Shown: positions 1-64,000 of the stretch, one piece after another
Layout of the letters: each line of letters begins with the position of its first letter
How positions within the stretch are numbered: the stretch's first letter is position 1
NCBI GenBank assembly: GCA_937899905.1
Contig: CALCCF010000056.1
Coordinates: 1 to 64,000, forward strand
Reading direction: 5' to 3'
From: an uncultured Phycisphaeraceae bacterium
GTDB taxonomy: Bacteria; Planctomycetota; Phycisphaerae; Phycisphaerales; UBA1924
Length of the DNA stretch: 64,000 nucleotides
The notes under the pieces: generated by a model
Told to the model about the DNA's origin: nothing
What the model saw: the letters and a program-made list of their open reading frames with translations, nothing else
Database searches by the model: none
Position numbers and translations under genes: made by a program

Positions 1-552
1 GCGTCCGAACACCACGTACGTCTCGCCTGCGTCACGGCGGCCTCCCGGATCGCCGCGATACGCGTTGATGATCAGGTCGTCCACACCGTCGCCGTTGACG
101 TCGCCAGCCGAGGCAACCGAACGGCCGCTTCTATCAATCGGGTCGATCCCTTCCAGGCGGAAGCCGTTCGCGCCATCCAGGCTGCCGAGCTGGATCGACG
201 ACGGGAAGCCGCCGGCCCCGGGGCCGCGTCCGAAGACCACGTACATCTCGCCGGCGCCAGGGCGACCTCCCGGATCGGCGAGACGCGTCCCAATGATCAG
301 GTCGTCCACGGCGTCGCCGTTGACGTCGCCGGCCGAGGCGACCGACCAGCCGCTCTGGTCGTTCTCGTCGATGCCGTCAAGGCGGAAGCCAGTCGTGCCA
401 TCCAGGCCGGCGAGCTCGAGCACCGCCGGGAAGGGTTCGTCCAGCGGGTCGCTCTGGGCCGCGGCCATCGACGACACGGCCAATGGCAGCCCCGCCGAGA
501 CCACCAGCGGCATCGCCAATCCGGCCACACGATCACATCCGACACGCGGCAT
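1..552 (-). CDS. FG-GAP (integrin-alpha-like) repeat secreted protein, partial (C-terminus outside window)
   Basis: The frame opens at an ATG preceded by a GGGAG-type ribosome site and runs off the left edge with no stop, giving 184 visible residues. The first ~35 residues form a signal peptide ending near AAAQS. Two repeats follow, each reading roughly GxSVASAGDVNGDxVDDLII, then PGGR, then GExYVVFGR. These are FG-GAP units, whose DxNGDGxDD loop binds calcium in the beta-propeller of integrin alpha subunits. In bacteria such proteins are usually extracellular and often adhesive or enzyme-associated. Neighbouring genes also encode exported calcium-loop proteins. The exact role cannot be told because most of the propeller lies outside. 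Confidence 0.8.
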   Translation of the reverse strand, partial: MPRVGCDRVAGLAMPLVVSAGLPLAVSSMAAAQSDPLDEPFPAVLELAGLDGTTGFRLDGIDENDQSGWSVASAGDVNGDAVDDLIIGTRLADPGGRPGAGEMYVVFGRGPGAGGFPSSIQLGSLDGANGFRLEGIDPIDRSGRSVASAGDVNGDGVDDLIINAYRGDPGGRRDAGETYVVFGR

Positions 553-1006
553 CTCGCTTCTCCCTCGCGCAGCCTGCGGGGCGAGGCCCCGCACGTGCGC
601 AGGTAGAAGTTACCAGATCGAGATCGCGCTGTCAAGACCCGCGAGCTGGCCGCGGCCGTCGGGCAGCGGGCTTATCGGGGCCTTGGAGGCCCCAACGGTG
701 ACCGTGGGCATGCCCACGACGATCGTGGAGGCCTTTCCGACGACCGTTGGCATGTCCACGATGATCGTGGCCGGGCGCGTGGCGCGCGCGGTGCGTCGAT
801 CCTGCGCGACGCGAATCCGACAACTTCCCACGTCCAAGGGGGGTGCGCGCGGCCAAAAGCGCAGGATCAGCGCCCGGACATTCTTCATAGTTTCGATCGA
901 TCGACACCGGCCCCGACCGTCGATGCTCGGTGTCGCGTCGGCCATGGTGGGCCGCGCCGCACCGCACCGACGCGTCACGCGTCGAACACAAGAAAGGACC
1001 CGAACC
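553..1006. other. Divergent intergenic region (454 bp)
   Basis: This spacer separates two divergently transcribed genes and must hold both promoters, though I cannot place convincing -35/-10 boxes. Its most notable content is a pair of near-identical palindromic modules at 701-770, listed separately. A perfect TCGATCGATCGA lies at 893-904. Open frames that cross it on both strands have no family resemblance and look fortuitous. Confidence 0.6.
701..770. promoter_or_regulatory. Two tandem palindromic modules, operator-like
   Basis: Two 28-bp modules at 701-728 and 743-770 match at 25 of 28 positions and start 42 bp apart, about four helical turns. Each contains a perfect inverted repeat with 6-bp arms and a 3-bp centre (CCACGA-N3-TCGTGG). 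The first also contains the perfect 14-bp palindrome GTGGGCATGCCCAC at 704-717. The position between divergent genes and the helical phasing suit binding by a dimeric regulator. No regulator gene lies beside it, so the function is inferred. Confidence 0.45.
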
Positions 1007-1726
1007 ATGGGCGTGCTGCCGAACACACGACCGGAACTCATCCAGTTCTTCACCCAGCGCCTCGCCGACTGGCAGGCCAACCCCGAGCAGATCGGGCTCA
1101 GCGCCGCGCAGGTCACCGAGCTGTCGGGCCTGACCGCCAGCGCCAGCACGGATTACCAGGACGCTTTGGATTCTCGCCAGGAATCCAAGGACCGAACGTT
1201 CGAGTTCCACCAGAGCGCCGACGCGCTGCGCACGCTCGGCTCGGCGCTCGTCGCCACCATCAAGGCGTACGCCGAGACGACCAGCAACCCCGGCGTGTAC
1301 GCGCTCGCGAGCATCCCCGAGCCCGCGCCGCCGACGCCCAGCGCCGACCCGGTGACGCCCACCGACATCACGCTGGGGCTGCGCCCCTCGGGCTTCGTGA
1401 GCCTGGAATGGTCCGGCTCGCTGGCGGGCGGCACGTTCTACGAGGTGCAGCGCAGCCTCAACGACGGGCAGGCGTGGGCGACCATCGCCAGCGTGCCGGC
1501 GCGGGCCGCGCTCGACGAGGGCGTGCCGCCCGGCAGCGCCCGCTCGATGTACCGCATCCGCGCCGTCAAGCCGCCGGCGGGCGCTGGCAACACGGAGCGC
1601 GCCACGCGCTACAGCCCGTGGAGCGCACCGCAGTTCGTGTTCCTGGGGAACCCGAGCAATCAGCTTGACACACCAGTGGCTGGCAGCATCGCGCCCGCGA
1701 CGGGGCCGAGCCAGCAGGCGGGGTGA
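1007..1726 (+). CDS. Fibronectin-type-III-like hypothetical protein
   Basis: I start this 239-residue protein at the ATG with AAAGGA eight bases upstream; the longer open frame to the left shows no protein-like features. The N-terminal ~100 residues (MGVLPNTRPELIQFFTQRL onward) form an alpha-helical region with no signal peptide. Residues ~120-220 resemble a fibronectin type III fold: LEWSGSLAGGTFYEVQRS, later YRIRAVKP and a terminal YSPWSAPQFVF strand. Planctomycetes carry such helical-plus-FnIII proteins, but I know of no assigned function. It has no co-directional partner nearby. Confidence 0.75.
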   Translation: MGVLPNTRPELIQFFTQRLADWQANPEQIGLSAAQVTELSGLTASASTDYQDALDSRQESKDRTFEFHQSADALRTLGSALVATIKAYAETTSNPGVYALASIPEPAPPTPSADPVTPTDITLGLRPSGFVSLEWSGSLAGGTFYEVQRSLNDGQAWATIASVPARAALDEGVPPGSARSMYRIRAVKPPAGAGNTERATRYSPWSAPQFVFLGNPSNQLDTPVAGSIAPATGPSQQAG

Positions 1727-1757
1727 GCCGCCCACGAGCACACGTCGCAAAGAGAAC

Positions 1758-1785
1758 ACGGGCGCGACCGAGGGGCCGCGCCCGT
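1758..1785 (+). terminator. GC-rich hairpin after the FnIII-like gene
   Basis: A perfect 9-bp inverted repeat (ACGGGCGCG / CGCGCCCGT) with a 10-base loop lies about 30 bases past the stop codon and just before the convergent gene. There is no following T tract, so it may be a weak terminator or an RNA 3'-end stabiliser. Confidence 0.4.
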
Positions 1786-1831
1786 GCGTGTGTCTGGGAT
1801 AACGAGCCGCGGCCGCGCGGGCCCGCGCCAC

Positions 1832-2551
1832 TCAGTCGCAGCCCGCGTCGAACTCGTTCTGGAACGCCAGGAAGTCGAACAGCGTCAGGCTGCCGTCGCC
1901 ATCGAAGTCGGCGGCCAGATCCCCGGCGTCGAACAGGTTCTGGAACGCCAGGAAGTCGAACAGTGTCAGGTCGCCATCGCCGTCGATGTCGGCCCGGCAC
2001 GAGCTGCCCTCGCCGATCCACAGGTCATCCAGGCCCCAGCCCATAGGATCGAGCACCGTGATCACGACACGCGCGATGTCGGCATCGGTGGTGACGCCGA
2101 AGAAGTCGAGCGTGTCGCCGATGCCGTCGGACGTGACGGACTCGAGCTCGTTGCCGTCGGCGTCGAACGCGCGGAGCACGCCCCCGTTGGGGAACGAGCC
2201 GAAGAGGACGTTGTGCACGCCCGCGGCACGCACGCCGGCGACGGTGATGTCGACATCGAAGATCCGATCGCTGCCGACTTGCGTGTCGTTGAGCCAGCCC
2301 TGGGGCGGGGACACCGGGCCGCCGAACGTGCCCACGATCCGATTGCCGGCCGGGAAGCTCAGGCCGAGGTCGCCGTAGAGCGAGCCGATCTCGCCCAGCG
2401 GCGCGGTCGATCCATCGGGCAGCGTGTCGAAGTTCACGAGCTGGGCATCGGGCACGGCCGCCAGGAAGTCACCGATGTCGTTGAACGGTGTGGCGCTCGC
2501 GAGCCCAACACCCAGGCCACTCAGGCCAACCACTGCGTACACGGTCTTCAT
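1832..2551 (-). CDS. Secreted protein with C-terminal dockerin-like domain
   Basis: The 239-residue product begins with a signal peptide (MKTVYAVVGLSGLGVGLASA). The middle (~25-180) is a beta-rich domain including NFDTLPDG, GLSFPAGNRIVGTFGGP, VHNVLFGSFPNGG and ADIARVVITVLDP, like the PEP-CTERM-associated surface domains of Planctomycetes and related bacteria. The last 55 residues hold two calcium loops (DIDGDGDLTLFDFLAFQ and DFDGDGSLTLFDFLAFQ) ending in AGCD, a dockerin-like sorting or docking module. It lies 44 bases downstream of the subtilisin gene, which carries the same tail, so the two may be co-transcribed. No enzymatic motif is visible. Confidence 0.8.
   Translation of the reverse strand: MKTVYAVVGLSGLGVGLASATPFNDIGDFLAAVPDAQLVNFDTLPDGSTAPLGEIGSLYGDLGLSFPAGNRIVGTFGGPVSPPQGWLNDTQVGSDRIFDVDITVAGVRAAGVHNVLFGSFPNGGVLRAFDADGNELESVTSDGIGDTLDFFGVTTDADIARVVITVLDPMGWGLDDLWIGEGSSCRADIDGDGDLTLFDFLAFQNLFDAGDLAADFDGDGSLTLFDFLAFQNEFDAGCD
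1835..1999 (-). repeat. Dockerin-loop coding repeats (four genes in the window)
   Basis: Each dockerin-like domain is two ~30-codon units with closely similar DNA, sharing blocks such as AGGAAGTCGAACAG on the plus strand. Pairs occur here and at 2599-2763, 16830-16991 and 19070-19231. The near-identity at nucleotide level, within and between genes, makes these segments potential sites of recombination or gene conversion. Confidence 0.75.
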
Positions 2552-2595
2552 GATCCACCTCCACGAGAATCAAACACGTTGGAACGGCGGGCGGC

Positions 2596-4083
2596 CTAGT
2601 CGCAGCCCGCATCGAACGCGGTCTGGAACGCCAGGAAGTCGAACAGCGTCAGCGAGCCGTCGCCGTCGAAGTCGGCCGTCGCATCGCCATCGCCGAACGC
2701 GGTCTGGAAGGCCAGGAAATCGAACAGCGTCAGCGCGCCATCGCCGTCGAAGTCCGCCGGGCACGTGCCGCCGATGGCGGCGCTGACGGCCGCGAAGGCG
2801 TCGATGCGACCGAAGCCGAACGTCGGGTCGAATCCCGGCGCACCGAGGTCGACCGACGTCGACGCGAAGATGGCCTCGACCTCGTCGGACGTGATCGTCG
2901 GGTTGACGCTGCGCATCAGGCCGACGGTGCCCGCGACGTGCGGGGTGGCCATCGAGGTGCCGCTCTGGAAGGCGTAGCCGTCCGATGGACCGAACAGCGG
3001 GATGGTGTCCCAGGCGCTCCAGACATCGACGCCCGGCGCGGTGACGGTCATCTCCGGGCCGGTCGTCGTGAAGCTGGCGATGCGGTCGCGGTTGTCGGTG
3101 GCACCCACGGCGATCGTCGCGTCGAAGCGGGCGGGCGCGAAGATCGGCACGCCGGGGGTGTTGCCCGTCGCCGCGACGAGCACGACGCCCTGGTCGGCGG
3201 CGTAGTTGCACGCGTTCTCGAGCACGCTGCCGAAGTCGGGCGAGCCGAGGCTCAGGCTGATGACGTCGGCGCCGTTGTCGGCCGCCCAGACGATGCCCGC
3301 GGCGATGTCCGGCTCCGAGCCGCTGCCGAAGAGACCAAGGACCTTGACGGGCAGGATCGAGCAGTCCCAGCCGACGCCGGCGATGCCCTGTCCGTTGTTC
3401 GTGTCGCCGCTGGCGATGCCCGCGCAGTGCGTGCCGTGGCTGATGAAGATGTCGTCGTCCCAGCTGCCGCCGACGGTGCTGTGGCCGGGCAGCACGTTGG
3501 CCTGCAGGTCCGGGTGGCTCTGGCTCACGCCGGTGTCGACGATGGCGATCACCACGTCGGCATCGCCGGTCGTGATCGTCCAGGCCTCGGAGGCCTTGAT
3601 GTCGGCGCCCGCGGTGCCGACGGTGCCGTTGATCGACTGGCCCGTGTTCAGCAGGCCGTACTGCAAGCCGAAGTCGGTGTCGTCGGGCGTGGTGCTCAGC
3701 AGGCCGCCGATGCCGATGAGCTCGGCGGTGTCCACGGTTTCCAGGCCCGAGAGCTGGGTGATCGCCACGCGCGCATCGACGCCGGCTTCCAGCGTGGCCA
3801 CGTGCAGGCGCGTCAGGCCGTGCCGCTCGGCGAGTGCGCCGTTCGTGGGCTGCACGTCGAAGGCCACCTCGAGCGCGACGACGCCCGGCAGGCCCGCGGC
3901 ATCGACCGCGGCACCCGCGGCCAGGCGGAGCAACACCGCATCACTGCGGAAGCCGCCCATGACGTCGGCCTGATCGACCTTGCCCGTGAAGGGCACGAAG
4001 CCGTCGGCCACGCCATCGGAACCGAGCACGGCCGCCGAGGAGACCAAGAGAACGCTAATCGAGCACGCCACAGTCCTTCGCAT
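2596..4083 (-). CDS. Secreted subtilisin-like serine protease (S8) with C-terminal dockerin-like domain
   Basis: This 495-residue protein has a signal peptide (MRRTVACSISVLLVSSAAVLG), a propeptide-like region (~25-135) and a peptidase S8 domain (~140-435). The catalytic triad is intact: Asp183 in AIVDTG, His216 in SHGTHCAG and Ser377 in SGTSMATPHVAG. Asn308 in AATGN is the oxyanion residue. Residues ~441-495 form two dockerin loops ending AGCD. The start has AAAGGG eight bases upstream. A terminator-shaped hairpin lies in the 5' leader. It is probably an exported protease attached at the cell surface or in a complex; no cohesin is visible in the window. Confidence 0.92.
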   Translation of the reverse strand: MRRTVACSISVLLVSSAAVLGSDGVADGFVPFTGKVDQADVMGGFRSDAVLLRLAAGAAVDAAGLPGVVALEVAFDVQPTNGALAERHGLTRLHVATLEAGVDARVAITQLSGLETVDTAELIGIGGLLSTTPDDTDFGLQYGLLNTGQSINGTVGTAGADIKASEAWTITTGDADVVIAIVDTGVSQSHPDLQANVLPGHSTVGGSWDDDIFISHGTHCAGIASGDTNNGQGIAGVGWDCSILPVKVLGLFGSGSEPDIAAGIVWAADNGADVISLSLGSPDFGSVLENACNYAADQGVVLVAATGNTPGVPIFAPARFDATIAVGATDNRDRIASFTTTGPEMTVTAPGVDVWSAWDTIPLFGPSDGYAFQSGTSMATPHVAGTVGLMRSVNPTITSDEVEAIFASTSVDLGAPGFDPTFGFGRIDAFAAVSAAIGGTCPADFDGDGALTLFDFLAFQTAFGDGDATADFDGDGSLTLFDFLAFQTAFDAGCD

Positions 4084-4132
4084 CGCATGTACCCTTTCTG
4101 GATCCGCTGCCGCGGTGTTGAGATCGAGAAAA

Positions 4133-4177
4133 ACGCCGCGAGCGAGCCCACCTCCCCGAGGGCCCGCCTCGCGGCGT
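4133..4177 (-). promoter_or_regulatory. Terminator-like hairpin in the leader of the subtilisin gene (possible attenuator)
   Basis: Read on the minus strand, a perfect 10-bp stem (ACGCCGCGAG / CTCGCGGCGT) is followed directly by TTTTT, the signature of an intrinsic terminator. It ends about 45 bases before the subtilisin start codon, and no minus-strand gene lies upstream to be terminated. It may attenuate the protease transcript, or insulate it from antisense transcription out of the divergent neighbour. Confidence 0.55.
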
Positions 4178-4294
4178 CCTCATGTCTACACCACAGGATG
4201 CTGACAGCGTTACACTCCGGTTCGGCCGCATTGTGACACCCATACAGATTCCTGCCTTGTGTCCCTCGATCCGCCTCCAGGAGCGCCCAGCCCG

Positions 4295-5293
4295 ATGAGC
4301 ACCGCCCCACGCCCCATCCGCGACTTCATGGCCCACCACTTCCTGCACTTCAACGCGGGCACCGTCGTCGAGGCCGCCCGGGCGTACGAGGCCGCCATCG
4401 ACCGCGGCTCGCCGATGTTCGTGAGCATGGCTGGAGCGATGAGCACGGCCCAGCTCGGGCGATCGCTCGCCGAGATGATCCGCAAGGGCAAGGTCCACGC
4501 CATCAGTTGCACCGGGGCCAACCTGGAAGAGGACGTGTTCAACCTCGTCGCGCACAACCACTACACACGCATCCCCAACTGGCGGGCGCTCTCCGAGGCC
4601 GACGAGGTCGCGCTGGATGAGGGCGGCATGCCGCGTGTGACGGACACGTGCATCCCCGAAGAAGAGGCGATGCGGACCATCGAGGCGCACGTGATCAAGC
4701 GCTGGCAGGCCGCGCACGCCGAAGGGCGTCGCGAGCTGCCCCACCGCTACCTGTACGACCTCTTGCTCAGCGGAGATCTCAAAGACGCCTACCAGATCGA
4801 CCCGCGCGACAGCTGGATGCTCGCGGCCGCAGAGAAGGACCTTCCGCTGTTTGTGCCCGGCTGGGAGGACAGCACACTCGGCAACATGTTCGTCGCATAC
4901 GCCGACCGCGGCGGCTACTCGCTCGACTGCGTGCTCGGCGGCACGAGCTACCTGGCCTCGCTGATGGAGTGGTACCTCGGCGTGACAAAGGGCAAGCCGC
5001 AGGGCCCCGGCTTCTTCCAGATCGGCGGCGGCATCGCCGGCGACTTCCCGATCTGCGTCGTGCCGGCGATCAACCTCGACCTCTATCGCGACGAGCCCGA
5101 CAAGAGCGTGCCGCGCTGGAGCTACTTCTGCCAGATCTCTGATGCGACGACGAGCTATGGCGGCTACAGCGGAGCCGTGCCGAACGAGAAGATCACCTGG
5201 GGCAAGCTGGGTGCCGGCGACCCGAAGTTCATGATCGAGTCCGACGCCACGATCGTCGCTCCGCTCATCTTCGGCTGGGTGCTGGGCTGGTAG
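4295..5293 (+). CDS. Deoxyhypusine synthase family protein
   Basis: I start at the ATG (MSTAPRPIRDF) behind AGGAG; an upstream in-frame GTG would add 12 residues. The 332-residue product matches the DHS fold: FVSMAGAMSTAQLG and ISCTGANLEED near the N-terminus form NAD-binding segments. The C-terminal EKITWGKL contains the lysine equivalent to the catalytic residue of eukaryotic DHS, followed by SDATIVAPLIF. Eukaryotic DHS transfers aminobutyl from spermidine to eIF5A. Bacteria lack eIF5A, and characterised bacterial relatives make homospermidine or act on other acceptors. The substrate here is unknown; a polyamine role is inferred. No polyamine genes are adjacent. Confidence 0.88.
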   Translation: MSTAPRPIRDFMAHHFLHFNAGTVVEAARAYEAAIDRGSPMFVSMAGAMSTAQLGRSLAEMIRKGKVHAISCTGANLEEDVFNLVAHNHYTRIPNWRALSEADEVALDEGGMPRVTDTCIPEEEAMRTIEAHVIKRWQAAHAEGRRELPHRYLYDLLLSGDLKDAYQIDPRDSWMLAAAEKDLPLFVPGWEDSTLGNMFVAYADRGGYSLDCVLGGTSYLASLMEWYLGVTKGKPQGPGFFQIGGGIAGDFPICVVPAINLDLYRDEPDKSVPRWSYFCQISDATTSYGGYSGAVPNEKITWGKLGAGDPKFMIESDATIVAPLIFGWVLGW

Positions 5294-5314
5294 CGCGATA
5301 CGCTCCGGCCGAAT

Positions 5315-5689
5315 TCAAGCACCCACAGATTCATCGCGGGCCGGCTTTGCCCAATCCCAATCGGCGTCCTTGTCGAGGCGTGACGCGCTCTGCTGGATGC
5401 ACCGCCGGCAGATGACCGCCCCCCCCTGGTGCTGGCCGACGGGCATCGGGCTCTGCCAGCCGGGCCCGTCGCGGACCTCGAGGCACATGACGCACGTCGC
5501 CCCCGCGGGCATGCTGTCGTTGCCCATAAGCACGACATCGGTATACGCCACGCGCAGAGCATCGCCGCTGATCAGGCTCCCCTGGTGACCCTCGACCATC
5601 GGGAACGAGCCATCCCACGCCTTGCCCGTGAAGTCGCACACGAAGTCGCTTGGCTGCATGTCGAGCTTATTGGCCCCGTCTCGATGCAT
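5315..5689 (-). CDS. Small Cys-rich protein, zinc-ribbon-like, function unknown
   Basis: This 124-residue soluble protein has regularly placed cysteines: VCDFTGKAWDG near the N-terminus, CVMCLE in the middle and CRRC near the C-terminus. The pairs suggest one zinc-ribbon or treble-clef site. It lacks a signal peptide and membrane segments. It is divergent from NAD kinase with only 45 bases between start codons, so their promoters probably overlap. It ends convergently 21 bases from the DHS-like gene. I do not recognise the family. Confidence 0.65.
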   Translation of the reverse strand: MHRDGANKLDMQPSDFVCDFTGKAWDGSFPMVEGHQGSLISGDALRVAYTDVVLMGNDSMPAGATCVMCLEVRDGPGWQSPMPVGQHQGGAVICRRCIQQSASRLDKDADWDWAKPARDESVGA

Positions 5690-5734
5690 GCCCGATGGTA
5701 ACCCACGTTCGCCGGCTTCGACATATCATCGGCC

Positions 5735-6631
5735 ATGCCGCCAGACTCCGATACCAACGCCAAGCGGATACGCGTGGCACTCATCGTCAACTCGGGGAAG
5801 CCTGAAGCCGTCGAGGCCGCCCACGGCGTGCGCCGTGTCATCGAGAGCCACGCGAACCTGATTGGCCAGTTCGACATCGCTCAGAACGGCGAGGCTCTTG
5901 AAGGTGGTGCCGACCTGGCGATCGTGCTCGGCGGGGACGGGACGATTCTCGGGCTCGCCAGGCACGCCGTTCGCTCTGGCGTGGCCATGCTGGGCATCAA
6001 CTTCGGCAAGCTCGGCTTCCTGGCGGAATTCGACGTCGACTCGTTCCATCGCCACGCCGAGGATGTGCTCACACGCCAACCCAAGATCCGGGAGGTCGCC
6101 GCGCTGGAAGTTACCGTGGTACGTGGCGGCGACACTATCGCCCACACCACGGCAATCAACGATGTGGCCGTGTGCAACGGCGCACCCTTCCGCATGATCC
6201 AACTCGCGCTCAGCATCGATGGCACGCCAGCGGATGAGGCGACCCGCGTGTCGGGCGATGGCCTGATCGTGGCCACGCCCACGGGCAGCACGGCGTACAA
6301 CGCCGCCGCCGGCGGGCCGATCCTTGAACCGACGCTGCCGGCGATGGTGGTCACGCCGATCGCGGCACATTCTCTAAGCTTTCGGCCGATCGTCGTGCCG
6401 GCCGCGAGCACCATCGAGATGCGCGCCATCCGCGTGAATCACTCGCCCGATTGTGATCCCAGCGCCGGAACCAACGCCGTCATCGATGGACAGACCGGCA
6501 TCCCGCTCGAGCAGGACGACCGCGTTCACGTGACCGTGGGCGCGAACCCGCTGCGAGTCGTTGTCAATCCCGAGCGGCGCTATTGGTCCACGCTGATCCA
6601 CAAGCTGCGTTGGGCCTCGGTGCCCGGCTGA
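5735..6631 (+). CDS. nadK: NAD+ kinase
   Basis: ATP-dependent phosphorylation of NAD+ to NADP+ in the cytoplasm. The 298-residue length is typical. The diagnostic GGDGT is at residues 66-70, followed by NFGKLGFLAEF (~89-99), INDVAVCNG (~141-149) and the glycine-rich TPTGSTAY at 181-188, which together form the NAD- and ATP-binding core. The C-terminal region (VIDGQTGIPL) matches the beta-sandwich domain. The gene stands alone on the plus strand, and its stop is only 3 bases from the convergent RND pump gene. Confidence 0.95.
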   Translation: MPPDSDTNAKRIRVALIVNSGKPEAVEAAHGVRRVIESHANLIGQFDIAQNGEALEGGADLAIVLGGDGTILGLARHAVRSGVAMLGINFGKLGFLAEFDVDSFHRHAEDVLTRQPKIREVAALEVTVVRGGDTIAHTTAINDVAVCNGAPFRMIQLALSIDGTPADEATRVSGDGLIVATPTGSTAYNAAAGGPILEPTLPAMVVTPIAAHSLSFRPIVVPAASTIEMRAIRVNHSPDCDPSAGTNAVIDGQTGIPLEQDDRVHVTVGANPLRVVVNPERRYWSTLIHKLRWASVPG

Positions 6632-6634
6632 GTC

Positions 6635-9600
6635 TCACACTGCAGGCTGCCCGGCCGTCGGAAGTGTGGCCTGCGAGGCGGGCTTCGTCGGTCGAGCGAG
6701 CGCGCGCTTTGCGGCCACCTGCATATCGAGCACGAGGCTAAAGAGCAGCGGCGTCAGCAGCAGCGTGAAGATCGTGGACACCAGCAGGCCACCCACGACC
6801 ACCGAGCCGAGCCCGCGATACATCTCCGAACCGGCACCAGGGAACAGCACGAGCGGGAGCATGCCACCCACGCTGGTCAGCGTGCCCATAAAGATCGGGC
6901 GCACGCGACTGACCGTTGCCGCCCGGATCGCCTCGTGTGCTTCCTCGAGTCCGGCCGCGTCGTCGCTCAGCGGATTGCGTCGCATGAAGTTCAGGCTCTG
7001 GTGCACGATAAGGATCGCGTTGTTCACGACGATGCCCACGAGTATGACGAAGCCCAGGATGGTCAGCACGTCAAGATTCTGCGGCGCGATGGTCGGATCG
7101 GCGACCGAGACCTCGTGCACGATCGAGAGCCCCGCGAAGCCGCCGACGACCGCCAACGGCACGGTGAACATGATGACCAGCGGATAGAGGAAGCTCTCGA
7201 ACAGCGCGCACATGAGCAGGTACACGACGGCGAGCGCCCATACGAATCGCGCTGTGAGCAACTCCGGCGTGCTCGCCAGCCCACCGAGCAGCAGCAGGAA
7301 GATGCCGCCGACCAGCAGCAAGCCCACGGCACCATACGCGAGCCAGAGCTTCTGGCGGCGTACCGCGATCACGATCGTCAGGATCGCCAGCACCAGCCCA
7401 CCGGCTTGTACCAGGCCACCTATCGTCCACAAGATGAACCCGCCGCGTCCCATGGGCGGCCGTTCGGTCTCCTGTCCACCGACGCCAAACATCGCCACCT
7501 GGACCTCGTCCAGCTGCGCGGCCGTGCCCTCGAGGCGCACACGCATCGTCGAGTCGATCTGGCCGCTGTCTCTCAGCGGCGCGATGATCTTCTCGCGTAG
7601 CGTCGTGATGACCTCGCCCACCGGCTCGCCCTCGGGCGGACGCACCGTGACGGTAACGCTGGGCAACTCCTCGACCCGGCTGATCTCCTGGGGCGCAAGG
7701 CCGCGCTTGATGTCCACGACGCTGTCGACCGGGACAACCGGCCCGGCCGGCGTGGCGATCGGGATGCTCAGCATGCGCTCGAGGTAATCCAGACGCCCAC
7801 CGAAGGGCAGCATCACCAGGTCGATCTGCTCGCCGTCGAGCTGGTAGTCGCCGACGTACACGCCGTCAAAAAGGCCACGGACAGCCAGGCCGATGCCCTC
7901 GGTGGTCAGCCCAAGATCGCGACCGACGTCGTTAATCTCCGCACGGACCTCGGGCTGCTGGAGCAGGAAGTTCGCCGGGCTCGGCTGGACGCGGCCGAAT
8001 CCATACATGCCTGCAGCGTCGAAGAATGCCTGCGAAGCCACGGCCTTGACCTTCTCGAGGTTCGGCCCACTGATCTCGATGTCGATCGAGCCACCGCCCG
8101 CGAAGCCGCGACCAAAAAGTGACGACTGGCTCGCCCCGCCGAAGATGTCGCTGTTGAGTTGGTTGAAGGTGTTGGTGAGTAGTTGGCCCACCGGGATGAC
8201 AACCTGCTCATCGGCGCTCGTGGCCCCCGAGAACATCGATGTGCCGAACGCGCCGATGAAGAAGTTCTCGATCGGCACGGGCTCGAAGGGCGGAATCTCT
8301 TCAGACACGCCGGTTTCGGGGTCGATGGTCATGCCCCGGGGGATCGCTTCGAGGTCTGCGACGCTCGTGGTCTCGCCCATTTCCTGGAGCGTGTACGGGC
8401 CGACCATCGACTCCATGCGCTCGGCGAGCTCGGTGCGAGCCTCCACGCTCAGACCGGGCGGGAGGAGCAGACCTCCAAACACAAGATTGCGATTGCCCGC
8501 GGGCAGATAGTCCAGGGGAGGCGCGAGCAGCGATGAGATCGCCAGGCTCATCGCGGTCAGCAGCACGATCGCCAGAGGTCGGAGCGTGTACCCACGCCAC
8601 GAACCCATGAGCCAGGCCACGAGCCGGCCGAAGCCTTCGGCAATCAACGTAGCCAGCGTGGCCAACCCACCAAGCGTACGGACGAACCGGCCGAAGGCGG
8701 TCTTGCCTTGAGACGGCGGGCCGAGGAGCGTGGCGCTCGCCGATGGGATCACGGTCAACGAGACGACAAGCGAGAGCAGCACCGCCCCAACGATCGCCAG
8801 CGCGATGTCGCGGAACAGCTGCCCCGCCTCTTCCTGGATCGTCAGGATCGGCACGAACACGACCACGGTCGTGAGCGTCGAGGCCAGCACCGCCCCGCGC
8901 ACCTCGCGTGCGCCGTCGTACGCGGCCTTCGCCGGTGAATCGCCCATCTGCCGGTGCCGGTCGATGTTCTCGAGCACGACGATCGCGTTGTCGACGACCA
9001 TGCCCACGGCGAACGCGAGCCCTGCCAGCGAGATGACGTTGAGTGTACGCCCCAGGCCCAGGAGGACCAGGAACGTGCCGATGACCGAGATCGGGATCGC
9101 CACCGCGATCACGAGCGTCGCGGGCACCGATCTGAGGAAGACAAGAAGAACCAGGCCGGCGAGGATGCCGCCGATCCAGAGGTTCTCCAGCACGAGATCG
9201 ATCGACGAACTGATGTAGATCGTCTCGTCGTACACCTGCCGCAGGCGGAGGTACGGTCCAACCTCGGCGTCAAGATTCGGGAGGATGTCCTGGCGGATCT
9301 GATCGAGTTGCTCGCGAACGCCGGCCATGACTTCGACAACGTTGGCGTCGGTCTGGCGCAGGGCGTTGATCGCCAGACACGGCTGGCCGAGGCTGCGCAC
9401 GAAGCCACGCGGCTTTTCATAGCTCAGCTCAACCGTACCGATATCGCGAAGATACACGGGCTTGCCATCGCGGTAGGCCACGATGGTGTCGAGCACCTGG
9501 TCGGGGCTGCTGAACTGGCCGACGACGCGGACACGGTAATCGCGCTTGCCTTCGGCGATCGTGCCGGCCGAGACGTTCCGGTTCTCGCCGCGGAGCGCTT

Positions 9601-10237
9601 CGAACACATCGACGTGGTTCAACCCCCGTTGGGCCATCTCGTACGGATTGAGCAGGACGCGTGCCTCGCGCTCACGCCCACCGTAGACGTTGACTTCCGC
9701 GACCCCGCCGACACGCTCAAGGAACGGTCGAATCTCGCGATCGACCGGGTCGAACAGTGTTGTGATGTCGAAGTCCCCGACCTTGTCGAGATGCTGGGGA
9801 TCGATGTCGAGGATGATCCACGCGATCGCGTTCTCCGGGCCGCCGCTGGTGTCGGCGATGATCGGCTCGTCGACCTCTTCGGGGTAGTCTGGCACTTGTC
9901 GCAGCGAGTCGGAGACCTCCTGCAACGCGCGATCGATGTCGGTGCCGATGAAGAACTCGAGCGTGATCGTCGAGTTACCCTCACTGCTGAGTGAACGCAT
10001 CGACTTCAGGTTTGAGACGTTCTTGAGCTGCTCTTCCTGCTCGGTGGTGATCTCGTCAACCACTTCCTGCGGGCTGCGGCCCGGCCACACCGTGGTCACC
10101 GTAATGAATGGGCGATCGACCGAGGGCGTGAGCTGGATCGGGATCGATCGCACCCCGATGAGGCCAAACATGACCACGAGAACAACGGCAACGACAACGC
10201 CAACCGGGCGTTGGATCGCGAGTCGGACAAGATCCAC
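6635..10237 (-). CDS. RND efflux permease (HAE/AcrB-type) with extra membrane insert
   Basis: Inner-membrane proton-driven pump, 1200 residues against ~1040 for AcrB. N-terminal TM1 (MDLVRLAIQRPVGVVVAVVL), the porter domain (PSVDRPFITVTTVWPG) and TM2-6 are recognisable. TM4 has VVDNAIVVLEN, one Asp where AcrB has two. TM10 has VVNNAILIV, so the AcrB lysine is absent. Just before TM8 (RFVWALAVVYLLMCALFES) there are about 75 additional residues with two strongly hydrophobic stretches, probably two extra helices. It is translated 3 bases after the adaptor, and is the last gene of the operon. Substrate unknown; metals are a possibility given the upstream genes. Confidence 0.93.
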   Translation of the reverse strand: MDLVRLAIQRPVGVVVAVVLVVMFGLIGVRSIPIQLTPSVDRPFITVTTVWPGRSPQEVVDEITTEQEEQLKNVSNLKSMRSLSSEGNSTITLEFFIGTDIDRALQEVSDSLRQVPDYPEEVDEPIIADTSGGPENAIAWIILDIDPQHLDKVGDFDITTLFDPVDREIRPFLERVGGVAEVNVYGGREREARVLLNPYEMAQRGLNHVDVFEALRGENRNVSAGTIAEGKRDYRVRVVGQFSSPDQVLDTIVAYRDGKPVYLRDIGTVELSYEKPRGFVRSLGQPCLAINALRQTDANVVEVMAGVREQLDQIRQDILPNLDAEVGPYLRLRQVYDETIYISSSIDLVLENLWIGGILAGLVLLVFLRSVPATLVIAVAIPISVIGTFLVLLGLGRTLNVISLAGLAFAVGMVVDNAIVVLENIDRHRQMGDSPAKAAYDGAREVRGAVLASTLTTVVVFVPILTIQEEAGQLFRDIALAIVGAVLLSLVVSLTVIPSASATLLGPPSQGKTAFGRFVRTLGGLATLATLIAEGFGRLVAWLMGSWRGYTLRPLAIVLLTAMSLAISSLLAPPLDYLPAGNRNLVFGGLLLPPGLSVEARTELAERMESMVGPYTLQEMGETTSVADLEAIPRGMTIDPETGVSEEIPPFEPVPIENFFIGAFGTSMFSGATSADEQVVIPVGQLLTNTFNQLNSDIFGGASQSSLFGRGFAGGGSIDIEISGPNLEKVKAVASQAFFDAAGMYGFGRVQPSPANFLLQQPEVRAEINDVGRDLGLTTEGIGLAVRGLFDGVYVGDYQLDGEQIDLVMLPFGGRLDYLERMLSIPIATPAGPVVPVDSVVDIKRGLAPQEISRVEELPSVTVTVRPPEGEPVGEVITTLREKIIAPLRDSGQIDSTMRVRLEGTAAQLDEVQVAMFGVGGQETERPPMGRGGFILWTIGGLVQAGGLVLAILTIVIAVRRQKLWLAYGAVGLLLVGGIFLLLLGGLASTPELLTARFVWALAVVYLLMCALFESFLYPLVIMFTVPLAVVGGFAGLSIVHEVSVADPTIAPQNLDVLTILGFVILVGIVVNNAILIVHQSLNFMRRNPLSDDAAGLEEAHEAIRAATVSRVRPIFMGTLTSVGGMLPLVLFPGAGSEMYRGLGSVVVGGLLVSTIFTLLLTPLLFSLVLDMQVAAKRALARPTKPASQATLPTAGQPAV

Positions 10238-10240
10238 GGG

Positions 10241-11422
10241 TCAGGCCCCTTCCGACGGCGAGCGTTCCGCCGCCATGCCACCACTCTGAGAAGCTTCGTT
10301 CTGGTTCAAGATGTTTAGCGGCTGCGTCGGGAACATCCGCTCGTTGCCCTCGATCACGACCATCGACCCCGGAGGGAGCGCACCGGCACGAATCGCAACA
10401 CGCTCACCAGCCGCAAACAGACGAGTGATGCGTGCGGGCACCGCCTGGTATCCGCCCTGACCGTTCGGCGCGGCGAAGTACACGAACTCGCCCGCATCAT
10501 CACGAAGCATGGCGTCCTTGTGCACCGTCAGCGTCTCCTCGGTCACGCCGGTGGGTGTCAAGCCGAGAACGCTCATTCCAGGCCGGTATCGCTCCTCGGC
10601 GTTCTCGAGCACGATCCGCACGGGAAACAAGCGGCTGCGTGGGTCTGCGTCTGGTACGACGGTGAAGCGTGCAGCATCGACCTCGTCGCCCAATGCCGGC
10701 ACACGCACGCGGACGCGAGCCCCCGGGCCTGTCAAACGATCGATCAGCCGCTCGGGAACATCTACCCACGCCTCAACGGTCGAGAGCGACACAACTTCGA
10801 CCACGCTGTCTCCCGCACCCAGCCACTGTCCCGCCTCGGCCGTGCGGCTCACAACGCGACCGGCGAAGGGTGCTCTGATGATCATGTCGTCAACGCGTTC
10901 CCGAGCGAGATCCAGCAAGACCTCATTGAGTTCGACCTCGGCACGCGTGGCAGCGAGCCTTGCCTCGGCGGCGCTCAAGCTCGTCCGTGCCGAGTCGATC
11001 TCACGCTCGTTGCCGCCACCTCGATCGAACGTCTGCTGCACGCGTTCGAGGTCTCGACGAGCGTTGTCCAACAACGCCTCACGCTCGGCGACCGATGCCC
11101 GGGCGGCGGCAAGTACCGCTTCAGCCCGGCGCACCTCGCGCTCTGCCCGCGTGGCGTCCAGGCGTGCGATGACCTCTCCGGCCTCGACACGATCGCCCTC
11201 ACGGACGAGCACCTCGAACACCAGCCCCTCCTCCTCGGCGGCCAGTACGCTTCGACGAGCGGCGCGGATCTCGCCGGTCGATTCACGCCAGGTCTCGAGA
11301 GGCTCGCTCCGAGCGATATCAACCCGAACCGTAGCCGGAGGTGGGCCCTGCCCGAACGCGCCAACCGTGCACAGTGCCAGCAATCCAAAAGCCGCCCATC
11401 GGGCGGCCGCACTCAAGCTCAT
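10241..11422 (-). CDS. RND periplasmic adaptor (membrane fusion protein)
   Basis: The 393-residue protein starts with a signal peptide (AAFGLLALCTVGAFGQ). It follows MFP order: barrel-sandwich half (EGLVFEVLVREGDRVEAGEVIARLD), a long alpha-hairpin (~100-180, rich in Ala/Arg/Glu), the second lipoyl half (IIRAPFAGRVVSRTAEAGQWLGAGD), then beta-barrel (VVPDADPRSRLFPVRIVL) and membrane-proximal domains. It links the inner-membrane RND pump to an outer-membrane channel; no TolC-like gene is in the window. Its start ATG shares one base with the stop of the upstream gene (TGATG), indicating coupled translation. Confidence 0.92.
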   Translation of the reverse strand: MSLSAAARWAAFGLLALCTVGAFGQGPPPATVRVDIARSEPLETWRESTGEIRAARRSVLAAEEEGLVFEVLVREGDRVEAGEVIARLDATRAEREVRRAEAVLAAARASVAEREALLDNARRDLERVQQTFDRGGGNEREIDSARTSLSAAEARLAATRAEVELNEVLLDLARERVDDMIIRAPFAGRVVSRTAEAGQWLGAGDSVVEVVSLSTVEAWVDVPERLIDRLTGPGARVRVRVPALGDEVDAARFTVVPDADPRSRLFPVRIVLENAEERYRPGMSVLGLTPTGVTEETLTVHKDAMLRDDAGEFVYFAAPNGQGGYQAVPARITRLFAAGERVAIRAGALPPGSMVVIEGNERMFPTQPLNILNQNEASQSGGMAAERSPSEGA

Positions 11423-12849
11423 CAGTTGTCCTCCGAGGACTCATCTTCGAGAGCCATCCTGGTGCTCTCCATCAGGTACATTCCATACAGCCACTTGCCA
11501 CGCACAAACGGATCGACCTTGAGCTTTCCGGTGACGAAGCCGAACTGGGGCCGGGTCTCGATCGGTACGGCAAGCGCGACCTCGATGGCATCGTACGGTG
11601 TGGGCGGAACGCCCAGGCAACAACCGTCCCAAGGGTGCTGCATCACGAGCAATTCTCTGACAAAGCGCTCGGCGAACGGGATCGCGAAGTTGCCCTCGAA
11701 CCGCACCCACGTTCCCTCGAACATGGTCACGCGCTCGGGTAGCACGAGCTTGCCGCGAGACGGGTTGAACGTCTCGCTCGCCGACATGAGCAATGACCAA
11801 GGCAAGACGTACGGGTCGGCAGTGGTGCCCGAGCCCCGAACACTGAAGCGCTCGTCGAGCAGGAGTCGACCGTCCTGCATCTCGATGCGAGCCGGACGGA
11901 CGTCATACCCCCGGAATTCGGTCGGCGCCGGCTCGAATCCATCCGGCCGCGGCAACGCGCGGATTTCGGCCCAAAGGTCCTCGGTCTCGGGAGGCGGACG
12001 CGTCGACTCCACGGTGGCCCCGCCAGTCCACTCGGCGAGCGTGAGGCCAGGCAGGGGATCGAGTCTCAGGAATCGCTCGGCCCCAAACACGGCGAGAGCG
12101 CCGTCCTCAACGCGAGCAACGTAGCCGCCGAGCTTGCCTGTCTCGTTGAGCAGCGGCGCCCCGAGGCTCCATGCAGGGAGGTCCTCCTCGACCATGATGT
12201 TCACCATGTCTTCGCCGATGCGCACGCGTTTGACTGTTGTGATCAGTGTCGGGTGGAGCGTGTCTTCCTCACCGGGGGCTTCGGCGGTGCCGATCATGAG
12301 GAGCGACTCGCCGGGCAGCGGCTCGAGGAACGCGACCTGGAACCCGCGAAGTAACTCGCTGGGGAGTTCGATGGTCAACAGGGCAAGGTCAACCTCCGGC
12401 GCTTCGGCGACGATCCGCTGAACTTCGAAGGTCTTGCCGATGTCCAGCAGGACGCTTCCACGAACCGCACCAACCACCGCAGAGCGGGGCACGGCCACGC
12501 GACCCGGGCCGATGAAGAAGCCGGCGGTCTTCTTGGCGGTCCCGTCTTCTGAGACGAGCGAGACATCAACGACCGCCGGCGAATACAACGGAGACATCGC
12601 CTCGAGCCCCAAGTTCTGGTGCTCGGCCGACTGGGCCAACTGATCGCGGACGTTCGCCGAGGCCGCGTCGGCAACACTCGTACGCGATACGACCGAATCG
12701 GGTTGGCCTGGGGCGGGAACCCGTTCTTCTGGCGCGTTCGAGAGTGCCTCGAATACCGCTACAGCCGCCACGGCGACGATTACGACGCCCAGCACGCCCC
12801 CGATAAAAAACACCGGGGGCACTCTCCGCTGATTGCTCGTATCTTGCAT
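11422..12849 (-). CDS. Membrane-anchored degenerate trypsin-like protease fused to a DUF3299-like domain
   Basis: I choose the start MQDTSNQRRV because the upstream extension is Arg/Gly-rich out-of-frame coding of the permease gene. The 475-residue protein has one TM (~13-33), then an HtrA/trypsin-like beta domain (~88-265) in which GFFIGPGRVAVPRSAVVGA lacks the catalytic His, although VDLALL retains the Asp region. GAPLLN marks the former Ser loop. Residues ~370-465 resemble DUF3299: FEGNFAIPF, CCLGVPPTPYDAIEV, VTGKL. DUF3299 genes commonly accompany LolD/FtsX-type ABC genes, as here. Likely a periplasmic, possibly metal-binding, non-proteolytic partner of the transporter; this role is inferred. 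Confidence 0.7.
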   Translation of the reverse strand: MQDTSNQRRVPPVFFIGGVLGVVIVAVAAVAVFEALSNAPEERVPAPGQPDSVVSRTSVADAASANVRDQLAQSAEHQNLGLEAMSPLYSPAVVDVSLVSEDGTAKKTAGFFIGPGRVAVPRSAVVGAVRGSVLLDIGKTFEVQRIVAEAPEVDLALLTIELPSELLRGFQVAFLEPLPGESLLMIGTAEAPGEEDTLHPTLITTVKRVRIGEDMVNIMVEEDLPAWSLGAPLLNETGKLGGYVARVEDGALAVFGAERFLRLDPLPGLTLAEWTGGATVESTRPPPETEDLWAEIRALPRPDGFEPAPTEFRGYDVRPARIEMQDGRLLLDERFSVRGSGTTADPYVLPWSLLMSASETFNPSRGKLVLPERVTMFEGTWVRFEGNFAIPFAERFVRELLVMQHPWDGCCLGVPPTPYDAIEVALAVPIETRPQFGFVTGKLKVDPFVRGKWLYGMYLMESTRMALEDESSEDN

Positions 12850-12860
12850 GCTCAAGAAGG

Positions 12861-14159
12861 CTAGCCCAGGGGTCTGAGGTGTTCTGCGACGGAGATCCGG
12901 TACGCCAGAATGGACGGGGCGATCCCCGCCACGGCTGCCAGCACGACGGCCGCCACGGCCACCAGCGCGAATGCGTGGAGCGAGAACGCGGGCTCGACAA
13001 CAAGCCCGAGTTGGGCCTTCAGCCCCCAAGCCACGGCCTGTCCCCCGAGGACGCTCACCGCGCCGCCGAGCACCGCACCGGCCGCCCCGAGGATCAAGGC
13101 CTCGGCCAGCACCCACGACACGATCTTCCCGCGGCTGGCGCCCAGCACGCGGAAGGTCGCGATCTCACGCCGCCGCATCTGGCCCGAAGAGTACAGCGCC
13201 AGCATGATCGATACCGCGCCCGACACCAGGACCACGAATGCCATCGCGATCAGCAACCGATCCACGCGATTGACTATTCGAAAGAGCGCGTCGATCTCCG
13301 ATGCTGGCGACGCGACGGTGAGCGTCGGGTTGCGACGCAACTCGCTGGCAAGCTCGGCCACCGCCGTGCTCGCCTGTCGCCCCTCGCGAACAACCCCGCG
13401 CACGTACACGCCGGTCACCAGCCGATCGGCGGCCGACAAGCTCTCCTCGGTCACCCGGGCCGCCTGGCCTCCGGCCTCTCGGTCTCGCTTGTCTTGGGCG
13501 TGGATGATCCAGCCCGAGGCTAGATCGGCAAAGATCGCGCGGTCGTGCGGCGTGCCGCTGACCTCCAAAACCCCGACAACCTCGTACGCGAAGTTCTCGT
13601 GCACGAACCCGCCGCCTGCGAGGCCGCAGGTCAGCAGGATCGTGTCGCCGAGTTTGAGTCCACTCTCACGCGCGACCTGGGAACCCAGCACGACCTCGAA
13701 GTTGTCCTCGATCAGCCGCCCCTCGGTCACGCTCCATCGATCCCCCTCGCCATCTCGCTCGGGATCGAAGTTCGGATCGGGGCTGAACCGCTCAAAGAAC
13801 TCCGGATGCACGGCCGTCACCGGAAAATCCTTGAACGAGTCTCCCTGCTGGATGGGCAACGCGTAGGCCACGCGCGGGTCTCGCTGGAGCCGCTGCACCG
13901 ATAGCCAGGTCATCGCGCGGCTCGGCACGCCCGCATGGAACACCGAGTTGAGTACGCTCACCAGGCCCGATGGCTCCGCGGACACGACCAGGTGCATGTT
14001 GCCGGCGCCGCGTTCGAGCGTCTGCTTCGTCGCATCGCGCATGCTCAGTATGGTCAGGAGCAGACCGACGGCGATCGCCACCGTGATCGATGTGGTCACG
14101 GTCTGGAAGCGCCGTGCCAGCAGCGATCCGGACACAACTCGCACGCCACTCAACGCCAT
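12861..14159 (-). CDS. ABC transporter permease (MacB/FtsX-like)
   Basis: The 432-residue protein has the FtsX/MacB topology: TM1 near residues 20-40 (TVTTSITVAIAVGLLLTIL), a large periplasmic domain (~45-285), then three C-terminal TMs (LLIAMAFVVLVSGAVSIML; SWVLAEALILGAAGAVLGG; LVAVAAVVLAAVAGIAP). The cytoplasmic RRREIATFRVLGASR coupling region is typical. The periplasmic VVGVLEVSGTPHDRAIFADL segment matches the sub-family that travels with DUF3299 proteins. Its ATG is one base after the stop of the ATPase gene. It likely forms a homodimer with that ATPase, working as a mechanotransmitter or transporter. Confidence 0.9.
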   Translation of the reverse strand: MALSGVRVVSGSLLARRFQTVTTSITVAIAVGLLLTILSMRDATKQTLERGAGNMHLVVSAEPSGLVSVLNSVFHAGVPSRAMTWLSVQRLQRDPRVAYALPIQQGDSFKDFPVTAVHPEFFERFSPDPNFDPERDGEGDRWSVTEGRLIEDNFEVVLGSQVARESGLKLGDTILLTCGLAGGGFVHENFAYEVVGVLEVSGTPHDRAIFADLASGWIIHAQDKRDREAGGQAARVTEESLSAADRLVTGVYVRGVVREGRQASTAVAELASELRRNPTLTVASPASEIDALFRIVNRVDRLLIAMAFVVLVSGAVSIMLALYSSGQMRRREIATFRVLGASRGKIVSWVLAEALILGAAGAVLGGAVSVLGGQAVAWGLKAQLGLVVEPAFSLHAFALVAVAAVVLAAVAGIAPSILAYRISVAEHLRPLG

Positions 14160-14160
14160 A

Positions 14161-14850
14161 TTACACGGACTCCGCTGGCGTCAAGCCCGCAAGGTCGGCA
14201 AGGTCTTCCACCCGATCGAAGTGTGATGAAGCCGTCGGATCATGGCTCACGCACAGCAGAGCCGAACCCGCCTCGCGGCAGGCGTCCTTAATCAGCTCCA
14301 AAGCGCCATCGGCATTCTCCGGATCGAGGCTTGCCGTCGGCTCGTCGGCGAGCACGAGCGTCGGTCGCGCTGCCACCGCCCGCGCAACGGCGACACGCTG
14401 CTGCTGCCCAACACTCAGCGTCTCGGGCATCGCATCGACGCGCTCGATCCCGAGCCGCTCGAGCAGGCTCGCGGCACGAGCCCGATGCTCGACCCGTGGG
14501 ATGCGAGAGAACATCAGGCCCGCCAGCACGTTTTCCATCGCGCTAAATCCGTGCAGCAGGTGGAAGGTCTGGAAGACCACGCCGAGGTGCTGGCCGCGGA
14601 AGTGATCCCTCGCCGCACCTCGCAAGCCATGCACGTTCTGGCCGGCGATCTCAACGCCCCCAAGCGTGGGCTCAAGCAAGCCGGCGATCAGGCTCAGTAG
14701 CGTGGTCTTGCCGCTGCCGGATCGCCCACGCAGGAGCGCGAACTGGCCCTCGCCGAGCTCGAAGCGATCGATACGGACAACCGGCGGCGAGTTATCCGTC
14801 GCCGAGCCATATCGAAAGCTGAGATCCTCGATGCGGAGCGCGGGTGGCAT
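14161..14850 (-). CDS. ABC transporter ATP-binding protein (LolD/MacB type)
   Basis: The 229-residue ATPase has Walker A GRSGSGKT (42-49), Q-loop Gln94 (VFQTFHLL), signature LSVGQQQ (145-151), Walker B LVLADE (165-170) with the D-loop SLD following, and switch His203 (VSHDP). The length and FQTFHLLHGFSAMENVLAG segment fit the LolD/FtsE/MacB class. It is the first gene of an apparent five-gene operon with permease, pseudo-protease/DUF3299 protein, RND adaptor and RND pump, all with spacings of 11 bases or less or overlapping. A promoter probably lies in the 38 bases before it or further upstream. Confidence 0.93.
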   Translation of the reverse strand: MPPALRIEDLSFRYGSATDNSPPVVRIDRFELGEGQFALLRGRSGSGKTTLLSLIAGLLEPTLGGVEIAGQNVHGLRGAARDHFRGQHLGVVFQTFHLLHGFSAMENVLAGLMFSRIPRVEHRARAASLLERLGIERVDAMPETLSVGQQQRVAVARAVAARPTLVLADEPTASLDPENADGALELIKDACREAGSALLCVSHDPTASSHFDRVEDLADLAGLTPAESV

Positions 14851-14888
14851 CGTGCCAAGCGTACGCCGAACGGAGGTTTGCGGTTCGC

Positions 14889-17075
14889 CTACTCGGCCCG
14901 AAACTCGACGTCATCGAACCCGATACGCCCCTCGGCCGAGCCAAACCCCGGGCCGAACTCGAATCGGACCTGCTCGATGTCCGAGAGGTCGAGCCCAGTG
15001 CCGTCTCGCAGGAAATCCCCAAGCTTGAGCGTGATGGTCTCGAACTCGTTCGACCAGCCAACGCCCGAGCCGTCACCCGTGCGTTGGTAGGGCTCCTCGA
15101 TGCCACCGCCATATGCGCCGATGTTGATCGAGCTACGCACGCCCGTGCCATCCACCAAGGTCACCGTGAACGTGAGGTCGCCGAGTTGGCTGGTCGTCTC
15201 CGGGCTCCGCGAGATCTGGCAGGCACGGAAACTCAGCGATTCGAACCCCGTGACATCAACCTGGCTCGGAATCAGCGAGTAGGCGAACGCGGCGTCCGCG
15301 CCGTTCCACGAGAACGTCACGCCGCGGGGGTCGTCGATGGAGCCCGGGCGTGTCCGAGACATCCCGTTCATCGGCTGGGACGGGTTCCACGTAAAGGTCC
15401 GGTCGGCGTCGAACAACTGGCCCTCGAACGCATTGGCGACGCCCACCGAGATCGAGGCGCCGCTGCTGGCGATGCCAACCGACGGCTGGGACTGGAAGTC
15501 ATCGATGACCCGATCCGAGCCGCCGCGTGCCGGGCGATACTCGTTGTCGACGACCGTGGTATCGGAAATCGCCGGGAAGTCCAGGCTCTCCCACTGACGC
15601 TCGTTGACGTCCCGAGCCGGCTCGTTGCCACGCACGTACAGCTGGATCAGCGACAGCCAGTCGATGAGCGCAACCCGCTGGACCTCTGGACGCCCGATCT
15701 CGGTGCCCGCGGGGCCTCGGAAGTCATTGAACCCGCAGCAATTGAAGTCGTTGTGATCGGCACCCTGGATGTACGTCACCTGCTTATTGCCCGTGCCACG
15801 CTCGTAGATCGCGAACGGCTTGCTGCCGCCCGCCACACTCCCACGGACGTCACCGTCCGAAGAGCCATAGATGAAGTGGAAGTTCACGTCACCCGGACGC
15901 GCTCGCGTTCCAAAATCTGTCGGCGCGATGCTCGATACCACCAGGATGTCTTCGAGCTCGTAGTTCTGCGGCACGTAGCTGCTCGTCACGATGCGGTCGT
16001 ACGCACGCGCCACGCCCTCGCCGCCGCGGCTGTGACCGATCCACACCGTCCGGCTCTTATCGATGCGCCCATCGAGCACACCGCCCGCGATCACATCGAG
16101 ATTGCCATAGAAGTAGTCGGTATGCCGGAGCGTCGTGCTCGACGCGGTCTCGATTCCTGGGACCGTGTCGTTCTGGTGGCTCATCACAACCCAGCCGTGG
16201 CTGGCGAAGTGGTCGTGCATGTAGTCGTACCAGACATACTGCTGGCCATTGCCGTGGCTGATGATGACCACGGGTACATCGGTCCGGCTTGCGATGTCGC
16301 TCGGGTAGGTCAGCCGCTGCTGGTTGCGCGAGGCTGGAATGCCAGGGAAGCTCGCGGTGTACGTGTTCACACGCGTTCGGGCAACCGGTCCTAGCTGCGT
16401 GAGATCCTTGAACAGCCAGAAGCCCACGCCGGTTCGGCCATCGATCAGATCGCCCGGCCCCAGTTCCCCATCGCCATCCACATCGATGACCACGTCGTAG
16501 GGCACACCGATGCTCTCGCCCGCGTCGTCCTCGAGCGCCGCCGTGCCGAACATTTGTTCCGTGTTGTTGGATGTTGAAGTACCCCCGCCAAACGTCGTCG
16601 GCTGCGGCAGCCCGCGAGCATCGAGAAGCGTCGGGTCGGCATCCCACTCGGCCTCGCTCTTGTCGGCAACGAGGTAGACGTCCACCGAGCCTGTGGGAAC
16701 GCTTGCCGAAGCAGGATCGATCGCTACGGAAATCGCTTGGCCCGGATTGAACGCACGCACGTAGTCGGCGAATGGGAAAGAATTGAGCCCGAGCGCCGCG
16801 AGTTCGAGGTCGACGATGTCGCCCGAGGGGCAGCCAAGATCGAACAGGTTCTGGAACTCGAGGAAGTCGAACAGCGTGAGCGAGCCATCGCCGTCGAAGT
16901 CCGCGCGTAGGTCGCCGGAGGCGAACAGGTTCTGGAACTCAAGGAAGTCGAAGACGTCCAGTTCCCCGCTGCCATCCAGATCCGCCGGGCAGCCCGCTTG
17001 GGCGTGCGCAGCCGATACCAACGCGAGCCCCACGACCACCGAGATCACCGCACCGTTTCGCGTGTTCCTGATCAT
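14889..17075 (-). CDS. Secreted alpha/beta hydrolase with N-terminal dockerin-like domain (copy 1)
   Basis: I start at MIRNTRNGAV, which has GGAG upstream. The 728-residue protein has a signal peptide (to ~27), then two dockerin loops at ~29-82, an unusual N-terminal position. A beta domain (~88-230) follows, then an alpha/beta hydrolase: oxyanion region IISHGNGQ (~271-278), nucleophile Ser349 in IGHSRGGEG, probable acid Asp407 in SSDGDV and His441 in GADHNDFNCCG. A C-terminal beta-sandwich (~530-728) with VIDDFQSQP and FDDVEF resembles carbohydrate-binding folds. It is paralogous to the next gene. The substrate is unknown; an esterase or polymer-degrading role is plausible. Confidence 0.85.
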   Translation of the reverse strand: MIRNTRNGAVISVVVGLALVSAAHAQAGCPADLDGSGELDVFDFLEFQNLFASGDLRADFDGDGSLTLFDFLEFQNLFDLGCPSGDIVDLELAALGLNSFPFADYVRAFNPGQAISVAIDPASASVPTGSVDVYLVADKSEAEWDADPTLLDARGLPQPTTFGGGTSTSNNTEQMFGTAALEDDAGESIGVPYDVVIDVDGDGELGPGDLIDGRTGVGFWLFKDLTQLGPVARTRVNTYTASFPGIPASRNQQRLTYPSDIASRTDVPVVIISHGNGQQYVWYDYMHDHFASHGWVVMSHQNDTVPGIETASSTTLRHTDYFYGNLDVIAGGVLDGRIDKSRTVWIGHSRGGEGVARAYDRIVTSSYVPQNYELEDILVVSSIAPTDFGTRARPGDVNFHFIYGSSDGDVRGSVAGGSKPFAIYERGTGNKQVTYIQGADHNDFNCCGFNDFRGPAGTEIGRPEVQRVALIDWLSLIQLYVRGNEPARDVNERQWESLDFPAISDTTVVDNEYRPARGGSDRVIDDFQSQPSVGIASSGASISVGVANAFEGQLFDADRTFTWNPSQPMNGMSRTRPGSIDDPRGVTFSWNGADAAFAYSLIPSQVDVTGFESLSFRACQISRSPETTSQLGDLTFTVTLVDGTGVRSSINIGAYGGGIEEPYQRTGDGSGVGWSNEFETITLKLGDFLRDGTGLDLSDIEQVRFEFGPGFGSAEGRIGFDDVEFRAE

Positions 17076-17128
17076 TCCTGTCGCTCCTTCGCTCCCCATC
17101 AAACCAATTCCCAACGCCGTCTTGCCAT

Positions 17129-19309
17129 CTACGGCAGCAATCGCACATCATCGAGGCCGACCCGCCCCTCGCCAGAGCCAAAACTCGGTCCGAATCGCAG
17201 CCGGATCGTTCGGACGTCCGCCATGTCGATGGCCCGACCGTCACGCGTGAAGTCGACCAGCCGAATCCGGATCGTTTCGAACTCGTTTTGCCATCCAGCG
17301 CCCGAGCCGAAGCCGGTTCGCTGGTACGGGTCACGAACGAGCACGCCGTACGCCCCAGTCGAGAGCGTGCTCGACGCACCCGCGCCGTCCACGAGCTCGA
17401 TCGAGAACGAGAGCGGGTCCATGCTCGCGATCGTCAGCGCATCGCGCGTCACCTGCGCCATGCGAAGGCTGAGCGAGTTGAAGCCTGTCAGATCGCGCTG
17501 CGTCTGCGTCAGGGCCCATTCGTACCCGAGGTCGGCACCATCCCACTGGAACACGACGCCGGCAGAATCATCGCTCGCGGCGCTGCTGGCCCGAGTCATC
17601 CCGTTCATGGGGTCGCTCGGATTATCCGTGAAGTCGGTGTTCCTGTCCTCGAGTTTCCCCTCGAAGAGTGTCTCGACATCGAACGACACCGCCGCCCCGC
17701 TGCTCGCCACGGTCGCCGACGGCTGGCTCTGATAGTCGTCGATGACGCCGCCAACACCAGCCCCCGCATTGTGCTCGCGGATGATCGTCGAGCTCTGCGC
17801 GATCGACGGAGACTGCAGCGAGTCCTGGTGTCGCCAGATGAACTCCTCGGCCCAAACCTGATCCTTGAGGTAGCGCTCGGCGAGCGCGAGCCACGTGGCG
17901 TTGGCGATCCGCTGGGCCTCGGGACGGCCGATCGCCGTGCCGGGAGGCCCCGTGAAGTCATTGAAGCCGCAGCAGTTGAAGTCGTTGTGGTCGGCCCCGT
18001 GCACGTACGTAACCTGCTTGATGCCAGTGCCGCGCTCGAAGAGCTGGAAGCTCTGGCGATCGTCTCGGTGGGGCGCCCCACTGACATCGCCGTCGGCAGC
18101 GCCAAACAGCAGGTGGTACGTCTGCCCGTGGATCTGGCTCAGCGTCGCGCGCCACACCGTGGGTGCGATGCTGCTGGTGATCCTGAAGTCTTCCAGCGAG
18201 TAATTCTGGGGCATGTACACGCCATCGACAATCTTGCTCGTCGCGCGAACGACGCCCTCGCCACCCCGGCTGTGGCCGATCCACATCACGCGGCTGGTGT
18301 CGATGCGCCCAGCCAACTCGGGCACGAACGTCTCGTAGCCACCGAAGAACGCGTCGGCATGCCGAAGCATGCTGTCGCTAGAGGCCACGAAGCCCGGGAT
18401 CGTGTCGATCTGGTGACTCATCACCACGTAGCCATGGCTCGCCAGGTGCTGCTGGACGTAGTCGTACCAGCGGTAGTCGTGGCCATTGCCGTGCGCGATG
18501 ATGACCACGGGCATGTCGGTGAGCGACGGATCATCGGGGTACATGACCAACTGCCGGAGCCGAGACGACGGCAACCCGGGCCACGACACGGCATAGTCCA
18601 CCGAGGGCGCGCGGCCGTATGGGCCAAGGCGAGTCAGGTCCTTGGCGTACCAGATCCCGGTCTCGTCCCCCGCGCCATCGATGAGGTCGCCGTCTGAAAG
18701 GACACCGTCGCGATCGACATCGACGACGACGTCGTACCCCGCCGCGGCGCGCGTGTCGGTATCGGGCGGCGAGAGCAAGGGCGACGAGTTGAGCGCGAAA
18801 ACACTGCCCATGAGTGAACCACCCGCAAACAGGATCGTCTGCGTGCCACTGAGTCGCGCATCGACCAGCGTCGGATCAGCGTCCCACTCGGCCGCGCTGC
18901 GCGCCTCGACGACGAAGACATCCAACTCGCGACCAACAAGCCCGGGAAAGCTCGAAGGATCGATCCCGAGAAAGGCGGACTGGCCGACGACAAACGTGTC
19001 GACAATCTCGATATACGGAAAGGCTGAGAGTTCACGACCGACCAGTTGCACATCGACGACGCCCGCCGGGCAACCGCCATCGAACGCGTTCTGGAACGCG
19101 AGAAAGTCGAACAGCGTCAGGTCGCCATCACCATCGAAGTCGGCCAACGGATCACCGGCGTCAAACAGGTTCTGGAACTCCAGGAAGTCGAAGAGCGTCA
19201 GCGAGCCGTCGCCGTCCAGGTCGGCCGGGCAGGCGGCCGCGACCGAAGCGGAACCGGCGGCTGCGAGACACAAGGCCCAAATTCGCAAGGCACGACGCGA
19301 TCGACGCAT
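17129..19309 (-). CDS. Secreted alpha/beta hydrolase with N-terminal dockerin-like domain (copy 2)
   Basis: The 726-residue protein has the same architecture as its downstream neighbour: signal peptide (RIWALCLAAAGSASVAAA), dockerin loops at ~27-80, a beta domain, an alpha/beta hydrolase and a C-terminal beta-sandwich (VIDDYQSQP, later GRVGLDDVRLLP). Catalytic candidates are Ser347 in IGHSRGGEG, Asp in AADGDVSG and His in GADHNDFNCCG. Calcium-like loops (DVDRDGVLSDGD, ~198-209) also occur in the beta domain. The two genes are 53 bases apart and co-directional, so they are a tandem duplication probably transcribed together. They have diverged substantially, suggesting different substrates. Confidence 0.85.
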   Translation of the reverse strand: MRRSRRALRIWALCLAAAGSASVAAACPADLDGDGSLTLFDFLEFQNLFDAGDPLADFDGDGDLTLFDFLAFQNAFDGGCPAGVVDVQLVGRELSAFPYIEIVDTFVVGQSAFLGIDPSSFPGLVGRELDVFVVEARSAAEWDADPTLVDARLSGTQTILFAGGSLMGSVFALNSSPLLSPPDTDTRAAAGYDVVVDVDRDGVLSDGDLIDGAGDETGIWYAKDLTRLGPYGRAPSVDYAVSWPGLPSSRLRQLVMYPDDPSLTDMPVVIIAHGNGHDYRWYDYVQQHLASHGYVVMSHQIDTIPGFVASSDSMLRHADAFFGGYETFVPELAGRIDTSRVMWIGHSRGGEGVVRATSKIVDGVYMPQNYSLEDFRITSSIAPTVWRATLSQIHGQTYHLLFGAADGDVSGAPHRDDRQSFQLFERGTGIKQVTYVHGADHNDFNCCGFNDFTGPPGTAIGRPEAQRIANATWLALAERYLKDQVWAEEFIWRHQDSLQSPSIAQSSTIIREHNAGAGVGGVIDDYQSQPSATVASSGAAVSFDVETLFEGKLEDRNTDFTDNPSDPMNGMTRASSAASDDSAGVVFQWDGADLGYEWALTQTQRDLTGFNSLSLRMAQVTRDALTIASMDPLSFSIELVDGAGASSTLSTGAYGVLVRDPYQRTGFGSGAGWQNEFETIRIRLVDFTRDGRAIDMADVRTIRLRFGPSFGSGEGRVGLDDVRLLP

Positions 19310-19401
19310 AGGACGCCCTCCTTAAGAGATTCGGAAGGCACAACTCTCCCCCCGGCCCAGACAGGATACCGCACGAGCCAGGGTTCGTTTCGCCAATATC
19401 C

Positions 19402-20604
19402 CTAGCCGTTCTGCCTGAGGTGGCCTGCGGACTCGTCGGTGGCGACCCGCGAGAGCGAGAACGCATCGGCCAGCGGATCGGCCCCCGGTCCATCGAGCAG
19501 GGCGGTGACAGCCCCTGCCGACGTCCGATAGGCCAGCGACATCCCGTGCCCGGTGAACCCGCCGCAGAACCACACCGAGCCATCGTCGCTGATCGGCCCA
19601 ACCAGCGGCATGCCGTCGGGCGAGAAGCCCATCGTTCCCGCCCACCGCGAGACGACACGGATCGGTCGATCCAGAACCATCCGCGCAAACGCCTCGATCG
19701 CGTGCTGGACCGGCTCGGTCGTCCGGTCGTCCATGCTCCGCTCCGCGTCGGAGAACTGGCCACGGCAGCCGCCCACGACGATGCGTCCGTCCACATGCTG
19801 GCGGATGTACTCGTGCCCACGATTCACGTAGTACGCGTAGTCGAGCCGAGCGTTGTCGGCCTCCAGCGCGAGCATCTGGCCGCGATTTGGGACGACCATG
19901 CGCGCAAGCCCCGGGAGAACGCCTCCCGTGTACGCGTTCGTGCACACGAGCACCTGTGCCGCACGCACGACTGAACCGGCCGTGCGCACAACGCATCCCC
20001 CACCTTGGCCTTCAGATGCGGGCTCGATCGCGTGCACTTCGTGGCTAGACAGCACGGCGCTGCCCAGCTTCGAGGCGAGCAACGCGACAAGCTCCGCCGG
20101 ATTCACCGTCGCGTCTCCCGGATTCACGAGCCCGACGAGTGGCAGGCCGCTCTGCCAGATGCTGTCGCTACCGCTCTCGGTCAGCAGCACGCCGAAACCA
20201 TCGGCTTGAAGGAGCTCTGCCGACTCGATCAGCTCGTCGGCTTCGCTCTGATCGAGCGCGAGAAGGCAGCTCGGCGTTGCCTCATAGCTTGGCAGCGCCT
20301 CAATGCCCTCGGCCCTCAAGCCCAGGAGGTTCTCTTCGCTCCAGCGCCAGACATCCTGGGCGATACGCTCGCCAAAGCCATCGCGAGCCGACCGGTAGTT
20401 CTCGGCCAGCCCACGCATCAGGTATCCGGCGTTTCGCGTGCTCGCCCCCCAGCCCGGTACGTGCCGCTCAAGCACGATGGGCCTGAGTCCACGCTTGAGG
20501 ACGTGGAGCGCCGCGGATAGTCCACAGACGCCGCCCCCCACGATCGCCACGTCGGCATCGAGGGTCTGCGGGTGGGTCGAACGTTGCCAGTGTGGAACGG
20601 TCAA
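19402..20604 (-). CDS. FAD-dependent oxidoreductase (DAO / glycine-oxidase-like family)
   Basis: The 400-residue flavoprotein has the Rossmann dinucleotide motif VAIVGGGVCGLSAALHVLKRG (residues ~19-39), then VLERHVPGWGASTRNAGYL, where WGAS-RN is typical of the DAO family near the FAD. The C-terminal part has VSRWAGTMGFSPDGMPLVGPI and FCGGFTGHGMSLAY, the second FAD-contact region. The closest general match is to gamma-glutamylputrescine oxidase-like and sarcosine-oxidase-like enzymes, which oxidise amines with release of H2O2. The substrate cannot be set. It lies 25 bases downstream of a small Cys-rich membrane protein gene, possibly in one transcript. Confidence 0.88.
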   Translation of the reverse strand: MTVPHWQRSTHPQTLDADVAIVGGGVCGLSAALHVLKRGLRPIVLERHVPGWGASTRNAGYLMRGLAENYRSARDGFGERIAQDVWRWSEENLLGLRAEGIEALPSYEATPSCLLALDQSEADELIESAELLQADGFGVLLTESGSDSIWQSGLPLVGLVNPGDATVNPAELVALLASKLGSAVLSSHEVHAIEPASEGQGGGCVVRTAGSVVRAAQVLVCTNAYTGGVLPGLARMVVPNRGQMLALEADNARLDYAYYVNRGHEYIRQHVDGRIVVGGCRGQFSDAERSMDDRTTEPVQHAIEAFARMVLDRPIRVVSRWAGTMGFSPDGMPLVGPISDDGSVWFCGGFTGHGMSLAYRTSAGAVTALLDGPGADPLADAFSLSRVATDESAGHLRQNG

Positions 20605-20629
20605 CGCGGCACGAAGGACCTGGCTCCGA

Positions 20630-20833
20630 TCAGGCCGTCGCGAGCGGCGCGGAGGCGGTGCGATCCTTCAGCAGGCCCTTGGCGACATACGCCAGCAGGC
20701 CAACACCAACGGCGCCGATCAGGAGCGTGGGGATCGAGATCGTGAGGCCAGCGGCGTGGAACGCCATGCACTGGGAGCAAAACCCGGCGTGGGCGTGCGA
20801 GGCGTGGCAGGCGCAAGAGGTGCAAACATGCAT
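20630..20833 (-). CDS. Small Cys/His-rich single-pass membrane protein
   Basis: A 67-residue product starting at the second of two nearby ATGs, with GGAG seven bases upstream; the first ATG sits too close to that site. The N-terminus has the pattern CTSCACHASHAHAGFCSQC with more His, then a TM (~32-53: SIPTLLIGAVGVGLLAYVA) and a basic tail. The clustered Cys and His suggest metal or cofactor binding. It precedes the FAD oxidoreductase gene and is co-directional with it. I know of no named family. Confidence 0.6.
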   Translation of the reverse strand: MHVCTSCACHASHAHAGFCSQCMAFHAAGLTISIPTLLIGAVGVGLLAYVAKGLLKDRTASAPLATA

Positions 20834-20961
20834 CGTCATTCTCCGGAAAAAGCCCCGTCCTGGGGAATGGTCATCGTATTTCGGCGAGAACCTGAATGCA
20901 AGACCTCGTCACCAGGATCGGCCATCTCGCCGACCGGATCGAGCCGAGGGTTGTGCTCGCA

Positions 20962-20999
20962 ACAAAAACGGCCGGACCCTGAGGGATCCGGCCGAGCGA
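20962..20999 (-). terminator. Intrinsic terminator after rpmG
   Basis: On the minus strand an 8-bp perfect stem (CGGCCGGA / TCCGGCCG), extended by CCCT/AGGG, is followed by TTTTTG. It lies about 25 bases past the rpmG stop and should end the tRNA-Thr-tuf-rpmG transcript. Confidence 0.88.
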
Positions 21000-21020
21000 G
21001 ATCTTTGTATGCGAGAGTGG

Positions 21021-21203
21021 CTACTTCCGCTTGATCTTGTGCACGGTGTGCTGACGAAGGCGGGGGCAGTACTTCTTGATGCCGTCCTTCATGCCCTCGG
21101 GCAGGCCACCACGGACGTTGACCGAGGTGCGGTAGTTCAGGTCACCGGTCTCGGTGCACTGGAGCCAGACGTATTCGCGGGCCAGGCCCTTCTTTTTCGC
21201 CAT
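21021..21203 (-). CDS. rpmG: Ribosomal protein L33
   Basis: The 60-residue large-subunit protein has the family signatures YVWLQCTETGDLNYRT and KYCPRLRQHTVHK. Zinc-binding L33 forms have two CxxC pairs; here each pair keeps only one Cys (C16, C47), so it should not bind zinc. It lies 67 bases after tuf, a common bacterial neighbourhood, though the usual secE-nusG-rplK genes are absent downstream: a terminator and an unrelated gene follow. Confidence 0.95.
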   Translation of the reverse strand: MAKKKGLAREYVWLQCTETGDLNYRTSVNVRGGLPEGMKDGIKKYCPRLRQHTVHKIKRK

Positions 21204-21270
21204 TGGTCAAGTCCTTGCTTGGAGGGGCCCGAGCCGGGTCGGGTCCCAACAGATTCAGCGTGGCCGCTGC

Positions 21271-22473
21271 TTACTCGATGATCTCGGTGACGACGCCCGA
21301 ACCGATGGTCCGGCCACCCTCACGGACGGCGAAGCGGAGGCCAACCTCCATCGCGACGGGCTTGCCCTCGAGGTCGACCTCGATCTCGACGTTGTCGCCG
21401 GGCATGCACATCTCGGCGCCGCCGAGCAGGTTGACCGAGCCGGTCACGTCGGTGGTGCGGAGGTAGAACTGCGGCTTGTAACCCGAGAAGAACGGGGTGT
21501 GGCGGCCGCCCTCTTCCTTCGAGAGGACGTAGACCTCACCCTTGAACTTCTTGTGGGTCTGGATCGAGCCAGGCTTCACGATGACCTGCCCGCGCTGGAT
21601 TTCCTTCTTCTCAACGCCGCGGAGCAGGAGGCCACAGTTGTCGCCGGCCATGCCCTCGGTCATCTCCTTGTTGAACATCTCAACACCGGTGATGGTGGTC
21701 TTGAGCGGCTCGGGGCGGAGACCGACGATCTCGGCGGCGTCGCCGACCTTGATCACGCCGCGGTCGATACGACCGGTGGCGACGGTACCACGACCCTTGA
21801 TCGAGAAGACGTCCTCGACCGACATCAGGAAGGGCTTGTCGGCCTCGCGGGGCGGCTCGGGGATGTACGAGTCCAGAGCGGCGAACAGCTCGTCGATGCC
21901 CTTGTTGGCCGCGTCGTCATCGGGGGCCTCGACGGCCGCCTTGGCGGTGATGTGGACGATCGGAGTGTCGTCGCCGGGGAAGTCGTACTTGCTCAGCAGG
22001 TCGCGGACTTCCATCTCGACGAGTTCGAGGAGCTCGGCATCGTCGACGAGGTCGACCTTGTTCAGGGCAACGACGATGTAGGGCACGCCCACCTGGCGGG
22101 CCAGCAGCACGTGCTCACGCGTCTGGGGCATCGGGCCGTCGGCGGCCGACACGACCAGGATGGCGCCGTCCATCTGGGCGGCACCGGTGATCATGTTCTT
22201 GACATAGTCGGCGTGACCCGGACAGTCGACGTGTGCGTAGTGGCGGTTGTCGGTCTCATACTCGACGTGCGACGAGTGGATCGTCACCGTCTTGGACGAG
22301 TCACGCACCGTGCCACCCTTGGTGATCTCGGCGTAGCTCTTGGCCTTGCCGCCGCGCTTCGTGGCCGAGCGCGCCGCCATGGCGGCGGTCAGGGTGCTCT
22401 TGCCGTGGTCGATGTGACCGATCGTCCCGACGTTCACGTGGGGCTTGGTCCGCTCGAAGACCTCTTTTGCCAT
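21271..22473 (-). CDS. tuf: Elongation factor Tu
   Basis: The 400-residue GTPase delivers aminoacyl-tRNA to the ribosome. G1 is GHIDHGKST (19-27), G3 DCPGHAD (82-88) and G4 NKVD (137-140). Domains II and III are standard ([37 protein letters not shown]). The odd point is switch I: the nearly invariant RGITI is KTVTI here, in [19 protein letters not shown], keeping the Mg-binding Thr (T63) but losing the Arg-Gly. I checked the nucleotides and the frame is clean. tRNA-Thr lies upstream and rpmG downstream, as in many bacterial tuf operons. It is probably highly expressed. Confidence 0.97.
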
Positions 22474-22745
22474 CGCCGTCTACCTCCAGCTGTGCCTTCG
22501 TGCCAGCCGCCCCGCTGTAAGGGCATGTGGCCGGCCGGTTCCTCGAATTCGTCTGCCGGAATCCACACGGAACCGGCGATGTCTATCCAGTCTCGGCCCA
22601 CCGATAGGGCCGACGAGCCCGCCCCCCGAACAACCTCGGAGTGGCGAGAGCAGATTATAGACGCCTCGTGGCGAAGCTCAAAGCTCCGCTAGGGGGCCCA
22701 TGCCGGCCTTCCAAGGGTCTGGCCCCCGCATGGGGGCCCGTCAAG

Positions 22746-22817
22746 AGCCGCTGGTGAGACTTGAACTCACGACCTCACCCTTACCAAGGGTGCGCTCTAC
22801 CACTGAGCTACAGCGGC
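22746..22817 (-). tRNA. tRNA-Thr (GGT anticodon)
   Basis: A full 72-nt cloverleaf: acceptor GCCGCTG/CAGCGGC, D arm GCTCAGTGGTAGAGC, anticodon stem-loop CACCC-TTGGTAA-GGGTG with anticodon GGT, and T arm GTGAG-TTCAAGT-CTCAC. CCA is not encoded. It lies upstream of tuf, the arrangement known from thrT-tufB of proteobacteria, and may be processed from the same transcript. Confidence 0.96.
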
Positions 22818-22930
22818 ACCGAGGGAACTTCTCCGATCCCGAAACCCAGCCCCGAATTCGGAAGCGTCAGGGTTCCAGAAGGATGCACACCCACCGGCGA
22901 GCCCACATGGTACGCCATGTGGTATGGGCG

Positions 22931-24811
22931 TCAACCCGCAGAGCGGTCTCCGTCCCTTCCTTCATCGGCTTCTCCGCCAAGCAACTGTGTCCGGGCGAGA
23001 TCCTGGTACAGGTCGCATTGGGCCATCAGTGCATCGTGCGTGCCGATATCCACGACCCGGCCGGCGTCGAGCACCACGATCCGGTCCGCCCGTCGCACGG
23101 TGCTCAGGCGGTGGGCCACGACGATCGTGGTCCGGCCCTGGCTGAACTCGTCCATCGCCTCGTTGATCCGTGCCTCCGAGCCGGCGTCGATCATGCTCGT
23201 CGCCTCATCGAGGATCAGAATCGCCGGGTCGCGCAGCATCGCCCGAGCGATCGCCAGCCGCTGGCGCTGGCCTCCGGACAACGACGTGCCGCGCTCTGCG
23301 ATGTGCGCGTTGATGCCCTCAGGCAGCTGCTCGACAAACTCCATCGCTCGAGCACGCGTCAGAGCCGACTCTATCTGCACATCTGATGCGGTCGGCATGC
23401 CATACGCCACGTTTTCGCGCACCGAGCCCTCGAAGAGGACCGTCTCCTGGCTCACAACGCCCAGCTGCTTACGCAGCGAGCGAACCGACACGCTCGAGAG
23501 ATCCTGCCCGTCGACGCGCACGACTCCCTGCTCTGGGTCGTATAGGCGGTACAACAGGCCGAGTAGGGTGGTCTTGCCCGAACCGTTTGGCCCGACGATC
23601 GCCACTCGTTCGCCAAACTCGATGGTCAGGCTCACGCCGTTGACCGCCGGCTGGCGCGCGCCGGGATAGCGCACGTGCACGCCTTCGAGCTCGATCGAGC
23701 GCGTATGTCGTTGCAGGCGTGCGAGGCCGGCTTCGTGGCCGGGCTCGGGGGACGCGTTGAGCAATTCTTCTAACCGCTCCGCCGCCCCGGCGGACGTTTG
23801 CATGTCGTTGAGCAAGCCGGTGAGGGGCTTCAATGATGCGCCCGCGATCGCGAGCCCCGCCAAGACCTTCAAAACGTCCTGCGGTTCCAGCCGCTGTTGG
23901 TCGATCGCCCAAAATGCGACCAAGATTAGCACAACGAGCACCAGAACGGTCAGTACCTCCACGAAGGGCTTGGACAGCGCGCGTGCCGTCCGAGCCTTGA
24001 GCATCTGGTGATACACGCGTCGATTCGCAAGACTGAACCGGCGGGCCTCGCGTCGCTCGGCCGTGTACGCCTTGACCACGCGGAGCGCTTGTGCCGCCTC
24101 GGTTGCGATCGAGAGCAACTCGGAACGATGTCCCATCGCTCGCTTCGACGCGCGCTTGATGCGACGGCCAAAGTAGCGGATCACCGCCCAGACCGCCGGC
24201 GCGATCAGGATCGCGATCGCGGACAACTGCCAGTTGATGATGAACGCGAAAACAAGCGCACCAAGCCCCTTGGTCACTTGCGTTACGGCCTTGCTCACGA
24301 GCGCTTCGAAGCCATACGCCAGTTGCTCGGCGTCGGCGATGAGCCGGCTGACGGCGTCAGACCCGCCAACCGATCCGCCGTTCGAACTCGGGCCGCGCTG
24401 CGTCGCCAGCAGGGGCATGAAGAGCAACGAACGGAATGCTTGCCGCCGAACCCGCATGACCGTGCGGTGCACGACGGTCAGAGAGAGGAAGGCGTGCCCG
24501 AACTGGCATAGGCCCGCAAATACCGCAAGCCCCGCGACGATCGCGACGAGCAGCACCACGCTCGCCCACGCGTCCTCGGGCAGCCGGTCAACGACAAACG
24601 CCGGGATCTCAAACCCGCTGCCTTCGAGGTTGTGGGCCTGGGCCATCGGACGCAGCCCCTGCTTTTCCTCGAAGAGGCCATCGATGACCGGGGAAGCCGT
24701 CAGCAGACCAGCCGCGAGCCCGCCACCCGAGAGCATCGCGCAAACCAACGCCAGGACGAGGCGCCCCTTGAAGTCGAGCATGAGCCGTGCAAGTCGCCAG
24801 AAGGCCGGCAT
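22931..24811 (-). CDS. ABC exporter, fused TM and ATPase (MsbA/lipid-exporter type)
   Basis: I start at MPAFWRLARLMLDFKGR, where the type IV exporter fold begins; the upstream extension is unconvincing. The 626-residue half-transporter has six TMs (~1-370) with a ~60-residue extracytoplasmic segment between TM1 and TM2, then an ATPase: Walker A VGPNGSGKTT, signature LSGGQRQRLAIARA, Walker B ILILDEATS and switch His in VVAHRLS. It should act as a homodimer exporting a lipid or hydrophobic compound. It stands alone; the divergent gene starts 139 bases away. Confidence 0.92.
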   Translation of the reverse strand: MPAFWRLARLMLDFKGRLVLALVCAMLSGGGLAAGLLTASPVIDGLFEEKQGLRPMAQAHNLEGSGFEIPAFVVDRLPEDAWASVVLLVAIVAGLAVFAGLCQFGHAFLSLTVVHRTVMRVRRQAFRSLLFMPLLATQRGPSSNGGSVGGSDAVSRLIADAEQLAYGFEALVSKAVTQVTKGLGALVFAFIINWQLSAIAILIAPAVWAVIRYFGRRIKRASKRAMGHRSELLSIATEAAQALRVVKAYTAERREARRFSLANRRVYHQMLKARTARALSKPFVEVLTVLVLVVLILVAFWAIDQQRLEPQDVLKVLAGLAIAGASLKPLTGLLNDMQTSAGAAERLEELLNASPEPGHEAGLARLQRHTRSIELEGVHVRYPGARQPAVNGVSLTIEFGERVAIVGPNGSGKTTLLGLLYRLYDPEQGVVRVDGQDLSSVSVRSLRKQLGVVSQETVLFEGSVRENVAYGMPTASDVQIESALTRARAMEFVEQLPEGINAHIAERGTSLSGGQRQRLAIARAMLRDPAILILDEATSMIDAGSEARINEAMDEFSQGRTTIVVAHRLSTVRRADRIVVLDAGRVVDIGTHDALMAQCDLYQDLARTQLLGGEADEGRDGDRSAG

Positions 24812-24949
24812 GGACCCGGAGTATTGACGGTCAGCGGTGGACAAGCAATCGCATCGATCCATCTCCAAGCGGCAGCATGCCCACTTCGGAGAACCCAAAC
24901 AATCTACAATCAAAAGCGAGGCCGCTCGCCTACCCCCGGTGCAGTGCTC

Positions 24950-25936
24950 ATGCAAGGCCATCCGATACTCTTGGACATGCCGCGACTTTGCCAGTGCACC
25001 GTGCTCACCGCCGCGCTCGCCATCGCAGCCTGCCCCGCGGCTGCGACAGCGGCCAATCAGGACGAACTCCCGCAAGACGAGATCGAAGCTGTCGAGCCGG
25101 CCGCGGAGTTGCCCGAGGCGATACGCAATCTACTGCTCGGCGTGGGGACACCCAGCCGGGGCGGAGAGGGCATGCTCGCGGTCGAGGGGTCGATACTTCC
25201 GGAGCGAGCCGGCCTGATCCGGCGGACGCCTTACGGCGAGTGGGCCTTCGTATTCGTGCGCGACGACGGCCAGCCCGCGGCCATGGTCCTGCTGCCGTGC
25301 CGCCAGCTCGAGCGGATGGTCGAGTCGGTCCAGGCGACGAACGCCACGGCTATCCGGCTGACCGGCCGGCTGACGGTGTACGAGAACGTGAACTACGTTC
25401 TGCCCACGAACTACTCGATCATCTCTACCGAGACGGCATCGAGTGACGGCGACGACGAATCCCAGCCCGCGACGGATCCACTCAATCAGATCGATCCGAT
25501 GCTGCGCGAGGTTGCCGAGCAGTTGGAGGCCGGCCGCATTCGTGCCCGCTCGCTGCAGGCCCCGCCCATGGCGCCGCCGAGCATTCGCGAGCCCACGGGC
25601 ACGCCTTCGACGGACACGGAGCAAGCGATCGAAACGGACGCGCTGCAAGAGGGTGACAATGTGCTCCGCCGCCGCGCACGCTTGGAGCGCCAGCGCGGGC
25701 TGTGGACGCTGCGATTCGACGATAGCGATCAGGAGACCGGTGCGGCTACGGCGCAGGCCCCGCTCATCGTGCTACCAAACTCCGCGTTGCGCTCTATGGA
25801 GCAGTCCGTTCGCCGGTATGGCGACCAGATCGCGTTTGAGGTGAGCGGTACGGTCTATCGGTATGGCCGCCAGCCCTACGTGCTGATCTCGATGCACTTC
25901 GCACAACCGCTCGAAGGCCTTCGTCCTCGAGGCTGA
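24950..25936 (+). CDS. Secreted hypothetical protein
   Basis: The product is ~328 residues from the first ATG (319 if started at MPRLCQ); neither start has a strong ribosome site. A signal peptide (LTAALAIAACPAAATA) is followed by an acidic region. Two related beta modules follow, one containing LPERAGLIRRTPYGEWAFVF, LPCRQLERM and GRLTVYENVNYVLPTNYSII, the other LERQRGLWTLRFDD, LPNSALRSM and GTVYRYGRQPYVLISMHF. The internal repeat suggests a duplicated domain for a periplasmic or surface protein. The final 165 bases overlap the convergent gene. Function unknown. Confidence 0.7.
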   Translation: MQGHPILLDMPRLCQCTVLTAALAIAACPAAATAANQDELPQDEIEAVEPAAELPEAIRNLLLGVGTPSRGGEGMLAVEGSILPERAGLIRRTPYGEWAFVFVRDDGQPAAMVLLPCRQLERMVESVQATNATAIRLTGRLTVYENVNYVLPTNYSIISTETASSDGDDESQPATDPLNQIDPMLREVAEQLEAGRIRARSLQAPPMAPPSIREPTGTPSTDTEQAIETDALQEGDNVLRRRARLERQRGLWTLRFDDSDQETGAATAQAPLIVLPNSALRSMEQSVRRYGDQIAFEVSGTVYRYGRQPYVLISMHFAQPLEGLRPRG

Positions 25937-27814
25937 CAGCAATCCGCCAGGGTCGGGCTCAGAAGGCCGAGTATCGACAGCGGGGTCAGCTTCGGGCCCA
26001 CAAGCCTGATCTCCCTCGGCTTGCTCTGGAGTCTCTTCGCCGGTCGCGGGCTGCGCGAGCTTCGCGTTCGCCCCATCCACGTCGGCCGATGGCACATCTT
26101 CGCTCAACGTTACCACCGGCAATCCGAGCAACGCCCGGGATCGCGCGTACGCGGCATCGCCAACCGGCCCACGCTCGAAGTCGTCCCTTTCGGGGTTACC
26201 AAGGATGGCTCGCACCAGCTCCGATTGACCAGAGAGTTCCTGTGCTGCCGCGAGGCGGTCACCCAGAGCGGTGAATCGCGCGAGCGTGCGCGTAATCGGG
26301 AGCGATTCCGCACCCGGAGCCGGCGGCACGCGTGACTCCAGGATTGCAATCCGACCGAGTCTCGCGGCGGATGGACCATGACGCGCAATCGCATCCGCAG
26401 CACGTTGCAGCAAGGCGGTATCAGATTCTGAGGCACCGACGAGCGTCTCAACCGCCCAGGGATACGGCTCGAGGACCCGTGCCGCAGCGCGACGAAGGTC
26501 GCCACGATCGCTTCGAAGCAAATCCACGACCGCAGAACGCCCCTCGTCTCCAGCCAATCGATCGAGCACCGGGACCGCCGCTACGGAGAGCGTCGATGGA
26601 GCTTCGATGTCGATGGTTGCCAAGATCCGATCCCGCTGCGCCGGCGTCGGTTCGAAGCCCGCATCGAGCAGCGACACGATCGCCCTGAGCGCATCGTCTG
26701 CCGTTGGCGATCCAAACTCACGCCAGCGCAGCACCGCATCGATTGCGGCCGAATCGGGCGACCGCCGAAACGCGCGAAGCATCACAGCGGCTACTTCGGA
26801 CTCGGTCTCGCGACGCAACGCCATAGTCAATCGCGCGGACGATCCCTCGGGCACGATTCGATCGACCAGCAGGGCCGCGGCCTGGCGCAGCGACGGCGAG
26901 GCATCGTCAAGCAGCCCCACGACGGCGGCAGCAACTTCTGGACTCGGCGATACACCGCGTTCGAGCTCGCGGAGCACCAGATCCGTGCCCACCGATCGGA
27001 GCAACGGCTCCGCATCGGTGAGCAATGAAACCAAATAGGCCGATCGCTGTTCAACAGCAAGAGCGCTGTGCATCCTGCGGGCGGATTCGCCCAGCCGCAA
27101 CAGCAGATCACGCTGCCGGCGCTCTAGCGCTACCGCTCGATCGCGGACGCCGTCTAGGAGCAATGCACGCCACGCCAGGGGCGGAAGATGGCGGTGGCTG
27201 TTCAACCACTCCCGCCAATCCACCTCTGAGGCTCCGAGATCATCGCGACCGGTCATACGCACGAGTGCTTGCGAGACGGAACCACGCTCGCGCGGCGGCG
27301 CAACGGCCAACCAGTCGACCAGCAACTCGCAGGACGCCGGCTCGAGTGAGCGTGCAAGCAGGTCCAGCGACGCGAGACGAGCATCGGCAGAGACCCCACC
27401 CACTTCCAGTGCGCCAGCCGCTCCGGCGGATTGGTCACGCAGCGTCCGTCGCAGGGCTGCGGCGAGCCCTTCGATCTGTTGCTGGCTGTCCGCCGTCTCA
27501 AGCATCAAACGCAGCGCCTGGGCGGGCTGCTCAACCAGCCAGTCTCGCGGGAGCGTGGCATCAGAGTTCTCGATAAGGCTGCGCACGAAGGCCGATGCCA
27601 CCTGGCGTCGCGCGGGCACGTCGGCCGCAGAGGCGAGCGCAGCGACCGGATCGATCTCGTCAACCGTCGGGCGATCGCCTCCCACCGGCTGGCCGGAAGC
27701 CAGAAGCGTGGAGCCGAAAACAAGCACACCGGCGAAGCATGCGATTGGGCCGCGACCGCTCCGGGCTTCGAGCCCGCGGGAAGAATCCGCGATTACCGCT
27801 GTTCGAGAGCCCAT
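25772..27814 (-). CDS. HEAT-repeat-like secreted protein
   Basis: This 680-residue protein begins with a probable signal segment (GPIACFAGVLVFGSTLLASGQ). The body (~60-560) is a run of ~35-residue paired helices rich in Leu, Ala and Arg, such as LLDDASPSLRQAAALLVDRIVPEG and LLRSDRGDLRRAAARVLEPYPW, which is HEAT/armadillo-like scaffolding. No catalytic motif is visible. The last ~55 codons are antisense to the end of the convergent gene, whose reading there is better supported by its internal repeat, so the true C-terminus may be shorter in evolutionary terms. Probably a periplasmic protein-interaction scaffold. Confidence 0.7.
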   Translation of the reverse strand: MGSRTAVIADSSRGLEARSGRGPIACFAGVLVFGSTLLASGQPVGGDRPTVDEIDPVAALASAADVPARRQVASAFVRSLIENSDATLPRDWLVEQPAQALRLMLETADSQQQIEGLAAALRRTLRDQSAGAAGALEVGGVSADARLASLDLLARSLEPASCELLVDWLAVAPPRERGSVSQALVRMTGRDDLGASEVDWREWLNSHRHLPPLAWRALLLDGVRDRAVALERRQRDLLLRLGESARRMHSALAVEQRSAYLVSLLTDAEPLLRSVGTDLVLRELERGVSPSPEVAAAVVGLLDDASPSLRQAAALLVDRIVPEGSSARLTMALRRETESEVAAVMLRAFRRSPDSAAIDAVLRWREFGSPTADDALRAIVSLLDAGFEPTPAQRDRILATIDIEAPSTLSVAAVPVLDRLAGDEGRSAVVDLLRSDRGDLRRAAARVLEPYPWAVETLVGASESDTALLQRAADAIARHGPSAARLGRIAILESRVPPAPGAESLPITRTLARFTALGDRLAAAQELSGQSELVRAILGNPERDDFERGPVGDAAYARSRALLGLPVVTLSEDVPSADVDGANAKLAQPATGEETPEQAEGDQACGPEADPAVDTRPSEPDPGGLLSASRTKAFERLCEVHRDQHVGLAAIPIDRTAHLKRDLVAIPANGLLHRAQRGVW

Positions 27815-27957
27815 CTATCCAGCATACGCCCCGCCGGGCGATCCTCCATAGCACCATAACTACACAGGCGTAAGAACCCGAGTCCGAACGCACATTCAAT
27901 CATAAATCGGCAATCGCCAGCGCCCGATCCGAACAGTTCGATCGCGGCCAGCGAGGC

Positions 27958-29004
27958 CTAGGCCCGTTCAGCCGGCGCCACCGGATCGTCCCGACTCGGC
28001 CCACCTGGCGACTGGTCGTCGCCTCGCAAGCTGCGGGCGATCTGGGCCCGCGCTTCGACCGCCGCCTGGATGGCCTCGGCCTGCTTCGTGGGATCCCAGC
28101 AGCTAGCCCGATCCTCCCGATCGACGACCTCGCGAAGGGTCAGTAGCACCTGGGTCAGCCCCGCCCAGCCGAACGCGAGCACGGCAAACAGCACAAGCGT
28201 CGTCGGCAGCCAGACCAGCTCGGGCACGGCCCGGGGTGCGGCGTCTACCCCACCGCCACGAAGCCACGCCTCGGCGACGGCGCCATAGGCCAGATCGAAC
28301 AGCCGGCCGATCAACCATGCCGCGCCGAAGGTCGCCGCGCCGACCATCAGCACCAACGCGAGCGACAAACCAGGTCGAGCGATGAGGTGGGCCGCGGCCC
28401 GCTGTGCGGCATCTGGGGCGTCCGCGTCGTTGGCGGAAACCGCGGGGATCGCCAAGAGCAGCAGCAACGTTGCAATCACCGTGACCACCAAGCCGAGCAG
28501 CGCAAACGTCGCGGCGACGCTCGCACCGAACGCGTTGTCGATCCAGCTCCCGATGGCTACGACGAGCCATACCGCCAGCATCGCACCGCCAAGCGTGGCG
28601 ATATACGTGCTCGCACAGAGGCCCCCGCTGCCGAGCATCGAGGGCAGCACGCGCCAAACCTCAGCCCTGCTCGGCCTCGCCGCCACGAGCCGAGCGAGAA
28701 TGACACCGCACAGCGACACAGCGGTGACCAGCCACACAAGACGGAGCCACGCCCAAAGCGTCCCGCCCCAGCCCTGTTCACCCATCCAGGGAAGCAACGC
28801 CTCGATCTCGATCGGCAGCACCCACGACGCCGAGAGGGCCGTGATCGCGCAGACCGCGAGGCTCAGCGGGTGGAGCGCCAGACCGCCCGCGCGGAAGACG
28901 AAGGCCGTCGACTCGGCCAGCTCGGACCAGGAGCCCGGCTCGGCGACGGCCCAGGGATGGGCCGGACGATCACTCTGGTCATACTCCGTCTGGGGGCTCG
29001 GCAT
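27958..29004 (-). CDS. Six-TM integral membrane protein, unknown
   Basis: I choose MPSPQTEYDQSDRPAHPW because GGAGGG lies 11 bases upstream; in-frame starts up to 27 codons earlier exist. The ~348-residue protein has a soluble N-terminus with WSELAESTAFVFRAGG, then about six hydrophobic segments, and a charged tail (EAIQAAVEARAQIARSLRG). The pattern of a short N-terminal motif followed by paired TMs resembles bacterial YIP1- or DUF-type membrane proteins, but I cannot assign one. It is divergent from another membrane protein gene. Confidence 0.65.
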   Translation of the reverse strand: MPSPQTEYDQSDRPAHPWAVAEPGSWSELAESTAFVFRAGGLALHPLSLAVCAITALSASWVLPIEIEALLPWMGEQGWGGTLWAWLRLVWLVTAVSLCGVILARLVAARPSRAEVWRVLPSMLGSGGLCASTYIATLGGAMLAVWLVVAIGSWIDNAFGASVAATFALLGLVVTVIATLLLLLAIPAVSANDADAPDAAQRAAAHLIARPGLSLALVLMVGAATFGAAWLIGRLFDLAYGAVAEAWLRGGGVDAAPRAVPELVWLPTTLVLFAVLAFGWAGLTQVLLTLREVVDREDRASCWDPTKQAEAIQAAVEARAQIARSLRGDDQSPGGPSRDDPVAPAERA

Positions 29005-29104
29005 CTCGGGACTTCCCTCCGCGGACTCAGGAACCATCAGATCCTTGGCCCCACAGGCCTCAAAGTGGGCAAGCGGCCGCAACAATCCACCTAACGTGGA
29101 GGTG

Positions 29105-29139
29105 GGCAGGGGCTCTCAGCAACGAGCCAGAGCCCTGCC
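29105..29139 (+). promoter_or_regulatory. 5'-leader hairpin before the eight-TM gene
   Basis: An 11-bp stem with one bulge (GGCAGGGGCTCT / AGAGCCCTGCC) and a 12-base loop ends just before the ribosome site GGAG at 29144-29147. There is no T tract, so it is unlikely to be a terminator. It could protect the mRNA 5' end or modulate translation. Confidence 0.35.
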
Positions 29140-29152
29140 GCCTGGAGCAACA

Positions 29153-30004
29153 ATGGTCAACGCTACCACCCGCTGGGTCCTGTACATCCTGTCGCTCGTC
29201 GTCATCGGTCCGATCGCCGGCCTGGCCATGCAGCTGACGAGTGCCACCGACGGCTCGGCCGGTACGGCTGTGGCCAACACGAACCCAGCTTTGGGCGTCA
29301 TCGCGCTCGTTGTTGGCACGCTCTTAGCGGCCGGCGTGGGCGGTGTGGCGGCTTGGCGGTGCGGGCTCAGGCCAGGACTCTCGTGCGCAGGTGTGGTGCT
29401 GTGCTGGATGGCAGGGATGTCAGCCGGGACGACCACGATCATTGCCGTCAGCGGAGAAGCACCCTGGGGCACGCTCGTTGTCGAGGGCGTGCTCGTCGCT
29501 GCCTGTTTGGTGGCCATCGGCGTCGTGATTGCCCTCGCGGCCCAGAAGCACACCCCCGCCCCGGGCGAGCATCTCGTGGCCCAGTCGACCGAAGCGATCA
29601 CCACCGAGGAGTCGCTTGCATTCTCTGCTCGCTCGGGTGCGGCTGTCGCCATCGCCGCTGCCGCGGGAGGCGCGGCCGCATGGCTTCTGGCCGTCACGGA
29701 CCTTCGCGGCCAAGTCATCGCCGCTGCCGGTCTCGCAGCCATCGCCATCGCAGTGGTTGTGAAGCTCGTTGATCTGAAAGCGCCTGCTCTCGCCGCATTG
29801 GGAGCCGCCGCCATCCTCGCCATCGCTTCGCCCGCATTGGGCCTCATCCGTGTCCCGGCAAACGAAGCACTCACCGCCGTGTATGCCCAAACGCTGCCCG
29901 GCCTCGCATTGATCACCCCGCTCGACTGGGCGGCCGGAGCCCTGCTCGGCACGCCCTTCGGCCTCGCGTGGGCCGCCTCGATCGTCAAGCGGACCGAGCA
30001 CTAA
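29153..30004 (+). CDS. Eight-TM integral membrane protein, unknown
   Basis: The start ATG has GGAG six bases upstream. The 283-residue product is almost entirely hydrophobic with about eight TM segments, very rich in Ala, Val, Ile and Gly, and a short polar loop around residues 135-160 (KHTPAPGEHLVAQSTEAITTEE). The N-terminal WVLYILSLVVIGPIAGLAMQL is an uncleaved anchor. No transporter signature is visible. folE2 follows 70 bases downstream on the same strand, but I see no functional link. Confidence 0.65.
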   Translation: MVNATTRWVLYILSLVVIGPIAGLAMQLTSATDGSAGTAVANTNPALGVIALVVGTLLAAGVGGVAAWRCGLRPGLSCAGVVLCWMAGMSAGTTTIIAVSGEAPWGTLVVEGVLVAACLVAIGVVIALAAQKHTPAPGEHLVAQSTEAITTEESLAFSARSGAAVAIAAAAGGAAAWLLAVTDLRGQVIAAAGLAAIAIAVVVKLVDLKAPALAALGAAAILAIASPALGLIRVPANEALTAVYAQTLPGLALITPLDWAAGALLGTPFGLAWAASIVKRTEH

Positions 30005-30074
30005 TCGAACACTCCCCGCCCCGGGCGTGCGCCGCCGGGGCATATTGCATCTGTCTGAGAGGTTGACCTTGACA

Positions 30075-30875
30075 ATGACCCAGGACCCCGCCGCCTCTTC
30101 CATGCCCGATATGCAGTCGAGCGCCGACCCGCGTGAGATCGCGATCGATCGCGTGGGCGTCCGCGAGGTGGTGTACCCCATCCGCCTGCGCACCCGCGAC
30201 GGCGGGGAGCAGGGCTCGGTCGCCCGAGTAAGCATGTACGTCGCGCTGCCCCACACCCAGAAGGGCACGCACATGAGCCGCTTCATCGAGGTGCTCGAAG
30301 CCCACGCCGGCGAGCCGCTGACGCCCGAAGACTTCCCCGGCATCGCCCGGGCCATCCGTGATCGGCTCAACGCCCAGGAGGCCCACATCGAGGCCAGCTT
30401 CACCTACTTCATCAAGAAGAAGGCCCCCGTCACCGGCATCGAGAGCCTGATGGACTACAAGGTCACGTTCTCGTGCACCGCCAACGGTGCCGACGACTTC
30501 AAGATGACCGTCGCCGCCCCGGCTACGAGCCTGTGTCCGTGCAGCAAGGAGATCTCCGAGTACGGCGCCCACAACCAGCGCTGCGAGATCACCGCGACCG
30601 TGCGCTTCGACGGCTCGATGTGGATCGAAGACCTCGTGGAGATCTGCGAGGGCGCGAGCTCACTGGAAGTCTTCGCCCTGCTCAAGCGGCCCGACGAGAA
30701 GTACGTCACCGAGAAGGCCTACGAGAACCCCAAGTTCGTCGAGGACATCGTCCGCGACCTGGCCATCGCACTAAACGAGGACGACCGCGTAACGTGGTAC
30801 GCCATCAGCAGCGAGAACTTCGAGAGCATCCACAGCCACAACGCGTACGCGGAGTTGGAGCGGCGGAAGCGATAA
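30075..30875 (+). CDS. folE2: GTP cyclohydrolase IB
   Basis: The enzyme converts GTP to 7,8-dihydroneopterin triphosphate, the first step to folate and queuosine. The start chosen is MTQDPAASSM, giving 266 residues, typical for COG1469. Family motifs are LPHTQKGTHMSRF (58-70), TYFIKKKAPVTG, CPCSKEIS (~154-161) with the conserved Cys, GAHNQRC, and NFESIHSHNAYAELE at the C-terminus. Type IB enzymes do not strictly need zinc and in several bacteria replace or back up FolE under zinc limitation. An intrinsic terminator follows. Confidence 0.95.
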   Translation: MTQDPAASSMPDMQSSADPREIAIDRVGVREVVYPIRLRTRDGGEQGSVARVSMYVALPHTQKGTHMSRFIEVLEAHAGEPLTPEDFPGIARAIRDRLNAQEAHIEASFTYFIKKKAPVTGIESLMDYKVTFSCTANGADDFKMTVAAPATSLCPCSKEISEYGAHNQRCEITATVRFDGSMWIEDLVEICEGASSLEVFALLKRPDEKYVTEKAYENPKFVEDIVRDLAIALNEDDRVTWYAISSENFESIHSHNAYAELERRKR

Positions 30876-30905
30876 CTCGGCATTGAATCGCTCAAGACCC
30901 AAGTG

Positions 30906-30931
30906 AGCCCCACCAAAGCGTGGGGCTTTTT
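30906..30931 (+). terminator. Intrinsic terminator after folE2
   Basis: An 8-bp perfect stem (AGCCCCAC / GTGGGGCT) with a short loop runs into TTTTT, about 30 bases after the folE2 stop. Confidence 0.9.
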
Positions 30932-30940
30932 CATTTCACA

Positions 30941-30970
30941 AGAAAAGCCGCATGCTCAAACACGCGGCTT
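30941..30970 (-). terminator. Intrinsic terminator of the ribosomal superoperon
   Basis: On the minus strand a 7-bp stem (AAGCCGC / GCGGCTT) is followed by TTTTCT, about 26 bases past the rplQ stop. It faces the folE2 terminator and closes the long ribosomal operon. Confidence 0.8.
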
Positions 30971-30996
30971 AGGTCATGTGCGTAACTCTGCAGTTC

Positions 30997-31680
30997 TTAT
31001 GACTCTCCCGAGTCCTCAGCCGGGGCCTCCGGCTCGGCCGTAGCCGTTGCGGCTTCGGCCTTTTCGCCGCCGCGGCCCTTGCGGAGCTCCGCGTTGCGGG
31101 CCGCACGCTTGTCGGCCTGGCGGCGGCGACGGCTGGGGTTGCCGCCGATCTCCGGGCCTTCCTCGGCACCGACGAACTGGATGACGCACATCTCCGTCGC
31201 GTCGCCCAGACGGTGGTAGCCGATGCGGACGATGCGGGTGTAGCCGCCTTGGCGGTCGGCGAAGCGCGGAGCCACGTTCTCGAAGATGTGGCGGACCAGA
31301 CGCGGGGACTTGCGCAGCTCGCCGTAGCGGTTGCGCTCGACCTCGTCGCTGGAGGGGATGTCGAAGTACTTCTCGGCCCGCTCGCGGAGCGCCGTGACGC
31401 GCTCGCGCTCGGCCGCGTTGTCCTCGCCCTTGGGCATGTAGAGCCACTCGAAGGCGCGGCGGTCGCGGCCGAGCATGGCGATCACCTGCCGACGGCTGTG
31501 GAGGTCGCCCTTCTTGGCCTTGGTGACGATCTTCTCGACAAGCGGCTGCAAGGCCTTGGCCTTGGGCACGCTGGTGACGATCTGGCCGTGCTCGAAGAGC
31601 GACGCGGCCATGTTGCGCAGCATCGCCTCGCGGTGCGTGCGGGTACGGCCGAGCTTGAAGCCTGCTTTGCGGTGACGCAT
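30997..31680 (-). CDS. rplQ: Ribosomal protein L17, extended
   Basis: The N-terminal MRHRKAGFKLGRTRTHREAMLRNMAASL and the C-terminal core GGYTRIVRIGYHRLGDATEMCVIQFV are classical L17, which lines the polypeptide exit tunnel. At 227 residues it is far longer than the ~120-130 of most bacteria. About 45 charged residues are inserted in the middle (~80-125, with GEDNAAERERVTALRERAEKYF), and ~55 residues rich in Arg, then Ala/Glu, extend the C-terminus. It is the last gene of the superoperon, 75 bases after rpoA. Confidence 0.95.
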   Translation of the reverse strand: MRHRKAGFKLGRTRTHREAMLRNMAASLFEHGQIVTSVPKAKALQPLVEKIVTKAKKGDLHSRRQVIAMLGRDRRAFEWLYMPKGEDNAAERERVTALRERAEKYFDIPSSDEVERNRYGELRKSPRLVRHIFENVAPRFADRQGGYTRIVRIGYHRLGDATEMCVIQFVGAEEGPEIGGNPSRRRRQADKRAARNAELRKGRGGEKAEAATATAEPEAPAEDSGES

Positions 31681-31755
31681 GACGGTGATCCTTCAATAAA
31701 CCGAACAGGCCCAGCCGCGTCCTCTCGACGCAGCCGGGCCTCGATGGTAGGCCGT

Positions 31756-32766
31756 TTACAGCTGCACGACCTCAGGCTGGTACCCCTCGGGGAGGTCCAT
31801 GCCGAGCTCCAGGCCCATCTCGTTGAGCTTCTTCTTGACCTCGCGGAGGCTCGTGCGGCCGAACGAACGGAGCTTGAGCAGCTCGTTCTCGGTCTGCATG
31901 ATGACCTGGCCGACCGAGTAGAGGCGGGCGCTCTCCAGGCAGTTGCTGGCCCGGACAGAGAGCTCCAGCTCGCTGATGGGCATGTTGAGCTTGCGGATGA
32001 GGCCCTCGTCGACGCCGGCGGCCGCGGCGGCCTCCTCGCTCACACGCTCCTGGCCCAGCTCGAAGTACTGCACGAACGGGTTGAGGTGCTTGCGGAGGAT
32101 CTTGCCGGCCTCGACCAGCGACATCTCCGGGGTGATCGTGCCGTCGGTCCAGATGTCCATCGACAGCTTGTCGTAGTTGGTGCGCTGGCCGACGCGGGTG
32201 TTCTCCACGTGGTACCGCACGCGGTGGACCGGGCTGAAGATCGAGTCGACGGCGATCAGGCCGATGTCCTGCTCGTCGCGGCGGCTCAGGTGCTCGCTGG
32301 CGGGCACGTACCCGCGGCCCTTGGCCACGTGCAGCTCCATCTCGAAGTCGATCTCGCTGGTCAGCGTGCAGATCGTCAGGTCCTTGTTGACGATCTCGAC
32401 GTTGGTGTCCGCCTCGATCAGGTCGGCGGTGACCTCGCCGGGGCCCTGCGCCGCCAGGTGCATGACGCGGGGCTCGTCGCCCTCGAGCTTGAGCACCAGG
32501 TTCTTGATGTTGAGCACCAGGTCGGTGACGTCCTCGAGCACGCCGGGGAGCGTCTCGAACTCGTGGCTGGCGCCCTTGATCTTGACGGCCGTAACGGCGG
32601 CGCCCTCGATCGAGCTCAGCAGAATGCGACGGAGGCTGTTGCCGATGGTCGTCCCGAAGCCACGCTCGAAGGGCTCGACGGTGAAGCGACCGAAGGTGGT
32701 GTTGTTGAACTTGGGATCGGCCACCACATGGGTGGGCAACTCGAGACCACGCCAGCGTACACGCAT
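31756..32766 (-). CDS. rpoA: RNA polymerase alpha subunit
   Basis: I start at MRVRWRGLELP, with AGAGG seven bases upstream; an ATG two codons earlier is too near that site. The 336-residue protein has the dimerisation N-terminal domain (FGRFTVEPFERGFGTTIGNSLRRILLSS) and the DNA/activator-binding CTD (SVRASNCLESARLYSVGQVI, FGRTSLREVKKKLNEMGLELGM). The preceding 195-base gap, where rpsD usually sits, contains a predicted pseudoknot ending ~21 bases before the start, so translation may be regulated separately. Confidence 0.97.
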   Translation of the reverse strand: MRVRWRGLELPTHVVADPKFNNTTFGRFTVEPFERGFGTTIGNSLRRILLSSIEGAAVTAVKIKGASHEFETLPGVLEDVTDLVLNIKNLVLKLEGDEPRVMHLAAQGPGEVTADLIEADTNVEIVNKDLTICTLTSEIDFEMELHVAKGRGYVPASEHLSRRDEQDIGLIAVDSIFSPVHRVRYHVENTRVGQRTNYDKLSMDIWTDGTITPEMSLVEAGKILRKHLNPFVQYFELGQERVSEEAAAAAGVDEGLIRKLNMPISELELSVRASNCLESARLYSVGQVIMQTENELLKLRSFGRTSLREVKKKLNEMGLELGMDLPEGYQPEVVQL

Positions 32767-32787
32767 GGGCATACCTCTTTCTTGGTC

Positions 32788-32864
32788 GACCGGTGGAAGC
32801 CGAAATGGGCCTGACGCTCGTCGGCTCTCGGATCCGCACCCTACCACCGGTCTTGTGGGGTGCG
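32788..32864 (-). promoter_or_regulatory. Predicted H-type RNA pseudoknot upstream of rpoA
   Basis: On the minus-strand RNA, two perfect helices interleave. Helix A is 7 bp, CGCACCC at 32864-32858 with GGGTGCG at 32841-32835. Helix B is 9 bp, GACCGGTGG at 32852-32844 with CCACCGGTC at 32796-32788. The order A5'-B5'-A3'-B3' is pseudoknot topology. Only two bases separate B5' from A3', which allows coaxial stacking, and the last connector is 38 bases. The downstream arm ends ~13 bases before the rpoA ribosome site. The two helices could also be alternative folds. Confidence 0.55.
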
Positions 32865-32961
32865 CTCCTGCTGTCCGGCGCGTCTCGTTCTCGAACGAAA
32901 CCGTCTCTGAGCCGCTAGGCCCCGAGGCGGGTGTCTCTCAAATCCCCGCGATCCAGTTCGG

Positions 32962-33339
32962 TCAGACGCGCCGCTTCTTGGGCGGGCGGCAGCCGTTGTG
33001 CGGCACTGGGGTGTGGTCTTCGATAGCCGTGACGCGGATGCCCGTGGACACCACGCCGTTGACGGCCGCCTCGCGACCGCCGCCGGTGCCGCGGATGCGG
33101 ACCTCGGCCTCGGTCAGGCCCATCTTGCGGACCTTGTGGCCCACGCTCTCGCCGGCTCGCGTGGCCGCGAAGGGCGTGGCCTTGCGGGCGCCCTTGAAGC
33201 CGATGGTGCCGGCCGAGTCCCAGGCGAGGGTCTCGCCGTTGGTATCGGTGATGGTGATCATCGTGTTGTTGCTGGTGGCCTTCACGTGGATGATGCCACG
33301 GACAACGTTCTTGCGGACCTTCTTGGTCTTTTTCGCCAT
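32962..33339 (-). CDS. rpsK: Ribosomal protein S11
   Basis: The 125-residue small-subunit platform protein has NNTMITITDTNGETLAWDSAG, RKATPFAA, VRIRGTGGGREAA and the C-terminal DHTPVPHNGCRPPKKRRV, all canonical. The N-terminus MAKKTKKVRKNV is basic. It is followed not by rpsD but by a structured 195-base spacer and rpoA. Confidence 0.97.
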   Translation of the reverse strand: MAKKTKKVRKNVVRGIIHVKATSNNTMITITDTNGETLAWDSAGTIGFKGARKATPFAATRAGESVGHKVRKMGLTEAEVRIRGTGGGREAAVNGVVSTGIRVTAIEDHTPVPHNGCRPPKKRRV

Positions 33340-33460
33340 TCAGTTCGCTCCAATCGCTTCCACTTTGGGTTCCTCTCGTCCACGAAGGCGTCGAGGCTGG
33401 AAGCTGGCGACGGTGTGCGTGAGTCGTCGGAACAGATCGAGCATTCGGGCAGCGACAGCC

Positions 33461-33838
33461 TTAGCCCTTGACGCCCTTCTTGCCGGCAACGGTCTTCTTC
33501 TTTCCCTTTCGCGTGCGGGCGTTGCAGCGGGTGCGCTGGCCGTGCACGGGAAGGCCGCGGCGGTGACGCTCGCCGCGGTAAGCCCGGGTGTCCTTGAGCC
33601 GCTGGATGTTCTGGCCGACCTGGCGACGGAGCGCACCCTCGACGAGGTAGCTGCCGTCGATGATCGCACCGATCTGGGCGACCTCCTGCTCGGTCAGGTC
33701 GTTGGCCCGACGGTTCGGGTCGATCTGGGCCTCAGTGAGGATGTCGGCCGCGTACTTCGGGCCGATGCCGTGCACGTACTGCAGGGCGTAGTAGATCTTC
33801 TTGCGATCGGGGATGTCAATACCTGCAATACGCGGCAC
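33461..33838 (-). CDS. rpsM: Ribosomal protein S13
   Basis: The 125-residue head protein starts [26 protein letters not shown], contains [11 protein letters not shown] and the hallmark [26 protein letters not shown], with a lysine-rich tail that contacts P-site tRNA. It lies between rpmJ and rpsK in the usual alpha-operon order. Confidence 0.97.
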
Positions 33839-33880
33839 GCGTGTTCTCCCTGGCCGGAGGCCAAATCATCGAGACGGATA

Positions 33881-33997
33881 TCAGCCCTGGCGCTGCTTGA
33901 AGCGGGGGTTCTTCTTGTTGATGATGTAGACCTTGCCGCGACGGCGGACGATCTGGCAGTCCTTCGACCGCCGCTTGACGCTTGCTTTCACCTTCAT
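33881..33997 (-). CDS. rpmJ: Ribosomal protein L36 (zinc-free form)
   Basis: This 38-residue frame begins [20 protein letters not shown] and ends NPRFKQRQG, clearly L36. Canonical zinc forms have CxxC, a third Cys and a His; here only C14 remains and His is replaced by Phe, so it is a C-minus form. A one-residue insertion (INKKNP) is also present. It lies between map and rpsM, the usual position. Confidence 0.93.
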
Positions 33998-34067
33998 CGG
34001 CCACCTCGCTAAGACTCGAAACGGGCACCTCCCGGGACGCCGGAGAGATGCGAAGGGGATTGTACCC

Positions 34068-34874
34068 CTATGCGTTCAGAGAGTCATCTGGAGAAGGCCC
34101 ACCAAGCACCCGGAAGCCGTCCTCCTCAATCGCGATCATCGCCTCCCGGCCCACCGACGGAGTCCCGTCGGCGGTGCGGATTGCCCAACCATCCTCCGAA
34201 TCGATGATCTCGCCCGAGCCGCTGGTGATGGCGGGCTCGAGCGTGAGAATCATGCCAGGCCGGAGGGTCGGCACCGTCTCTCCGGGGTCGGGCGTCAGAG
34301 GCAGCACCGGCAGCTCATGCGGGGCGAGACCGATGCCATGGCCGGCGAGACCGCGGACGAGTTTGGCCCCATCAGCAGCAGCGGCATCGGCCATCGCGCC
34401 CGCCACACGGTCCCAGCCGACGCCTGGGGCGATCTGCGCGATTGCCGCATCCCACACGGCGTCCAACGCCGGCATCAAGGCGTGCTCCTGATCCCCCACT
34501 AAGACGGTGTCCGCGACGTCGGCGTGCCAGCCATCGAGTTCGAGCATCAGGTCGAGCGTGACCAGTTGGCCGGCTCTCAGCGGCTCATCGGTAGGCCGCG
34601 CATGGGCGACGACGTCATCGACGCTTACCGAGCACGCAGATCCGAACGGCTCGCCCCGGCCGTTCAACACCCCGGCCATCGTCGCCCGGGCGCCCACGCT
34701 CTCGATCAGTTCAGCACAAGCCGACTCGACGTCTATCGGTGGAACACCCGGACGGCAACCCACAAGCAGAGCATCCAGGATCGAACGAGCAAAGGAGGCG
34801 GCACGTCCGGCCGCCTCCCGATCTGATTGCGTGTAGAGCTGCGGCCCGCGGAGCGTGCGCCGGTCGCGGGTCAC
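34068..34874 (-). CDS. map: Methionine aminopeptidase, type I
   Basis: Removes the initiator Met from nascent proteins. The 268-residue enzyme keeps the five metal ligands: Asp in VTLDLML, Asp in HADVADTV, His in [10 protein letters not shown], Glu in LTLEPAI and Glu in [13 protein letters not shown]. The substrate-binding His of VVAHARP is also present. It starts with GTG overlapping the secY stop by four bases (GTGA), so translation is coupled to secY. adk and infA, frequent neighbours, are absent. Confidence 0.95.
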
Positions 34875-36277
34875 CTCGGCCCGCGGAGCTTGGGCCCCTT
34901 GCCCGTGCCGTCCTGGCCGCCGAGGAAGCCGGCGTAGTTGCGCATCAGCAGGTTGGCCTCGACGCGTTGGACGAAGTCCAGGATCACCGCGACGACGATC
35001 AGCAGGCCCGTGCCGCCCAGGAACTGTGTGACATGGAATGGCACGCCCATCGCGCTGCTTACCAGCATCGGTAGCACCGCGATCACCGCAAGGAACGCGC
35101 CGCCGACGTACGTCAGCCGCTCCATGACCGCCTCAAGGTACTCGGCGGTTCGCGGGCCGGGACGCAGGCCGGGAATGAACGAACCGTGGTCGCGCATCTG
35201 CTTGCTGATCTCTTCAGGGTTGAACTGGATGGTGATCCAGAAGTAGCTGAAGAAGTACACCATCAGCACGTGCAGAAGCACGTAGGGGAACTGGCCGTAG
35301 TTCAGGGCGTCGCCAAACCAGGTGGACACGGTGTGCAGCGGGCCTCCGGCCTGCTGGGGCGAATCGGCAAGGCCGCTGAAGATCACCGACGGGAAGATCA
35401 TCAGCGAACTAGCGAAGATGATCGGCATCACGCCGCCGTGGTTCACCCGCAGGGGTAGGTAGCTTCGCTGTCCGCCGTAGGTCCGCCGGCCGCGCGTGTG
35501 CTTGGCCTGCTGGATGGGGATCCGACGCTGGGCAACGGTCATGAGCACAGAGCCCGCAACGACGACCACAAAACCGGCGACCAGCAGGATGACGCCAACC
35601 CAGTTCAGGCCCTGCGGGTCTTGCGGGTTGAAGTTGGCCGTGACCCAGCCAACGGCGCCGGGCATGCCGGCGAGAATGCCTGCCATGATGATCATCGACA
35701 TGCCGTTGCCGATGCCGTGGCGGTCGATCTGCTCGCCGAGCCAGACCAGGAACATCGTGCCCGAGGTGAGCACGCAGACGCCCATCACCCACCACAGCGG
35801 GCTGACGCGCCACTGGGCGTACACGAGCGACTCGCCGCCAGTGCTGGACTGGTTCGAGACGTACCACAGCCACCCGATCGCCTGCACGACGCACAAGCCG
35901 ACCGTCGCGTAGCGGGTCCACTCCTGGATCTTCTGCTGGCCCGTCGGTCCCTCTTCACGCAGCTGCTTGAGAGCGGGCATGACCGCGCCCAGGAGCTGGA
36001 AGATGATGGCCGCAGAGATGTACGGCATGATGCCCAGGCCGAAGATCGTCGACTGGGACATGCTGCCTCCGCTGAACACGGAGACGTAGTTCATCAGGCG
36101 GCCGGCAGCGCCGCCGTCCTCCTGCTGGAGCTCGAAATACGTGGAGAGCGCACCCTGGTTGATACCCGGCAACGGGATCCAGATCCCGATGCGATAGATC
36201 GCGAGCATACCCAGGGTGAAGAGCACCTTGGTGCGCAGCTCGGGTACGCGAAACACGTTAAACAGGGCCTGGATCAT
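34871..36277 (-). CDS. secY: Protein translocase subunit SecY
   Basis: The 468-residue channel subunit starts at MIQALFNVFRVPELR behind GGAGG. About ten TMs are visible; characteristic segments include IGIWIPLPGIN, GIMPYISAAIIFQLL, GIGNGMSMIIMAGI, RRIPIQQAKHTRGRRTYGGQRSYLPLRVN, GVMPIIFASSLM and the C-terminal GTGLLIVVAVILDFVQRVEANLLMRNY. A longer than usual periplasmic loop after TM1 (QQEDGGAAGRLMNYVSVFSGGSMS) lies at the plug region. It is located after rplO as in most spc operons. Confidence 0.97.
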   Translation of the reverse strand: MIQALFNVFRVPELRTKVLFTLGMLAIYRIGIWIPLPGINQGALSTYFELQQEDGGAAGRLMNYVSVFSGGSMSQSTIFGLGIMPYISAAIIFQLLGAVMPALKQLREEGPTGQQKIQEWTRYATVGLCVVQAIGWLWYVSNQSSTGGESLVYAQWRVSPLWWVMGVCVLTSGTMFLVWLGEQIDRHGIGNGMSMIIMAGILAGMPGAVGWVTANFNPQDPQGLNWVGVILLVAGFVVVVAGSVLMTVAQRRIPIQQAKHTRGRRTYGGQRSYLPLRVNHGGVMPIIFASSLMIFPSVIFSGLADSPQQAGGPLHTVSTWFGDALNYGQFPYVLLHVLMVYFFSYFWITIQFNPEEISKQMRDHGSFIPGLRPGPRTAEYLEAVMERLTYVGGAFLAVIAVLPMLVSSAMGVPFHVTQFLGGTGLLIVVAVILDFVQRVEANLLMRNYAGFLGGQDGTGKGPKLRGPR

Positions 36278-36382
36278 CGATCCTCCGCGGGCTCGCCCCT
36301 GCCCGAAGCAAGGCCGGCCCCGAAACATTCCGGCACGACGGCCGGTCAGGAGCCGCCGGCCGAGGGGCTTCAGCCCGGGGCT

Positions 36383-36967
36383 TTACTTCTTCTTGGCCTT
36401 GGCGGCCTGACGCCGCTCGAGATTCGGGCGACGCAGCTTCTTGGTCAGATTCTTAGGCGTCTTGTCGTCGCTATTGCGATCGATGCCGCGAACCCGATCG
36501 CGGCGGGTGCCGGTCTCGGACACGCTGCCGCCCGCGTCCTCGATGATCTTGCGGGCCGATCCGCTGACGCGGCTGACGTTGACGGTCAGCTTGGCCTTCA
36601 GGCCGCCCTCGGGGACGTTGCCCAGGATCTTGACGTCGCGGCTGGTGTCGCGGATCAGGCCGGCCTCGATCAGCGACTGGGGGGTGATCTCCCCACCACC
36701 GCTGAAGCTCTCGTGCTCGACGATGTCCTTGATGTTCACGATCCAGAACAGCGTCTTGAACTTCGCGTTCGTGAAGCCGAACTTGGGCCACGTGCGGAAC
36801 AGGGGCATCTGGCCGCCCTCGTCCTGGTGACGCACGGAATGGCCGCGACGGCTGCCGGCACCCTTTTGGCCTCGGCCGGAGCGCTTGCCCCCACTGCCCA
36901 GGCCGCGACCAACGCGCTTGCCCTTCTTGTAGCGGCCAGCTTGTGCGGTGATCTCGTGGATCATCAT
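36383..36967 (-). CDS. rplO: Ribosomal protein L15
   Basis: The 194-residue protein starts at one of two adjacent ATGs (MMIHEITAQAGRYKKGKR). It has the typical glycine-rich KRVGRGLGSGGKRSGRGQKGAGSR and GGQMPLFRTWPKFGFTN, then the globular domain. The C-terminus is ~45 residues longer than E. coli L15 and basic (NLTKKLRRPNLERRQAAKAKKK). rpmD, normally between rpsE and rplO, is absent; the gap is 68 bases. Confidence 0.96.
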   Translation of the reverse strand: MMIHEITAQAGRYKKGKRVGRGLGSGGKRSGRGQKGAGSRRGHSVRHQDEGGQMPLFRTWPKFGFTNAKFKTLFWIVNIKDIVEHESFSGGGEITPQSLIEAGLIRDTSRDVKILGNVPEGGLKAKLTVNVSRVSGSARKIIEDAGGSVSETGTRRDRVRGIDRNSDDKTPKNLTKKLRRPNLERRQAAKAKKK

Positions 36968-37035
36968 GGCTTCAATACTCCCTTGGCCCCAATTGCTCGA
37001 TTCGTTCACGGGCCGTCGAGATCACTCGGACTCGT

Positions 37036-37644
37036 TCAGTTATCCGTCGCCGGATCCGCATCGCCTTCGTCGCCAGCCGCGGCCGGCTCGGTCGATGCGC
37101 CAATGCCGGCACCCGTGAGGGCCTTGGCCCGCTCGATGCGCTGCTCGATGACCGAGGCCTCGAGCTCGACACCGCGACGCTCGGCCACCTCTTCCAGCAG
37201 ACGCATCTTGGCCAGGCCGTCGATGGTCGCCTTGACCACGTTGAGCTTGTTGCCCGAGCCGAGGCTCTTGGTGATGCAGTCGCTGTAGCCGGCCATCTCG
37301 AGCACGGCGCGAACGGTGGCGCCGGCCACGATGCCCGTACCCGGCGTTGCGGGGATCAGGCGGATCTTCGAGGCGGAGAAGCGGGTCTCCACCTCGTGGG
37401 GCACAGTGGTGCCCAGCCGCTTGACGGTGACCATGTTCCGGCGGGCCTTGCGCTGCGCCTTCTCGATGGCCTGGGGCACCTCGTTGCTCTTGGCGTAGCC
37501 GTAGCCCACCTTGCCCTGGCGATCACCCACGACCACGAGCGCTCCAAAGCTGAAGCGCCGGCCACCCTTCACCGTCGCGGCGGTGCGATAGATGTTGACC
37601 GTGGTCGATTCGATCTGCCCGGCTTCGTCGATCATCTCAGGCAT
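37036..37644 (-). CDS. rpsE: Ribosomal protein S5
   Basis: The 202-residue decoding-accuracy protein has VKGGRRFSFGALVVVGDRQGKVGYGYAKSNEV, PHEVETRFSASKIRLIPATPGTGIVAG and VRAVLEMAGYSDCITKSLGS. It carries a ~35-residue acidic, Ala-rich C-terminal extension not found in E. coli. Position after rplR is standard. Confidence 0.97.
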   Translation of the reverse strand: MPEMIDEAGQIESTTVNIYRTAATVKGGRRFSFGALVVVGDRQGKVGYGYAKSNEVPQAIEKAQRKARRNMVTVKRLGTTVPHEVETRFSASKIRLIPATPGTGIVAGATVRAVLEMAGYSDCITKSLGSGNKLNVVKATIDGLAKMRLLEEVAERRGVELEASVIEQRIERAKALTGAGIGASTEPAAAGDEGDADPATDN

Positions 37645-37705
37645 CAGCGCCCTCGTTTCCCTTGCTGCGACGGGCCTAAGGCTTCGGTGCCCGGCCCGAG
37701 AATGC

Positions 37706-38068
37706 TCAGAACTTCAACCCACCCTCGCGGGCCGCGTCGGCCAGCGCCTGCACTCGGCCGTGGTAGCGGAAGCCGCCACGGTCGAACACGACCTTCTCGA
37801 CACCCTTGGACTTGGCCCGCTCGGCGATGAGCGTGCCGATCGCCTTGGCGGCGTCGACGTTGCCCGTGGTGTCACCCGAGTAGCCCTTGTCCATGGTCGA
37901 CGCCGAGCAGATCGTCGTGCCGTCCAGGTCGTTGATGACCTGCGCGTACACGTGACGGAGCGAGCGGTAGACGCTCAGGCGCGGGACTTCGCCCGTGCCG
38001 GCGACGCGCTTGCGGATGCCGATTCGGCGGCGGGTCCGTCGTGTTTGCTTCGCTTTCTGCCTGTCCAT
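37706..38068 (-). CDS. rplR: Ribosomal protein L18
   Basis: The 120-residue 5S-rRNA-binding protein has [38 protein letters not shown] and the C-terminal [28 protein letters not shown], both canonical. It sits between rplF and rpsE. Confidence 0.97.
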
Positions 38069-38146
38069 TGCGTCAAAACCTCAGGAGTATCGAACTCAAA
38101 ACAGATCCAAGAAACAGACCCAAGAAGAAGGAAGGTCGGTCGGCCT

Positions 38147-38698
38147 TTACGCGCCGGCGGTCTTGCCTTCCTTGCGGATGATGGTCTCGTCGGCGTACTT
38201 GATGCCCTTGCCGTTGTACGGCTCGGGCTTGCGGGTCGCACGCACCTCGGCGGCGAACTGCCCCACGGCCTGCTTGTCAAAGCCCGTCACCGTGACCGTT
38301 TGCTTCTCGACCTTCACGTCCACGCCCTGGGGGATGTTCTTGAAGATCGGGTTGGCAAAACCGACGACGAGCTTCAGGCGGTTGCCCTCGACCGTCGCGG
38401 TGTAGCCCACGCCCTGGACCTCGAGCACCTTGGTGTAGCCCTGGCTGACACCGACGATGTTGTTCTCGACGATCGAGCGGGTCGTGCCCCAGAGGCTCTT
38501 GGCCTCGCGGTCGCCTTCCTTGCCCTCGGGCACGACGAACGACAGGGTCTTCTCGCCCTCGTCCCACGCGACGGAGACCAGCGGATGGACCTCGTGGCTC
38601 AGCGAGCCCTTGGGGCCCTCGACGCGCACGGTCTGGCCGTCGACGCCGATGGTGACGCCCTTGGGCACGGAGATGGGCTTCTTGCCGATGCGTGACAT
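38147..38698 (-). CDS. rplF: Ribosomal protein L6
   Basis: The 183-residue protein begins MSRIGKKPISVPKGVTIGVDGQTVRVEGPKGSL and has the second-domain motif VQGVGYTATVEGNRLKLVVGFANPI and the C-terminal NGKGIKYADETIIRKEGKTAGA that contacts the sarcin-ricin loop region. Order rpsH-rplF-rplR is conserved. Confidence 0.97.
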   Translation of the reverse strand: MSRIGKKPISVPKGVTIGVDGQTVRVEGPKGSLSHEVHPLVSVAWDEGEKTLSFVVPEGKEGDREAKSLWGTTRSIVENNIVGVSQGYTKVLEVQGVGYTATVEGNRLKLVVGFANPIFKNIPQGVDVKVEKQTVTVTGFDKQAVGQFAAEVRATRKPEPYNGKGIKYADETIIRKEGKTAGA

Positions 38699-38754
38699 AC
38701 CGATTCAACCTCCTCGGCCGTCCGAAGCTTCGGACGCCGCGCCAATCCCCTGGC

Positions 38755-39153
38755 TTACTGCACCACCGCCAGTAGTTCGCCGCCAACACGCTCGGTCCGG
38801 CACTTGCGATCGCTCATCACGCCGCGGCTGGTCGAGACCACCGCGATGCCCATGCCCTGCAGCGGGCGGGGCAGATCCTCGACGCCGCTGTAGACGCGGC
38901 GGCCGGGCTTGCTCACTCGCTGGAGCGAGGCGATTAGCGGCTCGCCCGCGGCGCCATACCGCAGCGACACGCGGAGGACACCCTGGCGGCCGTCGTCGAC
39001 CACGTTGAAGCCCTCGACGTAGCCCTCGTCCTGGAGGACCTGGGCGACGCCGCGGCACACCTTGCTGTTCAGGCAGTCCACCGTGCGGGCGCGGTTGCGC
39101 AGCGCGTTGCGGATCCGAGTGAGCATGTCCGAGATGGGGTCGTTGACCGACAT
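38755..39153 (-). CDS. rpsH: Ribosomal protein S8
   Basis: I start at MSVNDPISDMLTRIRNA, with AGGAGG 12 bases upstream. The 132-residue protein has the C-terminal signature YSGVEDLPRPLQGMGIAVVSTSRGVMSDRKCR. In E. coli S8 represses the spc operon by binding mRNA near rplE; whether that occurs here is unknown. Confidence 0.96.
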   Translation of the reverse strand: MSVNDPISDMLTRIRNALRNRARTVDCLNSKVCRGVAQVLQDEGYVEGFNVVDDGRQGVLRVSLRYGAAGEPLIASLQRVSKPGRRVYSGVEDLPRPLQGMGIAVVSTSRGVMSDRKCRTERVGGELLAVVQ

Positions 39154-39281
39154 CGTTTCCGAAGACCTCCTGCCCGGCCCCTTGGGGCCCAGGCCTAACT
39201 GCCCGCCGGTTCGTTCCGGCAAGTCCGCCCGTCTAACTCCGCTAATCTCGCGGCCTGCGGGGCGCCTTCACTCCGCTCGAA

Positions 39282-39467
39282 TCACCAGCTGGCCTTACGC
39301 ATGCCGGGGATCTTGCCCTCGTGGGCAAGCTTCCGCAGCATGATGCGGCTGATACGGAACTTGCGGTACACCCCGCGAGATCGCCCGGTCAGCTCGCACC
39401 GGCGAACCTGCCTGGTGGAGAACTTGGGCGTCTTGTTGCTCTTTGCGATCTGTGCCTTGGTCGCCAT
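39282..39467 (-). CDS. rpsN: Ribosomal protein S14, short form without zinc ribbon
   Basis: The 61-residue length matches the zinc-binding short S14, and [40 protein letters not shown] aligns to it. However only one of four zinc cysteines remains (C24), so it should fold without zinc. It lies between rplE and rpsH, the native spc position, so it is the main copy and not an accessory paralogue. Confidence 0.95.
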
Positions 39468-39521
39468 GCTTCTGATTCACTCCCGACGGCCACTGGTCGG
39501 CCGCCTTGGTTGCTCGCTCTC

Positions 39522-40175
39522 TCAGCTCGCCTTCTTCTTGGGTGCCGGGGGCTTGCGGAAGGGCATGCCCAGGGCCTCGAGCACCGTGCGGCTCTTGGCC
39601 TTGTCCGAGTTACGGAAGACGAAGTTGATGTTCATGCCGTGCGTGAAGGTCACGTTCGCCATGTTGATCTCGGGGAACACACCCTGCTCGGTCAGCCCGA
39701 TCGAGTAGTTCCCGGCCCGGTCGAACGACGTGTCCGACAGGCCGCGGAAGTCCTTGATACGGGGGGTGGCCAGGTTGATGAACCGGTCGAGGAAGTCCCA
39801 CATTCGGTCGCCACGCAGGGTGACCATCGCGGCGGTTTCCATGCCCTCGCGGACCTTGAAGTTCGAGACGCTCTTCTTCGCCTTGACCACGACGGGCTTC
39901 TGGCCGGTGATCTGCGTGAGCGTGTCGATGACCGCCGCGCGAACGTTCGGCGGGATCTTCGGGCCGCCCAGGAAGCGCCCCATGTCGACGTTGAGCACGA
40001 CGCGATCGAGCACCGGCATCGCCATGGGGTTGGTCACCTCGAACTGCTTGGTGACCTCCGACCGCGCGTCCTCGAGGTAGCGCTTGCGGAGGCGCTGCAT
40101 GCCCTCGCGCGGCGCGGCGGCCGCCTGGGTGGCGGGGTCGTCCTTGTCTGGCTTGTTGGACTTGTTCTTGGCCAT
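39522..40175 (-). CDS. rplE: Ribosomal protein L5
   Basis: The 217-residue 5S-binding protein has LRKRYLEDARSEVTKQF, ITGQKPVVVKAKKSVSNFKVREGM, DFRGLSDTSFDRAGNYSIGLTEQ and VFPEINMANVTFTHGMNI. It is ~35 residues longer than E. coli L5 owing to an N-terminal polar extension and a Lys/Pro tail (RKPPAPKKKAS). Confidence 0.97.
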   Translation of the reverse strand: MAKNKSNKPDKDDPATQAAAAPREGMQRLRKRYLEDARSEVTKQFEVTNPMAMPVLDRVVLNVDMGRFLGGPKIPPNVRAAVIDTLTQITGQKPVVVKAKKSVSNFKVREGMETAAMVTLRGDRMWDFLDRFINLATPRIKDFRGLSDTSFDRAGNYSIGLTEQGVFPEINMANVTFTHGMNINFVFRNSDKAKSRTVLEALGMPFRKPPAPKKKAS

Positions 40176-40248
40176 CGGATCTGTCCTTCGATGTGCCCCG
40201 CGAATCGGCGGGACGCAAATACTCGCTCAGTGGCTTACAGCGTGTCCC

Positions 40249-40608
40249 TTAGAGCGTGTCCTTCGTCGCGGTCTCTCCACCCTTGCGGCGCGCAAGCACC
40301 GAGATGGGCTTGCCGTTCGTCACGGCTACGCGCTGCTTGTTGCCGTCCTTGTCGGTCGTGAACCGAACCCGCGTGGCCTTGCCGTCCACGGCCGGACTCA
40401 CATTCGAGATGTGGAACGGGGCTTCCTTTGTCACGCGGCCACCCTGCGGGTTGACGCGTGTGGGCTTGACGTTGCGGGTGCGCAGGTTCAGGCCCTTGAT
40501 GTACACCAGGTCCTTGGCGGGGTCGATACGCATGACCTCGCCGGTGCGCCCCTTGTGGTCGCCGCTGGTTACGATCACGTTGTCACCCTTGCGGATATGC
40601 CGGGCCAT
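40249..40608 (-). CDS. rplX: Ribosomal protein L24
   Basis: I start at [13 protein letters not shown], whose ATG overlaps the rplN stop by one base (TGATG). The KOW motif (KGDNVIVTSGDHKGRTGEVMRI) is followed by NLRTRNVKPTRVNPQGGRVTKEAPFHISNVSPA. At 119 residues it is slightly long, with a polar C-terminus. Confidence 0.96.
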   Translation of the reverse strand: MARHIRKGDNVIVTSGDHKGRTGEVMRIDPAKDLVYIKGLNLRTRNVKPTRVNPQGGRVTKEAPFHISNVSPAVDGKATRVRFTTDKDGNKQRVAVTNGKPISVLARRKGGETATKDTL

Positions 40609-40994
40609 CACACCACCTCCGGAGCGAGCGAGACGATCTTCATATAGTTCTTCTCACGCAGCTCGCGGGCGACCGGCCCGAAGATGCGCGTGCCGCGCGG
40701 ATTGCCATCGGCGTTGAGAAGGACGACCGCGTTGCTGTCGAACTTGACGTACGAGCCGTCGGCCCGCCGCGTGTTCCTGGCAGTGCGAACGACGACGGCC
40801 TTGGACATGTCGCCGGGCTTGATGTCCGCGCCGGGCAGGGCCTTCTTGACCGAGATGAGCACGCGGTCGCCGACACCGGCCGATGGGCGCGTGTTGTTGC
40901 CCGCGGCGCTGGTCTTGCCGTAGACGCGGATGACGTAGGCCACCTTGGCCCCCGAGTTGTCCGCGACTTCGCATCGTGATTCTTGCTGAAGCAT
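40608..40994 (-). CDS. rplN: Ribosomal protein L14
   Basis: The 128-residue protein begins [24 protein letters not shown] and has [56 protein letters not shown] and [13 protein letters not shown]. It contributes to the subunit interface. Coupled to rplX by stop/start overlap. Confidence 0.97.
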
Positions 40995-41059
40995 GGCTTG
41001 CTACTTCCTACCTGCCGGTTCCGACTCGCGGCCGGACGGGTGAAACTCGTCTCTTGGCC

Positions 41060-41344
41060 TTAGCTGGCCCGGCTGCTCATGATCCTCGAGAGCTTCCAGG
41101 TCTTGGTCTTGCTCATCGGCCGGCACGGCACGACTTCCACGCGGTCGCCCACGTTGGCTTCGTTGCCCTCGTCGTGGGCGTGGAGCACCGTTCGCCGGCG
41201 GACGTACTTGCCGTACTTGGGGTGCTTGGCCACGTAGCTGACCACGACCTTGATGGTCTTGTCGCGGCCGGCGGTGGCCACCTCACCCACGCGGGCGCCC
41301 TTGGCCTTCTCGGTGCTGGTCGTGCTGGCGGTGTTGTCGCTCAT
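41060..41344 (-). CDS. rpsQ: Ribosomal protein S17
   Basis: The 94-residue 16S-binding protein has GEVATAGRDKTIKVVVSYVAKHPKYGKYVRRRTVLHAHDE and VGDRVEVVPCRPMSKTKTWKLSRI. A ~15-residue Ser/Thr-rich N-terminal tail precedes the core. It follows rpmC as usual. Confidence 0.96.
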   Translation of the reverse strand: MSDNTASTTSTEKAKGARVGEVATAGRDKTIKVVVSYVAKHPKYGKYVRRRTVLHAHDEGNEANVGDRVEVVPCRPMSKTKTWKLSRIMSSRAS

Positions 41345-41411
41345 ACGCTCACGTTCTCTTCAGGGGCGTGTTGCCCGGTCACTCGGGGACAATCCCGTTC
41401 GTTCCAGATCC

Positions 41412-41615
41412 TCAGCCGGCGGCCTTGGCGGCGTGCCGTGATGTCCGCTCGGTCATCAAGCGGGCGATGTCCTTGCGGGTCTTGGAAAACTCGCTGTTGT
41501 CCTCGACCTTCTCCGTCGCGGCCTGCACGCGGAGCTGGAAGAGGCGCTTACGCAGGCGGACGAGCTCCGCCTGGATCTCGTTGTTGTCGAGCTTGCGAAC
41601 TTCTTCGCCGGTCAT
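41412..41615 (-). CDS. rpmC: Ribosomal protein L29
   Basis: I start at MTGEEVRKLDNNEIQAEL, which has AGAAGG five bases upstream. The 67-residue helical hairpin protein has LVRLRKRLFQLRVQAATEKVED and the C-terminal KTRKDIARLMTER, typical of L29 at the exit tunnel. Confidence 0.95.
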   Translation of the reverse strand: MTGEEVRKLDNNEIQAELVRLRKRLFQLRVQAATEKVEDNSEFSKTRKDIARLMTERTSRHAAKAAG

Positions 41616-41679
41616 GACGCCTTCTCCAACTCGGTGCCCTGCGGGGCCCGCAAAACCTCGAAACACTCGATCCGCTTAC

Positions 41680-42108
41680 TCAACCCACCGTGGTGCGACG
41701 CTTGACGAATCGGCACCGCACGGGCATCTTCATGGCCATGCGCTTCATCGCCTCGCGGGCCATCTCCTCGGGCACGCCCGAGAGCTCGTAGAGCATGGTG
41801 CCCGGACGAACCCGAGCGGCCCAATAGTCCACGTCGGCCTTGCCTTTACCCATGCGCTGCTCGAGGGGCTTCTTGCTCACCGGCTTGTCGGGGAACACAC
41901 GGATGAACAGCTTGCCCTGGCGCTTCAGGAAGTGGGTCGACGCGATGCGGCCCGCCTCGATCTGGTTGCTCTTCAGCCAGCAGCCTTCGAGGGCCTGCAG
42001 GCCGAAGTCACCGAAGGCGACGTAGTTGCCCTTGGTCGCCTTGCGATCGCGGACGCGGCGGAACTCCTTGCGGAACTTCACTCGCTTTGGGATCTTGTAT
42101 GGAGGCAT
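41680..42108 (-). CDS. rplP: Ribosomal protein L16
   Basis: The 142-residue protein has VAFGDFGLQALEGCWLKSNQIEAGRIASTHFLKRQGKLFIRVFPDKPVSKKPLEQRMGKGK, which is diagnostic. The N-terminus MPPYKIPKRVKFRKEFR replaces the usual MLMPKRVKYRK. It binds near the A-site tRNA elbow. Confidence 0.97.
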   Translation of the reverse strand: MPPYKIPKRVKFRKEFRRVRDRKATKGNYVAFGDFGLQALEGCWLKSNQIEAGRIASTHFLKRQGKLFIRVFPDKPVSKKPLEQRMGKGKADVDYWAARVRPGTMLYELSGVPEEMAREAMKRMAMKMPVRCRFVKRRTTVG

Positions 42109-42169
42109 CGTTCAAACCCTTCCTACCGGCCGGCCGACACTCGCGACCGCCCGAACAAAACAATCCTGC

Positions 42170-42877
42170 TTACCTGCGGCCTCGGCTGCGAACGCGTGCG
42201 CCCGCCGCCTTCGAGGTCGTCTCCTCGTCCTGAGCCTCGTACTCGCCCTTGTAGATCCACACCTTCACGCCGATGCGACCGGCGGTCGTGCGGGCCTCCT
42301 CGAAGCCGTAATCCACGTTGGCCTGCAGCGTCGAGAGCGGCAGAGCACCGAGGCGGACATCGAGGCGGCGGCTCATCTCGGCACCACCCAGGCGGCCGGA
42401 GATCTGGATCTTCACGCCCTTCGCGCCGTTCTGCATCACGCTCTCGGCTCGCATCTTCACGACGCGGCGGAAGCTGCTGCGGCGGCTGAGCTGCTCGGCA
42501 ACGTTCGCCGCGACGAGTTGGGCGCTCAGGTCGGGGTTCTTGATCTCCAAAATCTTGATCGACACCTTGCGGCCGGTCATGAGCTGGAGCTCTTCGGTCA
42601 TGCGCTCGACCTCGGCGCCCTTGGGGCCGATGACCACGCCCGGGCGAGCCGTACGGATGAGCACGACCAGCTCCTCACGCGTCCGCTCGATGTCGACGCT
42701 GGCGACGGCGGCGTGCGGGCGGCCCGGGTTGCGGTTGAGCCGCTTGTCCAGGTACTCGCGGATCTTCTGGTCCTCGACCAGCAACTCGCCGTAGATCGCC
42801 TTGGGCGCGTACCAGCGGCTGCGGTGGGCCTCGGTCACACCAAGGCGGAAGCCGAAGGGATGGATCTTCTGTCCCAT
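42170..42877 (-). CDS. rpsC: Ribosomal protein S3
   Basis: The start MGQKIHPFGFRLG overlaps the rplV stop by one base (TAATG). The 235-residue protein has the KH domain (LIRTARPGVVIGPKGAEVERM), AEQLSRRSSFRRVVKMRAESVMQNGAKGVKIQISGRLGGAEMSR and GRIGVKVWIYKGEY. A short Arg-rich tail follows. Confidence 0.97.
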   Translation of the reverse strand: MGQKIHPFGFRLGVTEAHRSRWYAPKAIYGELLVEDQKIREYLDKRLNRNPGRPHAAVASVDIERTREELVVLIRTARPGVVIGPKGAEVERMTEELQLMTGRKVSIKILEIKNPDLSAQLVAANVAEQLSRRSSFRRVVKMRAESVMQNGAKGVKIQISGRLGGAEMSRRLDVRLGALPLSTLQANVDYGFEEARTTAGRIGVKVWIYKGEYEAQDEETTSKAAGARVRSRGRR

Positions 42878-43422
42878 TACGCTCGCTCCTGAACGCCCAC
42901 GGTGATGTGGCTGGTCTGCTTGATGATCGGGTGGGCCCGGCCGCGGTCCTTGGGACGGAACCGCTTGATCTGCGGGCCCTCGTCGACGCGGCTCTCGGAT
43001 ACGAACAGCTCGGTGACGTCCGCGTCGGCCAGTTCGGCGTCGGCGATGGCGGCGTTCAGGGCCTTGGCCATGTTCTCCGAGGCACGCTTCTGGCTGAAGT
43101 TCAGCAGGTTGAGTGCTTCGTCGACGCTCTTGCCGCGGATGAGGTCGGCGACGAGCCGAGCCTTCTGGGTACTGCCGCGGTGGAAACGCACCTCGCTGAC
43201 GAACCGGGCGAGGTCGCGCGGCTCGGCGTTGACGGCGCGGGCCAGGGCCTGGATGTGCGGCGTCCGGCACGAGGGCTTGGGCCGACCGGCCAGCCAGTTG
43301 CGGACGGCCTTGTCGGCCTTGTCGCCCGGCAGGCCCAGCGGACGGACAGCCTCGGCCATCGTCTCGACGGTGGCGCCGGCCTCGTCGGCAAACTTCTTGA
43401 GTTGATCGCTACGCAGTCTCAC
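42877..43422 (-). CDS. rplV: Ribosomal protein L22 with N-terminal XRE-like helix-turn-helix
   Basis: The C-terminal ~110 residues are normal L22 (STQKARLVADLIRGKSVDEALNLL, ASENMAKALNAAIADAE, DEGPQIKRFRPKDRGRA). The first ~70 residues are extra. They contain KAVRNWLAGRPKPSCRTPHI and QALARAVNAEPRDLARF, which align with the recognition helix and following helices of Cro/CI-XRE repressors (pattern S-xx-W-xx-G-xx-P then LARALGVxPxEL). The frame is continuous from MRLRSDQLKKFADEAG with no internal start near the usual L22 beginning. It may bind nucleic acid and regulate its own operon, which is inference. Confidence 0.9.
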   Translation of the reverse strand: MRLRSDQLKKFADEAGATVETMAEAVRPLGLPGDKADKAVRNWLAGRPKPSCRTPHIQALARAVNAEPRDLARFVSEVRFHRGSTQKARLVADLIRGKSVDEALNLLNFSQKRASENMAKALNAAIADAELADADVTELFVSESRVDEGPQIKRFRPKDRGRAHPIIKQTSHITVGVQERA

Positions 43423-43524
43423 CGATGGATCTCCGAAGTCGTCCGTGTGCGGTTGCCCGCCTGAATCGTCCCGTGACTTCGAGCTTTTGATGCTCGAGTT
43501 ACTTGCCGGACTTACTTGCCAGGC

Positions 43525-43809
43525 TTACTTGCCGGACTTGATGCCTTCCTTCTTGTTCGTGTGGCCGCGGAACGTGCGGGTCAGGCTGAACTCGCCCAGC
43601 TTGTGCCCCACCATGTCCTCGGTCACGAACACGTCGATGAACGCCCGGCCGTTGTGGACCTGGAACGTGTGCCCGACGAATTCGGGCACGATCGTGCACC
43701 GACGGGCCCAGGTCTTGATGGGCTCGTGCTCGCCGGCTTCTTGCTGCTTCATCACTTTCGTGTACAGCTTCTCGTCGACGAACGGTCCCTTCTTGAGGCT
43801 ACGACCCAT
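43525..43809 (-). CDS. rpsS: Ribosomal protein S19
   Basis: The 94-residue head protein begins [19 protein letters not shown] and has [51 protein letters not shown], canonical. It lies between rplB and rplV, 102 bases upstream of the latter. Confidence 0.97.
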
Positions 43810-43878
43810 GCTTCACGCTCCTGCCAGTGCTCTCGATACTCGACCGCACTTGATGCCCCATTCCACTCACCGAATCAC

Positions 43879-44739
43879 TCACTTCGACAGCTGCCCGTAC
43901 CGCTTGCTCTTGCGTCGGCGGATGATCAGCTGCGTGCTGTACTGCTTTTTGTTGCGGGTACCGCCACCCTTGGCGTCCACACCACTGGGGCTCACCGGCG
44001 TACGGTTGCCCTTCGAACGGCCCTCACCACCACCCAGCGGGTGGGCGTGGTGGCTCTTGGCCACACCACGGGTGATCGGCCGACGGCCGAGGTGCCGCGA
44101 GATGCCGGCCTTGCCTAGGCGGCGGTTCTGGTGATCGCTATTGCCCACAACGCCCACGACCGCGCGACAGTCCAACGGAACGCGGCGCGTCTCGCCCGAG
44201 GGCAGAACCAGCGTGGCGTACTTCCCCTCGCGGTTGGTCAGCTTGGCGGACGAGCCGGCCGACCGACACATCTGCCCGCCCTTGCCCACAGCCAGTTCCA
44301 CACAGTGGACCTCGAGGCCGGTGGGGATGAACTTCAGCGGCATGCAGTTGCCCACCGTCGGCTCGACGGCCTCGTCACGCGAACTGCTGACCTTCATGCC
44401 GGTCTTCAGGCCACGCGGGGCAATGATGTACCTCTTCACGCCGTCGGTGTACTCGACCAGGGCGATGTGGCACGTGCGGTTGGGGTCGTACTCGATGCCC
44501 ACGGCCGTGCCCTCGATGCCATCGCGATCATTGCGACGGAAGTCGATCTTGCGGTACATGCGCTTCGCGCCGCCGCCGCGACCACGCACGGTGATCACGC
44601 CAGTATGGTTACGGCCGCCCTTCTTCTTGATGGGCGAAAGAAGTGTCTTCTCGGGCTTCTTCTTGTCCACCTCGACGTGCATGTTGACCGAGGCGTTGCG
44701 TCGGCCGGGCGAAGTTGGTTTGTAGACACGGATGGGCAT
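43879..44739 (-). CDS. rplB: Ribosomal protein L2
   Basis: I start at MPIRVYKPTSPGRRNASV. The 286-residue peptidyl-transferase-centre protein has GRNHTGVITVRGRGGGAKRMYRKIDF, RYIIAPRGLKTGM and the C-terminal GGTRNKKQYSTQLIIRRRK. The usual MNPVDHPHGGGEG is KSHHAHPLGGGEG here: the first His of the loop is kept, while the Asp and second His are changed. Further Gly/Ser differences follow (TPVSPSG). Confidence 0.96.
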   Translation of the reverse strand: MPIRVYKPTSPGRRNASVNMHVEVDKKKPEKTLLSPIKKKGGRNHTGVITVRGRGGGAKRMYRKIDFRRNDRDGIEGTAVGIEYDPNRTCHIALVEYTDGVKRYIIAPRGLKTGMKVSSSRDEAVEPTVGNCMPLKFIPTGLEVHCVELAVGKGGQMCRSAGSSAKLTNREGKYATLVLPSGETRRVPLDCRAVVGVVGNSDHQNRRLGKAGISRHLGRRPITRGVAKSHHAHPLGGGEGRSKGNRTPVSPSGVDAKGGGTRNKKQYSTQLIIRRRKSKRYGQLSK

Positions 44740-44770
44740 GATAAATCCTCGTGGCTGAAACTCGCCCGAA

Positions 44771-45049
44771 TCAGAACAGATCGATCGTCTGGCCTTCAGC
44801 CAAACGCACGATGGCCTTCTTGGTTGGCGCGGTCTGCACGTAGCCGTACCGCATGCGACGCTCGCGGGCCTTGCGGACCTGCGTGGTGACACCCAGCACG
44901 CTCACGCCGTACAGGCTTTCGACCGCACGCTTGACGTCGGTCTTGTTGGCCCGGCGGTCGACCAGGAAGGTGTACCGATTGTCGTCGGCCATGGTGGCCG
45001 TGCTTCGCTCGGTGACAATCGGCTTCTTGATGACGGTGCTCGGGTGCAT
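44771..45049 (-). CDS. rplW: Ribosomal protein L23
   Basis: The 92-residue tunnel-exit protein has IKKPIVTERSTA, YTFLVDRRANKTDVKRAVESLYGVSVLGVTT and KKAIVRLAEGQTIDLF. Its ATG shares a base with the rplD stop (TGATG), indicating translational coupling. Confidence 0.96.
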   Translation of the reverse strand: MHPSTVIKKPIVTERSTATMADDNRYTFLVDRRANKTDVKRAVESLYGVSVLGVTTQVRKARERRMRYGYVQTAPTKKAIVRLAEGQTIDLF

Positions 45050-45738
45050 CAGGCGACCTCCTCACCGGCTTTACGGCCGCGCGGTTCGAGCTTGGCGTCC
45101 TTGCCGGTCTGCGTCTGCGGGCCGGCGAGGTAGGCCTCGAGCTCGGCCTTCTCGATGATCACGTAGCGGCTGTTGAGCAGGTTCCAGGCCGTCAGCTGGT
45201 CGCTGCGGCACATGGTGACGTCGTCGATGTTGCGGGCGCTGAGCCTCGCATCGACCGAGCCCTCAGGCAAAGCAAGCAAGACCTTGCGATCGATGCCCAG
45301 GGCGTTGAGCATGCCCTTCATGCCCTTGGTCGAAGGGCTGTCGAAGCTGATGCTGTCGACGATCTTGACCTCGTTGTCCACGAACTTGGCGAGCAGGGCG
45401 TTGAGGTTCGCCTTGCGACGCATCTTCTTGGGCATCGTCTGGCGGTAGTCCTCGCGGGTGCGACGCTTCTCGTGAGCGTGACCACCACCGCGAAACTGAG
45501 GGGCCTTCTTGTTGCCGTGGCGTGCACGGCCGGTGCCCTTCTGCTTGTAGATCTTGCGGGTCGAACCGTTGACCTCGCCGCGCCCCTTGGTCTGGGCGCT
45601 GCCCTGACGCTGGTTGGCGTGGTAACAGACGTACGCCTGCTTGATGAGCTGGGGGTTCAAGGACCCGCCGAGCATGGCTTCGTCAATCGACATAGAGCCG
45701 ACCGACTCGCCCTTCATGTTGTAGACCGGCACATCCAT
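45049..45738 (-). CDS. rplD: Ribosomal protein L4
   Basis: The 229-residue protein has QGSAQTKGRGEVNGSTRKIYKQKGTGRARHG and APQFRGGGHAHEKRRTR, the tunnel loop, and TAWNLLNSRYVIIEKAELEAYL at the end. In E. coli L4 represses the S10 operon by binding a leader hairpin. Here a 273-base, highly structured spacer lies directly upstream of this gene, so regulation inside the operon is possible. Confidence 0.97.
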   Translation of the reverse strand: MDVPVYNMKGESVGSMSIDEAMLGGSLNPQLIKQAYVCYHANQRQGSAQTKGRGEVNGSTRKIYKQKGTGRARHGNKKAPQFRGGGHAHEKRRTREDYRQTMPKKMRRKANLNALLAKFVDNEVKIVDSISFDSPSTKGMKGMLNALGIDRKVLLALPEGSVDARLSARNIDDVTMCRSDQLTAWNLLNSRYVIIEKAELEAYLAGPQTQTGKDAKLEPRGRKAGEEVA

Positions 45739-45782
45739 CGTGCTCGCTCCTGACGCCTGTGCGACCGTACCCGTTTGGGTTT

Positions 45783-45903
45783 GGTCGCTGCCGCACCGGC
45801 CCGCCCCGGTTGGGACTTTGCTTCCCCACCGGCTTACGCGACCGGCGGAGGCGGGCTCGGATAAGACTCGGCCGTCTATCCGAGAGGCCCTTGGGAGGGC
45901 CTC
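45783..45903 (-). promoter_or_regulatory. Structured RNA element between rplC and rplD
   Basis: Three strong stems lie in the 273-base spacer. First (5' in the RNA) is GAGGCCC/GGGCCTC at 45884-45903. Next is an 8-bp CTCGGATA/TATCCGAG stem at 45856-45884 extended inside by GAC/GTC. Last is an outer 6-bp GGTCGC/GCGACC (45783-45788 with 45838-45843) enclosing CCGGT-N-GGG paired with CCC-N-ACCGG (45806-45832). The set ends ~45 bases before rplD. No T tract is present. A ribosomal-protein-binding or mRNA-processing role is inferred. Confidence 0.5.
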
Positions 45904-46011
45904 AAGACCATCTTGTCCTTACCCGGTGGTTTCGCCTGAGCGACCCTCCGGGCCGCCCCATCGCCATGAACTCTCGTGGCGAGGGGGCGTCCGTCAATCC
46001 TGCGTGCCCAA

Positions 46012-46731
46012 TCAGCCGGCTGCGGCTGCTTGAGCGGCGGCCTCCTGAGCTGCATGCTTAGTTGGCCGCAAACGAACCGAGGGGCGGATCCGCACGATCC
46101 CACCGTTGGCCCCGGGCACAGCGCCCTTCACCAGCAGCAGGTTGCGATCGGCTTCCACCCGAACAACATCCAGGTTACGAACGGTGACGCGCTCATCGCC
46201 CATCTGGCCGTTCATCTTCTTGCCCTTCTTGATCCGGCCGGCCTTACCCGCGTTGTTCGCGTGGCCGCCGATCGAACCAGGGGCACGGTGCTTGCGTTCC
46301 ACGCCGTGGCTGGCACGCAGGCCCTTGAAGTTGTGACGCTTCATGGTACCAGCAAAGCCCTTGCCCTTGCTGGTGCCGGTCACATCGACGTACTTGAAGC
46401 CCGAGAAATGGTCGACCGAGAGGGCCTGACCGACCTCGAACTCGCCGGCCTCGGCCTCGTCCATACGGAACTCGACATGGACGGCCTTTGGACCAGATCC
46501 GGCCTTGCTGTCGTGGCCCATGATCTGGAAGGTGGAGCGACGCGGGCGGGCGTCGACGGAGCCGATCTGGACGGCCGAGTAGCCGTCGGTCTCGGTGGTC
46601 CGCACCTGCGTGACCACGGCCGGCTCGACCTCGATCGCCGTCACGGGGATCGACACCCCGTTCTCGAGGTACACGCGGGTCATGCCGATCTTGCGGCCGA
46701 CCAATCCGAGTTTCGCGTTTCCGCCTGCCAT
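46012..46731 (-). CDS. rplC: Ribosomal protein L3
   Basis: I start at MAGGNAKLGLVGRKIGMTRV. The 239-residue protein has VDVTGTSKGKGFAGTMKRHNFKG, SHGVERKHRAPGSIGG and KMNGQMGDERVTVRNLDVVRV, the segments reaching toward the peptidyl-transferase centre. An Ala-rich C-terminal tail is added. It follows rpsJ after 99 bases. Confidence 0.97.
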   Translation of the reverse strand: MAGGNAKLGLVGRKIGMTRVYLENGVSIPVTAIEVEPAVVTQVRTTETDGYSAVQIGSVDARPRRSTFQIMGHDSKAGSGPKAVHVEFRMDEAEAGEFEVGQALSVDHFSGFKYVDVTGTSKGKGFAGTMKRHNFKGLRASHGVERKHRAPGSIGGHANNAGKAGRIKKGKKMNGQMGDERVTVRNLDVVRVEADRNLLLVKGAVPGANGGIVRIRPSVRLRPTKHAAQEAAAQAAAAG

Positions 46732-46830
46732 GCTTGGCCTCACCTTGCTCGGCTTCGGTAGTCTCCGGGCCTAGGCCCGAGCCAGAGGAAGCTCACGATT
46801 TCTTCTGCCTGAGGGTCCGGTGAACCGGGC

Positions 46831-47139
46831 TCAGGCCTTGATCTTCACAAACACGCCCGCGGGCACCACCAGCCTGTTCAGGGCCTCGACGGTCCTGGCG
46901 TTGGGCTCGTGGATGTCAATGATCCGCTTGTGCGTGCGAATCTCGAACTGCTCGCGGCTCTTCTTATCGATGAACGGGCCACGGAGGACCGTGTACCGCT
47001 CGATCCGCGTGGGCAGGGGCACCGGACCGGCCACTCGGGCGTTGGTCCGCTTGGCGTGGTCCACGATCTCTCGTGCCGAAGCATCGAGGGCGATGTGGTC
47101 GTACGCTTCCATCCGAATCCGAATGCGACCGCCTTGCAT
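46831..47139 (-). CDS. rpsJ: Ribosomal protein S10
   Basis: I start at [19 protein letters not shown], with AGGAGG 11 bases upstream; the longer open frame before it is not S10-like. The 102-residue protein has [41 protein letters not shown], canonical. It is the first gene of the superoperon, whose promoter should lie in the ~260-base divergent spacer toward 47403. Confidence 0.97.
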
Positions 47140-47402
47140 AAGCCGGCGAACCTCCTGCCTGCTGGGTTTTGCGTCAACCGCGAGGAACGCCACGCGAGCG
47201 GCCCAACCCGGTACTGACCCGCACCACAAGGGCCGAAGCCCCCGCCACCGGCGCGGAGAGAAGGATAGATGGCTCTCTTCCTCCGTCAACCGCCAGCCTA
47301 GAGGAATGTGAAGATAGAGTGGCCGTGTGGGCCGCCGCTATCCTCTTATAGCAACTCCAACGGCACGCCCGATCGCGCCGGAACGCCCAAGGAAGGGACA
47401 CG

Positions 47403-48878
47403 ATGGCTCTGCGAAAGCCCCCTATGCACCGCGTTTCCTGCTTCGCCGGCCGAGCGGCGGCGTGCCTGCTGGCCCTTGGGACGTTCGTCCACACGGCGTC
47501 GGCTCAGGGTGGGTCGACGAGCGTCATCATGTCTCCCGAGCCGCTCGCCCTCGAGCCCGTGGGCCTCGAATTGGAGATTCCAGCGGACGCTAGCGGCTTC
47601 CGGGCCGATCGCGGAGAGGTGCCCACGCTGGAGATCAGCCCGAGCCTCGGCCACTGGTACCTGGTAATCCAGGCCCCCCAACGCCGCGTGGCAGCCCAAG
47701 GGCGGGCCGGCGCACACCTGCCCGTGGACGACCTGACCGACCAGATCCTGGAGAACCTCCGTGCCAGCTACCGGGTCGACCAATCCGACGGCACGACCAT
47801 GGAGAGCCGGGCCAGCGTGCTCGCTCGCGAAAAGGGCTTGGTCGTCGCAGGCCGACCAGCGTCGCGGTTCTACGTCACGTTCCCAGAAGGTGACCGCGAA
47901 CGCGTCCGCATGTACACGCTGGTCGACGCGGGTGCCGGGCAGATGGTCAGCTTCGACCTGCTGTGCGAATTCGGCGACCGGGCCGAAGCTCGGACGGCGT
48001 ACCTGGCCGTGCTCGCGAGCGCACAGTTCTCCGGCAATACCGAAGTCGCCGCGTCCAGGGCCATCGCCATCGAGACGACCGAGGCCCTACTCGGCATGCT
48101 GACCTCCGCCGACTACGACCGCGCTCTGGCGCTGGCCGACGGCCGATGGGATCGCCTGAGCCAGCCCGCCGAGACCGGGCTCGCAATGGATGATACCGAG
48201 CGGGGCTATCGGTGGATCCGGGCCTGGAAGGGCCGCAAGGGCGAGATCAACCCAGAGCGAAGCGAGGAGTCCTGGAGCGAGGACGACCGCCGCGAGGGCT
48301 ACCTCGTTCGCATGGACGGTCGAATGGCCCAGCGATCCGCCACCGGTCAGTGGACCCTCATCGATACCCGCGTTGTTTGCTTCATGACGTTCGACCGACA
48401 ACACGAGGCCTGGACCGCGAGCACGACCTTTCGCCAGGGAGACCAGAGGCCGGTCACCAACACCGAGTTCGGCGTGCGCGACGGCCAGGAGATGAAGATC
48501 GCCCGCCGTGGCAGAACGTCCAACACGCTCCAGCCGGCGGTGCCTCCAAGGGGGTACGTCAACCAGGTCGAGTTCTACCTGCTTCCGCAACTGCTCGTTG
48601 GCCATGCGGCCGAAGCCACCTACGGCGTTTACGCCTACGCCGGCGGCGACACAAGCGTGCGCTATCGGCAGTTCGAGCTCCAGCCGGGGTCGGGCGGCGC
48701 GATCGCGTGGCAGCTAACCACGCAACTCGGCGAGGAATCACGCTCGATCTCGGTGTACGACGGTGCCGGCGGTTTTCGCGGCAGCGATCGCGGCGATGGC
48801 ACGCGATGGACTCCGAGCAACCGTGACGAACTGCTCGGCCTCTGGCGTCGCAAGGGGCTACCCACGAGCACTCGATAG
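47403..48878 (+). CDS. Secreted hypothetical protein
   Basis: The ATG has AGGAAGGG upstream. The 491-residue product has a signal peptide (AACLLALGTFVHTASAQ). An N-terminal domain (~40-215) contains LELEIPADASGFRADRG and GRPASRFYVTFPEGDRERVRMYTLVDAGAG, similar in style to PsbP/DUF1795 single-domain proteins. A second half has YRWIRAWKGRKGEINPERSEES, VVCFMTFDRQHEAWTASTTF and GYVNQVEFYLLPQLLVGHAAEATYGVYAY. No catalytic motif stands out. It is divergent from the ribosomal operon and may form a unit with ruvB, 75 bases downstream. Confidence 0.75.
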   Translation: MALRKPPMHRVSCFAGRAAACLLALGTFVHTASAQGGSTSVIMSPEPLALEPVGLELEIPADASGFRADRGEVPTLEISPSLGHWYLVIQAPQRRVAAQGRAGAHLPVDDLTDQILENLRASYRVDQSDGTTMESRASVLAREKGLVVAGRPASRFYVTFPEGDRERVRMYTLVDAGAGQMVSFDLLCEFGDRAEARTAYLAVLASAQFSGNTEVAASRAIAIETTEALLGMLTSADYDRALALADGRWDRLSQPAETGLAMDDTERGYRWIRAWKGRKGEINPERSEESWSEDDRREGYLVRMDGRMAQRSATGQWTLIDTRVVCFMTFDRQHEAWTASTTFRQGDQRPVTNTEFGVRDGQEMKIARRGRTSNTLQPAVPPRGYVNQVEFYLLPQLLVGHAAEATYGVYAYAGGDTSVRYRQFELQPGSGGAIAWQLTTQLGEESRSISVYDGAGGFRGSDRGDGTRWTPSNRDELLGLWRRKGLPTSTR

Positions 48879-48953
48879 AACGCGGGCCCCACCCAACGCC
48901 TACAAAACACCGCACGGAACACCGATCGACCGACCCGCGGAAGGAGCCGCACC

Positions 48954-50000
<1,047 letters not shown>

Positions 50001-51876
50001 CCGTGCCGTTGCGATAGCCATCGCGATCGTGGCGGCTCTGCTCGTCGCCGGCTGCGTTCGTGAGGTCCGCGTCTTCCCGGCCGACCCGGCCCAAACGCTG
50101 CGCGATCGCCAGCAAACACGGCTGACCTCTCCGGCACTCAGTGCGTTCAGCCGCGATGCGTTAACCCAACTCGATCTCGTGCGGCTGCATCGGCGCGATG
50201 CGATCGGGGCGGCCGATGCGCTGGCTCGGCTCGCCGACGAACAGCCCGACGCACCCTGGCGTCTCGCGGCGGCGGAGATCCTGCTCGATATCGCCGAGGA
50301 CCAAGGCACCGACCCATCGCTGTTCCTGGCGTGCGCGATGCAGGCCGATCTAGAACTGCAGCGCGCGATCCGCGACGAGGGGGGGCTGCTCGACTCTCGC
50401 ACGCAGTTTGCGGCGAATCTCTACCGCAGATCGGTGGCGAGGTTTGTGTCCCTCAGCAGCCAGCAGTGGCTTCGCGACGGATCCAGCGAGATCGTAGAGG
50501 GCGCCGGCGGGAGATTCGTGGCCAGCATCGCCCCCGACATCGGCCTCGCGCGTTTCGGCCCGGGCTCGTTCGACACACTCAAGCCCGCCGACTTCGTGCG
50601 CGTCCGAGGCATGCGGAACCACCACCGGCTCAACGCCTACGGCGCACCCATGGTGGCCATCCGCGAGCAATCTCGCGCCCGCCCGCCGCGCAGCGAGCCA
50701 TTTGTTCCGCCCGAGGGCCTGATGACCGCCGCCACCGTGACGCTGCGGTTCGACTGGTTCGACCGCGTTGCCGTCGAGGTCTGGAACCCCGATCACGCGC
50801 GCACGGTCGAGCAGCATGACGCGACGCTGCGGCTCTCGACCGACGTCACCGCGCCGATCGCCCAACTGTTCTCGCGCACCTCGCTCATCACCAGCGGCAG
50901 GCGCGGCCTGCTGAACATCCAGGACTATCTGGGGCGATTGGGCATCTACATGCACGAGCCCTACGACCCATCCAAGATCCCCTTGCTCATGGTGCACGGG
51001 CTCCGCTCGAGCCCGGCCACGTGGCGCGACATGCTCAACGGCCTGCGACACGATCCAGACATCCGCGAACGCTACCAGTTCTGGATGTTTTACTACCCGA
51101 CGGGGCTGCCCATCGCCCGATCGGCGGCGTACCTGCGGGCAGAACTCTCGCGCATCCGCGAGCACTTCGACCCCGACGGCACCAACGCTCCCATGGATCA
51201 GATGGTGCTGCTCGGCCACTCCATGGGCGGCCTGCTCAGTAAGGCGCAAGTACAGGACAGCGGCGACCGCCTGTGGCACTCGCTCCACCCCGAGCCGTTC
51301 GATGAGGTCGCAATGCCCGTCGAAGTGCGCGCACACCTGCAGGAGGTCTTCTTCTACGACGCGAATCCGGGCATCGCGCGGCTCGTCTTCATCGCAACGC
51401 CGCATCGTGGCAGCGGATTCGCCTCGAATTGGATCAGCCGCCTCGGCGATCTGCTCGTTGACCTTCCCGACGAGTTCGACTCCATCGATCCGTGGTTCCT
51501 CGCAGAACGTGATCGCGTGCAACCCGGGCCCGAGTACCAACTCGAGCGAGGCATCCCGTCGAGTATCGACGATCTCCGCGAGGATTCGCCGCACCTGATC
51601 GCATATCTCGAGACGCCAATGCGCGAGGGAGTCCCGTTCCACCTCGTTGCCGGTGATACGGGCGACGGTACCGACGGCATCGTCTCGGTCGAGAGCGCCA
51701 CCATCGACGGTGCCGAGTCCCGGCTCGTCGTCGAGAGTGGCCACGAGGCCCACACCCACCCGCTCACGATCCGCGAGATCCGGCGGATCTTGCTGCTGCA
51801 CCTTGAGGAGACCTCCCCTGACGGCACGGGTTCGTAGGTGGAACTGATACGCTTATTCTGTAAGTGCAAGCTCGCT

Positions 51877-51909
51877 GCGGGTGTAGTTCCGAGGTAGTAC
51901 GTCAGCTTC
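51877..51909 (+). pseudogene. Decayed 5' half of tRNA-Gly(CCC)
   Basis: The sequence matches the first 33 nt of the intact tRNA-Gly at 53891 in 30 of 33 positions, beginning GCGGGTGTAGTTC and ending ACGTCAGCTTC in the anticodon loop, then similarity stops abruptly. The three mismatches break the D arm. A TATTCT at 51854-51859 may be the decayed -10 box of the original tRNA promoter. It lies 22 bases before the start of the next gene. Confidence 0.75.
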
Positions 51910-51931
51910 TTGCTGCTTGGATTCGCTACCC

Positions 51932-52792
51932 ATGAGATACCTCATCGCCGGTGCAACTGGGTACTTGGGAGGCCACCTCGTCCTCGAGATGAGACGGAGA
52001 GGTCTTGACGTGATCGCTATCGCGAGGAACTCCGAGAAGCTCAAGGCTGCTGGGCTAGACGCCCAGCGCTGTGTCGTCGCCCAGGTGACCGACCCAGAGT
52101 CCATCCATGGTGTCTGCGACGGAATCGATGTTGTGCTTTCGACGGTGGGGATTACGCGTCAGAAGGATGGCCTCACCTATATGGATGTGGACTACCAGGC
52201 GAACCGCAACCTCCTCAAAGAGGCACTCCGCGCAGGCGTGCAGAAGTTCATCTACGTCTCGGTGTTCAACGGCCCGCGTCTACGCCACCTGAAGATCTGT
52301 GAAGCAAAGGAACGCTTCGTCGACGAGCTGAAGCAGTCGGGCATGGACTACACCGTTGTCCGTCCGAACGGTTTCTTTTCTGATATGACGGAGTTCCTTG
52401 GGATGGCGAAGCGAGGGAGGATCTGGCTCTTTGGAGATGGCTCGGCAAAGATCAACCCGATCCACGGCGCCGATCTGGCCAAGGTCTGCCTTCACGCGAT
52501 CGGTACCAGCGAGCGTGAGACCGATGTCGGCGGTCTGGAAGTCTTCACCCAGAAGCAGATCGCCGAGTTGGCATTCGGTGCATTGGACAAGCCGCCACGC
52601 ATCACCCGCCTTCCGACGTGGATACGAGGGCTGCCCCTCTGGTCGGCGCGCACCTGCACCTCGGTCAAGGCGTACGGCCCGCTGGAGTTCCTCCTCACGG
52701 TCACGGCCGAAGACAGCGTGGCTCCGTGCTTTGGCGAACGACTACTGGCGGAGTGCTTTCGGGAATACGTGCGATCCAAGAGATGGGACTAA
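51932..52792 (+). CDS. NAD(P)-binding atypical SDR / NmrA-like protein
   Basis: The start MRYLIAGATGYLGGHLVLEMRRRG gives a 286-residue protein with the GATGYLGG Rossmann motif at residues 7-14. Further matches to the NAD(P)H-binding family are DGIDVVLSTVGITRQKDGL, DYQANRNLLKEALRAGVQKFIYVSVFNG and MDYTVVRPNGFFSDM. The standard catalytic YxxxK is not evident. Base composition and codon use are less G+C-rich than neighbours, consistent with transfer. The next gene follows after 4 bases, so the two form an operon. Confidence 0.85.
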   Translation: MRYLIAGATGYLGGHLVLEMRRRGLDVIAIARNSEKLKAAGLDAQRCVVAQVTDPESIHGVCDGIDVVLSTVGITRQKDGLTYMDVDYQANRNLLKEALRAGVQKFIYVSVFNGPRLRHLKICEAKERFVDELKQSGMDYTVVRPNGFFSDMTEFLGMAKRGRIWLFGDGSAKINPIHGADLAKVCLHAIGTSERETDVGGLEVFTQKQIAELAFGALDKPPRITRLPTWIRGLPLWSARTCTSVKAYGPLEFLLTVTAEDSVAPCFGERLLAECFREYVRSKRWD

Positions 52793-52796
52793 AGGC

Positions 52797-53741
52797 ATGC
52801 GAACTCTGTTCTTCGGCGCCGGGCCCCTCGGATCGCTGTACGCACACCTCTTGCACGAGTCAGGTGCAGACGTCACTGTGCTTGCCCGTGGTGAGCGGCA
52901 CGCTTGGCTCGCAGAACACGGATTGCAACTCGTCAACGAGATCACAGGTGAACGCGGGGCGTCACGCGTGAACGTGGTGAGTGAGCTTCGGTCCGATGAC
53001 GAGTACGACCTCGCCATCGTCCTTATCAGGAAGAACAAGCTCTCTCCGGTCTTCGAGACTCTGAACGCTCGACCCGCTATCAGGAACATCCTGTTCATGG
53101 GCAACAACGCGCTGGGATTCGACGAGTACCTTCAGCACCTGCCGCCCGAACGATTGCTCTTTGGCTTTCCCGGTGCGGGTGGCGGGATAATCGATCAGGT
53201 GGTCCAATACGCGGACCGCGAGAAGCCGAAGGGCAGTCGACGACCCGTGACGATCGGCGAGGTCGATGGTCAGGAGAGCGAGCGCACGCGAGCGATCAGA
53301 TCCCTCTTCGAATCGGCCGGTGTTCCCGTTGCCGTCACCTCGGACATCGATGGATGGCTCAAGTACCACGCGGCGTTGGTGAGCCCACTCGTATGCGCTC
53401 TTTACAAACATGACTGCGATGCCCAAGAGGTCGCGAAGCACAGTGACACACTTTGTACGATCGTCCGTGCGGCCAAAGAGGGCGGACGAGTGCTCCGATC
53501 GCTCGGGTATCACAAGCGTCAGCCTTTCCGGTTCAATCTCTTCTACTGGCTGCCGGAGTTCATGAGCGTGCTGGCCCTGAAGCAGTTGCTCCAAAGCAGA
53601 TTCGCAGAGGTCGCTTTCGCAATGCACGCGAAAGCCGCTCGAGACGAGATGGAGGGTCTCGCTTTCGAATTCCAAACGCTGGCGGCCCGTACCCGGATCG
53701 AGACACCGTGCATCGACATGCTGAGGGACTCAACCGCCTGA
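52797..53741 (+). CDS. Ketopantoate-reductase family (ApbA/PanE-like) oxidoreductase
   Basis: I start at MRTLFFGAGPLGSLYAHLLHESG, with GGAG-poor but close coupling to the preceding gene. The 314-residue protein has the FGAGPLGSLYA NAD(P) motif, DVTVLARGERHAWLAEHGLQL, and ILFMGNNALGFDEYL, matching the ketopantoate-reductase N-domain. The C-terminal helical domain has DGWLKYHAALVSPLVCALY, where the catalytic Lys is expected. The true substrate is uncertain: the TLCTIVRAAKEGGRVLRSLG helices differ from PanE. Sampled G+C is low for the window. Confidence 0.82.
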   Translation: MRTLFFGAGPLGSLYAHLLHESGADVTVLARGERHAWLAEHGLQLVNEITGERGASRVNVVSELRSDDEYDLAIVLIRKNKLSPVFETLNARPAIRNILFMGNNALGFDEYLQHLPPERLLFGFPGAGGGIIDQVVQYADREKPKGSRRPVTIGEVDGQESERTRAIRSLFESAGVPVAVTSDIDGWLKYHAALVSPLVCALYKHDCDAQEVAKHSDTLCTIVRAAKEGGRVLRSLGYHKRQPFRFNLFYWLPEFMSVLALKQLLQSRFAEVAFAMHAKAARDEMEGLAFEFQTLAARTRIETPCIDMLRDSTA

Positions 53742-53864
53742 CCGCGACCGGACACAATCTGTGTCGCACGCTAAGTCCGCGAAGCCTTGGCAGCCTGCAT
53801 AGAAGCTGTACGAGAGCTGGCAGTCGGGCCTGAATCCACTCGGTGGCCAGCGGATCCAGTTGCG

Positions 53865-53870
53865 TATAAT
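53865..53870 (+). promoter_or_regulatory. -10 box of tRNA-Gly
   Basis: A perfect TATAAT lies 20 bases before the tRNA 5' end, the right distance for a short leader. No clear -35 box is visible. Confidence 0.6.
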
Positions 53871-53890
53871 CCTGTTCGGTCGAAGCCCTT

Positions 53891-53962
53891 GCGGGTGTAG
53901 TTCAGTGGTAGAACGTCAGCTTCCCAAGCTGAATGTCGCCGGTTCGAGTCCGGTCACCCGCT
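53891..53962 (+). tRNA. tRNA-Gly (CCC anticodon)
   Basis: A complete 72-nt cloverleaf: acceptor GCGGGTG/CACCCGC, D arm GTTCAGTGGTAGAAC, anticodon arm TCAGC-TTCCCAA-GCTGA with anticodon CCC, and T arm GCCGG-TTCGAGT-CCGGT. CCA is not encoded. It reads GGG codons. A partial copy lies 2 kb upstream. Confidence 0.96.
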
Positions 53963-53981
53963 TTCCTCATTCAGGCTGTGC

Positions 53982-55022
53982 TCATTCGAGATCGTCCGAT
54001 CGGGGCCTTACGAGCGCATGCACACGTTCGCGTGACAAGGTGGCCCGAGGCTTCAGGCCCTCCAGTTCCAGCGAAGCCGCCTCCATCGCCCGGACGACAT
54101 CTGGCGCGTACTCACCGCGGGCCGAGTTGCACGCGTGCACGAGCACGTCCGCACCGGCTTCAACCCCCAGGCGGAACGCCTCCTCGAGCGACCAGCGGCC
54201 CCGCACGCCCTCCATGTCCAGCGCATCGGTGAACACGGGGCCGGCAAACCCGAGCGTGTCGCGCAGGAGGCCGGTCGTTACCACACGCGAAAGTGACGCC
54301 GGGCGATCCGCATCGAGTCTTACCAGAATCAGGTGCCCTGTCATCACGCCGACGCGCTCGCTCATCAGTGAGCGATAGGGCGCCAACTCGCGCTCGCGGT
54401 CCCAAGTCCGCGAGATATCCGCGATGCCGTGGTGCGAGTCGGCCGACGCCGAACCGTGGCCGGGGAAGTGCTTCAGCACACAACCGACACCCGCCTCTTG
54501 GTGTGCCCGCAGGACGCGCTGGGCACAAGCCACGACCTCCGCCGATTCACTCGAGAACGATCGATCCAGCGCCCCAATCACCGGCGACTCAGGGTTGATA
54601 TCCACGTCAACGCACGGCGCAAAGCTCAGATCGATCCCGGCATCGTGCAGCGCGATGGCCATCGAACGCGATTGCGACACCTGACCCTTTTCGGAGAGCG
54701 ACGCGAAGTGACGCGCGGAGGGCCAGCCCGCGAACCCGTGCGCTCGCGAGAGGCGCTGCACGCGCCCGCCCTCCTGATCGATCGCGACCAAGGCATCCGG
54801 GCCCAGACGCGAGCGCACATGATCCGTCAGCACCCGGACCTGCTCGGGCGAGCGCACGTTGCGTTCGCCCCCGGTAGCGACATCGCGGTCGAACAAGATC
54901 ACCATCCGCACGCCCGCGTGGATGCAGGCATCAAGATCCTCCTCGAGCGCTGGGTCGCCGGGCGTGGCGCCACGGATGCCGAGCATGGTCATCGCCCCGA
55001 GATCGCGCAGAGCCGCGCTCAC
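53982..55022 (-). CDS. nagZ: Beta-N-acetylhexosaminidase, GH3
   Basis: Releases GlcNAc from GlcNAc-anhydroMurNAc in cell-wall recycling. The 346-residue protein starts with GTG overlapping the symporter stop (GTGA). GH3 NagZ motifs are AIDQEGGRVQRL, LSFAPCVDVD, KHFPGHGSASADSHHG (with the catalytic His loop) and FTDALDMEGV carrying the nucleophile Asp. No signal peptide, so it is cytoplasmic, which requires import of the muropeptide. It is the last gene of the anmK-murQ-symporter-nagZ operon. Confidence 0.93.
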   Translation of the reverse strand: MSAALRDLGAMTMLGIRGATPGDPALEEDLDACIHAGVRMVILFDRDVATGGERNVRSPEQVRVLTDHVRSRLGPDALVAIDQEGGRVQRLSRAHGFAGWPSARHFASLSEKGQVSQSRSMAIALHDAGIDLSFAPCVDVDINPESPVIGALDRSFSSESAEVVACAQRVLRAHQEAGVGCVLKHFPGHGSASADSHHGIADISRTWDRERELAPYRSLMSERVGVMTGHLILVRLDADRPASLSRVVTTGLLRDTLGFAGPVFTDALDMEGVRGRWSLEEAFRLGVEAGADVLVHACNSARGEYAPDVVRAMEAASLELEGLKPRATLSRERVHALVRPRSDDLE

Positions 55023-56470
55023 CGCCCGGGTCCCTTCACGATCGAGCAGATGGCCAGGCTAACCAGGAATCCGCCGAGCATGCGCCAGCCCAGTGAAGGG
55101 GCTGGATCGACCACGAACTGCAGCACCGCAACGGTACCCGCACCCAACACCAGCGCGCACAGGATCGTCAGGGCGCTCCCACGTCCCAACAGCAACGTCG
55201 ATACGAAGACCCCCAGCAGCCCGGCGTAGGCGTAGATCATCACGCCCAACGCGAAGGGGATCAGCCCCTCGCTCTTTCCGCCCTCGGCGAGCACGAACAC
55301 GCATGCCATCGTGATCAACGCGAAGCCACAGAGGGCGTTCACGATCCGGGCGGTGCGCGCGCCGGTGTCCTTCTTGCCCAATCCGAGGTCAATCACCACC
55401 GAGCTGGACATCGCGTTGAGCGCCGAATCCGTGCTACTCATCGCCGCCGCAAACAGGCCCGCGATCAAGAGGCCGCGTAGGCCCGTGGGCAGGTCGTCGA
55501 GAATAAACGCCAGGTACACACCGCGCGTGTCGCCCTCGACAACCCCGGCCCCCGAGGCATCGCGCACGAAGAGCAGCAGCCCCACGCACAGGAAGAGGCC
55601 GACGACGAGCGTTCCCAGCAGGCTCGCCCCAACCAAGGACCACGCCGCACGCGGCGCGCTCCGCGATGTCAGGAGCCGCTGTGCGATGTCCTGGTCGGTG
55701 CCAAACGCTGCGGCGTTGAACAGCGTCAGCCCGAGCAACACCGCCCACAGCGTGAACGGCGAGCCAAGGTCCCAGGACAGGTCGATGAGCACGAGCTTCT
55801 CGCCCGTCGGATCGGCGTTGGCGATCGCGCTGGGCAGGTCGCTTGGTATGACGCCGATCTGCCCCACCAGCACCCAGATGCTTGCGAACACGGCGACCAC
55901 CATGACCAGAGCCTGCAGCGCGTCCGTCCAGATGACCGCCTTAATGCCGCCCCACGATGTGTAGATCAGCGCCAGCGTCCCAAGTGCTGCGACACACAAG
56001 AGAAGATGGAGGATTTCGAGATCACCAAAAACGATTAGGCTGCACGGCACCGCCGCGATATAGAGCCGTGAACCGCTCGCGAGCAGGCGTCCGAGCAAGA
56101 ATGCCACAGCGCAGCACTTCTGTGCGAATGCGCCGTATCGCGCCCCGATGGGCTCATACACCGTCGTCGCGGCAGCCGCGTAAAACTTTGGCAGCAGTAG
56201 CCATGCGACCAGCACCGCGCCGAGTACCGACGCGATCGACGCCGAGAGGTATGTCAGGTCCGATGCGTACGACTGCTGCGGGCCACCGATGAACGTTGCG
56301 CCCGATACCGACGTCGCGACGACCGAGATCGCGATCGCCCAAGCCGGAACGCGCCGGTCGCCCGTGTACAACGCCTCGGCGCTGCGCACCCGCCGAGCCG
56401 CGAACCAGCCGATGGCCAGCACCGCAAGCGCGTACGTCGCGAACACGACTCCATCGAGCGGCGTCAGCAT
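55019..56470 (-). CDS. Sodium:solute symporter (SSS family) in a muropeptide recycling operon
   Basis: The 483-residue protein has about 13 TMs. SSS features include VVATSVSGATFIGGPQQSYASDLTYL in TM2-3, SWGGIKAVIWTDALQALVMV and GLLIAGLFAAAMSSTDSALNAMSSSVV, the SS-TDS sodium-site segment. It overlaps murQ by 7 bases upstream and nagZ by 4 downstream. From this context it probably imports anhydroMurNAc, GlcNAc-anhydroMurNAc or a related amino sugar, replacing AmpG or PTS permeases. That assignment is inferred. Confidence 0.9.
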   Translation of the reverse strand: MLTPLDGVVFATYALAVLAIGWFAARRVRSAEALYTGDRRVPAWAIAISVVATSVSGATFIGGPQQSYASDLTYLSASIASVLGAVLVAWLLLPKFYAAAATTVYEPIGARYGAFAQKCCAVAFLLGRLLASGSRLYIAAVPCSLIVFGDLEILHLLLCVAALGTLALIYTSWGGIKAVIWTDALQALVMVVAVFASIWVLVGQIGVIPSDLPSAIANADPTGEKLVLIDLSWDLGSPFTLWAVLLGLTLFNAAAFGTDQDIAQRLLTSRSAPRAAWSLVGASLLGTLVVGLFLCVGLLLFVRDASGAGVVEGDTRGVYLAFILDDLPTGLRGLLIAGLFAAAMSSTDSALNAMSSSVVIDLGLGKKDTGARTARIVNALCGFALITMACVFVLAEGGKSEGLIPFALGVMIYAYAGLLGVFVSTLLLGRGSALTILCALVLGAGTVAVLQFVVDPAPSLGWRMLGGFLVSLAICSIVKGPGR

Positions 56471-57378
56471 GACGCACCCCGCCCAAGCGCATCACGGAGT
56501 GATCCACCCAAGTCTTCGAGACGATCTTCCGCCTCGCCACGCGAAACACCCAGCGATCGCATGACGACCGCGGTCTTGACCCGGCCACCCGCCTCACCAA
56601 GCAGTGTGAGGGCCTCCTCGCGGGTCCCTCCGACCAGACGCACCACAATCCGCGCGGCCCGATCGCGCAGCTTGTCGTTCGTAGCGCTCACATCGACCAT
56701 CAGCCCATCGTGCACCTTGCCCATTCGCACCATGAGGGCGGTCGAGATCATGTTCAGTGCAAGCTTCGTTGCGGTGCCCGCCTTGAGGCGAGTCGAACCT
56801 GCCAGCACCTCGGGCCCGGTCTCGAGGCGGATAACGTGGTGCGGGGTGTGGCCGTCGGGTGATTCGCCGCACGTCACCAGGGCGGTGAGCGCTCCCCGGG
56901 AGCGCGCGATCCGCAGCGCTCCGAGCGGGTAGGGCGTTGTTCCGCCCGCGGTCAGCCCGATGACCGTGTCGAGATCGCCCACACCGATCCGTTCCAACTC
57001 CGGCAGCGCGCCCTCGGGGTCATCCTCGAGCGACTCGCTCGATCGACGCAACGCGGCATCACCGCCCGCGATGATGCCGACGACGCGCGATGTATCTACG
57101 AGGAACGGGGGCGGACACTCCGACGCGGCGAGCACGCCCAGGCGCCCCGATGTTCCGGCCCCGACGTAAATCAGCCGACCGCCCGCACCAAACCTTGGGA
57201 CGATGTCCTCGACCAGCGCCGCGATGCGCGACGTCTCGGCCCTGACCGCGCGCGCTGCACGCTCATCTTCTTCCGACATCAGCGCCAGCAGGTCCACGGT
57301 TGGCAGGGCGTCCAGGCCCGCGCTGCGCGGGTGCACCCCCTCGGTCGGCACGCCCGAACGGTCCGGCGGGCTCTTCAC
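56464..57378 (-). CDS. murQ: N-acetylmuramic acid 6-phosphate etherase
   Basis: Cleaves the lactyl ether of MurNAc-6P to give GlcNAc-6P and D-lactate. The start is GTG (MKSPPDRSGVPTEG), overlapping the anmK stop as GTGA; no nearer ATG fits. The 304-residue protein has TEGVHPRSAGLDALPTVDLLALM, GRLIYVGAGTSGRLGVLAASECPPPF (SIS domain sugar-phosphate site), GLTAGGTTPYPLGAL and LKAGTATKLALNMISTALMVRMGKVHDGLMVDV, all typical. Confidence 0.94.
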   Translation of the reverse strand: MKSPPDRSGVPTEGVHPRSAGLDALPTVDLLALMSEEDERAARAVRAETSRIAALVEDIVPRFGAGGRLIYVGAGTSGRLGVLAASECPPPFLVDTSRVVGIIAGGDAALRRSSESLEDDPEGALPELERIGVGDLDTVIGLTAGGTTPYPLGALRIARSRGALTALVTCGESPDGHTPHHVIRLETGPEVLAGSTRLKAGTATKLALNMISTALMVRMGKVHDGLMVDVSATNDKLRDRAARIVVRLVGGTREEALTLLGEAGGRVKTAVVMRSLGVSRGEAEDRLEDLGGSLRDALGRGASC

Positions 57379-58454
57379 GGGCGTCCCCCAATCCAAGACC
57401 CTTCCGCCATCAGCGGCCGCGTCCGCCCGGTGATGGATGCCTGTGTGTACACAACTCCGTCGAGCGCCAGCAGGCCGAGCACCGCGACGCATACGGCTTC
57501 GCGTTCCTGAACGCCGATGCCGAACGCTTCGGTTGTCTGGCAAGGCCCCACGACATCCTCGATCGCGCGCACGAGCGCGGCGTTGCGCACGCCGCCACCC
57601 GCGAGCACCGCGAATCCCGAGCCCGAGATTCGCTCGCCGATCTCGGTGCCCACGGCCCGGACGGCGCTGGCCATCAGATCCTTGCCATCCAGCGAGGCGT
57701 ATCGGTTCACCCACGGCCCGCACTCATCACCCGTGCCAAGCGAGCGACCTGCCGTCGACTGCCCGCGGAGGACGTCACGGAGCGCGTCCACCGCGTCACA
57801 ATCGGGGGTTCCTGCCAGGGCCGCGCGCCCTTCGTGGTCATACGGCATACCGAGCGCAGCTCGGGCGCAGGAGTCGAGCACCTGGTTGCAGACGCAGACA
57901 TCGAACCCCTGTACGCCCTGGGTATCCAAACCGGCGGGTAAGCTCGTGACGTTGCAGAAGCCGCCGAGGTTCACGATCGCGCGGTCCGCTTCCTCGGATC
58001 GGAACAACACCCAGTCCGCAAGCGGCGTGATCGGGGCACCCTGGCCGCCCGCCGCAAGGTCGGCTCCACGCAGATCGTGGATCACCGGGCAGCCGAGTCG
58101 TTGCGCGACTGGCCATGGATTGATGAGCTGCATGGAAATCGGTGGCGCATGGACGACGGTCTGGCCCGGCAGCGCGCACACCGCGGGCTCCAAACCTGAC
58201 CTGTCGACCAGTTCGCCAACAACCTGGGCGTGCAATTCCCCGAGTTCAAGCGCCAGCCGCGAGAAGTCTCCAGCGCTCATGGGCGTGCCACTCGTTGCGG
58301 CCCCCAGACCAAACGCAAGAGCACCGAGCTCCACTCCGGTGCGCGCGAGCGTGCGCACGCGTAGATCCAACCCCACGCCCTCAGCTTCCACGAGGACGGC
58401 ATCCAACCCATCGAGGCTGGTCCCGGTCATGCAACCCACGGCGTAACGCACCAT
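57375..58454 (-). CDS. anmK: Anhydro-N-acetylmuramic acid kinase
   Basis: Converts anhydroMurNAc plus ATP to MurNAc-6P, the substrate of MurQ encoded next. I start at MVRYAVGCMTGTSLDGLDAVLVE, giving 359 residues. ATP and sugar motifs are GTSLDGLDA, ALPGQTVVHAPP, VIHDLRGADLAAGGQGAPITPLADWVLF, VNLGGFCNVT and FAVLAGGGVRN. The usual DFR is DLR here. It is the first gene of the recycling operon. Confidence 0.94.
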   Translation of the reverse strand: MVRYAVGCMTGTSLDGLDAVLVEAEGVGLDLRVRTLARTGVELGALAFGLGAATSGTPMSAGDFSRLALELGELHAQVVGELVDRSGLEPAVCALPGQTVVHAPPISMQLINPWPVAQRLGCPVIHDLRGADLAAGGQGAPITPLADWVLFRSEEADRAIVNLGGFCNVTSLPAGLDTQGVQGFDVCVCNQVLDSCARAALGMPYDHEGRAALAGTPDCDAVDALRDVLRGQSTAGRSLGTGDECGPWVNRYASLDGKDLMASAVRAVGTEIGERISGSGFAVLAGGGVRNAALVRAIEDVVGPCQTTEAFGIGVQEREAVCVAVLGLLALDGVVYTQASITGRTRPLMAEGSWIGGRP

Positions 58455-58797
58455 CGACACACTATCGGCGACGCACCCCTGTGCCCCACCAGTTCGGCAT
58501 GGCCGCTCAGGAGTGAATCCCAACGCGTTGCTTCAGAGCGTATCAGGGCCGTCGGGCGGCGCCTGCCAATCGAAGACCACCTGGACCAAGACGAGCCCTT
58601 GGCCTCCGAAGGACATCACCGAGCGGGTGGCCAGCAGACTCTCGATCGTCATGGGACTTCACGGTCGGGCCCAAAAAGACCGAAGTCCCCGGCGCGCCGG
58701 CTCGATGAAGGAGGGCGGCGATGCGCGGGCACGCCCGAGCCCCATTGACTGCGACCGATAAGACCACGCCCTTCGCCCCGCCCTCGGTGCTTGCTGT
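58455..58797. other. Divergent intergenic region (343 bp)
   Basis: The spacer between anmK and the antiporter gene should contain both promoters. I see no clear -35/-10 pairs. It includes one short minus-strand open frame (58533-58652), listed separately. No repeats or terminator-like hairpins stand out. Confidence 0.5.
58533..58652 (-). CDS. Possible 39-residue small protein
   Basis: A minus-strand frame starting MTIESLLATRSVMSF and ending PPDGPDTL has a hydrophobic-to-amphipathic stretch (GLVLVQVVFDWQ). There is only a weak ribosome site, and an in-frame stop shortly upstream fixes the start. It lies upstream of anmK on the same strand. It could equally be chance, and comparison with relatives would be needed. 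Confidence 0.25.
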   Translation of the reverse strand: MTIESLLATRSVMSFGGQGLVLVQVVFDWQAPPDGPDTL

Positions 58798-60390
58798 ATG
58801 GAACCGATCTGGATTCTCATCGCGTTTCTCGTGGGGCTGGCGATCCGCCAAGTCGGCCTACCACCTCTGGTGGGGTTCCTGTGTGCTGGGTTCGTGCTTT
58901 CCGCGATGGGTGTGCAGCAGACGGAGATGCTCACGCGGCTTGCCGACCTTGGCATCTACCTCCTGCTGTTCTCCATCGGGCTGAAGCTGGACCTGAAGGG
59001 GCTCGCCAAGCCGGCGGTCTGGGGTGTGGCCTCGATCCACATGCTGGTGTTCACGGTTGGCATCGGGCTAGCCGTATTCGCCCTCACGTTCACCGGGCTG
59101 GGGCTGTTTGCCGAGTTGGACTTCTGGACCTCGATGCTGGTGGCGTTCGCGCTGTCGTTCTCTAGCACCGTCTTTGCAGTGAAGGTCCTCGAAGACCGAA
59201 CCGAGATGAATTCGCGGCACGGTCAAGAGGCGATCGGTGTGCTGATCACCCAGGACCTGTTCGCAATCCTGTTCCTCACCGCCTCGGTTGGGAAGCTGCC
59301 GTCGCCATGGGCATTGCTGCTGATCGCCGTACCGCTCTTGCGCACACCCCTGAAGATGGTCTTCGATCGGGTTGGCCACGGCGAATTGCTCGTGCTGTAC
59401 GGCCTGCTGCTTGTGCTCGGCTCGGTGTACCTGTTCGACCTCGTGCAGATGAAGCCGGACCTCGGCGCATTGGTCGCCGGACTCGTCCTGGGATCGCATC
59501 CAAAGTCGAGCGAGTTGTCCAAGGCCCTCTTGTCCTTGAAGGACTTGTTCCTGGTCGCGTTCTTCCTGTCCATCGGGCTGAACGGCGTGCCGACGCTGCA
59601 GCAACTTGGGATCGCCACCGCGCTCGTCTTGCTCTTACCTCTCAAGGCGGCGATGTTCTTCTGGCTCATGACCCGCTTCAAGCTGCGGGCACGAACGGCG
59701 ACGCTCAGCACGCTTCCGCTGAGCAACTACTCGGAGTTCGGCCTGATCGTGGGCGCTGTCGGCGTCACGGCGGGATGGATCGACCCCGCGTGGCTGCTGG
59801 TCGCGGCGATCGCGATGTCGATCAGCTTCGTGTTCACGGCGCCTATCAACTCGGTCGCTCACGGTCTGTTCGCAAAGTACATGGATCCGCTGCAGAAGTT
59901 CGAGACCGACAAGCGGCTGCCCGACGATCGACACATCAAGATCAGCCAGCCGATCGACGTCGTCGTCATCTCAATGGGTCGGATCGGCACCGCCGCGTAC
60001 GACGTCGTGAGTGAACGATTCAACGGCCGGGTCATTGGTCTTGATCAAGATCCTGAGACAGTCCGGCGACACATCGAGCAAGGCCGAAACACCGTGTGCG
60101 GTGACGCGACCGATCCGGACTTCTACGCCCGGCTCGGCCCGGCCTCCTCGTGCAAGCTGACAATCATCGCGCTCCAGAAGACCGCCGAAGCGATCACGAT
60201 CGCCGAGCTCCTGCGATCAAGCGGTTTTAAGGGCCGAATCGTTGCTATGGCCGCGTTCGAGGATCAGGTCGAACAACTCCGAGCGGCCGGCGTCGACTCG
60301 GCTCACTACCTCCACGACGAGATCGGCATCGGCCTCGCTCGAACGGCCCTCGATGAGATCGAGGCAGACCCACCACGCGCGGCGGCTTGA
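58798..60390 (+). CDS. CPA2-type cation:proton antiporter with TrkA-N domain (KefB/YbaL-like)
   Basis: The 530-residue protein has ~12 TMs (1-370) with IYLLLFSIGLKLDLKGL, ALSFSSTVFAVKVLED and GQEAIGVLITQDLFAILFL, the CPA2 ion-site region including Gln-Asp. The LSNYSEFGLIVGAVGV helix follows. A cytoplasmic nucleotide-binding domain (~385-515) has VVVISMGRIGTAAYDVV and VIGLDQDPETVRRHIEQGRNTVCGDATD. It probably exports K+ or Na+ under redox or nucleotide control. It is monocistronic by spacing. Confidence 0.92.
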   Translation: MEPIWILIAFLVGLAIRQVGLPPLVGFLCAGFVLSAMGVQQTEMLTRLADLGIYLLLFSIGLKLDLKGLAKPAVWGVASIHMLVFTVGIGLAVFALTFTGLGLFAELDFWTSMLVAFALSFSSTVFAVKVLEDRTEMNSRHGQEAIGVLITQDLFAILFLTASVGKLPSPWALLLIAVPLLRTPLKMVFDRVGHGELLVLYGLLLVLGSVYLFDLVQMKPDLGALVAGLVLGSHPKSSELSKALLSLKDLFLVAFFLSIGLNGVPTLQQLGIATALVLLLPLKAAMFFWLMTRFKLRARTATLSTLPLSNYSEFGLIVGAVGVTAGWIDPAWLLVAAIAMSISFVFTAPINSVAHGLFAKYMDPLQKFETDKRLPDDRHIKISQPIDVVVISMGRIGTAAYDVVSERFNGRVIGLDQDPETVRRHIEQGRNTVCGDATDPDFYARLGPASSCKLTIIALQKTAEAITIAELLRSSGFKGRIVAMAAFEDQVEQLRAAGVDSAHYLHDEIGIGLARTALDEIEADPPRAAA

Positions 60391-60624
60391 GATCGCCCTG
60401 CGCTCGCGAGGCCTTGCGTCCTACATCGCATCCGTGAGGAATCAGCCGCGATACGACTCGGATCCGCGACCGCTGTATCCGGCAGCCCGTTGCGCCGCCG
60501 CCCAGCCCGGCCGGCGTGCGGCAGGGAAGACTCTTGAGCCCAGGCTCCAGATCTATCGGCATCGAGAGTGCGATCATCCGAGCCAAGCCCATACCCTGAC
60601 GCGTCTGCATACGAGGACCATCCC

Positions 60625-60993
60625 ATGCCAACCACGACGCCCGAGCACGACGAACGCATCGCGAAGATGACCATGGCATCCGTCTATCCGCACTACGTCA
60701 CGAAGGTCGAGAAGAAGGGCCGGACTAAGGCAGAACTGCACCAGGTCATCGAATGGCTTACCGGCTTCGACCAGAAGGCGCTCCAGAAGCACATCGACGA
60801 CCAGTCGACCTTCGAGGACTTCTTCCGGCAAGCGACGCTGCACCCCAACGCCCACCTCATCACCGGCGTCATCTGCGGCTATCGCATCGAGGACATCGAA
60901 ACCTCGCTCACAAGACAGGCTCGATACCTCGACAAGCTGGTGGATGAGCTCGCCAAGGGCAAGAAGATGGAGAAGATCCTGCGCGGCGCGTGA
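60625..60993 (+). CDS. DUF2200 family protein
   Basis: I start at [15 protein letters not shown]; an earlier in-frame start is less likely. The 122-residue protein matches DUF2200: [58 protein letters not shown] and [19 protein letters not shown]. Members are small, soluble and of unknown function, often in environmental bacteria and some plasmids. No operon partner is obvious. Confidence 0.9.
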
Positions 60994-61185
60994 CGGGTCG
61001 TAGCAGTCTCAAGGGCCGGCCTTGGTCTCAGATCGCCGATCGGAAGCATGAACGCAGCCCTCTCCAAGGGTCCGGTAGTCGTGCGGGACACAAAGTTTCG
61101 GCCGAGGTGAAACGGCCGCGGTTTGGCCCCCAACAATGAGACGGGCGGCGGAAGACTCGCGATGCTCGCCCGTGGAGGCGTCACC

Positions 61186-61410
61186 ATGGATGAACTCGTA
61201 AAGGCCATCTTCGATGAAGGCAACCTGTTCTGGATCATCGGCGGCACGATCGCCATCGTGGCCATCGTGTTCGGCACGATCGCCGGGGCGATCAAGCGGG
61301 TTGCCCGCGAGAAGACCCGTCGCGAGATCGCGGCCTATATCGCCGAGGGCTCGATGACGCCCGAGCAGGGCGAGAAGCTCATGCGAGCCGTGCCCGACGA
61401 CGACGACTAG
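61186..61410 (+). CDS. Mini membrane protein with SHOCT-like tail (copy 1)
   Basis: The start MDELVKAIFDEG has GGAGG eight bases upstream. The 74-residue protein has one TM (~14-36: LFWIIGGTIAIVAIVFGTIAG), then an amphipathic tail KTRREIAAYIAEGSMTPEQGEKLM and a poly-Asp end. The tail resembles the SHOCT short-C-terminal helix pair. The next gene encodes a related protein 44 bases downstream. Confidence 0.65.
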   Translation: MDELVKAIFDEGNLFWIIGGTIAIVAIVFGTIAGAIKRVAREKTRREIAAYIAEGSMTPEQGEKLMRAVPDDDD

Positions 61411-61454
61411 GCACTGATCCAGCCCGGCCAACCCGCGGCGAACCGGAGTCCCCC

Positions 61455-61748
61455 ATGTATCCAGAAGACCCCATCACTGGTGGAGTCGCACCGACCTTCC
61501 TGGCCTTGATCGCCATCGGCGGCGGGGTCGTGGTCCTCACGGTCTTCTTCGTGATGCTCTTCTTAAGCATCATCTCTCGGAATCACCAACGGGAGCGGAC
61601 CACGCGCGAACTCGCTGCCTACGTGGCCGAGGGATCCATCAGCGCAGAGGATGCCGAACGGATCCAGCGCGGTTCGAGGCCTTGGCACGAGCTCCGCGAG
61701 ATCGCCCGCATCTCGGCCGGGGCAGCGAGCTGCGGACGGAAGGCGTAG
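61455..61748 (+). CDS. Mini membrane protein with SHOCT-like tail (copy 2)
   Basis: A 97-residue protein with one TM (~16-42: FLALIAIGGGVVVLTVFFVMLFLSI), then ERTTRELAAYVAEGSISAEDAERIQRG, clearly parallel to the tail of the preceding gene. The two are a tandem duplicated pair, probably co-transcribed. Their shared tail suggests a common partner. Function unknown. Confidence 0.65.
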   Translation: MYPEDPITGGVAPTFLALIAIGGGVVVLTVFFVMLFLSIISRNHQRERTTRELAAYVAEGSISAEDAERIQRGSRPWHELREIARISAGAASCGRKA

Positions 61749-61853
61749 GGCCTCGGGCTCAACCCCCCAGCGTCGTTATCGACTCATTAGTGGTGCCCAC
61801 CATCGCCTAGCCTCTCGGCCAAGCCAATCGCTTCCGAGAGGAGTGTCGCTCCG

Positions 61854-62669
61854 TTGTCTACGCACGAACACGCACCGCCCGCCGCCCTGTTGATTGTCGG
61901 CAACACCCGCGCACGAACCGCGCACTACGCGGACGGCAAGGTCCACCACTCCGCCAACCACGATGCCGAAGACGGCGAAGCGATGATCGACGCGCTCGCA
62001 TCATTCCTCGATGATCACCATGGCGCCCCGCTGCTCATCGGCAGCGTGAATCCTCCAGCGGCCCGCGCCGCGGCCAGCGCGTTCGCGTCACGCGTCGCCC
62101 AGGTGGCGTATGCCGGCATCGACTTCGCGATCCCGCTCCAGACCACGGTCGCCCAGCCGCAACGGGTAGGAATCGACCGCCTGCTGTGCTGCCTGGCCGC
62201 GTTCAAGATGGCCGAGCAGGCATGCATCGTGATCGACGCCGGGACGGCAATTACCGTGGACTTCGTCGACGGCCAGGGCGTGCACCACGGCGGGGCAATC
62301 GCACCCGGGCTCGGCGCCATGCTCGATGGCCTGCACCGGGCAGCCCCGGCCTTGCCCGAGCTCGCACCCGCGGACGCGCTGGCGATGAACCTGCCCGAAG
62401 CGCAGCCCTGGGGGCCTGATACCGAGCCGGCAATAGCGCTCGGCGCCCGAGCCGCCGCCGTTGGCCTCGTCCACAACCTGGTTGATCGCTTCGCGCTCGC
62501 GTACGGCGGCTACCCGCGGGTCATCGCCACCGGTGGCGACGCGTTGGGCCTTTTCGAGAACGACGAGATCGTCGAGCACGTCGTGCCCGACCTGCAACTC
62601 GTCGGGCTGGGACACGCCTACGAGGCCATGCTGGACGAGGACAACGAGCCGGACTCGGACGACCTGTAG
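61854..62669 (+). CDS. coaX: Type III pantothenate kinase
   Basis: Phosphorylates pantothenate in coenzyme A synthesis. The start is TTG (MSTHEHAPP) behind GAGAGGAG. The 271-residue protein has the phosphate-1 loop LLIVGNTRART (GNT in place of DxGNT, as the Asp is lost), GIDRLLCCLAAFKM, CIVIDAGTAITVDFVDG and HHGGAIAPGLGAMLDGLH. The last two are the diagnostic CoaX motifs. Monovalent-cation dependence is known for the family. A hairpin at its stop codon may terminate it and the convergent gene. Confidence 0.9.
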   Translation: MSTHEHAPPAALLIVGNTRARTAHYADGKVHHSANHDAEDGEAMIDALASFLDDHHGAPLLIGSVNPPAARAAASAFASRVAQVAYAGIDFAIPLQTTVAQPQRVGIDRLLCCLAAFKMAEQACIVIDAGTAITVDFVDGQGVHHGGAIAPGLGAMLDGLHRAAPALPELAPADALAMNLPEAQPWGPDTEPAIALGARAAAVGLVHNLVDRFALAYGGYPRVIATGGDALGLFENDEIVEHVVPDLQLVGLGHAYEAMLDEDNEPDSDDL

Positions 62670-62692
62670 CGGTAGCCCAACACGGCTACCGC
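62669..62692. terminator. Bidirectional hairpin between convergent coaX and parvulin-like gene
   Basis: A perfect 9-bp inverted repeat (GCGGTAGCC / GGCTACCGC, 6-base loop) starts at the last base of the coaX stop and covers the stop codon of the opposite gene. There is no T tract; a 10-bp palindrome GCCGTACGGC abuts it. Probably a transcript 3'-end structure for both strands. Confidence 0.45.
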
Positions 62693-63651
62693 CGTACGGC
62701 GCTCCAACTCCAACCCAGCGAATCGTCCATTGGCTCAACCCGCAACCTCGCGCGCAATCGCTCGTACAACGCGGCCATGGCCTGTTGCTGCGCATCGAGT
62801 TCGAGCCGCTCGAGCAAGTCCGGCCTCGCAGCCTCGAGCGTGATGCCATCGGACGGCCGCTCGTCGATCACGAGCGCAAATGCGAATCCCTCGTCCAGCG
62901 CGATCACGGGCGTGAGCTGGCCAGGCTCGGTCTCGAATACCGCGGCGCGAAAAGCGTCGGGATACGTCGCGTCGACGCGTCCGACCGGATCGAGCAGGCC
63001 GCCGCGACCGGAGGACACATCGCTGCTGTGGTCGATGGCCAGCTGGATGAACCGAGCAACGCCGAGCTCTAGCGACCGATCCAGTTGGCTTTGTACGTCC
63101 GCGCGATGTCGACCCACCGCCCTCTCGCTGGCCATGACGATCACGCGGACCTCGCGCCTCGGGCCATGCAGGGACTCGTGCAATCGACGCAGTTGGGCAT
63201 CGGTGGGCTGGAGCACCTGATCCGCGGTGATCTTCCGGGCGAGGGCGTTCCGACGCAGCAGCGACTCGAACCACTGCGGTCCCCAGCCGCGGCGGGCCCT
63301 GGCCCCCTCGACCGCGAGGCCGCGCGATCGCCGGTCGCGAAGGCCGACATCAACAAGGGCGCGCTCCACGATGGCCCGCTCTGCCCGGATGTCCTCGTCA
63401 CCAACCTCGACGCCGAGCCGCCGGGCCTCTCGTGCGACGGCCCTATCCAGCGCGAGCGCCTCTAAACCTGCCGCCCCACCACGCTCGGCCAGCAGTGGCC
63501 ACAGGTCCTCGCGCGTGACAAGAGTGCCATCGATGAGTGCGGCCCGATCCGGCGACGCCGCTAGCCTGCGATCTCCGACGGCACCTGTCGATCCGGCTGA
63601 CGCCGCACAGCCCACCAAAACGCTCACGATCGCCATGCAACACATGGCCAT
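62686..63651 (-). CDS. Parvulin-like (PpiC/SurA-type) lipoprotein
   Basis: I start at MAMCCMAIVSVLVGC, which gives a lipobox and a 321-residue protein; a longer frame adds 32 Arg-rich residues without a ribosome site. The N-terminal helical part (LIDGTLVTREDLWPLL, then LALDRAVAREARRLGVEVGDED) resembles the SurA chaperone core. Residues ~165-270 resemble a rotamase domain: REVRVIVMASERAVGRHRADVQ, SSDVSSGRGGLLDPVGRVDATYPDAF and ALDEGFAFALVIDER. It may fold periplasmic or outer-membrane proteins. Confidence 0.75.
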   Translation of the reverse strand: MAMCCMAIVSVLVGCAASAGSTGAVGDRRLAASPDRAALIDGTLVTREDLWPLLAERGGAAGLEALALDRAVAREARRLGVEVGDEDIRAERAIVERALVDVGLRDRRSRGLAVEGARARRGWGPQWFESLLRRNALARKITADQVLQPTDAQLRRLHESLHGPRREVRVIVMASERAVGRHRADVQSQLDRSLELGVARFIQLAIDHSSDVSSGRGGLLDPVGRVDATYPDAFRAAVFETEPGQLTPVIALDEGFAFALVIDERPSDGITLEAARPDLLERLELDAQQQAMAALYERLRARLRVEPMDDSLGWSWSAVRR

Positions 63652-63894
63652 GAGCGGTCTTGAACTCCCGGGCAAGGACGCGCGCGCAAGGCGGCGGGCG
63701 CCCAATCGTGAACCCCGTTCTCTCGTGCTGTCTACGCAATCGTACATGGCTGGGACTGCCCCTCTCGCGCCCAGACCCGCGGAAGTGGTCTCGGCGTCGC
63801 GTCGATCTCTGGGTGTGCGCTCGGGGGTTCGCGACTCAGCGATTCCGCGGAGCGTCGAGAGGCGCGAACATGCCGCTGCGGGCGTTTTGGAACC

Positions 63895-64000
63895 CTAGCT
63901 CGTTCTGATCCCCAGCGTGCGCTCGCGAGTCTCAGCCAACGCCGCAAGCCCGCACCAAACCCCGCGCACCCGCGGGCGGTCCCCGCTGCCGCCGCGATTC
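63895..64000 (-). CDS. Possible C-terminal end of a gene entering from the right edge
   Basis: On the minus strand a frame open from the edge reads GDRPRVRGVWCG, then LAALAETRERTLGIRTS and stops. The mix of residues looks more protein-like than the other two frames, but only ~34 codons are visible. I cannot name it. Confidence 0.3.
   Translation of the reverse strand, partial: NRGGSGDRPRVRGVWCGLAALAETRERTLGIRTS

Follow-up and report, generated by a model that had tools for sequence, protein, structure and literature searches.

The helices of the S4-binding pseudoknot in the Escherichia coli alpha operon mRNA (RF00140, Alpha_RBS) reach into the coding region. Alpha_RBS sits at the head of the operon (rpsM), whereas the element described here lies between rpsK and rpoA. 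According to the passages on this cluster in a 2024 review (PMC10931766), the E. coli alpha cistron is regulated independently, and the review describes how the alpha cluster is controlled in Bacilli, whose rpsD is located elsewhere, as unknown. We describe a concrete rpoA element, with a defined predicted binding loop and a knot, in a lineage with rpsD elsewhere.

In the window (the whole 64,000-nt stretch of DNA analysed here, from an uncultured Phycisphaeraceae bacterium), the alpha operon runs on the minus strand in the order rpsM, rpsK, spacer, rpoA, rplQ:

33838-33461, minus strand: rpsM
33339-32962, minus strand: rpsK
31756..32766, minus strand: rpoA (RNA polymerase alpha), the presumed target, starting at the second ATG
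30997..31680, minus strand: rplQ (L17), next downstream of rpoA

Of the possible rpoA starts, the second ATG (32766-32764) is the conserved one, with most relatives aligning from RpoA residue 2 or 3, and the rpsK-rpoA spacer is 195 nt long (32961-32767). A previous sequence-only reading of this DNA had noted that rpsD is missing from the cluster; indeed, the genome's own rpsD lies on a different contig (C102). It had also placed two interleaved helices of 7 and 9 bp, with a 2-nt junction, in the spacer, and both are present on the minus strand exactly where it had put them. In Helix B (7 bp), 32864-32858 pairs with 32841-32835; in Helix A (9 bp), interleaved with Helix B, 32852-32844 pairs with 32796-32788, and 2 nt separate 32844 from 32841 at the junction of the two helices. 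A hairpin loop pairs with a segment outside its hairpin, as in an H-type pseudoknot. The last arm lies upstream of the rpoA ribosome site as had been read, but at 9 nt from AGAGG (32778-32774) rather than at ~13.

In GC-rich DNA, such an arrangement could arise by chance. Of 2000 dinucleotide shuffles of the spacer, 20 (1%) contained two perfect, interleaved helices with minimum lengths of 7 and 9 bp, and a pair of the same size occurs in 33 (5%) of the 639 segments of 195 nt taken from the 64 kb, so the evidence from the single sequence is modest. Nothing in Rfam 15 matches at the element, even at E<=5, and no description of this rpoA leader was found in the literature searched (open-licence papers only).

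Beyond the two helices, the folded leader is enclosed by a further helix (P1) and carries an internal loop that is conserved (5' nCAGMA / 3' GNKAR); neither was in the sequence-only reading. The parts of the leader are:

32880..32884, minus strand: outer 5' arm of P1 (GACGC), pairing with 32813-32817 across a 2-nt bulge; by eye
32875..32879, minus strand: inner 5' arm of P1 (GCCGG), pairing with 32820-32824 with one C.A mismatch; P1 covariation
32869..32874, minus strand: 5' strand of the conserved internal loop (ACAGCA; order consensus nCAGMA)
32867..32868, minus strand: base of P2 (GG), pairing with 32830-32831
32858..32864, minus strand: 5' arm of P2, the 7-bp helix read before; covariation in the genus in 5 of 7 pairs
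32844..32852, minus strand: 5' arm of the pseudoknot, in the P2 loop (9-bp helix); covariation in the genus in 6 of 9 pairs, and permutation test on 72 leaders
32835..32841, minus strand: 3' arm of P2
32830..32831, minus strand: base of P2 (CC)
32825..32829, minus strand: 3' strand of the conserved internal loop (GAGAG; order consensus GNKAR)
32820..32824, minus strand: inner 3' arm of P1 (CCGAC)
32813..32817, minus strand: outer 3' arm of P1 (GCGTC); by eye
32797..32812, minus strand: P3, a small hairpin in the linker from P1 to the last arm (AGGCC/GGCTT, with one G-T); by eye
32788..32796, minus strand: 3' arm of the pseudoknot (the last arm)
32774..32778, minus strand: Shine-Dalgarno sequence of rpoA (AGAGG); read directly

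The architecture common to most loci of the order is, 5' to 3', P1, nCAGMA, P2, GNKAR, the close of P1, often P3, and the last arm, with the P2 loop pairing with a segment near the rpoA Shine-Dalgarno sequence. The outer part of P1 differs in length between relatives, and the linker hairpin P3 exceeds its shuffled mean in 59 of 67 leaders. We predict that the conserved internal loop is likely a protein-binding site. A kink-turn reading of this loop was rejected by eye, the spacing being unsuited.

Covariation of both helices among relatives had been proposed as the check on the knot, and in an alignment of seven members of the genus both helices do covary. Whole leaders were aligned with MAFFT on sequence, free of any pattern-based choice of seeds; it was the window's own structure that was scored, so the test leans to the window's row. 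Changes on both sides were found in 14 of 22 pairs (5/7 in the 7-bp helix and 6/9 in the 9-bp helix), and 92.0% of cells were paired compared with 77.2% in shuffles, with 0/500 shuffles reaching any of five measures. Sliding by one column cut pairing to 46.2% or 38.7%, and slides of 1-3 columns destroyed the signal.

For the order, 98 rpoA upstream loci were read, including one (L013) with almost no spacer. As seeds, 55 cores were selected from those found, 16 of which had been marked as bad on manual inspection; an alignment of 49 of these 55 gave R1, a model of the element core. The 49 were chosen by a pattern that required parts of the internal loop and favoured P1 pairing, and the invariance of the loop and the P1 percentage are therefore inflated among them. 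In this set, P1 with the P2 base gave a covariation score of 0.695 versus 0.178 (0/500 shuffles). The second P2 base pair is GC in 35 sequences, CG in 10, AU in 4 and broken in 0; of five measures, two were reached by shuffles, the number of changed pairs (184/500) and the number of pair types (21/500).

The knot was examined by permutation in 72 leaders, these being the non-redundant ones among the 78 left when 5 matches outside the leader were removed from 83 R1 matches. The complementarity of the loop to its own last arm averaged 20.8, versus 16.5 between species, and none of 10,000 between-species re-pairings reached the own-species mean. The P2 arms behaved similarly (17.5 own versus 12.7 between species; 0/10,000 re-pairings). 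Taken species by species, the own knot partner beat 95% of foreign ones in only 19 or 22 of the 72, this test being weaker than the average because many leaders share GCAGC/GCTGC; for the P2 arms the own partner beat 95% of the others in 24/72. The best knot helix is at least 6 bp long in 70 of the 72 leaders, and 62 of the 72 arms differ in sequence. Across species, P1, P2 and the knot all show compensatory changes, which refutes chance pairing, a reading that we regard as highly improbable; sequence comparison gives us high confidence that the pseudoknot before rpoA is real.

An RpoA match was obtained in 100 of the 101 genomes of the window's own genus, family and order. The rpsK-rpoA spacers in the order range from 108 to 443 nt, and tblastn placed rpsD in none of the 98 loci. 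R1 matches the rpoA leader in 78 of these 98 loci at E<=0.1. Of the 20 without a match at this threshold, one reflects a contig end and several resemble the element by eye but were left uncounted. In the window's own genome, R1 hits this site alone at E<=1 (150 candidates scored). Matches at the start of rplQ (window 31619-31677; L002, L003, L004 and L005) were rejected as a second site: they are weak, occur in four genus members and fall on conserved L17 N-terminal codons, codons that differ elsewhere.

The covarying fold keeps a fixed place before rpoA: between the end of the last arm and the residue-1 position of RpoA lies a median of 11 nt, or 17 nt if the start is at residue 3. Being so near the rpoA start, a formed knot would sit against the ribosome site, and since the last arm lies just 5' of the Shine-Dalgarno sequence, control of rpoA translation is the best reading. 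Read from its sequence, the element quite probably acts in cis to control translation of rpoA. The conserved internal loop, which most likely binds protein, would be framed by P1 and by P2, the pseudoknot hairpin, while the apical loop of P2 would pair with the segment just 5' of the rpoA Shine-Dalgarno sequence. Once the knot had formed and its ligand kept it in place, the 30S subunit would be kept off or trapped, and a blocked 30S subunit would mean less alpha, with any coupled rplQ. That the ligand is a protein, the direction of control, and translation rather than transcription as its level are what we infer. In locus L224, where rplQ sits elsewhere, rpoA still follows the leader.

A transcription attenuator or terminator between rpsK and rpoA, acting instead of translational control, would draw on the terminator-like hairpins that follow rpsK in 31 of 97 spacers, compared with 98 of 485 simple shuffles, some with stems of 10-13 bp. 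Most of these hairpins lie upstream of the element, however, and a stricter scan of 32700-33000 found neither a terminator-like nor a sigma-70-like site, leaving the window's spacer without one; we consider attenuation quite unlikely. A GC-rich hairpin followed by a T-rich stretch is seen after rpsK in, for example, L010, L014, L021, L038, L043, L047, L053, L077 and L086, and the post-rpsK hairpins hint that some species may transcribe rpoA separately.

Returning to translational control of rpoA, the relation of the element to rpsD can be judged from other lineages. The sequence-only reading had the knot taking the place of rpsD. That a covarying knot lies next to the ribosome site of rpoA, in a gene cluster lacking rpsD, was borne out, but that it stands in lieu of rpsD was not: a hairpin with a similar loop also lies between rpsD and rpoA in other lineages (L188, on the same contig as L268, and L189, L198, L250, L254, L277 and L280). 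Among 31 named loci with rpsD upstream, the hairpin was found in L250, L254, L268, L277 and L280 (p 0.02) and in L244 (0.05). Because it occurs where rpsD is directly upstream, the element goes with rpoA and not with the absence of rpsD.

In a scan of the class with stricter filters, R1 matched in 49 of 298 genomes at E<=0.1, a poor measure of spread because these filters missed even the window's own genome. Among the named loci, 28 of 48 gave a leader match at E<=1 (48 of 80 fetched; 13 of the 80 duplicate contigs already in the set), and the matched loci are mostly labelled Phycisphaeraceae and Phycisphaerales, or Planctomycetota. Three loci (L206, L261 and L263) are labelled Cyanobacteria or Singulisphaera, yet their RpoA and, by eye, their leader look like Phycisphaerales; the labels of these metagenome bins may be wrong.

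R1 does not match 40 loci from other families and orders of the class (best E 3), hand-picked from the class genomes at a few per family, and the class-wide claim therefore rests on a pattern search with shuffles. A hairpin before rpoA, with a single internal loop that has a CAGA-like strand on its 5' side and GNNA on its 3' side, was found in 11 of the 40 at p<=0.05 (60 shuffles per locus, floor 1/61; the decomposition of L190, among the 11, is doubted). Within the order, this search picks out 49 of the 98 loci, and many families of the class show nothing like the hairpin; a pattern that already requires part of the loop cannot prove homology across the class. In family f11, L168 and L170 have the hairpin with no rpsD between rpsK and rpoA, the P2 loop of the f11 loci is small, and no knot was seen in them. 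In 10 of 13 hand-delimited P2 loops from other orders (seen among L173, L184, L188-L190, L198, L250, L254, L277 and L280), a GGCC faces a ribosome site that reads GGAGGCC or similar, and the loop could close the site directly. Pairing of the loop with the Shine-Dalgarno sequence in other orders is not claimed, the complementarity being 13.3 versus 12.7 shuffled and below the 14.3 between species.

As to the ligand, S4 made elsewhere would fit if the internal loop copies its site in 16S helix 16 (h16), in which case free S4 would repress rpoA and tie polymerase to ribosome assembly. We take h16 to be part of the S4 site on 16S. In the C31 16S, h16 reads GTGG-GATGAA-GGCGC..GCGTC-GTAAA-CCAC, with the same 6/5 loop geometry, and on the loop profile it scores 2.8 bits, ranking 3/258 among candidate loops in the C31 16S and 2/239 in the C97 16S. 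The leader members score 4.8 to 16.9, however, all above h16; the best 23S loop likewise reaches 2.8 bits, a looser pattern finds one further site in the C31 16S and two in 23S, and loop position 61, an A in h16, is A in only 2 of 78 leaders. The assembly has two quite different 16S genes (G000:C97, L201, GAAGAC..GTAAA, and G000:C31, L202, GATGAA..GTAAA), one of which may be a contaminant. The passages of the 2024 review that concern S4 give its site as the five-way junction of the 16S 5' domain and have the E. coli alpha cistron unaffected by S4 (PMC10931766), the latter against S4 as the ligand. In its favour, the sections of Eckert and Weinberg (PMC7247131) on S4 report proposed leaders before rpsD-rpoA-rplQ in Bacteroidia and Flavobacteria, and proposed GUAA mimicry in leaders of Firmicutes and Fusobacteria.

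Also against S4, rpsD is preceded by a conserved leader distinct from the rpoA one, and the element is absent from the rpsD leader in 30 loci, where R1 gave nine weak matches (best E 0.18), none of them in that leader. An S4 leader with 16S mimicry would be expected either to regulate a transcript that includes rpsD or to recur in front of rpsD, and neither was found. The rpsD leader of the order is unlike that of rpoA and carries CCGCAGYCGYGG and GATCG, a pattern present in 21 of the 30 loci (2 not read, 15 aligned; the leader is described by pattern). In G000:C102 (about 24750-24857) and in L001/L131-L160, CCGCAGYCGYGG lies in a likely hairpin, followed by GATCG, a second hairpin and a GACGGAG ribosome site; L140 and L143 have, by eye, a covarying form. 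The stretch GCAGCCGCGG of the rpsD leader region is also present in 16S, at a site that is presumably the 530 loop. The rpsD leader, which has no Rfam match in L001, is possibly an S4 leader. S4 as the ligand of the rpoA element we regard as possible but doubtful.

Self-regulation by L17 (rplQ), the only ribosomal protein encoded directly downstream, would agree with the rule, as worded in the portion of PMC7247131 on leaders and their ligands, that ligands lie in the regulated transcript, and with the L17 leaders proposed there in other phyla. An L17 tblastn match lies 22 to 1019 nt past the rpoA match in 108 of 110 loci, a set in which at least four contigs are counted twice and L276 ends too early to tell. 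L224 (JALHNK010000099.1), however, keeps the leader without rplQ in the 3 kb past rpoA; at 1253-1400 its rpoA is followed by an 11-bp terminator-like hairpin (1.4 expected by chance in the scan) and then an unrelated frame, and the only L17 match in this genome comes from a different contig, with no rpoA nearby. L224 is one metagenome-assembled genome, and its leader is a weak R1 match (10.5 bits) with a 5-6 bp knot by eye. Because L224 has rplQ elsewhere and the leader kept, L17 self-regulation is weakened, and it appears unlikely.

Some other ligand, whether RpoA or polymerase itself, S11 or S13, or a small molecule, is quite conceivable, if short of probable: rpoA is the constant target and the evidence for S4 and L17 is thin, but nothing positive was found here for RpoA or polymerase, S11, S13 or a small molecule. 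As an estimate, S4 would take a minor share of the likelihood, L17 a small one and other ligands the rest.

If translational control of rpoA is true, alpha can own a leader separate from the surrounding ribosomal proteins. More speculatively, and in our view rather doubtfully, the element may belong to a leader class devoted to the polymerase subunit, with rpoA as constant target and a ligand encoded in a separate transcript (polymerase itself or, by mimicry of h16, S4). How ribosome assembly stands would then determine polymerase synthesis in the class Phycisphaerae; on this view, Phycisphaerales gained the knot after the hairpin had shifted upstream, as a means of holding it in contact with the ribosome site.

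The element is predicted to work like a ribosomal-protein leader: as in such leaders generally, a conserved covarying structure precedes the same operon genes, while with regard to a ligand encoded in the transcript, rplQ is downstream in 108/110 loci and absent after rpoA in L224. As they are described in the relevant sections of Eckert and Weinberg 2020 (PMC7247131), the S4 leaders of Bacteroidia and Flavobacteria regulate rpsD, rpoA and rplQ from a like place after rpsK, but they precede rpsD and are described as hairpins, whereas the present operon is without rpsD. The S4 leaders of Firmicutes and Fusobacteria with GUAA mimicry, compared by description in the same source, likewise have a conserved G-N-N-A strand that is maybe a 16S copy; the strand of the present element is mostly GNGA or GNTA instead, and the Firmicutes leader acts on rpsD and the Fusobacteriales one on the whole operon, whereas the present element lies before rpoA. 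The L17 leader of Actino- and Proteobacteria, again compared by its description there (PMC7247131), is likewise at the rpoA-rplQ end of the cluster but regulates rplQ, while the presumed target here is rpoA. The RF00140 covariance model gives no hit in 32700-33050 up to E 5, and in 20 relatives it gives six sub-threshold hits (21-23 bits versus 38), none at the rpoA leader; their positions, estimated from the rpsK coordinates, are close to the start of rpsM. Position and model match thus fail for the E. coli S4 pseudoknot, which is nonetheless the nearest relative in kind, being, like the present element, a pseudoknot located at a ribosome binding site in the leader of an mRNA from this gene cluster.
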